A stretch of DNA of 34,888 nucleotides from DASVDK01 sp036381125 [NCBI: Thermodesulfobacteriota bacterium]. GTDB taxonomy: Bacteria > DASVDK01. The position numbers were made by a program, and so were the translations under genes. The stretch covers positions 1 through 34,888 of the forward strand of contig DASVDK010000124.1 of NCBI GenBank assembly GCA_036381125.1. Reading direction: 5' to 3'. The first letter of the stretch is position 1; each line of letters starts with the position of its first letter. Below, piece after piece: positions 1 to 34,888 of the stretch. The notes under the pieces were generated by a model, which was not told the origin of the DNA, made no database searches, and saw only the letters and a list, made by a program, of their open reading frames with translations.

Positions 1-789
1 TACCTCGCGTACCGCCTCGTCGAGCCGGGCGACCAGCCGGCCTTCGCGCGCCTCGTCGAGCGCCTGTTCTCGGGACAGCTCGCCGAGCTCGGCTGGGAGC
101 CGACGGCCGGCGAGAGCCAGGAGACGGCCGTCCGGCGCGCCACGGTCATCGCGGCGCTCGGCGACACCGCCCGCCTCCCGGAGGTGCTCGCCGAGGCCGA
201 GCGGCGGCAGCCGGCCGAGCAGGCCGACCCCCGCGCGATCGAGCCGAACCTCGCCGGCCTCGTCGTGCGGCTCGCCGCGCGCCGAGGCGACGGGGCCCGG
301 TTCGACGCCTACGTCGAGACCTACACGCGGCGCAAGGCCGCGGGCGCGCCGCCCCAGGAATCGGCGCGCTACCTGTACGCGCTCCCCTGCTTCGAGTCGC
401 AGGACGTGATCCTGAGGCTCCTGGGGTTGATCTTCCGCTCGGACGTCGTGCCGCAGGAGCAGATCGGCATCCTGCTGCAGCAGATGCTCGGCCAGAAGGC
501 GGCCCGGATGCCGACCTGGCAGGCCATCAAGTCGAACTGGGGCGACCTCAAGGCGAAGGTGGGGGCGATGGGGCTCTCCCGCCTCGTGCGGGCCACCTCC
601 GGGCTGCCGACCGAGGTGCGCCAGGACGTCGCCGACTTCTTCGGGAAGAACCCGGTCGAGGAGGCGCGGCGCGCACTCGCCCAGGCGCTCGAGAGCCTCG
701 ACCTCGACGCCGAGCTGATCGCCAGGGAGCGGGGCCGACTCGCCGGGTGGCTCAGGGCCGGGACGCCGGCCGGCGCGGCCGACGACTAG
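1..789 (+). CDS. M1 family metallopeptidase, C-terminal part (5' end outside window)
   Basis: The reading frame is open from base 1 and ends at TAG 787-789, so only the last 262 residues are present. The visible part is all-helical and matches the ERAP1_C-like C-terminal domain of M1 aminopeptidases: a long alpha-solenoid ending in ...YALPCFESQDVILRLL, ...RMPTWQAIKSNWGDLKAK and ...FGKNPVEEARRALAQALES. The WxxIKxNWxxL pattern and the late FF..NP.. helix are typical of this domain. The catalytic gluzincin domain (GxMEN and HExxH) would lie upstream and cannot be checked. Known family role: zinc-dependent removal of N-terminal amino acids from peptides. An internal ATG at 184 is not the true start, because homologous sequence continues upstream of it. 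Confidence 0.85.
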   Translation, partial: YLAYRLVEPGDQPAFARLVERLFSGQLAELGWEPTAGESQETAVRRATVIAALGDTARLPEVLAEAERRQPAEQADPRAIEPNLAGLVVRLAARRGDGARFDAYVETYTRRKAAGAPPQESARYLYALPCFESQDVILRLLGLIFRSDVVPQEQIGILLQQMLGQKAARMPTWQAIKSNWGDLKAKVGAMGLSRLVRATSGLPTEVRQDVADFFGKNPVEEARRALAQALESLDLDAELIARERGRLAGWLRAGTPAGAADD

Positions 790-821
790 GCACTGTCCGC
801 GCCGCCCGGACGCCGCCTCGG

Positions 822-827
822 TATACT
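822..827 (+). promoter_or_regulatory. Possible -10 element (TATACT) before the chemosensory fusion gene
   Basis: TATACT lies in the 107-bp gap between the M1 peptidase stop and the ATG at 897. It is close to the sigma-70 -10 consensus in a very GC-rich setting. No convincing -35 hexamer is seen 16-18 bp upstream, so this is a weak call. Confidence 0.3.
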
Positions 828-896
828 CGGAGGGCGCGTGCGACGGCTCTCCACGCGCGCACCCGGAGTTCCGATGCCCCGGGTACCGAGGGCGGC

Positions 897-3800
897 ATGA
901 GCGGAGCCAGACGGTCGGCGCGCCGGCGGCGCGGCGGCACCGACGGCACCCCGGAGGACGCGGGCGAGTCGCCCGTGCGGGCCACGGACGAGCCCGGCGA
1001 CCAGGCGCCGGCGCGGGTCGACGACCGGGCCGGCGAGGGGCCGGCGGCCGTGCCCATCCGCGTCGTCGGCATCGGGGCGTCGGCGGGCGGGCTCGAGGCG
1101 ATGACCGACCTGCTCGGTCACCTCCCGCCGACACCGGCATGGCCTTCGTCCTGGTGCAGCACCTCGACCCGGCGCACGAGAGCCTGCTCGCCCCGCTGCT
1201 CGCCCGCGTCACCGACATGCCGGTCGTCACGGCCGCGGACGGGATGCCGGTCGAGCCGGACCACGTCTACGTGATCCCGCCGGACGGGGCGCTCGGGGTC
1301 GACGGGATGCGCCTGTGGCTGTCGCGGCGCGGCCACGCGCCCGAGGCCCACTACACCGTCGACACGTTCCTCCGCTCGCTCGCGGCCGCCCAGCGGCACC
1401 TCGCCGTCGCGGTCGTCCTCTCCGGCGCCGACAGCGACGGCGCCCTCGGCGTGACGGCCGTGAAGGGGCAGGGCGGCGTGGTGCTGGCCCAGGAGCCGGC
1501 CTCGGCGGGCCACCCCGGGATGCCGTGCCACGCCATCGCCACGGGGTGCGTGGACTTCGTCGGCACGCCCGACGAGCTGGCCGCGGAGCTCGGCCGCCTG
1601 GCCGCGACCTCCCCCGAGGCGCTCCTGGAAGCGCCGGCGGCCACCGACGGCACGATCCGGCAGGTCTTCCAGGTCCTGCAGTCCGCCACCGACGTCGACT
1701 TCGCCTGCTACAAGCCCTCCACCGTCCACCGCCGCCTCGCGCGCCGGATGGCGCTCGTCGGGGTGCAGGACCTCCGCGACTACCTGCGGTACCTGCAGGA
1801 GCGCCCGGCCGAGGTCGACGCGCTCTACCAGGACCTGCTCATCAACGTGACGCGGTTCTTCCGCGACGCCGAGGCGTTCGACGTCCTCGCGGAGAAGGCC
1901 TGGCCGACCATCCTCGAGGCCCGCCGGCAGGCGGATCGGCCGATCCGCATCTGGGTGCCCGGCTGCTCCACGGGCGAGGAGTGCTACTCGCTGGCGATCT
2001 GCCTCTTCGAGTACCTCGACGCCCACGCGCCGGGGACGCCGGTGCAGATCTTCGGCACCGACGTGAGCGACCGGATGCTCGAGCGGGCCCGGGCCGGCGT
2101 CTACCCGGAGGACATCACGCTCGACGTCCCCGCGGAGCGGCTGCGCCGCTACTTCGTCAAGGTCGACGGCGGCTTCCAGGTGGCCAGGCCGGTTCGCGAC
2201 AGTTGCATCTTCGCCAGCCAGAACCTGACGCGCGACCCGCCCTTCTCGGGCCTCGACCTGATCAGTTGCCGCAACGTGCTCATCTACCTGACCGTGCAGG
2301 CGCAGCGGCGGATCGTGCCGGTCTTCCACTTCGCGCTCCGCCCGAACGGCTTCCTCCTCCTCGGCAGCTCGGAGACGGTCGGGCCGCACGCCGACCTCTT
2401 CCGGTTGGTCGACACGGCCCGGAGCCTCTACGCGAAGGAGCCGGTCCCGACCCGCTTCGACTGGGAGGTCGCCCGGATCGAGCCGCGCGAGTCGCGGGCG
2501 GGCGCCCCCGTGGAGTCGCCGCAGCGGCCGCACATCGACCTCCGGAGCGAGGCCGTCCGCGAGGGGGAGCGCCAGCTCCTCGACCGCTTCGCCCCGCCGG
2601 GCGTCCTCGTCACCGAGGCCCTCGAGGTCGTCTACGTGCGGGGCGACACCGGCGCGTTCCTCGCGCCGTCGCCCGGCGAGGCGAGTCTCAACCTCCTCAA
2701 GCTCCTGAAGCCCGGCCTCCTGCCGGGGGTGCCGCGTGTGCTCCGCGCGGCCCGGGGCCGGACGGAGGTGCTGCGCCGAAAGGCGGGGCGCGTGGAGATC
2801 GACGGCCGCTCTCGCGAGGTGGCGATCGAGGTGGTTCCCGTCCCGAGCCGCTCCCGGCCGTTGCACTACCTCGTCCTGTTCGACGCGTCCCCCGGGGCGC
2901 GTGGGGCCGGGCGGCCCCGGGCGCGCGCGAGCGTGTCCCGCTCCGGCGCGAGCCGGCGGATCGCCGAGATGGAGGCGGAACTCGAGGACGCCCAGGAGGC
3001 GCTCCGCACCGTCGTCGACGAGCAGGCCGGCGTCAACGAGGAGCTCAGGGCCGCCAACGAGGAGGTGGTTGCGAGCAACGAGGAGCTGCACGCCACCAAC
3101 GAGGAGCTGGAGGCGGCTCGCGAGGAGCTTCAGGCGACCAACGAGGAGCTGGCCACCCTCAACGAGCAGCTCCAGAGCCGCAACCGGGACCTGAACCAGC
3201 TCACCAACGACCTCACGAACCTCCTCGCGAGCCTCAGCATGCCGATCGTCATGGTCGGGCGCGATCTCCGCTTCCGGCGGATCACGCCGCTCGCGACGCG
3301 CGTCCTCAACGTGCGCCCGAACGACGTGGGCCGGCCGGTGTCCGAGATCCGCACCGGCCTCACCGGGCCGCCGCTCGAGTCGCTCGTCCACGAGGTGCTC
3401 GACAGCCTCGCGGTCAGAGAGGTCGAGGTCGAGGACGCCGCCGGACGTCCGTGGCTCATGCGGATCCGCCCGTACAAGACCGACGATCAGCAGATCGACG
3501 GGGTCGTGATCGCGCTCGTCGACGTGAGCGACCTGCGGGCGGTCGCGGCCGGACTGCGCGGGGCGCGCGAGTACGCCGACGCGGTCGTCGCCATGGTGCG
3601 GCAGCCGCTGCTCGTCCTGGACCGGGACGGTAACGTCCGCCTCGCGGACCCCGGGTTCTGCCGGACCTTCCAGGCCCTGGAGGGGGAGGTGCTCGGGCGG
3701 CCGCTCGCGCAGATCTCGGGCGGGGCCTGGGAGCGCGCCGGCGTCACCCGCCTGGTCACGGACCCCCCGGCGAACGGGGACGAGGTTCGCGAGGCGGTGG

Positions 3801-5158
3801 TGGAGGAGGACTTCGCCCCGATCGGGCGACGCCGGCTGGTCGTCACTGCTCGGCGCATCGATGCGGAGTCCGGTGACGATCCTCTCGTGCTGGTGGCCGT
3901 CGACGACGTCACCGAGGGCTCGGCGCCGGGGAGGCGTCGCGACGCGGGCGCCGAGGAGAGCCTCGGCGACGAGCGCAGGGCTCGGGAGGAGGCCGAGGCC
4001 GCCAGCCGGGCCAAGGACGCCTTCCTGGCCACCCTCTCGCACGAGCTGCGCACGCCGCTCACCTCCATGCTCGGCTGGGTGAGCATGCTGCGGGGCGGCA
4101 GGCTCGATCCCGCGACCGTCAACCGGGCCCTGGCGGCGCTCGAGCGCAACACGAAGGTCCAGGTCCAGCTCATCGAGGACCTCCTCGACGTGTCGCGCGT
4201 GACGAGCGGAAAGTTCCGGATCGACTTCCGCCCGGTGGACCTGGCGGCCGTCGCGCGGGCCGCCGCCGACGTCGTCCGGCCGGCAGCCCTGGCCAAGGGG
4301 GTGCGCCTGGTCGTGCAGGCCGCTCCCGGCGTGACGGTCCTCGGCGACCGCGACCGATTGCAGCAGGCCGCCTGGAACCTCCTCTCGAACGCGATCAGGT
4401 TCACGCCGAGGGACGGCGAGATCCGCCTGTCCGTCTCCCGCGCGAACGGACAGGCCGAGCTGTCGGTGCGGGACACCGGAGCCGGCATCCCCTCGCAGCT
4501 GCTGCCCCAGGTCTTCGATCGCTTCCGCCAGCTCGGGGGCAACGCGACCCCGCCGCACGGCGGCCTCGGCCTCGGCCTCGTCATCGTCCGCCACATCGTC
4601 GAGCTGCACGGCGGCGTGGTGCGGGCGGAGAGCGACGGGCGGAACGAGGGCTCGACGTTCACGATCAACGTGCCGCTCGCGCCCCGGGCCGGCGTGGAGA
4701 CGGTCGAGGACGCGGCGGCCGGCCCACCCGTCCTCGTCGGCGAGGCGTCGCTCACCGGGGAGAACGTCCTTGCCGGGGTGCAGGTCCTCCTCGCGGAGGA
4801 CGAACCCGACGCGCGCGACATGCTGGCCGCCGCCCTGGCGCACTACGGTGCGCAGGCAACGGCCGTCGGCTCCGTTCGGGAGGCGCTCGCGGCGCTCGGC
4901 CGGCAGGTGCCCGACGTGCTCGTCGCGGACATCGCCATGCCGGAGGAGGACGGCTACGTCCTGATCCGGCGCGTGCGGGCCCTTCCGTACGACCGGGGGG
5001 GCCGGGTGCCGGCCCTGGCGCTGACGGCCTACGCGCGGGCGGAGGACGTCGAGCAGGCGAAGGCGGCCGGCTTCAACGTCCACCTCGCCAAGCCGATCGA
5101 GCCGGCCGTCCTGGCGCTCACCGTGGCGCAACTCGCCGGGCCGCGCACCGGCCGCTAG
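897..5158 (+). CDS. CheB-CheR-PAS-histidine kinase-receiver fusion, interrupted by an apparent -1 frameshift near 1129
   Basis: A giant chemosensory hybrid of about 1,420 residues when the two frames are joined. From 897 the first frame gives a charged leader and the CheB start PIRVVGIGASAGG (catalytic Ser). At about 1125-1135 the homologous frame moves to the one starting at 1139, which continues with AFVLVQHLDP (catalytic His) and SGADSDGALG (catalytic Asp region). One missing G (CCGCCGACACC for CCGCCGGACACC) explains the shift. Then follow CheR (about 1660-2440; SAM site VPGCSTGEECYSLA, SCRNVLIYL), a coiled coil of repeated NEEL motifs (about 2958-3220), two PAS-like domains (3225-3920), HisKA (SHELRTP, His codon 4040-4042), HATPase (NLLSNAIRF, GGLGLGL) and a C-terminal receiver with Asp codon 4928-4930. 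The family couples methylation-type sensing to phosphotransfer. Without the repair, translation from 1139 would give a CheB domain lacking its nucleophile. Confidence 0.85.
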
Positions 5159-5224
5159 CCCCCGGCGCCCGGCAACCGGCCCGGGCCGTGCACGCCCCCC
5201 GAGGACACCGCAGAGGTGCGTCGC

Positions 5225-5827
5225 ATGCCGACCGCTCTCAGCCTCGACCGCCGGCTGGCGGAGATGGGCGCGGACCTCGATCTGCTGCGCTGGATCCGTG
5301 TCCATCACGACCTCCCGTCCGCATGGGCCGCCTGTCCGCGGGGCGACTGGCTCCTCTGGATCGCCGCGATCCTCGCCAGACGGCCGGAGGAGCAGCGAGC
5401 GGTCGTCCTCGCGGCAGCCGCCTGTGCCCGCCTGGCGCTCCCGTACGCCATCCGGCAGGTCCCCGGTCCGGAAACGGCCATCGAGGCGGCCGAGGGCTGG
5501 GGCCGCAGCCTCGCGTCGGGAGGCGTCGTCGACGCGGCGGCCAAGGGCGCCGCCTTCACCGTCATGGCGAGCCTGAGGGACGAACGCGCCTGGGCCGCGG
5601 CATCCGCCGCCTGGGCCAGCGCCTGGGCGGCTGTCTGGTTCGCCTATCAGGACGGCCACAGCGTCGGGGCCGCCCAGGCGGCCCGCCAGGCCGCGGAGGC
5701 GAGCGCGGAGGCGCACGGAGCGGCTGCGACCGCGGTCCTCGCGCGCTGCGCCGACATCGTCCGCGCGGGCGTCGCCTGCCCGACCATGCCGGCCGCGACT
5801 GCGACGGCCGGTGACGCCGCCTCCTGA
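5225..5827 (+). CDS. Imm5-like helical protein (putative immunity protein family)
   Basis: 200 residues, mostly alpha-helical and Ala/Trp-rich. The pattern ..W..CPRGDWLLWIAAIL.. near residues 35-50, followed by ALPYAIRQVPGPETAIEAAEGWGRS, resembles the Imm5-like proteins annotated 'putative immunity protein'. In that family a DWxLW motif and an IEAAExW helix recur. I recall the family from its pattern and have no alignment, so the assignment is tentative. The start is ATG 5225 with GAGG about 9 bases upstream; a GTG at 5216 is in frame but has no better ribosome-binding site. It sits 66 bp after the chemosensory fusion, on the same strand. No polymorphic toxin, secretion marker or HNH/RNase domain is seen beside it, so it would be an orphan antitoxin or a housekeeping relative. 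Confidence 0.5.
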   Translation: MPTALSLDRRLAEMGADLDLLRWIRVHHDLPSAWAACPRGDWLLWIAAILARRPEEQRAVVLAAAACARLALPYAIRQVPGPETAIEAAEGWGRSLASGGVVDAAAKGAAFTVMASLRDERAWAAASAAWASAWAAVWFAYQDGHSVGAAQAARQAAEASAEAHGAAATAVLARCADIVRAGVACPTMPAATATAGDAAS

Positions 5828-5900
5828 CGTCGGCCGGCCCGGGCGCCGGCCGCGAGGGGATGGAGGCGCCCGCCTGGCAGCCGCGCGCGGGCAAGTCTAG

Positions 5901-5932
5901 ACTCTGGCTCCAGAGTAAGGGTCCACTTACTC
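5901..5932. promoter_or_regulatory. Two overlapping inverted repeats upstream of the CbiX-like gene
   Basis: ACTCTGGCTCCAGAGT (5901-5916) is a perfect 16-bp palindrome. GAGTAAG (5913-5919) pairs with CTTACTC (5926-5932) around a 6-base loop. The two dyads share bases 5913-5916, so as RNA they would be mutually exclusive. As DNA, the half-sites ACTCTGG/CCAGAGT recall those of MerR-family metal regulators such as ZntR, but the 2-bp gap is much shorter than the usual one. The element lies about 185 bp before ATG 6116. The rest of the 5828-6115 gap holds no ORF I can support. Confidence 0.45.
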
Positions 5933-6115
5933 CACATCGCCCGGCGAGCGCATCGACCTCGCCGGCGCGACCCGCCAGCCAGCCGGTGCTCGCAGAGGCC
6001 GGCAGCCAGCCAGGCAACCGTCAGTCGACCCACAGGTTGACCGCGCATACGCCGCCGGAGGAGGGGACGAGCCTCCCCAAGCGCGGCGGCGCGTCGCGCG
6101 AGAGGAGCACCGACG

Positions 6116-7487
6116 ATGCACCTGGTGAGGCACGCCGTCGCGGCGTCCATCGGGCTGGCGCTGGCGCTCGGCTTCGGGCCGACCGCGCTTGCCGCCCCGC
6201 GGACCGACCCGGGCTTCCTCGTGATCGCCCCCGACCGGGGCTACGCCGGCAACGAGGAGGTTCGCGAGGCGTGGCGGGCGTTCCGCGAGGACCACCTGAC
6301 GCGCCTGGTCTTCGTGTCGCTCGCGCAGGACTACGAGACCGCGGTGCGCGACCGGCTGCGCGACGCGGTCGCCGAGCTTCGGGCGGAGGGGGCCGCGGCG
6401 CCGGTCTTCGGCCGCGATCCGCTGGCCGGGCAGATCCTCGAGGACCGTGCCCGCGCCCTGGCCCGCACGCGGTGCGGCCACGAGGGGGCGCACGGGAGCG
6501 GTCACCGGAGCGGCCACGGCGCACGCCGCGAGGAGGGGCGGCCCGACCGGCTCGTCGTGGTCGGCTTCGGCGCGACGAGCCGCGACGACGCCGACGCGAT
6601 GGCGCGCGACCTCGCGTCGTTGGCCGCGGGCGTTCGGCTTCAAGCACACCGCATCGATGCGGTTCGGCCGGCGGCTCGAGGCTCTCGTCGGCGGGCACGA
6701 CGTCGGCTACGACGGCCGCGAGATCCTCCCCGATCCGCTCGTCGCCCGCTGGCTGCGGAAGGTGGCGAGCCGGTACGTGCCGGTCCGCCGGGAACAGCTC
6801 GGCGTGGTGGTGATGCCGCACGGGGCGGGCGAGTACGTGAACGCGCCGATCCTCGCCGCCGTCGAGCCGCTCCGCGGCCGGTACAACCTCGAGGTTGCCT
6901 TCGGCATGGCCGACGTCGAAGGCTCGATGGGGATGGGCCACGGCCACGGCGGCGGGCCGTCTCGAGTCAGGAGCGGGGCGCTCCTCTTCACCGTCGGGGG
7001 GCTCGGCGCCGACCCGCTCGTCGCCGAGGTCCTGCTCGAGCGGATCCTCGAGGTGAGCCGCGAGCCGTCGCGCGAGACCGTGATCCTGCTCGCCCACGGC
7101 GCCGGCAGCGACGAGGACGACCGGCTCTGGCTCGAGCAGCTCGCCGAGCGCGCCGAGCAGATCCGCGCCAGGACGCCCGTGACGTTCCGCGCGATCGAGG
7201 TCGCGACGGTCCGCGAGGACCGGCCGGACAGGCGCGCGGCGGCGGTCGCGAGGGTGCGCCGCATGGTCGAGGAGGGGGCGCGCGACGGCTGCAGAGTCCT
7301 CGTCGTCTCGAACCGCATCTCCGGGCCCGGGCCGTATCGCCGGCTCCTCTCGGGTCTCGACTACGTGCTGAACGACCGCGGCATCGCGCCGCACCCGAAC
7401 CTCACGCGCTGGATGGAGGCGCAGATCGAGGCCTGGATGCGGGACCAGCTCGCCTCGTCGGGCGCCGGCGCGACCGGCGCGCAGTAA
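6116..7487 (+). pseudogene. CbiX-type chelatase-repeat protein, exported, frameshifted near 6628
   Basis: ATG 6116 follows AGAGGAGC and opens with a signal peptide (LALALGFGPTALAAP). The first frame runs to DLASLAAG. The homologous sequence then continues in another frame as FGFKHTASMRFGRRLEALVGG and ends at TAA 7485-7487. One extra G (GCGGGCGTTC for GCGGCGTTC) accounts for the shift. The protein is a tandem of CbiX/CbiK-like units: PGFLVIAPDRG.., DRLVVVGFGAT.., LGVVVMPHGAG.. and ETVILLAHGAG.., with paired endings (DPLAGQILEDRA / DPLVAEVLLERI and LPDPLVARWLRK / APHPNLTRWMEA). The last unit is full length; the second lacks about 45-50 residues between its first helix and the GFKHTASM segment. 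His-rich stretches (CGHEGAHGSGH, GMGHGHGG) suggest metal handling. Family role: insertion of cobalt or another metal into a tetrapyrrole. Its neighbour is a TonB receptor. Confidence 0.7.
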
Positions 7488-7586
7488 CGCAGGGATCGAT
7501 CGAGCCAGCCACCCACGGGCCGGCCCTCCGGCTCGAGGCCGCACGCCACGTTGCCGACCCGGCCGGGTCCGGGTGGGGAGGGACGC

Positions 7587-9435
7587 ATGCGTGTCGGAAG
7601 GTCGTGGGGGTGGGGCCGGTCGCTCGCGGCGGCGGCCGCGCTGGTGATCGCGGCGCTCGGAACGTCGCCGGCCCATGGACAGGAGCCGCGCCCGGAGGCC
7701 TCGCCCGCGGAGACCCGCCGATCGTGCTGCCGGCGGTGACGGTCACGGCGACCAGGACGCCGCGCGCCGTCGAGGAGACGCCGGGGACCGTGTCGGTCAT
7801 CGGCGAGGAGGAGATCGAGCGGGAGCTCGCGCGGGACATCGAGGACCTCGTCCGGCACGAGCCGGGCGTGATGGTGCGGACCGACCCCAACCGGTACGGG
7901 AACGGCGGCTTCAACATCCGGGGCATCGACGGCAACCGGGTGGCGATCCAGGTGGACGGCGTACGCGTCCCCGACCAGCTCACCGGGACCATCCCGCTCA
8001 CGCGCGACTACGTGGACCTCTACCTCGCGCGGTTCGGCCGGCCGTGGTACGCGAGCGGCAAGGGGGCGTACTACTCGTCGAGCGAGACCTGGGCCGAGAC
8101 GGTGACCCTGGCCGGCCGGGCCGGTCCGCTCGACGCCCTCCTCCTCTTCACGCGGCGCGACGGACACGAGACCGAGAACAACGGCGCCATCCCCGCGAAC
8201 CCGAAGGACATCGTCTCGAGCAACCTCCTCGGCAAGCTCGTCTGGCGAGCGGGGGAGTCGAGCACGTTCCGCCTCACGGGGGAGTTCTTCGAGCGCGACA
8301 CGGAGACCGACGTGGCGAGCGATCGAACCGCCACGCTCCTCGCCCGCCTCGCCGAGGAGGAGACGCGGCGCAGCCGGGTGAGCCTGGCGCACGAGTACCG
8401 TGACGCCGGGGCCGGCCTCGTCCAGGGGGTCCGCTGGCAGCTCTACTACCAGGACGGCGAGACGCGCGACACCGCCGAGGAGCGCCGGATCGTGGGCGGC
8501 TCCGAGCGCCTCAGACCGATACCTGGCGCGCCGGCCTCTACGTGCAGGACGAGATCGGCGTCGGCCCCGCGGAGCGGCGCACGTCGATCATCCCCGCCGT
8601 CCGGCTCGAGTACTATCGCCTGAACCCGCGGCCGGACGCCGACTTCGCGCGGATCAACACGCGCGACGCCCTGGTCGACGAGGTCTCCGAGTTCGCCGTC
8701 TCCCCCAAGCTCGGCGTGATCGTCGGGCTCACGCAGGAGCTGTCCGCCTTCGTCCAGTACACCCGTGGGTTCCGCAGCCCGCCGTACGACGAGGTCGGCA
8801 CCGCCTTCACGAACTTCACGTTCGGCTACACGGTGCTGCCGAACCCGGACCTCGGGCCGGAGACGAGCGACGGCTTCGAGGTGGGCGTGCGCGGCGCGTA
8901 CCGGCCCGTTCGCTTCCGGCTCGTCGGCTTCTACAACCTGTACGACGACTTCATCGAGACGGTGCCGGTCGGCGAGGTCGACGGCCTCGACGCCTTCCAG
9001 GCGAGGAACCTCACCGAGGTGCGGATCTTCGGAGCGGAGGCGGAGGTGGAGATCGCGCTCGGCGCCTTCTGGTCGGCGCTGGAGGGGCTGAGCCTCCTCG
9101 GCGCCGCCGCCTACGCCGAGGGGGACAACGAGGAGACCGACCAGCCTCTCGACTCGGTCGCCCCGCCGAACGGCGTGGTCTCGCTCCGCTACCGGGAGCC
9201 GCGAGACCGCTGGGGGGCCGAGGTGGCGGCGTCGATCGTCGCGCCGAAGCACCGGGTCGCCGGCAGCGGCTCGAGCGGGTCGCCGTTTTGCACGCCCGGC
9301 TTCGTCACGGCGGACCTGACCGCGTACTGCAACGTCGGCAGGCGGGTGACGCTGGCGGCCGGCGTCTTCAACGTCCTCGACCTCTACACCCAGCCGGGTC
9401 GCCACGCGAGCGCGAGCGTGACCGTCCGCTTCTGA
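7587..9435 (+). pseudogene. TonB-dependent receptor (hemoglobin/transferrin/lactoferrin class), two frameshifts and missing segments
   Basis: ATG 7587 follows GGGGAGGG and encodes a signal peptide (LAAAAALVIAALGTSPAHG). At about 7712 a G appears to be missing, and the plug continues in another frame: LPAVTVTATRTPRAVEETPG, DLVRHEPGVMVR, GFNIRGIDGNRVAIQVDGVRVPD. Barrel sequence follows to about 8513, where a C appears to be missing (CGCCTCAGACC). The frame then shifts to QTDTWRAGLYVQDEI and runs to the C-terminal YTQPGRHASASVTVRF, with the terminal Phe usual for outer-membrane barrels. Compared with the family as I know it, the plug segment carrying the RGP..LYGS.ALGG motif is absent after RDYVDL, the stretch before TDTWRAG is short, and the conserved YW..SDVRG near the C-terminus is missing after FNVLD. 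The receptor as read is probably non-functional. Confidence 0.75.
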
Positions 9436-9471
9436 CCTCGCACGCCGGGGTCGGGCCCGGCGGTCTCGGCC

Positions 9472-9584
9472 TGGAAAATGGAAAGACCTGACCCCATGGA
9501 AAATGGAAAGACCTGACCCCATGGAAAATCGTGGGGGTCAGGTCTCAACGTTTTCCAGCGCGGAGAACGGAAAGGCCCGACCCC
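9472..9584. repeat. REP-like cluster: two direct and two further inverted/divergent units
   Basis: A 25-base unit ending GGAAAGACCTGACCCCA occurs twice in perfect tandem (9472-9496 and 9497-9521). An inverted, slightly divergent copy follows at 9534-9557 (GGGGTCAGGTCTCAACG then TTTTCCA), then a direct divergent copy at 9563-9584 (ending AAAGGCCCGACCCC). The cluster begins 36 bp after the TonB receptor stop and runs into the end of the convergent EamA gene. Related copies occur at about 12.0, 22.5, 26.2 and 30.4 kb. Such elements are typically mobilised by RAYT (IS200-like) transposases; none is present in this window. Confidence 0.85.
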
Positions 9585-10462
9585 GGGTGCCGGAGCGTCT
9601 TCCAGTTGATCGCGACGGTGCCGGCCAGCACGGCGGCGCACCCCACGAGGGTGAGCGGTCCCGGCCGCTCGCCGAGCCAGACCGCGCCGACGCCCAGCGC
9701 GATGACCGGCGACACGTAGGTCCAGGTCGTCGGGAACGTGGCGCCTGCCCGCGCGAGGAGCCAGTAGTAGAGGCCGAGCCCGATCATCGACGCAACGACG
9801 GCGAGGTACGCGAGCGCGGCGAGGGCCGCGGGCGTGACGTCCGGCAGCCACGGTCGCTCGAGGAGCGCCGCGAGCGCGAGCAGCGGCAGGCTGCCGAAGA
9901 GCATCTGCCAGGCGTTGAACCCGAACGGCGACAGTCGTCGCACCAGCGAGCGCGACCGGACGGCTCCCACGGCGAACGCCAGCTCTCCCAGCACGAGCCC
10001 CACCTTGCCGATGGTCTCGGCGGCGCCTCCCGACCCCGGGGTGCCGCCCGGCCGGTCGGCCACGATGGCGGCGGTGCCGGCCACGCTCACGGCGAGCCCG
10101 AGGACCACCCCGGCGGCGAGCGGCGCCTCGCCGCCGGCGGCGGCGATGAGCGTCGTGAAGATCGGGGCGGTCGAGACGAGGAAGGCGGCCGTCCCGGACG
10201 AGACGTGCTGCTCGCCCCAGAAGAGGGCGGCGTAGGGGACGGACGTCATCAGAACCCCGGCCGCCGCCACCGCGGCCGCGTCCGTCGCGCCGAGACGCGG
10301 CCGCCGGCCGGCCCAGGCGAGGACCGGCAAGAGGCCCGCGCCGGCGAGGAAGAACCGCAGGCCGGCGAAGAGGAACGGCGGCAGCCCCCCGTCGAGCCCC
10401 ACCCGGATGGCGAAGAAGGTCGTCCCGAAGATCGCGCACATCGCCAGGTACGCCAGCAGCAT
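9545..10462 (-). CDS. EamA/DMT-family transporter
   Basis: 305 residues with about ten hydrophobic helices and two EamA repeats (LLAYLAMCAIFGTTFFAIRV at the N-terminus; a second repeat from GLVLGELAFAVGAV). Family members export amino acids or other metabolites across the inner membrane. The start ATG at 10462 has AAGGAGG six bases upstream on the minus strand. It is transcribed divergently from a MocR-type regulator, a common pairing in which the regulator controls the exporter. The last residues, about GSGLSVLRAGKR plus the stop, are encoded inside the REP cluster, so the natural C-terminus (near AINWKTLRH) has been replaced or extended by repeat sequence. Substrate unknown; a PLP- or amino-acid-related compound is a guess from the neighbour. 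Confidence 0.88.
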   Translation of the reverse strand: MLLAYLAMCAIFGTTFFAIRVGLDGGLPPFLFAGLRFFLAGAGLLPVLAWAGRRPRLGATDAAAVAAAGVLMTSVPYAALFWGEQHVSSGTAAFLVSTAPIFTTLIAAAGGEAPLAAGVVLGLAVSVAGTAAIVADRPGGTPGSGGAAETIGKVGLVLGELAFAVGAVRSRSLVRRLSPFGFNAWQMLFGSLPLLALAALLERPWLPDVTPAALAALAYLAVVASMIGLGLYYWLLARAGATFPTTWTYVSPVIALGVGAVWLGERPGPLTLVGCAAVLAGTVAINWKTLRHPGSGLSVLRAGKR

Positions 10463-10496
10463 GGCGCCTCCTTCACTCGAGACAAGAACGTTACAC

Positions 10497-10525
10497 TTGC
10501 ATTTGTACCCCTGTCCATGTATGTA
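10497..10525 (+). promoter_or_regulatory. Candidate promoter for the MocR-type regulator
   Basis: TTGCAT (10497-10502) and TATGTA (10520-10525) are separated by 17 bp. The whole 10485-10533 stretch is unusually AT-rich for this genome. If used, transcription would begin within a few bases of ATG 10534, which has no Shine-Dalgarno sequence, implying a leaderless or nearly leaderless mRNA. On the other strand TGGACA and TAACGT, 18 bp apart, could drive the EamA gene, so the same 70 bp probably holds both promoters and the regulator's operator. Confidence 0.45.
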
Positions 10526-10533
10526 TTGTCACG

Positions 10534-11916
10534 ATGACAATATGGCGACCGGACCTGACGCGGCGGCAGGGGCCGCTCTACCGCCGGATCGTCGAGGCGC
10601 TCGCCGAGGCGGTCGAGGCGGGCACCCTGCCCGCGGGGACGCGCCTGCCGACCCATCGCGACCTTGCGGCCGGCCTCGGCGTCACGATCGGCACGGTGAC
10701 GCGCGCCTACGCGGAGGCGGAGCGGCGCGGACTCGTCGTCGGCCGGGTCGGCAGCGGCACGTACGTCGGGACGGCCGAGCCGGCGGCCGGTCTGCCCGGC
10801 ACGCCGGAGCCTGTCCCCGGTCTCCTCGACCTGTCGTTCAACGGGGCGGCCGACGTCCACGCGGGGGAGGTGGCCGCGGCGCTGGCCGCGCTGGCCGCGC
10901 GCCCCGACCTCGCGGCGCTCCTCGGCTATCAGGCCGATGCCGGCCGGCCCGCGCACCGCGCCGCCGGCGCGGCGTGGCTCGGCCGCTCCGGCGTGGACGC
11001 TCGGCCCGAGCAGGTGCTCGTGACCAGCGGCGGCCAGCACGCCCTGGCAGTCGCCCTTGCCACGGTGGCGAGGCCGGACGACCTGGTCCTCGCCGAGGCG
11101 GTCACCTATGCCGGGGTGAAGGCGCTCGCGAGCCTCCTCGACCTGCGCCTCGAGGGGGCGGCCATGGACCGCGACGGGCTCGTCCCGGAGGCGGTCGAGG
11201 AGGCCTGTCGGCGCGGGCCGGTCCGGGCCCTCTACGTCATCCCGACCCTGCAGAACCCGACGACCGCCCTCATGCCCGAGGCGCGGCGCCGTCGCCTGGC
11301 CGAGATCTGCCGGCGCCACGACGTCGTCCTGATCGAGGACCACGTCGACGGGTTCCTGGTCGCCGACGCGCCGGCGCCCCTGGCCGCCTTCGCCCCCGAG
11401 CGGACGTTCCTCCTGACCAGCCTCTCGAAGAGCCTCGCGCCCGGGTTGCGCATCGGCTACATGCTGGCCCCGGAGGCGTACGCGGCGCGCGCAGCGGCCG
11501 TGCTGCGAACGCTCTCCTGGATGTCGGCGCCGCTCATGGCCGAGGTCGCGGCGCTCCTCGTGCAGGACGGCACCGCCGCCCGGATCGTCGAGGCGCACCG
11601 GCGCGAGGCGCGGGCCCGGCAGCGGATCGCCGCCGACGTGCTGACCGGCGCCTCGGTCGAGACCCGGCCGGAGGCCTACCACCTCTGGCTGCACCTGCCG
11701 CCCCCCTGGCGGGCGGCCGACTTCGCGGCGCGGGCGCGCGAGGCGGGCGTGGCCGTGGCGCCCGCGGAGGTCTTCGCCGTCGACCGGGCGCGAGCGCCGG
11801 AGGCGGTGCGGGTCGCGCTCGGGGTGGCGCCCGATCGGGGGGCCCTCGAGGGCGGCCTTCGGGTCCTCGCGCGGCTCCTGGCCGCGCCGCCGGCGCCCTA
11901 TCTGCCGGTGCTCTAG
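10534..11916 (+). CDS. MocR-family regulator (GntR HTH fused to class I aminotransferase fold)
   Basis: 460 residues. The N-terminal winged helix (about 10-75) has the GntR signature LPAGTRLPTHRDLAAGLGVTIGTVTRAYAE. Residues about 100-450 form a fold-type I aminotransferase domain with TSGGQHAL, PTLQNPTTALM, the Asp/His segment DVVLIEDHVDGF and the PLP-lysine region LTSLSKSLAPGLRIGYM. MocR proteins bind PLP or its adducts and act as regulators rather than enzymes, often controlling a divergently placed transporter or PLP-pathway gene. Here the divergent gene is an EamA exporter only 71 bp away. The start is ATG 10534; no ribosome-binding site is visible, fitting leaderless translation. The enzyme-like lysine is retained. 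Confidence 0.9.
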   Translation: MTIWRPDLTRRQGPLYRRIVEALAEAVEAGTLPAGTRLPTHRDLAAGLGVTIGTVTRAYAEAERRGLVVGRVGSGTYVGTAEPAAGLPGTPEPVPGLLDLSFNGAADVHAGEVAAALAALAARPDLAALLGYQADAGRPAHRAAGAAWLGRSGVDARPEQVLVTSGGQHALAVALATVARPDDLVLAEAVTYAGVKALASLLDLRLEGAAMDRDGLVPEAVEEACRRGPVRALYVIPTLQNPTTALMPEARRRRLAEICRRHDVVLIEDHVDGFLVADAPAPLAAFAPERTFLLTSLSKSLAPGLRIGYMLAPEAYAARAAAVLRTLSWMSAPLMAEVAALLVQDGTAARIVEAHRREARARQRIAADVLTGASVETRPEAYHLWLHLPPPWRAADFAARAREAGVAVAPAEVFAVDRARAPEAVRVALGVAPDRGALEGGLRVLARLLAAPPAPYLPVL

Positions 11917-12025
11917 GGCGCCCGTCCGCAAAGGAGGGCGCGGGGGGACGACCGGGCCGCACCGGCCCGAGTGCGGGAGGGCCGCCGGCTCGAGCGCCGG
12001 CAGAGCGGTGCGCGAGCGGGATGAT

Positions 12026-12050
12026 TGGAAAATGGAAAGACCTGACCCCA
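12026..12050 (+). repeat. REP-like unit upstream of metH
   Basis: A single direct copy of the 25-base unit (TGGAAAATGGAAAG followed by ACCTGACCCCA) lies between the MocR stop and the metH ribosome-binding site. It contains in-frame ATGs (12008 just before it, 12035 within it) that can mislead start calling for metH, giving an N-terminus MERPDPTH that is repeat sequence. Confidence 0.85.
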
Positions 12051-12070
12051 CCCATAGGAGCGAGCCGACG

Positions 12071-15000
12071 GTGAACAGGACGGAGCGCGTCGCCCGCCTC
12101 GTGGCGGCGCTCGAGGAGCGGGTCCTCGTCCTCGACGGGGCGATGGGCACGGCCATCCAGGCGAAGGGCCTCACGGCGGCCGACTTCGGCGGCCCGGCGC
12201 TCGAGGGGTGCAACGAGCACCTCGTCGTCACGCGGCCGGACGTCGTCACGGCCATCCACGAGGCGTATCTGGCCGCGGGGTGCGACATCGTCGAGACCAA
12301 TACGTTCGGCGCAACCCCGCTCGTCCTCGCCGAGTACGGGCTCGAGGGCGAGGCGATCAGGCTCAACCGCGAGGCGGCGCGCCTGGCGCGGGCGGCGGCC
12401 GAGCGTTTCTCGACGCCCGACCGCCCGCGCTTCGTGGCGGGCTCCATGGGGCCGACCACGAAGGCGATCTCGGTGACCGGCGGCGTCACGTTCGACGAGC
12501 TGGTCGAGCACTTCCACGTACAGGCGAGAGGGCTCCACGAGGGGGGCGTCGACTACTTCCTCCTCGAGACCTGCCAGGACACGCGCAACATCAAGGCGGG
12601 CCTCCTCGGCATCGCGAGGCTCAACGAGTCGCTGCCGCCCGAGGAGCGGATCCCGGTGGCCGTCTCGGCGACGATCGAGCCGATGGGGACGATGCTCGCG
12701 GGCCAGTCGGTGGACGCGCTGGCCGCGGCGCTCGAGCACGCCGATCTCCTCTACCTCGGCCTCAACTGCGCCACCGGCCCGGAGTTCATGACCGACCACA
12801 TCCGGTCGCTCGCGGCCCTGTCGCGCTTCCGCGTGGCGTGCGTGCCCAACGCGGGGCTGCCGGACGAGAACGGGCACTACCTCGAGACGCCGGAGATGAT
12901 CGCCCAGACGATCCGGCACTTCCTCGACCAGGGGTGGCTCAACGCGGTCGGGGGCTGCTGCGGCACGCACGCGGGGCACATCGCCGCGCTGGTGGAGGCG
13001 GCGGCCGGCCGCCGCCCGCGCGTGCCGCCGACCGCGCGCCGCTCGACCCTCTCGGGGATCGACTACGTCGAGGTCACCGACGACGTGCGGCCGGTCCTCG
13101 TGGGAGAGCGGACCAACGTCATCGGCAGCCGGAAGTTCAAGGACCTGATCGTCGAGGAGAAGTTCGAGGAGGCGGCCGAGATCGCGCGGGCGCAGGTGAA
13201 GAGCCTCGCGCAGGTGATCGACGTCTGCCTGGCGAACCCCGACCGGGACGAGATGGCCGACATGCGCCGGTTCCTCACGGCGCTGATCAACAAGGTCCGC
13301 GTCCCGCTCATGATCGACTCGACCGACCCCGCGGTCATCGAGATGGCGCTCACGTTCTGTCAGGGCAAGGCCATCGTCAACTCGGTGAACCTCGAGGACG
13401 GCGAGGAGCGGTTCGCCCGCGTCGTCCCGCTCGCCCGGAAGTACGGCGCGGCGCTCGTCGTCGGGACCATCGACGACGACCCGAAGCAGGGGATGGGCGT
13501 GACGCGCGAGCGCAAGCTCGCCATCGCCGAGCGCGAGTACGCGCTCCTCACGGGGAAGTACGGCGTGCCGCCCGAGGACATCTACTGGGACCCGCTGGTC
13601 TTCCCCTGCGCGACCGGCGACGCGCAGTACGTCGGCTCGGCGGTGGAGACGATCGAGGGCGTCCGGCTCCTCAAGCAGCGCTTCCCGGGCACGCGCACGA
13701 TCCTCGGCATCTCGAACGTGTCGTTCGGCCTGCCGCCCGCGGGGCGCGAGGTGCTGAACTCCGTCTTCCTCTACCACTGCGTGCAGGCGGGGCTCGACCT
13801 CGCCATCGTCAACACCGAGCGGCTCGAGCGGTACCCGCAGATCCCGGCCGAGGAGCGCAAGCTCGCCGAGGACCTCCTCTGGAACCGCGGCGACGACCCG
13901 GTCGCCGCCTTCGCGGCCCACTTCCGCGACCGGAAGGGCAAGGCGAAGGGGAGCCGGGCGGACCTCCCGCTCGACCAGCGGCTCGCGCGCTACATCGTCG
14001 AGGGGAGCCGCGACGGGCTGATCGAGGACCTGAACGAGAAGCTCAAGGAGGCCAGGCCGCTCGACATCATCAACGGCCCGCTCATGGCCGGCATGGACGA
14101 GGTGGGCCGCCTCTTCAACAACAACGAGCTGATCGTGGCCGAGGTGCTCCAGTCGGCGGAGGCGATGAAGCTCGCGGTCGCGCACCTCGAGCCCTTCATG
14201 GACCGGGCGGACGTCTCGACGCGCGGCAAGGTGATCCTCGCGACGGTGAAGGGCGACGTCCACGACATCGGCAAGAACCTCGTCGAGATCATCCTCAAGA
14301 ACAACGGCTTCGAGGTCGTGAACCTCGGCATCAAGGTCGCGCCCGAGCAGCTCCTCGCCGCCGTCAAGGCGCACCGGCCGGACATCATCGGCCTCTCCGG
14401 GCTCCTCGTGAAGTCGGCCCAGCAGATGGTGACCACGGCCGAGGACCTGTCGCGCGCCGGCGTCCGGCTGCCGGTCCTCGTCGGCGGGGCGGCGCTCTCG
14501 CGCGCCTTCGTCGACAAGAAGATCGCGCCGGCCTACGAGGGCGGCCTGGTCGCCTACGCGCGCGACGCCATGCAGGGGCTCGACCTCGCCAAGCAGATCG
14601 TCGAGCCCGAGGCGCGCGAGCGGCTCGCGGCCGACCTGGCCCGGCAGCGGGCGGCCCTGGCGGTGGACGACGGCCTCAAGGTGGCCCGCTCCGAGGCGCC
14701 TCGCAGCCGGTCGCTGGAGGTGCCGGTGCTCTCCGACCTGCCGGCGGCGCCCGACTTCGAACGCCACGTCCTCGCCTGGACGCCGCTCGACGAGCTGTGG
14801 GCCTACGTCAACCCGCGCATGCTCTACGGCAAGCACCTCGGCATGAAGGGCGTGGGGCTGCGCATGCTCGACGCGGGCCGGCGCCCCTCGCGGCGGTCGG
14901 CGGACGAGGAGGAGCGCCGCGCCGCGGAGATCGTCGAGGTCGTGGAGGCGGTCAAGGCCGACATCCGCAGCCGCCGCAAGGACCTCATGCGGCCGCGCGC

Positions 15001-15619
15001 GGTCTACCGCTTCTTCCGCGCGGCGAGCGAGGGGAACCGGCTGCACCTGTACGGGCCGTCGGGCGGCCCCGGGCGCGGGACGCCGCTCGCCACGTTCGAC
15101 TTCCCCAGGCAGCCGCGGCCCGAGGGGCTCTGCATCGCCGACTACGTCCACCCGGTGGACGCGCCCGGCGTCGACACGGTCTGCCTCTTCGTCACGACGG
15201 CGGGGGAGGGGGTGCGCGCCGAGGCCGAGGCGCTCAAGGCGCGCGGCGAGTACCTCAGGTCGCACGTCCTCATGGCGCTCGGCCTCGAGACCGCGGAGGC
15301 CTACGCCGAGTGGCTGCACGCGAAGCTGCGCGGCCTCTGGGGGTTCCCCGACCCGCCGACCACGACCATGAAGTCGCGCTTCCAGGCGCGCTACCGCGGC
15401 AAGCGCTACTCGTTCGGCTATCCGGCCTGCCCGCGCCTCGACGACCAGGCGATCCTCTTCGGGCTGCTCGAGCCGGCCGACATCGGCGTGCAGCTCACCG
15501 ACGGCTTCATGATGGATCCCGAGGCGAGCGTCTCGGCGATCGTCGTGCACCACCCCCAGGCGGTCTACTTCGGCGTCGGGCCCGGCGGCGAGCAGCCGGG
15601 CGCGGGGGCGGAGGACTGA
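12071..15619 (+). CDS. metH: Cobalamin-dependent methionine synthase
   Basis: Transfers the methyl group of 5-methyltetrahydrofolate to homocysteine through methylcobalamin. All modules are present in one chain of about 1,182 residues: homocysteine-binding barrel (about 1-315; DGAMGT, zinc ligands in LNCATG and GGCCGTHAG), pterin-binding barrel (from VGERTNVIGSRKF, about 344-610), B12 cap (about 636-712), B12-binding Rossmann domain with the DxHxxG motif in KGDVHDIGKN (about 727-735), and the SAM-dependent reactivation domain ending with FGYPACPRLDDQ and the C-terminal YFGVG. Start: GTG 12071 with AGGAG 12056-12060 ten bases upstream; upstream ATGs lie in or before a REP unit. Length is near the E. 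coli enzyme (1,227 aa). No SAM or cobalamin riboswitch is evident directly upstream. Confidence 0.96.
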   Translation: MNRTERVARLVAALEERVLVLDGAMGTAIQAKGLTAADFGGPALEGCNEHLVVTRPDVVTAIHEAYLAAGCDIVETNTFGATPLVLAEYGLEGEAIRLNREAARLARAAAERFSTPDRPRFVAGSMGPTTKAISVTGGVTFDELVEHFHVQARGLHEGGVDYFLLETCQDTRNIKAGLLGIARLNESLPPEERIPVAVSATIEPMGTMLAGQSVDALAAALEHADLLYLGLNCATGPEFMTDHIRSLAALSRFRVACVPNAGLPDENGHYLETPEMIAQTIRHFLDQGWLNAVGGCCGTHAGHIAALVEAAAGRRPRVPPTARRSTLSGIDYVEVTDDVRPVLVGERTNVIGSRKFKDLIVEEKFEEAAEIARAQVKSLAQVIDVCLANPDRDEMADMRRFLTALINKVRVPLMIDSTDPAVIEMALTFCQGKAIVNSVNLEDGEERFARVVPLARKYGAALVVGTIDDDPKQGMGVTRERKLAIAEREYALLTGKYGVPPEDIYWDPLVFPCATGDAQYVGSAVETIEGVRLLKQRFPGTRTILGISNVSFGLPPAGREVLNSVFLYHCVQAGLDLAIVNTERLERYPQIPAEERKLAEDLLWNRGDDPVAAFAAHFRDRKGKAKGSRADLPLDQRLARYIVEGSRDGLIEDLNEKLKEARPLDIINGPLMAGMDEVGRLFNNNELIVAEVLQSAEAMKLAVAHLEPFMDRADVSTRGKVILATVKGDVHDIGKNLVEIILKNNGFEVVNLGIKVAPEQLLAAVKAHRPDIIGLSGLLVKSAQQMVTTAEDLSRAGVRLPVLVGGAALSRAFVDKKIAPAYEGGLVAYARDAMQGLDLAKQIVEPEARERLAADLARQRAALAVDDGLKVARSEAPRSRSLEVPVLSDLPAAPDFERHVLAWTPLDELWAYVNPRMLYGKHLGMKGVGLRMLDAGRRPSRRSADEEERRAAEIVEVVEAVKADIRSRRKDLMRPRAVYRFFRAASEGNRLHLYGPSGGPGRGTPLATFDFPRQPRPEGLCIADYVHPVDAPGVDTVCLFVTTAGEGVRAEAEALKARGEYLRSHVLMALGLETAEAYAEWLHAKLRGLWGFPDPPTTTMKSRFQARYRGKRYSFGYPACPRLDDQAILFGLLEPADIGVQLTDGFMMDPEASVSAIVVHHPQAVYFGVGPGGEQPGAGAED

Positions 15620-15746
15620 CGCGGGCCCGGGCGGGCCCGCGCGCGGCGACCGAGCCGCCGTATCGCCTGGACCGCAGGGCCGCCGCCCGGGCAACGGCGG
15701 CCCGGCACGCAGCCTGCACAAGGGGGAGGGCGACGGTCGGGGCGTT

Positions 15747-15810
15747 CAAGATCTGGCCGTCACCGGACGCCCTGGGTGCGGTCCCCTCCCCCGCACCCGG
15801 GGCGATCTTG
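15747..15810. terminator. Bidirectional hairpin terminator between metH and the amidohydrolase
   Basis: CAAGATC (15747-15753) pairs with GATCTTG (15804-15810). Inside, CCTGGGTGCGG (15771-15781) pairs with CCGCACCCGGG (15791-15801) around a 9-base loop, with one G-T wobble. It lies between two convergent genes. The 15620-15746 stretch holds another GC-rich dyad (GCGGGCCC repeats near 15621-15642) but no gene I can support. Confidence 0.6.
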
Positions 15811-15833
15811 TCTCCGGGCGAGCCGGCGCCCGC

Positions 15834-17015
15834 TCACGCCGGCGGAGCATCTCGTACCACGACCTTCCCAGCCACCATCACCATCGACGGCCGCGAGGCG
15901 AGGTCGAAGGGATGGCCCCGGTGCACGACGAGGTCGGCCGACTTGCCGGGCTCGAGGCTGCCGATGCGATCGGCGACCCCGAGGACCCGGGCCGGCTCGA
16001 GCGTGACGGCCCGGAGCGCCCCCTCCGGGCTCATCCCGGCGCGTACGGCGAGCCCGGCGCAGAGGGGGAGGTACTCGAGCCCGGTCACCGGGTGGTCGGT
16101 GATCAGGCAGACACGCACGCCGGCTCGCTCGAGCAGCCCCGGCGTCTCGAACCCCCGGCGGCGCAACTCCACCTTCGAACGCGACGACATGCTCGGCCCG
16201 ACCAGGCAGGGGACGCCGGCCTCGGCGAGCCGGTCGGCGACGAGGTGGGCCTCGGTGGCATGGTCGATGACGACCTCGATGCCGAACTCCTCGCCGATTC
16301 GCAGCGCCGTGAGGATGTCGTCCGCCCGGTGCGCGTGGCAGCGCAGCGGGATCTCGCCGGCGAGCACCCGCGCGACCGCGTCGAGCTTGAGGTCCGGGTC
16401 GACCGGCCGCTCGTCCGAGGCGCGCGCCCGCCTCTCGACGTACGCCCGCGCGCGGACGAGCGTTTCGCGCAGGAGCCCCGCGATGGCCATGCGGGTGATC
16501 GGCGACTTCTTCTGGTCGCGGCCGTGCGCCCGCTTGGGGTTCTCGCCGAAGGCGGCCTTGAGACCGGCCGGGTCGCGCAGCACCATCGCGTCGACGCGCG
16601 ACCCGGCCAGCCGGATCACGCACCCGAGGCCGCCGAGGACGTTGGCGCTGCCCGGCGTGACGAAGGCGGCGGTCACGCCCGCCTCCAGGGCGTCGCGGAT
16701 GCCGTCGTCGTCGGGGTTGATGCCGTCCCGGGCGCGCAGGTGCGGCGTGAGCGGCTCGGCGGTCTCGTTGTAATCGGCCCCTTCCCAGCCGATCCCCTCC
16801 TCGTGGAGACCGACGTGCGTGTGGGCGTCGACGAAGCCGGGCGTGACCACGCAGCCCCGCGCGTCGATCACCTCGGCGCCCTGCGGCACCGCGACGGCGT
16901 GGGCGTGTCCCACCGCCGCGATGCGGTCGCCCTCGACGAGCACCGTCCCGGCCGCCAGCGTCCCGTGGGAGACCGTGTGCACCTCGCCGCCGCAGATCGC
17001 GAGCATCACGCGCAT
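15834..17015 (-). CDS. Imidazolonepropionase-like amidohydrolase
   Basis: 393 residues. Amidohydrolase superfamily: an N-terminal beta-sandwich strand set, then the metal motif GFVDAHTHVGL (HxH), further ligands in RCHAHRADD and IDHATEAH, and the catalytic Asp in LITDHPVTG. The C-terminal half returns to the sandwich with GSLEPGKSADLVVHRGHPFD. Members close to this pattern hydrolyse cyclic amides or peptides with one or two metals; the substrate here is unknown. No signal peptide is present, so it is cytoplasmic. ATG 17015 lacks a clear ribosome-binding site; ATG 17006 (MLAICGG) is an alternative start. It is convergent with metH and divergent from the thioesterase-MEMO-amidase operon, sharing a 142-bp intergenic region. 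Confidence 0.88.
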   Translation of the reverse strand: MRVMLAICGGEVHTVSHGTLAAGTVLVEGDRIAAVGHAHAVAVPQGAEVIDARGCVVTPGFVDAHTHVGLHEEGIGWEGADYNETAEPLTPHLRARDGINPDDDGIRDALEAGVTAAFVTPGSANVLGGLGCVIRLAGSRVDAMVLRDPAGLKAAFGENPKRAHGRDQKKSPITRMAIAGLLRETLVRARAYVERRARASDERPVDPDLKLDAVARVLAGEIPLRCHAHRADDILTALRIGEEFGIEVVIDHATEAHLVADRLAEAGVPCLVGPSMSSRSKVELRRRGFETPGLLERAGVRVCLITDHPVTGLEYLPLCAGLAVRAGMSPEGALRAVTLEPARVLGVADRIGSLEPGKSADLVVHRGHPFDLASRPSMVMVAGKVVVRDAPPA

Positions 17016-17040
17016 CGTGCGGGCGCGGCCGGCGCGCTGT

Positions 17041-17071
17041 CAAGGCGCCGGCGCCGGCGGCCGGCGCCTTG
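17041..17071. repeat. Perfect 11-bp inverted repeat in the divergent intergenic region
   Basis: CAAGGCGCCGG (17041-17051) is mirrored by CCGGCGCCTTG (17061-17071). A third related sequence, CGCCTTGAC (17079-17087), pairs with GTCAAGGCG (17039-17047). The outer elements contain TTGACA (minus strand) and TTGACG (plus strand). The arrangement could be an operator shared by the divergent amidohydrolase and thioesterase operon. Confidence 0.5.
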
Positions 17072-17082
17072 CGGTCGCCGCC

Positions 17083-17112
17083 TTGACGACGGCGCCGCCG
17101 GTCGGCTACAGT
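17083..17112 (+). promoter_or_regulatory. Candidate sigma-70 promoter of the thioesterase-MEMO-amidase operon
   Basis: TTGACG (17083-17088) and TACAGT (17107-17112) with an 18-bp spacer, 46 bp before the GTG start at 17158. It overlaps the CAAGGCG-type inverted repeat, so repressor control is plausible. Confidence 0.5.
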
Positions 17113-17157
17113 GCCGCTGCCGGGAAAGCCTTGCGGGACAGCTACTTAGGTGGTCGA

Positions 17158-17619
17158 GTGGAGCCTGTGACCGAGCGGGAGGCGGGGGCCGGGCGAGCGG
17201 GGTGGCCGAGCGTTCGCGCGGTCGCCTCGGCCGTCGTGCCCTACGCCGACACCGACGCGCAGGGGCGCGTCTACTACGGACACTACGCCCGCTACCTGGA
17301 CGAGGGGAGGTTCCGGCTCTGGACCGCCGCGGGCTTCGACGAGGCGGAGCTGCGGCGGCTCGAGCACGCCACGGTGCTCGCGCGTCTCGAGATCGACTAC
17401 CGCGGGCCCGCGGAGTTCCACGACCGCCTGCGCGTCGCGGTGGGGATCGAGTCGATCGGCCGCACGAGCCTCGTGCTCCGCTACGCCGTGACGCACGCGG
17501 ACGGCCGCCCGGTCCTCGACGCGCGTCAGGTCCTCGTGCACGTCGACCTCGCGGCGGGCGGGCGCCCCGTCCCGTGGACCTCCGCGGATCGGGCGCGCCT
17601 CGATCCCCTGGTCGGCTGA
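17158..17619 (+). CDS. Acyl-CoA thioesterase, 4-hydroxybenzoyl-CoA thioesterase (hot-dog) family
   Basis: 153 residues. The hot-dog signature VVPYADTDAQGRVYYGHYARYLDEGR carries the active-site Asp and the following G.V.Y..Y pattern of the 4HBT/YbgC group. The remainder (LEIDYRGPAEFHDRL, IGRTSLVLRYAVTH, RQVLVHVDL) follows the family strand order. It hydrolyses acyl- or aryl-CoA thioesters; the acyl group is not predictable. GTG 17158 is chosen because AGGTGG lies about six bases upstream; GTG 17167 is a close alternative. It is the first gene of a plus-strand operon: the next start (17621) comes one base after its TGA, implying translational coupling. Confidence 0.85.
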   Translation: MEPVTEREAGAGRAGWPSVRAVASAVVPYADTDAQGRVYYGHYARYLDEGRFRLWTAAGFDEAELRRLEHATVLARLEIDYRGPAEFHDRLRVAVGIESIGRTSLVLRYAVTHADGRPVLDARQVLVHVDLAAGGRPVPWTSADRARLDPLVG

Positions 17620-17620
17620 C

Positions 17621-18892
17621 GTGGCGCCCGAGCGGCCACGCCTGCGAGCCGTCGAAGCCTTCCCGATCGAGCACGAGGGCCGGCGGCTCCTCGCGCTGCG
17701 CGACCCCTCCGGCCTGGCCGACCGGACGCTCGTGATCGCCGCGGAGGCGGCGGGCCTGCTCGCCCGGCTCGACGGCCGCCACACGCTCGAGGACCTCGTC
17801 GGCGCGCACTTCCGGGCCACCGGGGTGCTCCTCTCGCTCCGCGAGGTCGAGGGGCTCGTGGAGCTGCTCGATCGCGAGCACTTCCTCGACTCGCCCGCGG
17901 CGGCGCGTCGGCGGGCGCTCCTCACGGAGGCGTACCGGGCCGCGCCGCACCGGCCGGCCGCCCACGCCGGGATCTCCTACCCGGCCGACCCGGACCAGCT
18001 CGACTCGCAGCTCGCGGCCCTCGAGCGCGCGACGCGCGTCGACGTCGCGGCGCCGGACGGCGGCGGCGAGCTGGTGGCCATCGTGGCCCCCCACATCGAC
18101 CTCAGGGTCGGCGCCGCGACGTACGTGCCGGCCTATCGGGCGCTCGCGGCGGCCGGCGGCGCGGACATCGCCGTCGTCCTCGGCGTGGGCCACATGGGGA
18201 TCCCCGGCCTCTTCGCGGCCGGGACGCTCGACTTCGCGACGCCGCTCGGCGTCGCCCGCACCGACCGCGCGTTCGTGGCCGAGCTGTCGGCGGCGTTCGG
18301 CGACGACCTGACGGCCGAGGAGCTGGCCTTCCGGACCGACCACACGGTCGAGTTCCAGGTCCTCTTCCTCCAGCGCGTCCTCGGCGACGGCGTGCGGGTG
18401 GTCCCGCTCCTGGCGAGCTTCGGCTTCGAGGAGGCGCGAGGGGAGGCGGCCGGGCGGATCGGCCGCTTCGCGGCCGCCCTCCGGGAGACGATCGCGCGTC
18501 GCCGCGACGAGGGGTTGCGGGTGGTGGTCGTCGTCTCGGCCGACCTGGCACATGTCGGGCCGCGATACGGCGACCCGGCCCCCTTCGACGAGGAGCAGCT
18601 CCTCCGCGTCGAGGAGGCCGACCGCGCCCTGCTCGAGACCGTGGCCGCGGGCGACGCCGCGGCCCTGCTCGACCGGCTCGCGGCCGACCGGGACCGCTTC
18701 CGCATCTGCGGCTTCTCCCCCCTCTACACGGCGCTCGGCGCGGTCGGCGTGCGCGGCGGGCGGCTGCTCGCCTACGGCCGGGGCCCGACGGACGGCGCCG
18801 GCTCGATCTGCTCGTACGCATCGCTGGCGCTCTACGGCCGGGCCTCCGGCGCGCCAGGTCTTCCGATCACTGACGGAGGTGAGACACGGTGA
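17621..18892 (+). CDS. amrB: MEMO-family protein (AmmeMemoRadiSam system protein B) with extra N-terminal domain
   Basis: 423 residues. Residues about 120-405 form the MEMO1/AmrB domain, structurally related to LigB-type class III extradiol dioxygenases. Recognisable segments are AGISYPADPDQLDSQL, VAIVAPHIDLRVGAATY (metal-site His), VVLGVGHMG, RTDHTVEFQVLFLQ, VVSADLAHVGPRYGDP (second His) and RICGFSPLYTALGAV (conserved Cys). The first roughly 110 residues are an additional module (FPIEHEGRRLLALRDPSGLADRT, ..EDLVGAHFRATG..) that looks like a small winged-helix or PqqD-like peptide-binding domain; this is inferred from pattern only. Usual partners AmmA and the radical SAM protein are not in this window. 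The start GTG 17621 follows the previous stop by one base. It overlaps the next gene by four bases (GTGA). Confidence 0.85.
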   Translation: MAPERPRLRAVEAFPIEHEGRRLLALRDPSGLADRTLVIAAEAAGLLARLDGRHTLEDLVGAHFRATGVLLSLREVEGLVELLDREHFLDSPAAARRRALLTEAYRAAPHRPAAHAGISYPADPDQLDSQLAALERATRVDVAAPDGGGELVAIVAPHIDLRVGAATYVPAYRALAAAGGADIAVVLGVGHMGIPGLFAAGTLDFATPLGVARTDRAFVAELSAAFGDDLTAEELAFRTDHTVEFQVLFLQRVLGDGVRVVPLLASFGFEEARGEAAGRIGRFAAALRETIARRRDEGLRVVVVVSADLAHVGPRYGDPAPFDEEQLLRVEEADRALLETVAAGDAAALLDRLAADRDRFRICGFSPLYTALGAVGVRGGRLLAYGRGPTDGAGSICSYASLALYGRASGAPGLPITDGGETR

Positions 18893-19098
18893 CCCGTACA
18901 TCCGACGACGAGACCCTTGCCGCGTTCGCCGCGGCGGTCGGGGCCGCTTCGCTGGGCGAGCCGGACCTGAACCGCCTGATCGCGACCGCGAGACAGGTGC
19001 GCGAGGACGCGCGCGCCGTGGCGGCGCTCGACCTCGAGGACGTCGAGCCCGAGGCGCGCCCGCAGGTCGACCTGCCGACCGGGGGGGCCGAGTCGTGA
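18889..19098 (+). CDS. GatC/AtzG-like small amidase partner
   Basis: 69 residues, two predicted helices and an acidic C-terminus: FAAAVGAASLGEPDLNRLIATA, then VAALDLEDVEPEARPQVDL. The pattern (short helical hairpin followed by a V-E-P-rich extended tail) matches GatC and the AtzG/DUF4089 type proteins that wrap around amidase-signature enzymes and stabilise them. The start GTG 18889 overlaps the MEMO gene stop, and the TGA at 19096-19098 overlaps the amidase start, so all three are translationally coupled. It is immediately followed by an amidase but no GatB is present, so it is more likely a dedicated subunit of that amidase than part of the tRNA amidotransferase. Confidence 0.65.
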   Translation: MTRTSDDETLAAFAAAVGAASLGEPDLNRLIATARQVREDARAVAALDLEDVEPEARPQVDLPTGGAES

Positions 19099-20522
19099 TC
19101 GCCTCCGCTCCGCACGGGGACCTCGCCTTCCTCGGCCTCGCCGAGGCGAGCCGCCGCCTCGCCGAGGGCGGCATCTCGGCCGTGGACCTGACCGAGGCGA
19201 TGCTCGCCCGCATCGAGGCGCTGAACCCGAGGTTGAACGCGTTCCTGGCGGTCGAGGCCGACCGGGCGCGAGCCGCGGCGCGGGAGTCGGACGCCCGCCG
19301 CGCCGCCGGTCGCGCCCGCGGCCCCCTCGACGGCATCCCGATCGCCGTGAAGGACATCGTCTGGCGTGCCGGGCGGCCGATGACTGCGGGGGCGAAGCGT
19401 CCGGTGGTCGAGCGGGCGCCGGAGGACGCCACGGTCGTGGCCCGCCTCGAGGCCGCCGGGGCGATCATCCTGGGCGCCACGGGTCTGCACGAGTTCGCCT
19501 ACGGGGTGACGAGCGTCAACCCGCATCACGGGCCGGTGCGCAACCCCTGGGCCATCGACCGCAACCCCGGCGGCTCGTCCGGCGGCTCCGGCGCGGCCGT
19601 GGCCGCCGGGCTGGCGTACGGCGCGCTCGGCACGGACACCGGCGGCTCCATCCGCATCCCGGCCTCGGTCTGCGGCATCGTCGGCCTCAAGCCAACCTAC
19701 GGGCGCGTCTCGCGGCACGGCGTCTTCCCGCTCGCCTGGTCGCTCGACCACGTGGGGCCCATGACGCGGCGCGTCGAGGACGCCGCGCTGCTGCTCGAGG
19801 CCATCGCGGGCGCCGATCCGGCCGACCCCACGGCGAGCCGGCGGCCGGTGCCGGCCTACGCCTCGCGCCTCGGGCGGAGCGCGAACCCGCCGCTCGCGGG
19901 GCTGCGCGTGGGGGTGCCGCGCGGCTTCTTCTTCGACCGCGCGGAGCCCGAGGTCGCGGGCATCGTCCGGGCGGCGATCGACCGGCTCGCCGGTCTCGGC
20001 GCCGCGGTGCGGGAGGTCGCGCTGCCGAAGCACGAGGCGAGCGTCCCGGCGGCGCTCCTCGTCCTGCTCGCGGAGGCGGCGGCGGTCCACGCGCGCCGCC
20101 TGGCCGAGGCGCCCGGCGACTACGGCGAGGACGTGCGGGCGCGGCTCGAGCAGGGGCGCCTCGTCCCCGCGTCGGACTACCTGGCCGCGCAGCGCGCGCG
20201 GGCGGTCGTCAGGCGCGAGCTGGCCGAGGTGCTGCGCGAGGTCGACTGCATCGCGACGCCGACCACCCCGACCACGGCGGGCCCGCTGTCGGAAGGGGCG
20301 AGCGGCCCGGCTGACGCGGCGCGGCGTGCGATGACGCACTTCACGCGCCCGTTCAACCTGACCGGCTTCCCGGCGCTCTCGATGCCCTGCGGCTTCACGG
20401 CCGAGGGTTTGCCCGTGGGGCTCCAGCTCGTCGGCCGTCCGTTCGAGGAGGGCACGCTCCTGGCCGCGGCGGCACCGCTCGAAGCGGCTCTCGGGCTCAC
20501 GGCGCGGCGCCCGACGGCGTAG
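19095..20522 (+). CDS. Amidase signature family hydrolase
   Basis: 475 residues from GTG 19095. It has the full Ser-cisSer-Lys machinery: Lys86 in GIPIAVKDIV, cis-Ser at 161-162 in NPGGSSGGSGAAVAAG and nucleophile Ser185 in GTDTGGSIRIPAS. VGLKPTYGRVSRHGVFPL and the C-terminal FTRPFNLTGFPALSMPCGF are typical of amidases and GatA-like enzymes. It hydrolyses a carboxamide; the substrate is unknown. It is the last gene of the thioesterase-MEMO-small subunit operon and overlaps the AtzG/GatC-like gene by four bases (GTGA). No GatB is found here, which argues against Glu-tRNA amidotransferase. No signal peptide is present, so it is cytoplasmic. Confidence 0.92.
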   Translation: MIASAPHGDLAFLGLAEASRRLAEGGISAVDLTEAMLARIEALNPRLNAFLAVEADRARAAARESDARRAAGRARGPLDGIPIAVKDIVWRAGRPMTAGAKRPVVERAPEDATVVARLEAAGAIILGATGLHEFAYGVTSVNPHHGPVRNPWAIDRNPGGSSGGSGAAVAAGLAYGALGTDTGGSIRIPASVCGIVGLKPTYGRVSRHGVFPLAWSLDHVGPMTRRVEDAALLLEAIAGADPADPTASRRPVPAYASRLGRSANPPLAGLRVGVPRGFFFDRAEPEVAGIVRAAIDRLAGLGAAVREVALPKHEASVPAALLVLLAEAAAVHARRLAEAPGDYGEDVRARLEQGRLVPASDYLAAQRARAVVRRELAEVLREVDCIATPTTPTTAGPLSEGASGPADAARRAMTHFTRPFNLTGFPALSMPCGFTAEGLPVGLQLVGRPFEEGTLLAAAAPLEAALGLTARRPTA

Positions 20523-20564
20523 CGGCCGGGCCCACGGACGTGGGGTCGGCGGGCCCGGATCCGC

Positions 20565-20594
20565 TTGACACGCTCGCGGACCGGGGACTAGCGT
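20565..20594 (+). promoter_or_regulatory. Strong-looking promoter in a gene-poor interval
   Basis: Perfect TTGACA (20565-20570), an 18-bp spacer and TAGCGT (20589-20594). It lies just after the amidase and points into about 400 bp with no sizeable gene, only a 23-codon ORF and hairpins. It could drive a small RNA or small protein. Confidence 0.5.
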
Positions 20595-20703
20595 GAAGCT
20601 GTGGCGTTCGACGGGCGGGGCCATGTCCTGGCCGGCGCCCGGGCGCGTCGCGCGACGTGCAGGATGCCGGCCCCCGCCACTTTCCACAAAAGGGGGGTCC
20701 GCC

Positions 20704-20775
20704 ATGGACACTACGCCGCCGGGCTCATCTGGCCCCTCCGGGGGCCTCGACGGACACACGCCTGAGCACGACTGA
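20704..20775 (+). CDS. Possible 23-residue small protein
   Basis: ATG 20704 is preceded by AAAAGGGGGG six bases upstream, a plausible ribosome-binding site, and the ORF ends at TGA 20773-20775. The product starts MDTTPPGSSGP and ends GHTPEHD: hydrophilic, Pro/Gly-rich, with no signal peptide or membrane helix. No family is recognised. Support is positional: a good promoter at 20565 and a stem-loop starting 12 bases after the stop. It may equally be part of an untranslated RNA or a leader peptide. Confidence 0.3.
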   Translation: MDTTPPGSSGPSGGLDGHTPEHD

Positions 20776-20787
20776 CCGGCCTGTGCG

Positions 20788-20807
20788 GGGGCGTCGCGAG
20801 ACGCCCC
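20788..20807 (+). terminator. GC stem-loop with GCGA tetraloop
   Basis: GGGGCGTC (20788-20795) pairs perfectly with GACGCCCC (20800-20807) around a GCGA loop, a GNRA tetraloop. There is no U-tract, so it is either a Rho-assisted end or a structural RNA element of the short unit started at 20565. Confidence 0.4.
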
Positions 20808-20910
20808 GACCGCGCGGCCGGACAACCGACCAGGCTCGACGGTCCGGCGGGTCGACGCGCCGCACGCGGCCGGGACGCCGCGGGCCGAATTCAGAGCCGA
20901 GACGATGCAA

Positions 20911-20947
20911 AAGGGGGCCACGGCGACGCGCGCGCCGTGACCCCCTT
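20911..20947 (-). terminator. Intrinsic terminator of the zinc-ribbon gene
   Basis: AAGGGGG then CACGGCG (20911-20925, one unpaired C) pairs with CGCCGTG and CCCCCTT (20933-20947): a 14-bp stem with one mismatch and a 7-base loop. Read on the minus strand it ends CCCCCTTTTGC, the classical stem-plus-T form, about 90 bp after the zinc-ribbon stop. On the plus strand it could also end the short unit from 20565. Confidence 0.7.
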
Positions 20948-21035
20948 CGTCTCTTCGGCCACAGCCGTCCGCTGCCGCCTCCCGCATGGCGGAACGCGGT
21001 TCGGCACCCGCCGGGTGTCGGGTGACGGTGTCGGG

Positions 21036-21377
21036 TTACCGGCTAGCCTGGAAGCAGGACCGGCAGAGGATCTTGCGGCCCGGCGTCGGCTGGAACGGGA
21101 CCTGGGACGGCTGCTGGCAGTTGTCGCAGATGATGTCGTACATCTGCCGCCCGCCGCCGCGCGCCATTCCGCCGTTGCCCGGTCCCGCGGTGTAGGAGCC
21201 GCCGCGGTCGAGCATCGCCCCGCCGCCTTTGGCGCGCTTGGCTTCGTCCCGGCATGCACGACAGCGCTTGGGCTCGTTCGTGTAGCCCTTCTCCTGGTAG
21301 AACTCCTGCTCTCCGGCGGTGAACACGAACGTGTTGCCGCACTGGACGCACGTGATCTGCTTGTCGGTAAAGGCCAT
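21036..21377 (-). CDS. Double zinc-ribbon protein
   Basis: 113 residues. The N-terminal zinc ribbon has ligands Cys10, Cys13 (CVQC) and Cys39, Cys42 (CRAC), with the signature FTAGEQEFYQEKGYTNEPKRC of the 'probable zinc-ribbon' family that often accompanies cold-shock or ribosome-associated proteins. A Gly-rich linker (about 50-78) leads to a second CxxC...CxxC ribbon (CDNC, CRSC) at the C-terminus. The role is unknown, probably nucleic-acid binding. It has its own promoter (21447-21476) and an intrinsic terminator, so it forms a well-defined single-gene unit. Confidence 0.85.
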   Translation of the reverse strand: MAFTDKQITCVQCGNTFVFTAGEQEFYQEKGYTNEPKRCRACRDEAKRAKGGGAMLDRGGSYTAGPGNGGMARGGGRQMYDIICDNCQQPSQVPFQPTPGRKILCRSCFQASR

Positions 21378-21446
21378 TGCCGTCGTGATGCCTCGTCTAG
21401 GGAAAGAGAGATGCGAAAGTATCCGGATTCGGGCCGGATTTCCCTC

Positions 21447-21476
21447 AGGCTACGCTCGGCGGCGAGCGCGAGTCAA
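21447..21476 (-). promoter_or_regulatory. Promoter of the zinc-ribbon gene
   Basis: On the minus strand TTGACT (21476-21471) and TAGCCT (21452-21447) are 18 bp apart, about 70 bp before ATG 21377. The remaining gap to 21706 (330 bp in all) holds GC-rich sequence and no gene I can support. Confidence 0.5.
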
Positions 21477-21706
21477 GCACGAAGTTTTGCACCCCGAGGC
21501 GGCCCGGTCCGGCGCCGGGGGCTGCCGGCGGCTCCGCCGGGGGTGACCGCCCGATTGCGCTCGAACGGGGCGCCGCCGGATTGCCTGCCTCCGGCGGCCT
21601 TGCCCCGGCCCGGCACGGGCCTCGCAGAACAGGCCCTCCTGTTGGGAGGGGACCACCTGTGCCGCCCGGCGGGGGCACACAGACGCATTCCGAAGGAGGC
21701 AGGACT

Positions 21707-22525
21707 GTGGCGACCAGATTTCCGGGAGGACTCCGACGCCTCTCGCAACTCGAGGACTACGAGGTCGAGACCGGATACCCGGACGTTCGCGGGTGGCGGC
21801 TCGAGGACCAGGAGGGGCGCGACATCGGGTCCGTGACGGACCTCCTGGTCGACACCGCCAGGGACGTGCCGGTATCCGTGATGATCCACCTCAAGGACCG
21901 CAACTGGTTCCTCGAGCTGTTCAGCGAGGAGGAGAACGGGCGGTTGCCTCTCTCCGCCATCTCGCTCGACGAGGACAGGCAGGTCGTGAGGCTGACGAGG
22001 CCGATCGAGCAGGTGCTCCAGCAGCGCGAGACCGTCGAGAGGCCCACGGCCGCGACGACGACCGGGACCACGATCGGGACCGCGACGACGCCCGGCGCCG
22101 CCGAGACGGGACCCGAGGAGACGGTCGACCTCGTCGAGGAGCACCTCGAGGTCGAGAAGGGGCGCGAGAAGGCGGGCGAGGTCCGGATCGGCAAGGCGGT
22201 CGAGCACGAGACCGTCCACCGCGAGGTCCCGGTCGAGCGAGAGGAGGTCGTCGTCGAGCGCGAGCGACTCGACCAGCCCATCGCCGCCAGCGAGGCGGCC
22301 GCACACCTGGAGGGGCGTGCGGGCGAGGTGATCGTGCCGATCTACCGCGAGGAGGTCGAGGTGACGACCCGACCGGTCGTCGCGGAGCGGCTGCGGATCC
22401 GCAAGCGAATGGTCCAGGAGACTCGCGACGTGACCGGGGAGGTGCGCCGGGAGCGTGCCGTCGTCGAGGGGACGGACCCGGAGGACCGGCCGTCCGGCGG
22501 CGGCGCACGCCGCAAGCGCGCCTAG
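21707..22525 (+). CDS. PRC-barrel and DUF2382 (YsnF/AvaK-type) stress protein
   Basis: 272 residues. The N-terminal PRC-barrel (about 10-105; GYPDVRGWRLEDQEGRDIG, LPLSAISLDEDRQVV) is followed by a Thr/Ala-rich linker (about 112-130) and a DUF2382 domain (about 140-260) with the hallmark heptads VDLVEEHLEVEK, HETVHREVPVEREEVVVER, VIVPIYREEVEVTTRPVVAERL. Cyanobacterial and Bacillus relatives are stress-associated; the biochemical role is unknown. The start GTG 21707 is fixed by AAGGAGG at 21693-21699; an in-frame ATG at 21581 lies in noncoding-looking sequence. The stop is immediately followed by a REP pair, so the C-terminus (GGGARRKRA) ends one base before repeat DNA. Confidence 0.88.
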   Translation: MATRFPGGLRRLSQLEDYEVETGYPDVRGWRLEDQEGRDIGSVTDLLVDTARDVPVSVMIHLKDRNWFLELFSEEENGRLPLSAISLDEDRQVVRLTRPIEQVLQQRETVERPTAATTTGTTIGTATTPGAAETGPEETVDLVEEHLEVEKGREKAGEVRIGKAVEHETVHREVPVEREEVVVERERLDQPIAASEAAAHLEGRAGEVIVPIYREEVEVTTRPVVAERLRIRKRMVQETRDVTGEVRRERAVVEGTDPEDRPSGGGARRKRA

Positions 22526-22602
22526 GGGGTCAGGTCTTTCCATTTTCCAGGGGGTCAGGTCTTTCCGTTTTCCAGACCGGAGAACGTTGGGGTCTGACCC
22601 CC
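22526..22602. repeat. REP-like cluster: two inverted tandem units and one divergent opposite unit
   Basis: Two minus-oriented copies of the 24-base unit lie at 22526-22549 and 22551-22574, differing by one base. A divergent plus-oriented copy (GAGAACGTTGGGG.. ending CTGACCCC) follows at about 22580-22602. This is the mirror image of the 9.5-kb cluster, so a transcript could fold the opposed units into a hairpin. It separates the DUF2382 gene from the convergent DUF3108 gene and may act as a transcription barrier. Confidence 0.85.
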
Positions 22603-22610
22603 GCGACTGC

Positions 22611-23483
22611 CTAGCGGGCCGACACGGGCGAGGGGACGAGGACCTGGCGCAGGCGAGCGTCGAGCGACCCGACGGCCGCGCTTCCGGCAAGGCGCACCGG
22701 CACGCGGCGGGCGTCCGTCGTGAGCCAGATCCGTCCCCGACCGCCGAAAAGCCCTCCCTCGTCGGTCGAGCGCCCGTTCGCCTCGACCGGGAAGATCTCG
22801 ATGGTCTCGAAGCGGCCGGCCGGCGTGCCGACGAGGACCGGCCCTCGTGCCTCGAAGGTTACCGACGTCACCTCCTGCTTCCGATAGACGGGGATCGTCA
22901 GGCGACTGCCCGGCGCGAGCGGCTTCACGCGCAGGTGGTACACGAGGCCGAGGCCGTCGACGACCGGCGTGTCGAGCGGCCTGGTGATCGTGTCGCCCGG
23001 AATCTCCCGCCGAACGAAGCGGCCGGCCGTCGGCTCGAACCTGACGATGCGGTGACGGTAACGGCTCCGCTGCTGGCTCCAGGTCTCGGTCCGGCGCGTG
23101 AAGAGGAAGAGCGGGTCGAGGAGGCTCTCGATGCGGTCCTCGAGCCGGTAGAAGCGCGCCACCAGGCCGCGTGTCCGCGCCGCGTAGCGAACCAGCAGCC
23201 CGGAGAGGCCGTCCACCGTCGTCGGTCCGAGGACCGTGAGGCTCGCATCGCCCGCGCTGATCCCCTGGTAGTCGACCGCGTACTCGAGGTACTCGCCGTC
23301 GACGAAGGGGCGCGAGCCGGCGGCGAGCGGCGGGTAGGGGGGCGGCGTCGGCCGCTGCGGCTCCCGCACGACCTGCCCCTTGGCCGCGTCGTCCTCGCGG
23401 GGCAGGATCGCGGCGCCGGCCGCCCCGGGCCAGGCCAGCGCGGCGCCGAGGCCGCCGAGGAGCGCGCGCCGCGTCACCGACAC
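22611..23483 (-). CDS. DUF3108 domain-containing exported protein
   Basis: 290 residues. A signal peptide with a twin-arginine-like start (VTRRALLGGLGAALAWPGAAGAA) precedes a Pro-rich linker (PTPPPYPPLAAG) and the DUF3108 beta-rich domain from FVDGEYLEYAVDYQGISAGDASL to RGRIWLTTDARRVPVRL. Those start and end patterns are characteristic: 'GE.L.Y.V.Y.GI.AG.A.L' and 'VWLT.D.RR.PV'. The function is unknown; it is periplasmic or envelope-associated, possibly lipocalin-like by fold. The GTG start is four bases after the stop of the upstream M48 protease, so the two are co-transcribed. The stop lies nine bases from the REP cluster. Confidence 0.85.
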   Translation of the reverse strand: MSVTRRALLGGLGAALAWPGAAGAAILPREDDAAKGQVVREPQRPTPPPYPPLAAGSRPFVDGEYLEYAVDYQGISAGDASLTVLGPTTVDGLSGLLVRYAARTRGLVARFYRLEDRIESLLDPLFLFTRRTETWSQQRSRYRHRIVRFEPTAGRFVRREIPGDTITRPLDTPVVDGLGLVYHLRVKPLAPGSRLTIPVYRKQEVTSVTFEARGPVLVGTPAGRFETIEIFPVEANGRSTDEGGLFGGRGRIWLTTDARRVPVRLAGSAAVGSLDARLRQVLVPSPVSAR

Positions 23484-23487
23484 GAGG

Positions 23488-24282
23488 TCAGGCGCCCTGC
23501 GGCCGGAACTCGGCGCGCGCCTCGGGCAGCCATGCCTTGATCTGCGCGATGCGGCGCTCGTCCGAGGGGTGCGTCGAGAGGAACTCGGGCGGCTTGTTGC
23601 CGCCGCCGCCCGCCTCCGCCATCCGCTCCCAGAAGCCGATGGCGGCCTCGGGGTCGTAGCCGGCGCGGGCCATGTAGCGTAGGCCGATCCGGTCGGCCTC
23701 GCTCTCCTGCTTGCGGCTGAAGGGAAGGATGACGCCGACCGACGCGCCGGCGCCGAGGGCGCCGACGATCGCCTTCGTCCGCTCCGGGTCGCCGCCGCCG
23801 AGCGCCACGCCGCCGCCGAGGGCGATGAGCTGCGCGAGTTGCCCCTGGCTCATCCGCTCGGCGCCGTGTCGCGCCGTCGCGTGGGCGACCTCGTGGCCCA
23901 TGACGACGGCTAGGCCGGCGTCGTCCCGCGTGACCGGCAGGATGCCGGTGTAGACCGCCACCTTGCCGCCCGGCAGGCAGAACGCGTTGACCTGCTTCGG
24001 GTCGTCGATCACCGTGAACTCCCAGTCGTAGTCCCTGCCGCTCGCCCGTGCGATCCGCTCGCCGACCCGCTTCACCTGGGCGTTGACGGCAGGGTCGGTG
24101 GACAGCTTCTGCCCCTTGAGGATCTCCTGGTAGGCCTGCAGGCCGAGCGACGCCTCCTGCGACTCGCTCAGGAAGATGAGCTGCGACCGGCCGGTCTCGG
24201 GCACGGTCGCGCAGCCGGCGGCGACGAACGCCGCGCCGGCGACGAGGAACTGGCGGCGACTGCAACAGGTGGTGTGCATCAC
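23488..24282 (-). CDS. M48-family metalloprotease, lipoprotein
   Basis: 264 residues. Zinc site HEVAH at 130-134 (GHEVAHATARHGAERM) and the downstream Glu ligand in SRKQESEADRIG identify M48 (LoiP/YcaL/BepA-like) periplasmic quality-control proteases. The N-terminus has both an RR motif (SRRQFLVAGA) and a lipobox (VAAGC, Cys24), predicting a lipid-anchored protein, possibly exported by Tat. No TPR domain follows, unlike BepA. The start is GTG 24282, spaced seven bases from GGAGGGAGGG; ATG 24279 is the next codon and is equally possible. TATCAT at 24315-24320 (minus strand) could be its -10. It is the first gene of an operon with the DUF3108 protein. Confidence 0.92.
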   Translation of the reverse strand: MMHTTCCSRRQFLVAGAAFVAAGCATVPETGRSQLIFLSESQEASLGLQAYQEILKGQKLSTDPAVNAQVKRVGERIARASGRDYDWEFTVIDDPKQVNAFCLPGGKVAVYTGILPVTRDDAGLAVVMGHEVAHATARHGAERMSQGQLAQLIALGGGVALGGGDPERTKAIVGALGAGASVGVILPFSRKQESEADRIGLRYMARAGYDPEAAIGFWERMAEAGGGGNKPPEFLSTHPSDERRIAQIKAWLPEARAEFRPQGA

Positions 24283-24367
24283 GTGGACACCCTCCCTCCC
24301 GGGCGGTGCGGGGCATGATAGCGCGGCCGGCGCGGCGCTCGTGGGCCTGCCGAGCTACAACCATCCC

Positions 24368-25051
24368 ATGAGCCGGGATGCCGAGCAGCGGGACGACGAG
24401 CGCGTCTTCGCCGAGGCGCGCGCCGCGCTCGTCGCCGCCCTCGCAGCCGAACGGGTGGGCGACGAGCGGACGCTCGCGGCCATGGCACGGGTGCCGCGTC
24501 ACCGCTTCGTCCCCGAGGCGCTCCGCGACCTCGCGTACGAGGACCGCGCGCTGCCGATCGGGGCCGACCAGACGATCAGCCAGCCGCGCATGGTCGCCGC
24601 CATGACCGCCGCGCTCGCGCCGAAGCCCGACGAATCGGTCCTCGAGATCGGCACCGGCAGCGGCTATCAGACGGCCGTCCTCGCGGAGCTCTGCGCGACG
24701 GTCTTCACCATCGAGCGGCGGGCGGCGCTGGCCGCCGCGGCGGCGGCCCGGCTCGCCGCGCTCGGCTACGCCAACGTCCGCACGCGGGTCGGCGACGGGA
24801 GGCTCGGGTGGCCCGAGGCGGCCCCGTTCCCGGCCATCCTGGTCACCGCCGGCGCGGAGACGCTCCCCGAGGCGCTCTGGTCCCAGCTTGCCGAGGGGGG
24901 GCGGGTCGTGGCCCCGCTCGGGCCGGCGCGGCGGCTCGTGCTGACGCGGATCGACAAGACGGACGGCGCCCCCCGCGAGACCACCTTCGGCCTCTGCGCC
25001 TTCGTGCCGCTCCTCCCCGGCGAGGTCCCGGACGAGGAGGACCGGGCGTGA
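24368..25051 (+). CDS. pcm: Protein-L-isoaspartate O-methyltransferase
   Basis: 227 residues. SAM-dependent repair methyltransferase for isoaspartyl residues in aged proteins. Motifs: MARVPRHRFVPEALRDLAYED, the family signature GADQTISQPRMVAAM (about 65-79), SAM motif I VLEIGTGSGYQTAVLAEL (about 91-108) and the C-terminal LAEGGRVVAPLG. It is cytoplasmic. The ATG at 24368 is preferred for length; an in-frame GTG at 24341 would add nine residues, and neither has a strong ribosome-binding site. It is divergent from the M48 protease and overlaps the next hydrolase by four bases (GTGA). Confidence 0.95.
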   Translation: MSRDAEQRDDERVFAEARAALVAALAAERVGDERTLAAMARVPRHRFVPEALRDLAYEDRALPIGADQTISQPRMVAAMTAALAPKPDESVLEIGTGSGYQTAVLAELCATVFTIERRAALAAAAAARLAALGYANVRTRVGDGRLGWPEAAPFPAILVTAGAETLPEALWSQLAEGGRVVAPLGPARRLVLTRIDKTDGAPRETTFGLCAFVPLLPGEVPDEEDRA

Positions 25052-25710
25052 ACCCCGTTCGCGAGGCCTTCGCCCTCGCCGGTCCCGCCGGGCCGCTCGA
25101 GGCGCTGTACGAAGTCGGGGTGTCGGACCGCGGCGCCGCGGCCCTCGTCCTCCACCCGCACCCGCTCCACGGCGGGACGATGCACAACAAGGTCGTCTAC
25201 CGGCTTGCCCGGGCCCTCAGGCGCGCCGGGCTCGCCACCCTGCGCATCAACTTCCGCGGCGTCGGCGCGAGCGCCGGGCGCTACGGCGAGGGCCGCGGCG
25301 AGGTCGAGGACGCGCGTGCGGCCCTCGACTGGCTCGCGGCGCGCCGCGCGGAGCAGCCGCTCTGGGTGGCAGGGTTCTCCTTCGGGGCCTGGGTGGGGGT
25401 CACGCTCGGTGCGAGCGACCCGCGCGTCGTGCGGGTCGTCGCCGCCGGCCTGCCGGTGCGACTGGACGGCCTCGCCGCCGTCGCCGACCTCGGGCATCGG
25501 CCGCTCCTCGTCGTCCAGGGCGAGCACGACGAGCACGGCCCGCCGTCCGCCGTCCGCGACGCGCTCGCCGCACGCCCGACCGCTCGACTCCGCGTGGTGC
25601 CCGGCACGGACCACTTCTTCGAGGGACGGCTCGACGACCTCGAGCGCGAGGTGCTCGCGTTCGCCGAGGAGGGCCTCGACGCCGATGCGGGTCCGAGCCC
25701 TCGCCCCTGA
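25048..25710 (+). CDS. Alpha/beta hydrolase (dienelactone-hydrolase-like, COG2945 type)
   Basis: 220 residues from GTG 25048. Features of the COG2945-type hydrolases: HPHPLHGGTMHNKVVYRLA near 36-54, INFRGVGASAGRYGEGRGE, nucleophile Ser111 in AGFSFGAWVG, acid region VVQGEHDEHGPP and catalytic His in VPGTDHFFEGRLDDL. It lacks a signal peptide and a lid domain. The substrate is unknown; related proteins are esterase-like. It is translationally coupled to pcm (overlapping GTGA), a link with no obvious biochemical logic. Confidence 0.88.
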   Translation: MNPVREAFALAGPAGPLEALYEVGVSDRGAAALVLHPHPLHGGTMHNKVVYRLARALRRAGLATLRINFRGVGASAGRYGEGRGEVEDARAALDWLAARRAEQPLWVAGFSFGAWVGVTLGASDPRVVRVVAAGLPVRLDGLAAVADLGHRPLLVVQGEHDEHGPPSAVRDALAARPTARLRVVPGTDHFFEGRLDDLEREVLAFAEEGLDADAGPSPRP

Positions 25711-25795
25711 ACCCGGCCCTGGCACACGGATTGCGCGTAGGGCGCCGACGCGCGACCCGGGAGGGTTGCGCCCCACGGCACAAGGAGGCCCATCG

Positions 25796-26158
25796 ATGGC
25801 ACGCGCGGAATCCCAGTCGGGCTCCCAGGCACAGGGGATGACGGAGAAGGCGAAGGAGGCCGGCACGCAGGTGATGCAGAAGGCCGATCAGATGGCGAGC
25901 ATGCCGATGCGGGCGGGCGAGCAGGCGCCGTCGAAGGCGTACATGGGCGCCGTGATCGGCTCGATCCTCGCGTCGCTCGGCCTCTTCCTGGCCGGGCGCA
26001 CCGCGGCCGGCATCTTCGTCGGCCTCTGGGCGCCGACGATCCTCAACCTCGGGCTCTTCAACAAGCTCCTGCAACCGTCGCAGGAGTCGTCGATGACCGG
26101 CGGGCAGGGCTACGGGCGGATGGGCGGGACGACGACCGAGGCCGGCCGAGCCTCCTAG
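25796..26158 (+). CDS. Small membrane protein of unknown function
   Basis: 120 residues, start ATG 25796 with AAGGAGG (25782-25788) seven bases upstream. The N-terminal 50 residues are hydrophilic and helix-forming (GMTEKAKEAGTQVMQKADQM), followed by two closely spaced hydrophobic helices (YMGAVIGSILASLGLFLAG and AGIFVGLWAPTILNLGLF) and a Gly/Met-rich tail. No enzymatic motif is seen. The layout resembles small inner-membrane proteins annotated only as hypothetical. The strong ribosome-binding site and an independent start 86 bp after the hydrolase support real expression. Confidence 0.75.
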   Translation: MARAESQSGSQAQGMTEKAKEAGTQVMQKADQMASMPMRAGEQAPSKAYMGAVIGSILASLGLFLAGRTAAGIFVGLWAPTILNLGLFNKLLQPSQESSMTGGQGYGRMGGTTTEAGRAS

Positions 26159-26223
26159 CCCACGCGCGCGGCGCACCGCTCCCGCGAGCCCGCGTCGCAG
26201 GCCCTGGCGGACGGGTCGGGTCT

Positions 26224-26303
26224 CGTCAGGTCTCGACCCGTTCCCGCGCCTCGGACGGTGGAACGGGGACCGGCCCGACCCCGGCGGTCGGGGCCTGACC
26301 CGC
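26224..26303. repeat. Divergent REP-like inverted pair
   Basis: CGTCAGGTCTCGACCCGTTCC (26224-26244) faces GGAACGGGGACCGGCCCG (26260-26277, continuing ACCCC), with a further partial copy GGGGCCTGACCCGCG near 26289-26303. The layout and the GTCAGGTCTCGAC and GGCCCGACCCC segments match the 9.5-kb cluster, but AT positions have drifted to GC. It supplies the 3' end of the minus-strand receiver-like gene. Confidence 0.6.
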
Positions 26304-26582
26304 GCGTCCGGGGAGGCCGGCCGCGACGCGGGCCGCCGCGCGGCGTACCGCCAGGACGAGCCGGTGCTCGTCGAACGGGTCGGGCGCGACGACGACCGCC
26401 GTGCCGGCCGGCAGCGCGGCCGCCAGCGGCTCGACCGTCACGACGACCGCCGCGCCGTCGCTCAGGCCGTCGGCAAGCGCCGCCTCGGAGAGGCACACCT
26501 CCACCGCGAAGCCCTCGAACGCGAGCACGTGCTTGATGAGATAGGCGATCGTGCGATCGCCGGCGAGGCAGAGCACCCGCAT
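26226..26582 (-). CDS. Degenerate receiver-domain protein lacking the phosphorylation site
   Basis: 118 residues. The first 90 or so follow a response-regulator receiver: beta1 MRVLCLAGD (normally VVDDE), helix TIAYLIKHVLAFEGFAVEV, beta3 GAAVVVTVEPL (normally ..LLD..MP) and the final APDPFDEHRLVLAVRRA, which matches the usual TKPFD..EL..RVR. The phospho-acceptor Asp and the conserved Lys are replaced, so it should not be phosphorylated. There is no output domain. The C-terminal part (about GPVPVPPSEARERVET and the stop) is encoded by a divergent REP element. It stands alone between a small membrane-protein gene and fabI. Partner unknown; the fold assignment is from pattern. Confidence 0.6.
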   Translation of the reverse strand: MRVLCLAGDRTIAYLIKHVLAFEGFAVEVCLSEAALADGLSDGAAVVVTVEPLAAALPAGTAVVVAPDPFDEHRLVLAVRRAAARVAAGLPGRAGQAPTAGVGPVPVPPSEARERVET

Positions 26583-26710
26583 GGACTTTCCCCCGTCGAC
26601 GTGCGCGGACCGGATACCCGACTATCCGGCAGCCGCGCCGCGTCCCATAGCACGCGGCGTGCCGGGGCATCGGGGTCGGGCCGGAGCGAATCCGGCCCGA
26701 AGACGGCCGG

Positions 26711-27619
26711 TCAGGCGTCCCGGAGCGGGGTGCGGTCGGCCGCCATGCCCATGGCGTGATAGCCCTTGTCCACGTAGAGCGTGGCGCCGGTGATGCCCGA
26801 GGCGAGCGGCGAGGCGAGAAAGGCCGCGGCCGTCCCCACCTCCCGGGCGGTCAGCGCCTCGGGGAGCGGCGAGTTGGCGGCGTAGTACTCGATCATCTTC
26901 TCGATGGTCCCGATGGCCGAGGCGGCCCGGGAGGCGAGCGGACCCGCGGAGATGACGTTCACCCGGTGGCCCCACTTGCGGCCCGCCTCGTAGGCGAGGA
27001 CGCGCGTGTCGCTCTCGAGCGCGGCCTTGGCCGACGACATGCCGCCGCCGTAGCCCGGCACGACCCGCTCGGACGCGAGGTAGGTGAGGGCGAGGAACGA
27101 GCCGCCGGGACGGACGAGCGGTCCGAGACGCTGCACCATGGCGGCGTACGAATAGGCGCTCACCGACACGGCCGCGAGGTATCCTTTGCGGCTGGTCTCG
27201 AGCAGCGGCTTCTTCACCTCCGGGCCGTTGGCGAGGCTGTGCACGACGACGTCGAGGCAGGGGCGGCCGAAGTCGGCCTCGAGCCGGCGCGCGACGCCCT
27301 CGATGCTCACGTCTCCCTGGTCCTTGTAGCGCTTGTTCTCGCGCACCTCGGCCGGTACGTCCGCGTCGGTGTCGAAGGCCGCATCGAGCGGGTAGATCCG
27401 CTCGAACTCGAGGGTGCGGCCGTCCGGCATCTTCAGGGCGTCGGCGATCTTGCCCCGCTCGAGGAGCGTCTTGAAGATGCCGAGCGCGGGCGGCCAGGTG
27501 CCGAGGCACACGGTCGCGCCGGCTTCCGCGAGCGCCTTCGCGATGGCGAAGCCGAACCCGTCGTCGTCGGCCACGCCGGCGACGAACGCGCGCTTGCCGC
27601 CGAGATCGATAGCGAGCAT
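26711..27619 (-). CDS. fabI: Enoyl-[acyl-carrier-protein] reductase, plant-type FabI
   Basis: 302 residues. NAD(P)H-dependent reduction of enoyl-ACP, the last step of each fatty-acid elongation cycle. SDR fold with N-terminal [23 protein letters not shown]; catalytic residues Tyr180 and Tyr190 and Lys198 within [22 protein letters not shown]. The Tyr-Lys spacing of 8 and the [14 protein letters not shown] string are those of the plant/chlamydial ENR subgroup; E. coli FabI has a spacing of 7. The longer insertion between about 45 and 105 (..[24 protein letters not shown]..) is also typical of that subgroup. The start ATG 27619 has GGAGGG upstream. TAGAAT at 27656-27651 may be its -10. It is divergent from the MFS exporter. 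Confidence 0.93.
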
Positions 27620-27699
27620 CGAGCGCCCTCCTGGATGGGGGAACCGCGCGATTCTAGCAAGCCCGGGCAGCCGGGTGACGACGTGGAGGGGCGCCGTTC

Positions 27700-29115
27700 G
27701 TGGATCGCGCTCGACGCACGCTGGCCGTCGCCGCCGTCGGGACCTTCATGGCGACGCTCGACTCGAGCATCGTCAACATCTCCCTGCCGGTGATCGCGGC
27801 CGACCTCGGGGCGGGCCTCGAGGCGACGCAGTGGGTCCAGATCGCCTACTCGCTCGGCGTCACGGCGCTCCTGCTCGTCGCCGGCCGGATGGCCGACCTC
27901 GTCGGCCGACGCCGGGTCTACGTCGCGGGGCTCGTCGCCTTCACCGCCGCGTCCGTGGCCTGCGGCGCGGCGCCGGACATCGCGAGCCTCATCGCCGGAC
28001 GCGGCGCGCAGGCAGTGGGAGCCGCCATGATCATGGCCAACGGCCCGGCGCTGGTCGCCCAGGCCTTCGAGCCGGGGCGCCGGGGGCGCGCCCTCGCCGT
28101 GGTGGCCGTCACGGTCTCGATCGGGCTCACGCTCGGCAGCTCCGCGGGGGGCTTCCTCACCTCGCTCTTCGGCTGGCGGAGCATCTTCTTCGTGAACCTC
28201 CCCATCGGGCTCGGCGGCGCCTGGTTCGGATGGCGGGTGCTCGGGGAGACGGCGGACGAGCGACCGGCGTCGAGCGCGTCGCGGCACGGCTTCGATTGGC
28301 CGGGCGCGCTCGCCTCCGCGGTCGGCCTGGGCCTCATGCTCCTCGCCGTCTCGCGCGGCGCCGAGTGGGGGTGGGGCAGCGTGCCGACGGCCGGCTGCCT
28401 CGCCGCGGCCGGCGCGAGCCTCGCCGCGTTCCTCCGACACGAGGCGCGCACCGCGAACCCGCTCCTGCCGCTCGACCTCTTCCGCAACCGGACGTTTCGC
28501 ACGGCGAACGCCGCCTCGCTCCTCACCTTCACGGCGACCGTCGCCCTGACGTTCCTCGTCCCCTTCTACCTCGTCACGATCATGGGGCGATCGCCGGCCG
28601 AGGCGGGCCTGATCTACCTCGCGGCGCCGCTCTCCCTCTCGCTCCTCGCGCCGGTCGGCGGCCGGCTGGCCGACCGGGCGGGGACGCGCGGGCCGACGGT
28701 GGCCGGTCTCGCGCTGGTCGTGGCCGGCCTCCTGCTCGTCGCCGAGCTGGGAGCCGCGGCGACGGCGTGGGACGTCGTCTGGCGGCTCGTCGTCGTGGGG
28801 GCCGGCCAGGGGCTCTTCCAGACGCCCAACAACACGGCGCTCCTCTCGTCGGCGCCCATGGCCCGGCTCGGCATCGCCTCCGGGCTGCAGGCCGTCATGC
28901 GCAACCTCGGGCTGGCGCTCGGCGTGGCGATCGCCGGCGCGCTGCTCGCCGCGGCGGGCGCCTCGCTCCACGACGTCTCCTTCCTGCGGGGCTTCCGGCT
29001 CGCGCTGCGCGTGTCGGCCGGCCTGGCGGCGGTCGCCCTGGTCCTCTGCGCGAAGCGGGACGGCCGGCAGCCGGCGCTACAATCCGGCCTTTCGCGCGGG
29101 GTGGACGGCGCGTGA
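27700..29115 (+). CDS. MFS transporter, DHA2 (EmrB/QacA) family, 14 TM
   Basis: 471 residues with about 14 hydrophobic helices. DHA2 motifs: [21 protein letters not shown] in TM1, [13 protein letters not shown] (motif A), [25 protein letters not shown] (motif C region). These proton-driven exporters pump drugs or metabolites out across the inner membrane. GTG 27700 has GGAGGGG nine bases upstream. It overlaps the following flavoprotein by four bases (GTGA), suggesting that the exporter handles a product or precursor of that enzyme, or that the two are simply co-expressed. Confidence 0.92.
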
Positions 29116-30395
29116 ACGTGTCGGTCGAGACGGTCGTCGTGGGAGCGGGTCCGGCGGGTCTCGGGGTGGCCGTGGGGCTCGCCGCCCGCGGCCGGGAGGC
29201 GCTCGTCGTCGACCGCGCCCGGTTCCCGCGCGACAAGATCTGCGGCGACTTCATGGGGCCGGGCGCCGCGGCGGCGCTCGGTCGCCTCGGCCTCCTCGCC
29301 GACCTGCCGGCCGGCGTGGCCCGTCCGCTGTCGGGGATGCGGCTCACGGCCGCGCGCGCGCCCGGGACCGTGGTGGTCGGGCGCTACGACGCGGCGCGTC
29401 AGGGCCTCGCCGCCCGGCGACGCGACCTCGACGCCGCCCTCCTGGTCGCCTCGCGGGCGCGCGGCGTCCGGGTCCTCGAAGGGGTGCGCGTGCTCGACCT
29501 GCTGCGCGACCGTCGCGGCGCCGCGGCCGGCGTGCTCGCGGAGGGGCCGGGGCGCGAGCCGCTCGAGATCCGCGCCCGGCTGGTCGTCGGGGCCGACGGC
29601 CGGCACTCGGTGGTCGCGCGCCGGCTCGGCCTGGCGAGGCCGGCGCCGCCGGGCTTCCGCCGGTTCGCCGTCCGGGCCTTTTTCGCCGACCCGCTGGCCG
29701 GGGCGTCGCAGGCGCCGGCCTTCGGCGAGATGCACCTCGGCGAGGGGGGGCTCTACGGCGGCCTCTCGGCGCTTCCGGGCGGCCTCGCGTCGGTCTGCCT
29801 CGTGACCGATCACGCCCGCCTGCCGCGCGGCCGCGAGGCGCTCGCGAGCTGGTACGACGCGCAGGTCGCCGCGTTCCCGGCGCTCGCCCGCCGGCTCGCC
29901 GGCGGGCGCCGCGTGTCGGGGGTCGAGGCCCTGGGGCCGCTGGCCGTGGGGGCGGCGGGTGTCGTCGCCGACGGCGCCCTGCTCGTGGGGGACGCGGCCG
30001 GCTTCTTCGACCCGCTGACGGGGGAGGGGATGCTCACCGCGCTGCGCGGTGCCGAGCTTGCGGTGGAGGCGGCCGACCGGGCGCTCGAGGCGGGCGACGT
30101 GCGCGCCGCGGCCCTCGGCGGGTACGTCCGGGCGAGGCGCGCCGAGTTCGCGCCGCGGCTGCGGCTCGACCGGGCCCTCCAGATGGTCGTGCCGCGGCCG
30201 GCGCTCGCCGCCTGGCTCGCGCGTTGCCTCGCCTCGCGGCCGCCGGCGGCCGATCGGCTCGTGCGGCTGTCGGGCGGCGACCTGCCCGTCCGCACGGCGC
30301 TCGGCGGCGCGGTCCTCGTCGGCCTGGCAGGGGTCCTGCCGGCGGAGGGTCGGGCAGCGGATCGGACCCCGACCCGGATCGACGTCGAGACCTGA
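29112..30395 (+). CDS. Geranylgeranyl-reductase-family FAD-dependent oxidoreductase
   Basis: 427 residues. N-terminal FAD-binding GxGxxG in VVVGAGPAGLGVAVGLAARG, then RFPRDKICGDFMGPGAAAAL (the K.CG pattern of the GGR/halogenase-like group), GADGRHSVVARRLGL and the second FAD motif LLVGDAAGFFDPLTGEGMLTALRGAEL. Family members reduce isoprenoid chains or hydroxylate/halogenate aromatic substrates; no halogenase WxWxIP motif is visible, so a reductase or monooxygenase is more likely. The C-terminus (RTPTRIDVET and the stop TGA) lies in a divergent REP element. It is coupled to the MFS exporter by a four-base overlap and is convergent with the proline-rich gene (6-bp gap). Confidence 0.88.
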   Translation: MNVSVETVVVGAGPAGLGVAVGLAARGREALVVDRARFPRDKICGDFMGPGAAAALGRLGLLADLPAGVARPLSGMRLTAARAPGTVVVGRYDAARQGLAARRRDLDAALLVASRARGVRVLEGVRVLDLLRDRRGAAAGVLAEGPGREPLEIRARLVVGADGRHSVVARRLGLARPAPPGFRRFAVRAFFADPLAGASQAPAFGEMHLGEGGLYGGLSALPGGLASVCLVTDHARLPRGREALASWYDAQVAAFPALARRLAGGRRVSGVEALGPLAVGAAGVVADGALLVGDAAGFFDPLTGEGMLTALRGAELAVEAADRALEAGDVRAAALGGYVRARRAEFAPRLRLDRALQMVVPRPALAAWLARCLASRPPAADRLVRLSGGDLPVRTALGGAVLVGLAGVLPAEGRAADRTPTRIDVET

Positions 30396-30399
30396 CCCG
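30378..30399 (+). repeat. Divergent REP-like unit at the flavoprotein stop codon
   Basis: CGACGTCGAGACCTGACCC matches the minus-strand reading of the 9534-9557 unit (AACGTTGAGACCTGACCCC) with AT-to-GC drift. It is preceded at about 30348-30376 by GGGTCGGGC..GGACCCCGACCC. The TGA inside ACCTGACCC is the gene's stop. Confidence 0.55.
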
Positions 30400-30401
30400 G
30401 G

Positions 30402-30767
30402 CTACCGCGAGATGCCGGGGGCCGGCGCGGGCGAGGGCGGGGGGACGAAGGGGCCCGAGGGGGCGGGGCCGGCTGGCGGAGCGGGGGCGCCCGGCGCGAC
30501 GGCGGTCGGCGGTAGCGGCGTCGCCGGCACCGCGGTGCCCGGCGTGGAGCGCTCCGGCGAGGGGAAGCCCTCCGGGCGCAGGGGGACCTCGTCGGGCCTG
30601 ATCGGACGGGGCGCCGTCGGCTCGCCCGGCTGCACCGGCCGCTCGGGCGGCAGGTCGAAGGGGGGCGCCCGGTCGGCCGGCCGGGTGGGGCTCTCGGCGG
30701 CCCGGGACGCGGCGACGAGCGGGACGCCCGCGAGGGCGAGAGCGAGGATGACGAGCGTGGAGCGCAT
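30402..30767 (-). CDS. Proline-rich secreted protein of unknown function
   Basis: 121 residues. Signal peptide MRSTLVILALALAGVPLVAAS followed by a low-complexity chain rich in Pro, Ala, Arg and Glu (PPFDLPPERPVQPGEP, PIRPDEVPLRPEGFPSPE, PPPSPAPAPG). No domain is recognised; it is probably extended and periplasmic, perhaps a spacer or wall/membrane-spanning linker. ATG 30767 has GGAGG eight bases upstream. A longer minus-strand open frame continues upstream through the S49 protease gene but is antisense to it, so the short form with its own ribosome-binding site and signal peptide is preferred. The 96-bp gap to 30864 holds nothing else clear. Confidence 0.65.
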   Translation of the reverse strand: MRSTLVILALALAGVPLVAASRAAESPTRPADRAPPFDLPPERPVQPGEPTAPRPIRPDEVPLRPEGFPSPERSTPGTAVPATPLPPTAVAPGAPAPPAGPAPSGPFVPPPSPAPAPGISR

Positions 30768-30863
30768 GGGGGTAGCCTCCGGAGGGCATCGGCGGTCGGA
30801 CCGACGCGAAGCGGGCAAGTCGCGTGCCGCGGCGGCGCGACGGCTCGCGCGGGAGCGGGGCGC

Positions 30864-31637
30864 GTGACGCTTTTCCGACGCAGGCCGCGGCTCGCCATCC
30901 TGCCGTTCTCCGGCATGATCTCCCAGCGCTCGGTCGAGCCCTACCTGCCGCTCGTGGCCGCCCTCGAGCGGGACCGGCGCGTGGCCGGGGTGCTGCTCTG
31001 GCTCGGCACGAGCGGAGGCTCGGCGACCGCGTCGGAGCTGCTCTACTTCGCCCTCGGGCGGCTCGCCCGCGCCAAGCCGCTCCACGCCTACGCGCCGCTC
31101 GCGGCGTCGGGCGGCTACTGGCTCGCCTGCGCCGCCGCGCGCATCACCGCGCCCCCCACCGGCATGGTCGGGTCGATCGGCGTGCTCAGCGTGAAGCCGG
31201 TCCTCGAAGGGGCGCTCGCCCGGCTCGGCATCCAGGTGGAGGTCTTCACGAAGGGCTCGGAGAAGGGGGCGCTGCTGCCGCTCGGGCCGACCCCGGACGC
31301 GGCGCGCGCCTCGCTCGACGCCGTGCAGGCCGCCATCTACGAGCGCTTCATCGACGTGGTGGCCGCCGCGCGGCGGCTCGCGCCGGAGGCGGTGCGGGCC
31401 CTCGCGACCGGCGCCCTCTTCCCCGCGGACGCCGCCCGGGCGGCCGGCCTCCTCGACGCGGTCGGCGAGCCGGAGGCGGCTATCGAGGCGCTGGCGCGCG
31501 AGGCAGGGGTCGATCCGAGGCGCCGCGTCACGACGAGGCCGAGGCGGTCCCTCCTCTCGCGCATCGCCGGGCATGCGGCGGCTGCGCTGGCCGACGAACT
31601 CGAGATGCGGCTCGCGGCGCCGCCGGGGGGATGGTGA
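30864..31637 (+). CDS. S49 family serine protease (SppA-like)
   Basis: 257 residues from GTG 30864. Signal-peptide-peptidase fold: LAILPFSGMIS, the region GVLLWLGTSGGSATASELL, nucleophile Ser82 in AASGGYWLACAA, PTGMVGSIGVL and the general base Lys134 in TKGSEKGALLP. The Ser-Lys spacing of 52 equals that of Bacillus-type SppA. It lacks the usual N-terminal membrane helix, so a cytoplasmic or peripheral location is likely, with degradation of cleaved signal peptides the usual family role. It is followed 49 bp later by an alpha/beta hydrolase on the same strand. Confidence 0.88.
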   Translation: MTLFRRRPRLAILPFSGMISQRSVEPYLPLVAALERDRRVAGVLLWLGTSGGSATASELLYFALGRLARAKPLHAYAPLAASGGYWLACAAARITAPPTGMVGSIGVLSVKPVLEGALARLGIQVEVFTKGSEKGALLPLGPTPDAARASLDAVQAAIYERFIDVVAAARRLAPEAVRALATGALFPADAARAAGLLDAVGEPEAAIEALAREAGVDPRRRVTTRPRRSLLSRIAGHAAAALADELEMRLAAPPGGW

Positions 31638-31686
31638 TGTCGGTGGCCGCTCGCCTCGGCGGCGGGCACCGCTCCGGAGGGCCGGC

Positions 31687-32562
31687 GTGATCCGCGAGGC
31701 GACGACCGAAGCGCTCGGCAGCCCCGCGCGGTACCTCGAGGTCCGTCCGCCGGCCGAGCGGCGCCCGCCGCTGCTCCTGGTCCACGGCTTCAACGCGTGG
31801 GCCGACCTCTGGCGGCCGAACCTCGAGGGGCTGGCCGCCGCCGGGCGCCGGGTCGTGGCGGTCGACCTCCCGGTCCACGGCGGCACGCCGCCGCCGGCGC
31901 GGGCGGCCGACCTCTCGGTGGGGGGATTCGTCCGCTTCCTGCTCGAGATCCAGGAGCGCCTCGGGCTCGCCGGCGGCGACGTCGTCGGGCACTCCTTCGG
32001 CGGGCTCCTCTCGGCACGCCTCGCCCTCGATCACCCGGCTCGGGTGCGCCGCCTGGTCCTCGTCTCCTCGGCCGGCCTCGGGCTCGCCGTGCCGCTCCGC
32101 ACGATGCTCGCCTTCACGCGGCTCGTGGCGACCACGCAGCTTCGAGGCGTCGACCCGGAGCGGACGCGCCGGTACGTGCTGACCTACGTCTGCGCCGCGC
32201 GGCCCGACCTGGACGAGTCGCTCCTCCCCCTCATCGGCGCCGGCTGGCGCGACCCGGTGCGGCGCCGGGCGCTCGCCAGGCTCGGCCTCGCCTTCCTCGC
32301 GCGCGAGGCCGACGTGCGGCGCGAGCTGCCCCGCCTCGGGTCGCGGCTCATGCTCCTCTGGGGCGCGGAGGACCGGCTCCTGCCGGTGGCGCTCGGTCGG
32401 CGGGCAGCGCGGCGCGTGCCTGGCGCGCGGCTCGTGGTCTTCGAGCGGTGCGGCCACATGCCGAACCTGGAGTGGCCGGCGCGCTTCACGGAGGTCGTGA
32501 CGGGGTTCCTCGACGAGGGGGCGGCGGCGAGCGCGGCCGCCGAGGCGAGCACCCGGACGTGA
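31687..32562 (+). CDS. Alpha/beta-fold hydrolase
   Basis: 291 residues. Canonical fold: oxyanion strand LLLVHGFNAWADLW, nucleophile elbow VVGHSFGGLLSARLAL, acid segment LLWGAEDRLLP and catalytic His in FERCGHMPNLEWP. A helical cap lies between about 120 and 210. It belongs to the broad esterase/C-C hydrolase group (MhpC-like); the substrate is unknown. GTG 31687 with GGAGGG just upstream is chosen; the in-frame ATG at 31573 would overlap the S49 gene and adds an Arg-rich, non-homologous leader. Confidence 0.88.
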   Translation: MIREATTEALGSPARYLEVRPPAERRPPLLLVHGFNAWADLWRPNLEGLAAAGRRVVAVDLPVHGGTPPPARAADLSVGGFVRFLLEIQERLGLAGGDVVGHSFGGLLSARLALDHPARVRRLVLVSSAGLGLAVPLRTMLAFTRLVATTQLRGVDPERTRRYVLTYVCAARPDLDESLLPLIGAGWRDPVRRRALARLGLAFLAREADVRRELPRLGSRLMLLWGAEDRLLPVALGRRAARRVPGARLVVFERCGHMPNLEWPARFTEVVTGFLDEGAAASAAAEASTRT

Positions 32563-32637
32563 CCGGCGGCTCGCGGGACCGGCGAGCCGCGGAGCCCGGC
32601 GGCGAGCGGGCGCACGGACGCGGGCCGCTGGTGGCAA

Positions 32638-32710
32638 TGGGGCCGGCGGGGATCGAACCCGCGACTCGCCGCTTAAAAGGCGGCTACTCTACCAGCTGAG
32701 TTACGGCCCC
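32638..32710 (-). tRNA. tRNA-Lys (UUU)
   Basis: The minus strand reads a complete cloverleaf: acceptor GGGGCCG / CGGCCCC with discriminator A, D-arm CTCAGCTGGTAGAG, anticodon stem GCCGC-CTTTTAA-GCGGC with anticodon TTT, and T-arm GCGGGTTCGATCCCCGC. The 3' CCA is not encoded. No integration scar or duplicated 3' tRNA fragment is visible nearby. Confidence 0.97.
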
Positions 32711-32786
32711 GCGCACGCCGGCGGCATCGCCGGCCGGCATTGTCGCAGAGGGGCACCGGGCGCGCAAGGCGCGGCCCGGTCCCGGC

Positions 32787-32818
32787 GACCCCGAGGCATC
32801 CCGACCCCGAGGCATCCC
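32787..32818 (+). repeat. Perfect 16-bp tandem duplication abutting the mgtE start
   Basis: GACCCCGAGGCATCCC occurs twice back to back (32787-32802 and 32803-32818) and is followed directly by ATG 32819. Each copy carries GAGG, and only the second is at ribosome-binding distance. Confidence 0.9.
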
Positions 32819-34177
32819 ATGACCGAATCGACCTCTCACGCACCCCCGGACGTCGACCGCCTGCTCGATGCGCGCGACCTCGAGACGCTCAAGGGGGTGC
32901 TGGCGGCCATGCCGCAGTCCGACGTGGCGTCGCTGCTCGCCGAGCGCTCCGAGGCCGATCAGGTCATCCTCTTCCGGCTCCTCGACAAGGACCGCGCCAT
33001 CGAGGTGTTCGAGCAGCTCGACGTCGACCAGCAGCGCCGCCTCCTCGAGGGCTTCACCGAGGAGCGGGCCCGGGAGGTGATCGCCTCGCTCGACCCCGAC
33101 GACCGCGCGCGCCTGCTCGACGAGCTGCCGGCCAAGGTGGCCAAGCGTCTCCTCCAGGCGCTGCCGCCGGCGGCGCGCGAGGCGACCGCGACCCTCCTCG
33201 GGTACCCCGAGCAGACGGCGGGTCGCATCATGACGCCCGAGTACGTCGACCTGCGCGCCACGATGACCGCAGGCGAGGCGCTGGCCCGTATCCGCGCCAT
33301 CGGGCTCGACCGCGAGACGATCTACACCTGCTTCGTGGTGGACGCGACTCGCCACCTGCTCGGCACGGTCTCGCTCAAGGACCTCGTGCTGGCCCCGCCG
33401 GGGGCGCTCGTGGCCGGGCTCATGACGCCCAATCCGGTCAGCGCGAGGACCGAGGACGACCAGGAGGAGGTGGCGCGCCTGCTCAGCCGCCACGACCTGC
33501 TCGCCGTCCCGATCCTCGATCGCGAGGGGCGTCTCGTCGGCATCGTCACGGTCGACGACGTGGTGGACGTCCTCGAGGCCGAGGCGACCGAGGACATCTA
33601 CCGGATGGGCGCGGTCGAGACGGGCGACGCGAGCTACTTCCGCGCGGGGATCGGCAGCGCGGTGCGCCAGCGGATCGGCTGGCTGCTCCTGCTGCTCGCG
33701 ACCAACACCCTCACGAGCCAGATCATCTCGAGCCAGGCCGACCTCCTCACCGTCTCGGTCGTCCTCGCGGCCTTCATCCCGCTCCTCACGGCGAGCGGCG
33801 GCAACGTCGGCGCGCAGTCCTCGACGGTGGTGATCCGCGGCCTGGCCGTGCAGGAGCTGAGCTGGAAGCGCGCGCCCGCGACGCTCCTGCGCGAGGGCGC
33901 CGTCGGCCTGCTGATCGGGCTCGCCCTCGGCGCGCTCGCGTTCGGGTGGGCGGCGTGGCTCTCCGGCAGCCTGGCCGTGGCCGCGGTGGTCGGCGGGACG
34001 CTGGTGGTCGTCACGACCCTCGCGAGCCTGACCGGCACCCTGCTGCCGCTCGTCTTCGCGCGGCTCGGGCTCGACCCGGCGCTCATGTCGACCCCGTTCA
34101 TCACGACGGTCGTGGACGTGGTCGGGGTGCTACTCTACTTCGCGATGGCGCGGGTGGTCCTCGAGCGCCTGCACTAG
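32819..34177 (+). CDS. mgtE: Magnesium transporter MgtE
   Basis: 452 residues. Mg2+-gated channel of the inner membrane: N-terminal superhelical domain (about 10-125; LLAERSEADQVILFRLLDKDRA, LLDELPAKVAKRLL), a CBS pair (about 130-250; AGRIMTPEYVDL, GLMTPNPVS, GIVTVDDVVDVL), then a connecting helix and five membrane helices. The signature TASGGNVGAQSSTVVIRGLA in TM2 and the C-terminal FITTVVDVVGVLLYF contain the conserved Asp of the Mg2+ site. The N and CBS domains sense cytosolic Mg2+. ATG 32819 follows a duplicated 16-bp element with GAGG at good spacing. No M-box riboswitch is evident upstream; the tRNA-Lys gene lies there on the other strand. Confidence 0.95.
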   Translation: MTESTSHAPPDVDRLLDARDLETLKGVLAAMPQSDVASLLAERSEADQVILFRLLDKDRAIEVFEQLDVDQQRRLLEGFTEERAREVIASLDPDDRARLLDELPAKVAKRLLQALPPAAREATATLLGYPEQTAGRIMTPEYVDLRATMTAGEALARIRAIGLDRETIYTCFVVDATRHLLGTVSLKDLVLAPPGALVAGLMTPNPVSARTEDDQEEVARLLSRHDLLAVPILDREGRLVGIVTVDDVVDVLEAEATEDIYRMGAVETGDASYFRAGIGSAVRQRIGWLLLLLATNTLTSQIISSQADLLTVSVVLAAFIPLLTASGGNVGAQSSTVVIRGLAVQELSWKRAPATLLREGAVGLLIGLALGALAFGWAAWLSGSLAVAAVVGGTLVVVTTLASLTGTLLPLVFARLGLDPALMSTPFITTVVDVVGVLLYFAMARVVLERLH

Positions 34178-34238
34178 GGACCGACCCTCGCGACCCGGCG
34201 GCGCGGCGCCGGCGCGCCCACGCCGCGGAGGTGACGCC

Positions 34239-34888
34239 GTGTCTGGTCGTATCCCGCTCTTTCGCGTGGCCGGCATCCAGGTGAACGCCAACTGGAGCTG
34301 GCTCATCATCGTCGCCCTGATCACCGTCTCGCTGGCCGGCGGCTTCTTCCCCGCCGCCCTGCCCGGCCGCTCGCCCGCCGCCTACTGGCTCCTCGGGCTC
34401 CTGACGGCGCTGCTCTTCTTCGGCTCGCTCCTCGCCCACGAGCTGGCGCACTCCCTCGTCGCCCGCGCGTATGGGCTGCCGGTGCGCGAGATCCTCCTGT
34501 TCGTCTTCGGGGGCATCTCGAACATCGAGCGGGAGGCCCACGAGCCGCGGGTCGAGTTCCGCGTGGCGGTGGTCGGCCCGCTCACGAGCTTCGCGATCGC
34601 GGGCCTCGCCTGGCTGCTCGGGCAGGCGACCTCCGGCGCCACGCGCGTGGTCCTCGGCTATCTCGTGGTGGTGAACCTCTTCGTCGGCATCTTCAACCTG
34701 CTGCCCGGCTTCCCGCTCGACGGCGGCCGGGTGCTCAGGGCCTGGCTCTGGCACCGGTGGCGCGACGCGGGTCGCGCCACGCGGGCCGCCGCGGGCGTCG
34801 GCACGGGCCTCGGCTGGACGCTCGTCGTGCTCGGCGCCCTCCAGGCGCTCGCCGGCGGCCTGGCCGGCGGGCTCTGGATGGCGCTGAT
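34239..34888 (+). CDS. M50 site-2 protease family, N-terminal part (runs off window)
   Basis: GTG 34239 with GGAGG (34227-34231) seven bases upstream opens a frame with no stop before the window end (216 codons visible). The membrane-embedded zinc site is His67-Glu68...His71 in LAHELAHSLVARAYG. The second motif, NLLPGFPLDGGRVLRA (Asp ligand), comes about 95 residues later. FVFGGISNIEREAHEPRVEF and VVGPLTSFAIAGL are typical of the bacterial rhomboid-unrelated SpoIVFB-like S2P subgroup, which usually carries CBS domains after the membrane part; these would lie outside the window. It cleaves membrane-bound regulators such as anti-sigma factors; the target is unknown. Confidence 0.92.
   Translation, partial: MSGRIPLFRVAGIQVNANWSWLIIVALITVSLAGGFFPAALPGRSPAAYWLLGLLTALLFFGSLLAHELAHSLVARAYGLPVREILLFVFGGISNIEREAHEPRVEFRVAVVGPLTSFAIAGLAWLLGQATSGATRVVLGYLVVVNLFVGIFNLLPGFPLDGGRVLRAWLWHRWRDAGRATRAAAGVGTGLGWTLVVLGALQALAGGLAGGLWMAL

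Follow-up and report, generated by a model that had tools for sequence, protein, structure and literature searches.

Memo Proteins and Their Fusions

Memo proteins have, to our knowledge, no established reaction; a PCAD-Memo superfamily was reportedly dealt with by Burroughs and others (JBC, 2019). For human MEMO1, the available part of one report gives H49, H81, and C244 as the metal ligands, and describes the protein as being without dioxygenase activity on the substrates tried (PMC11081632). Proteins joining a RiPP recognition element (RRE) to a Memo domain were listed in print in 2025 (mSystems, PMC12710340), and the available part of that paper calls them unprecedented in RiPPs.

The window analyzed here, a stretch of DNA of 34,888 nucleotides, holds a gene for one such candidate fusion within a set of four tightly packed genes. 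RRE-Memo fusions are widespread, whereas the four-gene grouping was seen only in the window among the loci surveyed. We favor, with a probability of roughly 0.6, the reading that the four genes constitute a lineage-local operon, made up of separate units on one transcript that need not share one pathway.

Operon Layout

Four genes follow one another on the + strand from 17158 to 20522, in the order thioesterase, Memo, small ORF, amidase. The features of this region are as follows:

17083..17112, + strand: putative sigma-70-like promoter, TTGACG-18-TACAGT (consensus match, 5' of the operon)
17158..17619, + strand: P0001, 153 aa, 4HBT hot-dog-fold acyl-CoA thioesterase of the YbgC/FadM type (Pfam, NCBIfam, YbgC structures)
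17621..18892, + strand: P0002, 423 aa, RRE-Memo fusion protein (Pfam, structure prediction, fold search)
17630..17893, + strand: residues 4-91 of P0002, predicted PqqD/RRE-like winged-helix domain (fold comparison)
17939..18841, + strand: residues 107-407 of P0002, Memo domain (predicted MEMO1-like fold, sequence match)
18092..18094, 18191..18193, and 18707..18709, + strand: H158, H191, and C363 of P0002, metal-ligand equivalents (alignment to MEMO1)
18889..19098, + strand: P0003, 69 aa, small protein, probably an amidase adaptor resembling GatC/AtzG (position, length, motif)
19095..20522, + strand: P0004, 475 aa, amidase-signature hydrolase, probably of the AtzE/GatA type (Pfam, NCBIfam, PDB match)

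The thioesterase and Memo genes are separated by a 1-bp gap, and GTGA overlaps link Memo to the small ORF and the small ORF to the amidase; coordinates, frames, and junctions are all as a preliminary description of this DNA had given them. A codon-usage gene call, whose training set was partly made up of two of the four genes, picks all four of them, and places the thioesterase start at 17236, later than 17158. One promoter-like match precedes the operon, against a mean of 0.0 (sd 0.1) in shuffled sequences.

The first product, P0001, matches 4HBT_2 (PF13279) at 8.6e-19 and passes TIGR00051 (YbgC/FadM acyl-CoA thioesterase) with 70.6 bits, for a cut-off of 68.7. As a 4HBT thioesterase, it would cleave acyl-CoA.

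The Memo Domain and Its Predicted Metal Site

The Memo domain of P0002 is recognized by the Pfam family Memo (PF01875) at 2.5e-33 over residues 113-387 (115.9 bits, cut-off 27), and by TIGR04336, the AmmeMemoRadiSam system protein B (86.7 bits, cut-off 26). The protein also matches human MEMO1 by sequence (1e-26), and its AlphaFold2 model (mean pLDDT 93.8) resembles the MEMO1 structure 7kq8, with a Z score of 31.4 and an rmsd of 2.7 for 277 aligned residues (23% identity). The LigB-like Memo fold proposed earlier is supported, with the His-His-Cys ligands kept. These ligands, H158, H191, and C363, align with H49, H81, and C244 of MEMO1. In an alignment of relatives in which three loci are present twice, both histidines are conserved in all 78 rows and the cysteine in 77. 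Removal of a partial sequence (L066) and of rows more than 85% identical reduced this alignment to 65 rows, and to 63 once L021 and L032 were set aside.

The N-Terminal Domain

The extra domain already remarked upon in this MEMO protein is present at residues 4-91, and its predicted fold is PqqD/RRE-like, with strands at residues 12-18, 21-27, and 37-40 followed by helices, as in the three-strand, three-helix winged-helix fold of RREs. The fold matches include lasso peptide B1 proteins (Z 9.0-9.4) and PqqD (Z 8.3). Going in part by title, we take eight of the twelve best matches to be RRE proteins; for three of these, the structure includes a leader peptide. The PqqD Pfam profile has no match in P0002 itself; it matches 10 of the 63 relatives (E up to 1; best 1.8e-4), and is the commonest Pfam match after Memo among them.

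Alternatively, this winged helix could serve a structural purpose or bind DNA, the Memo domain acting alone. Non-RRE winged helices stand among the RRE rows and score nearly as high (FLJ14393, 2xdv, Z 8.4; Rickettsia PKMT, Z 8.2 and 8.1), and a Foldseek search with the domain alone gives no match with E < 0.001. The share of presumed RRE proteins among the best fold matches, some with leader peptide, and the rank of PqqD among the relatives nevertheless argue against this reading, which we consider rather unlikely while taking it seriously. As regards RRE searches in general, helix-turn-helix domains are given as the main false positives in the available part of one report (PMC7470986).

Distribution and Genomic Neighbors

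Relatives of the P0002 type occur in 70 of 95 Methylomirabilota, 81 of 294 Planctomycetota, and 44 of 400 Chloroflexota genomes, and none was found in plasmid and viral collections. The observation that Memo is here without AmmA and radical SAM partners is borne out, since none of the window's 29 called genes gives an AMMECR1 or radical SAM match. Of the 70 Methylomirabilota genomes with RRE-Memo, 54 are likewise without an AMMECR1 match; the other 16 have one, each on another contig. An assignment of the window to Chloroflexota is disfavored by MetH, for which identity is no higher than 46% in 121 sampled genomes of that phylum, compared with 61-63% over the full length in 34 Methylomirabilota genomes and 36-45% in the other genomes of the latter phylum. 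On this comparison of two phyla, the window would be placed near Methylomirabilota.

The preliminary description had read a fixed stoichiometry into the coupled junctions, and saw in the operon a candidate undescribed system, whose gene order was to be looked for in other genomes. We made this check beyond the window's genus and family, using 155 distinct Memo loci drawn from four phyla, one of which contributed a single locus. The N-terminal domain is present at 151 of these loci, and full-length identity to P0002 reaches at most 45%. Flanking sequence extended for 500 nt or more on the upstream side and 1000 nt or more on the downstream side at 141 of 158 loci. The four-gene order was found at none of the 155 distinct loci, and neither the thioesterase, the small ORF, nor the amidase ever adjoins Memo in tblastn and phmmer searches with the window proteins, a test that a distant thioesterase could escape. 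The claims of a fixed stoichiometry and of an undescribed system are not supported, and coupling was rejected as the sign of a conserved complex. Nevertheless, as the junctions are as tight as those in true complexes, the four genes may be functionally linked in the window's lineage.

Other neighbors depend on the phylum. In Methylomirabilota, Memo lies directly behind an M20 peptidase gene at 44 of 70 distinct loci (45 of 71 loci), with spacing counted from the M20 stop to the closest Memo start codon, a choice that favors short gaps. The ORF downstream of Memo in this phylum had been taken for DUF1285, an assignment that was dropped as Pfam gave no match. Outside Methylomirabilota, 87 loci provided an adjacent upstream ORF at 38 and an adjacent downstream ORF at 31, and the Pfam scan covered 66 of these 69 ORFs (three duplicates omitted); no family occurs in more than three of the 66, among the 25 of 69 families listed, a listing that single-member families could have escaped. 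Taken together, the absence of the order at all 155 loci, the existence of GatC-like/amidase pairs without Memo, and the M20 neighbor make the grouping look lineage-local, and not like a conserved system.

A precursor peptide gene was also sought. No conserved small precursor ORF is found near Memo across the 155 loci, the largest cluster of small ORFs (6 of 155 loci) resembling an alternate reading frame. A nearby precursor gene was, therefore, rejected, and this makes a RiPP cluster of the ordinary kind less likely.

This result weighs on the reading in which RRE-Memo is the core of an uncharacterized peptide- or protein-modification system, with the M20 peptidase or the amidase acting on the product. 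The predicted RRE-like fold, the M20 neighbor in Methylomirabilota, and the published description of such fusions as unprecedented in RiPPs (PMC12710340, available part) speak for it, but with no conserved precursor ORF at the surveyed loci and no M20 gene in the window's operon, we find it doubtful.

The single pathway suggested earlier, in which RRE-Memo would modify a substrate while the thioesterase cuts its thioester bond and the amidase its amide bond, is improbable. All three junctions are coupled, and the M20 peptidase, another amide-bond hydrolase, precedes Memo in most distinct Methylomirabilota loci, so that partnership with a hydrolase may be recurrent, though in a different form. 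However, neither the thioesterase nor the amidase adjoins Memo at any of the 155 loci, the amidase lies ~11 kb from Memo in one genome (L116), GatC-like/amidase pairs do without Memo, and no listed neighbor family recurs in more than three of the 66 ORFs from the other phyla. Comparably improbable, in our view, is a broader scheme in which RRE-Memo proteins are widespread peptide- or protein-guided metal enzymes working without AmmA, the RRE-like domain presenting a peptide to the Memo site and the product then being processed by an amide hydrolase that differs between lineages; that this hydrolase would be the M20 peptidase in Methylomirabilota and the two-part amidase in the window is, jointly, just as tentative.

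The Small Protein and the Amidase

P0004 matches Amidase (PF01425) at 6.7e-128, and its K86, S161, and S185 (motif positions) have the spacing of the Lys-Ser-Ser amidase triad, which we take to be that of K79, S154, and S178 in GatA. AtzE is its best NCBIfam model, yet the scores remain below the equivalog (377 vs 461 bits) and subfamily (367.7 vs 425.75 bits) cut-offs, and the GatA model gives 348.8 for a cut-off of 481.1. As the closest PDB entries are a GatA (3.3e-95) and then biuret hydrolase, an AtzE/GatA-type amidase is our best guess.

P0003 alone has no convincing family match, the AtzG-like and GatC models failing to recognize it, so its GatC/AtzG-like label is drawn from position, length, and an LDLEDVEP motif. 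Motifs of this type arise in 15 of 20,000 shuffles (the motif having been picked after the sequence was seen), and 5 of 16 GatC-like relatives carry it in that form. A small ORF lies directly 5' of the AtzE/GatA-type amidase at 21 of 29 related amidase loci (three added by eye). Sixteen of 18 GatC-like ORFs from these loci were aligned (L092 and L100, near copies, were omitted), and the profile of these 16 plus P0003 matches a GatC structure at 1.1e-6. On the profile built without it, P0003 scores 6.9 bits, with 6 of 500 shuffles higher, and in pairwise comparisons, 3 to 207 of 300 shuffles are equally good, depending on which of the 16 relatives is used. The two-part amidase of the preliminary description is probable. 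That P0003 would rather be a substrate peptide of RRE-Memo, overlapping the amidase gene by chance, is very unlikely: its place directly 3' of Memo and these profile and pairwise scores would allow it, but its position 5' of the amidase, like that of the small ORFs at related loci, and its motif (chosen post hoc) argue against it.

Proposed Functions

Within the lineage-local operon, the first unit would be RRE-Memo, whose PqqD/RRE-like domain would hold a peptide or protein segment while the Memo domain would use iron (or copper), bound at its His-His-Cys site, for oxidative chemistry on the held peptide or protein, or on a small substrate. Our best guess for Memo is a metal enzyme guided by a peptide or protein; its metal and peptide binding, like any reaction of the operon's proteins, go beyond the gene layout, the conserved ligands, and the predicted folds, and are what we infer. 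In the second unit, the GatC/AtzG-like protein would stabilize the AtzE/GatA-type amidase, which would hydrolyze a small amide; in the AtzE/AtzG pair, the amidase is reported to be insoluble on its own. The first unit is widespread without an adjoining second one, and pairs like the second exist without the first.

Since the four-gene grouping was not seen outside the window, it matters less than RRE-Memo. Memo attached to a fold resembling those used for peptide recognition occurs in at least three phyla and retains the metal ligands, and in Methylomirabilota, it is mostly found without AMMECR1. These features point towards substrates that are peptides or proteins. The broader scheme outlined above would, if true, provide the first substrate class for the Memo domain.

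Comparison with Known Systems

With the AmmeMemoRadiSam system protein B (TIGR04336), P0002 shares a Memo domain scoring over the cut-off, but it has the additional RRE-like domain, and the window is without AMMECR1 and radical SAM matches. Likewise, the fold and the H49/H81/C244 ligands of human MEMO1 (7kq8, 3bcz) are shared, whereas the RRE-like domain and the bacterial operon setting are not.

The amidase pair resembles AtzG-AtzE, the 1-carboxybiuret hydrolase, in having a small GatC-like gene directly 5' of an amidase-signature gene (PMC6219798, available part). It differs in that P0004 stays under the AtzE cut-offs and P0003 escapes the AtzG-like and GatC models; genes for other Atz steps are not named among the window's Pfam hits. 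The GatC-like layout and a GatA as the closest PDB structure are shared with GatCA of the tRNA amidotransferase, but P0004 is below the GatA model cut-off, and GatB is not among the window's Pfam hits.

The closest counterparts are the fusions of PMC12710340, which combine an RRE and PF01875 in one protein, as P0002 does. The available part of that paper does not say in which organism or operon they occur, which gene partners them, or what they do; to what it contains, the present analysis adds the distribution of RRE-Memo, its metal ligands, and its lineage-specific neighbors.

Organization of the operon and its surroundings

The thioesterase, Memo, small-protein and amidase genes form a real operon, whose coordinates and junctions (a 1-base gap and two GTGA overlaps) agree with the preliminary description.

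15834-17015, minus strand: amidohydrolase gene (PF07969/PF01979, by Pfam), divergent from the operon
17083-17112: promoter-like site ahead of the operon (shuffles: mean 0.0)
17158-17619, plus strand: thioesterase gene (P0001), 1 base between its stop side and the Memo gene
17621-18892, plus strand: Memo gene (P0002), sharing GTGA with the small ORF
18889-19098, plus strand: small ORF (P0003, 69 aa), sharing GTGA with the amidase gene
19095-20522, plus strand: amidase gene (P0004), overlapping the small ORF by GTGA

All four genes are supported by codon usage, using a model trained on seven window genes that include the Memo and amidase genes; the resulting gene call places the thioesterase start possibly later, at 17236. 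The amidohydrolase gene starts at the opposite side of the short intergenic region upstream of the operon, where a GC-rich inverted repeat is visible by eye near 17043-17067. In line with the preliminary description of a Memo gene without its usual partners, none of the 29 genes called in the window (all scanned) has a Pfam match to AMMECR1 or radical SAM proteins.

Elsewhere in the window, a TonB-dependent receptor (7724-9435, plus strand) is split over two frames (plug, 7724-8623; beta-barrel, 8542-9435), and is either a broken gene or an assembly error. Other genes encode a large 1339-aa CheB-CheR-PAS-histidine kinase-receiver fusion (1139-5158, plus strand) and a PRK06300-type enoyl-ACP reductase (26711-27619, minus strand; score 501 bits, cut-off 356).

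Gene order around Memo in other genomes

The four coupled genes had been put forward as a candidate for an undescribed system, for which conserved gene order elsewhere offers a test. Memo loci were collected (158, of which 155 distinct; 141 flanked by no less than 500 nt upstream and 1000 nt downstream) and searched with the thioesterase, small protein and amidase, by tblastn (E <=0.01) and by phmmer on 3387 ORFs (E <=0.1). Over both searches, the order was found at 0 of the 155 distinct loci. The sole convincing match, in locus L116, is to the amidase, some 11 kb away from the Memo gene. A phmmer row for locus L062 (E 0.043) was unconvincing.

A different order recurs in Methylomirabilota: 45 of the 71 loci there, or 44 of 70 once duplicates are removed, have an M20-type peptidase ORF immediately upstream of Memo, with one representative identified by Pfam (PF01546, 2.3e-33) and the others by blastp. 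Taking the nearest possible Memo start codon, the M20 stop overlaps it by 4 nt in 26 of these 45 loci and by 1 nt in six. One example, which related loci resemble, is:

L001:6625-9227: M20 peptidase gene and RRE-Memo, Methylomirabilota

An ORF of about 152 aa, with no Pfam match, follows Memo in 37 Methylomirabilota loci. Outside this group, no family exceeds three members among 66 adjacent ORFs. Over all the Memo loci, no widely conserved small ORF (20-90 aa) was found nearby, the largest cluster covering six loci. The evidence favours separate units sharing one transcript in the window's lineage over an undescribed four-part system.

Distribution of RRE-Memo

The fusion of a RiPP recognition element (RRE)-like domain to Memo in P0002 is a more interesting fact than the operon. 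Relatives occur in 70 of 95 Methylomirabilota genomes (E <=1e-8). Among sampled genomes of two other phyla, searched at E <=1e-20, they occur in 44 of 400 (Chloroflexota) and 81 of 294 (Planctomycetota); the groups are named from the titles of the first loci's records. Alignments begin at query residue 24 or earlier in 154 of the 158 loci, which therefore carry the N-terminal domain; two extra matches (G093 and G094, query 108-345) look, by sequence, like Memo without it. A domain-only profile matches 25 of 118 sampled Bacteroidota genomes, the phylum of a Balneolaceae locus (E <=1e-5). The open frames hit are 398-514 residues long, and the Memo fusion is confirmed for G003 only. Identity to P0002 is at most 45% among full-length matches and reaches 49% in partial ones. 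The window MetH shares 61-63% identity over its full length with that of 34 Methylomirabilota genomes, 36-45% with that of others in the same phylum, and at most 46% with that of 121 sampled Chloroflexota, so the window probably derives from a lineage near those 34.

AMMECR1 is present in 21 of the 95 Methylomirabilota genomes. By manual comparison of lists, it accompanies Memo in 16 of 70, always on a separate contig (16/16); it was not found in the other 54, absences that are soft because these genomes are mostly drafts.

The N-terminal domain

The AlphaFold2 model of P0002 (input: P0002 and 62 relatives) has a mean pLDDT of 93.8 and a pTM of 0.91. Its residues 4-91 resemble RREs, namely TbiB1 (Z 9.4 and 9.3), TigE (8.9) and ThcOx (8.1), the latter two being RRE-bearing proteins. 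Folded separately (pLDDT 91.6), the domain matches leader-peptide-bound lasso peptide B1 proteins (6jx3, Z 9.4; TbiB1, 9.0), TigE (8.8) and PqqD (8.3), as well as ThcOx (7.9) and the PbtF RRE (7.7), values below 8 possibly reflecting a mere common arrangement. Non-RRE proteins also match: FLJ14393 (2xdv, 8.4) and Rickettsia PKMT proteins (8.2, 8.1). Foldseek with the domain alone gave no match with E <0.001, the top ones being TruD (0.023) and PqqD (0.035). A PqqD sequence profile matches 10 of 63 family members (E <=1; best 1.8e-4), P0002 not among them, and the domain profile matches PaaA in the PDB (E 0.0015). The predicted RRE-like fold is thus well supported, and we infer peptide binding.

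The Memo domain and its predicted metal site

Residues 107-407 of the model superimpose on MEMO1 (7kq8; Z 31.4, rmsd 2.7, 277 aligned, 23% identity), followed by LigB-type dioxygenases (Z 16-19), a likeness already suggested for this fold. According to PMC11081632, MEMO1 holds iron and copper through H49, H81 and C244, and dioxygenase activity was not found with the substrates tried. These residues correspond to H158, H191 and C363 of P0002 (family profile aligned with MEMO1, E 1e-26), conserved in 78, 78 and 77 of 78 alignment rows, which include three loci twice; the near-site H241, D308 and H311 are kept in 77, 78 and 78. RRE-Memo would hypothetically be a metal enzyme guided by a peptide or a protein. 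The fusion has already been mentioned in print: a single sentence in PMC12710340 calls it predicted and without precedent in RiPPs, and the passages on it assign no function.

The amidase and the small protein

P0004 is an amidase-signature enzyme whose best-scoring models are AtzE, yet below cut-offs, as is GatA. Its nearest PDB entry is a GatA (3.3e-95), then biuret hydrolase, and K86, S161 and S185 lie at GatA-like spacing. The nearest Methylomirabilota relatives (51-54% identity) come from a group of 14 genomes (L082-L095); in L082 and L089 the adjoining gene is presumably a YqeB-like selenium-dependent hydroxylase accessory gene. Among the best 30 Methylomirabilota loci, less one at a contig edge, a GatC-like small ORF lies immediately upstream of the amidase in 21 of 29 (18 by pattern; L093, L099 and L106 by eye), and eight lack one by these criteria.

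A GatC structure is matched (1.1e-6) by a profile built from 17 of these small proteins, P0003 among them; individually, at E <=1, five match Pfam GatC and one AtzG-like, P0003 matching neither. Against a profile built without it, P0003 scores 6.9 bits (6 of 500 shuffles higher), and its pairwise scores against the 16 others are equalled by 3 to 207 of 300 shuffles. Its LDLEDVEP-type motif, chosen post hoc, arises in 15 of 20,000 shuffles and has the same form in only five of the 16. Gene layout makes P0003 a likely amidase adaptor, a role that its sequence does not prove. According to PMC6219798, the small protein of AtzG-AtzE has no catalytic role, but AtzE needs it in order to be soluble. 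The window resembles this pair in having a small ORF immediately upstream of an amidase-signature gene.
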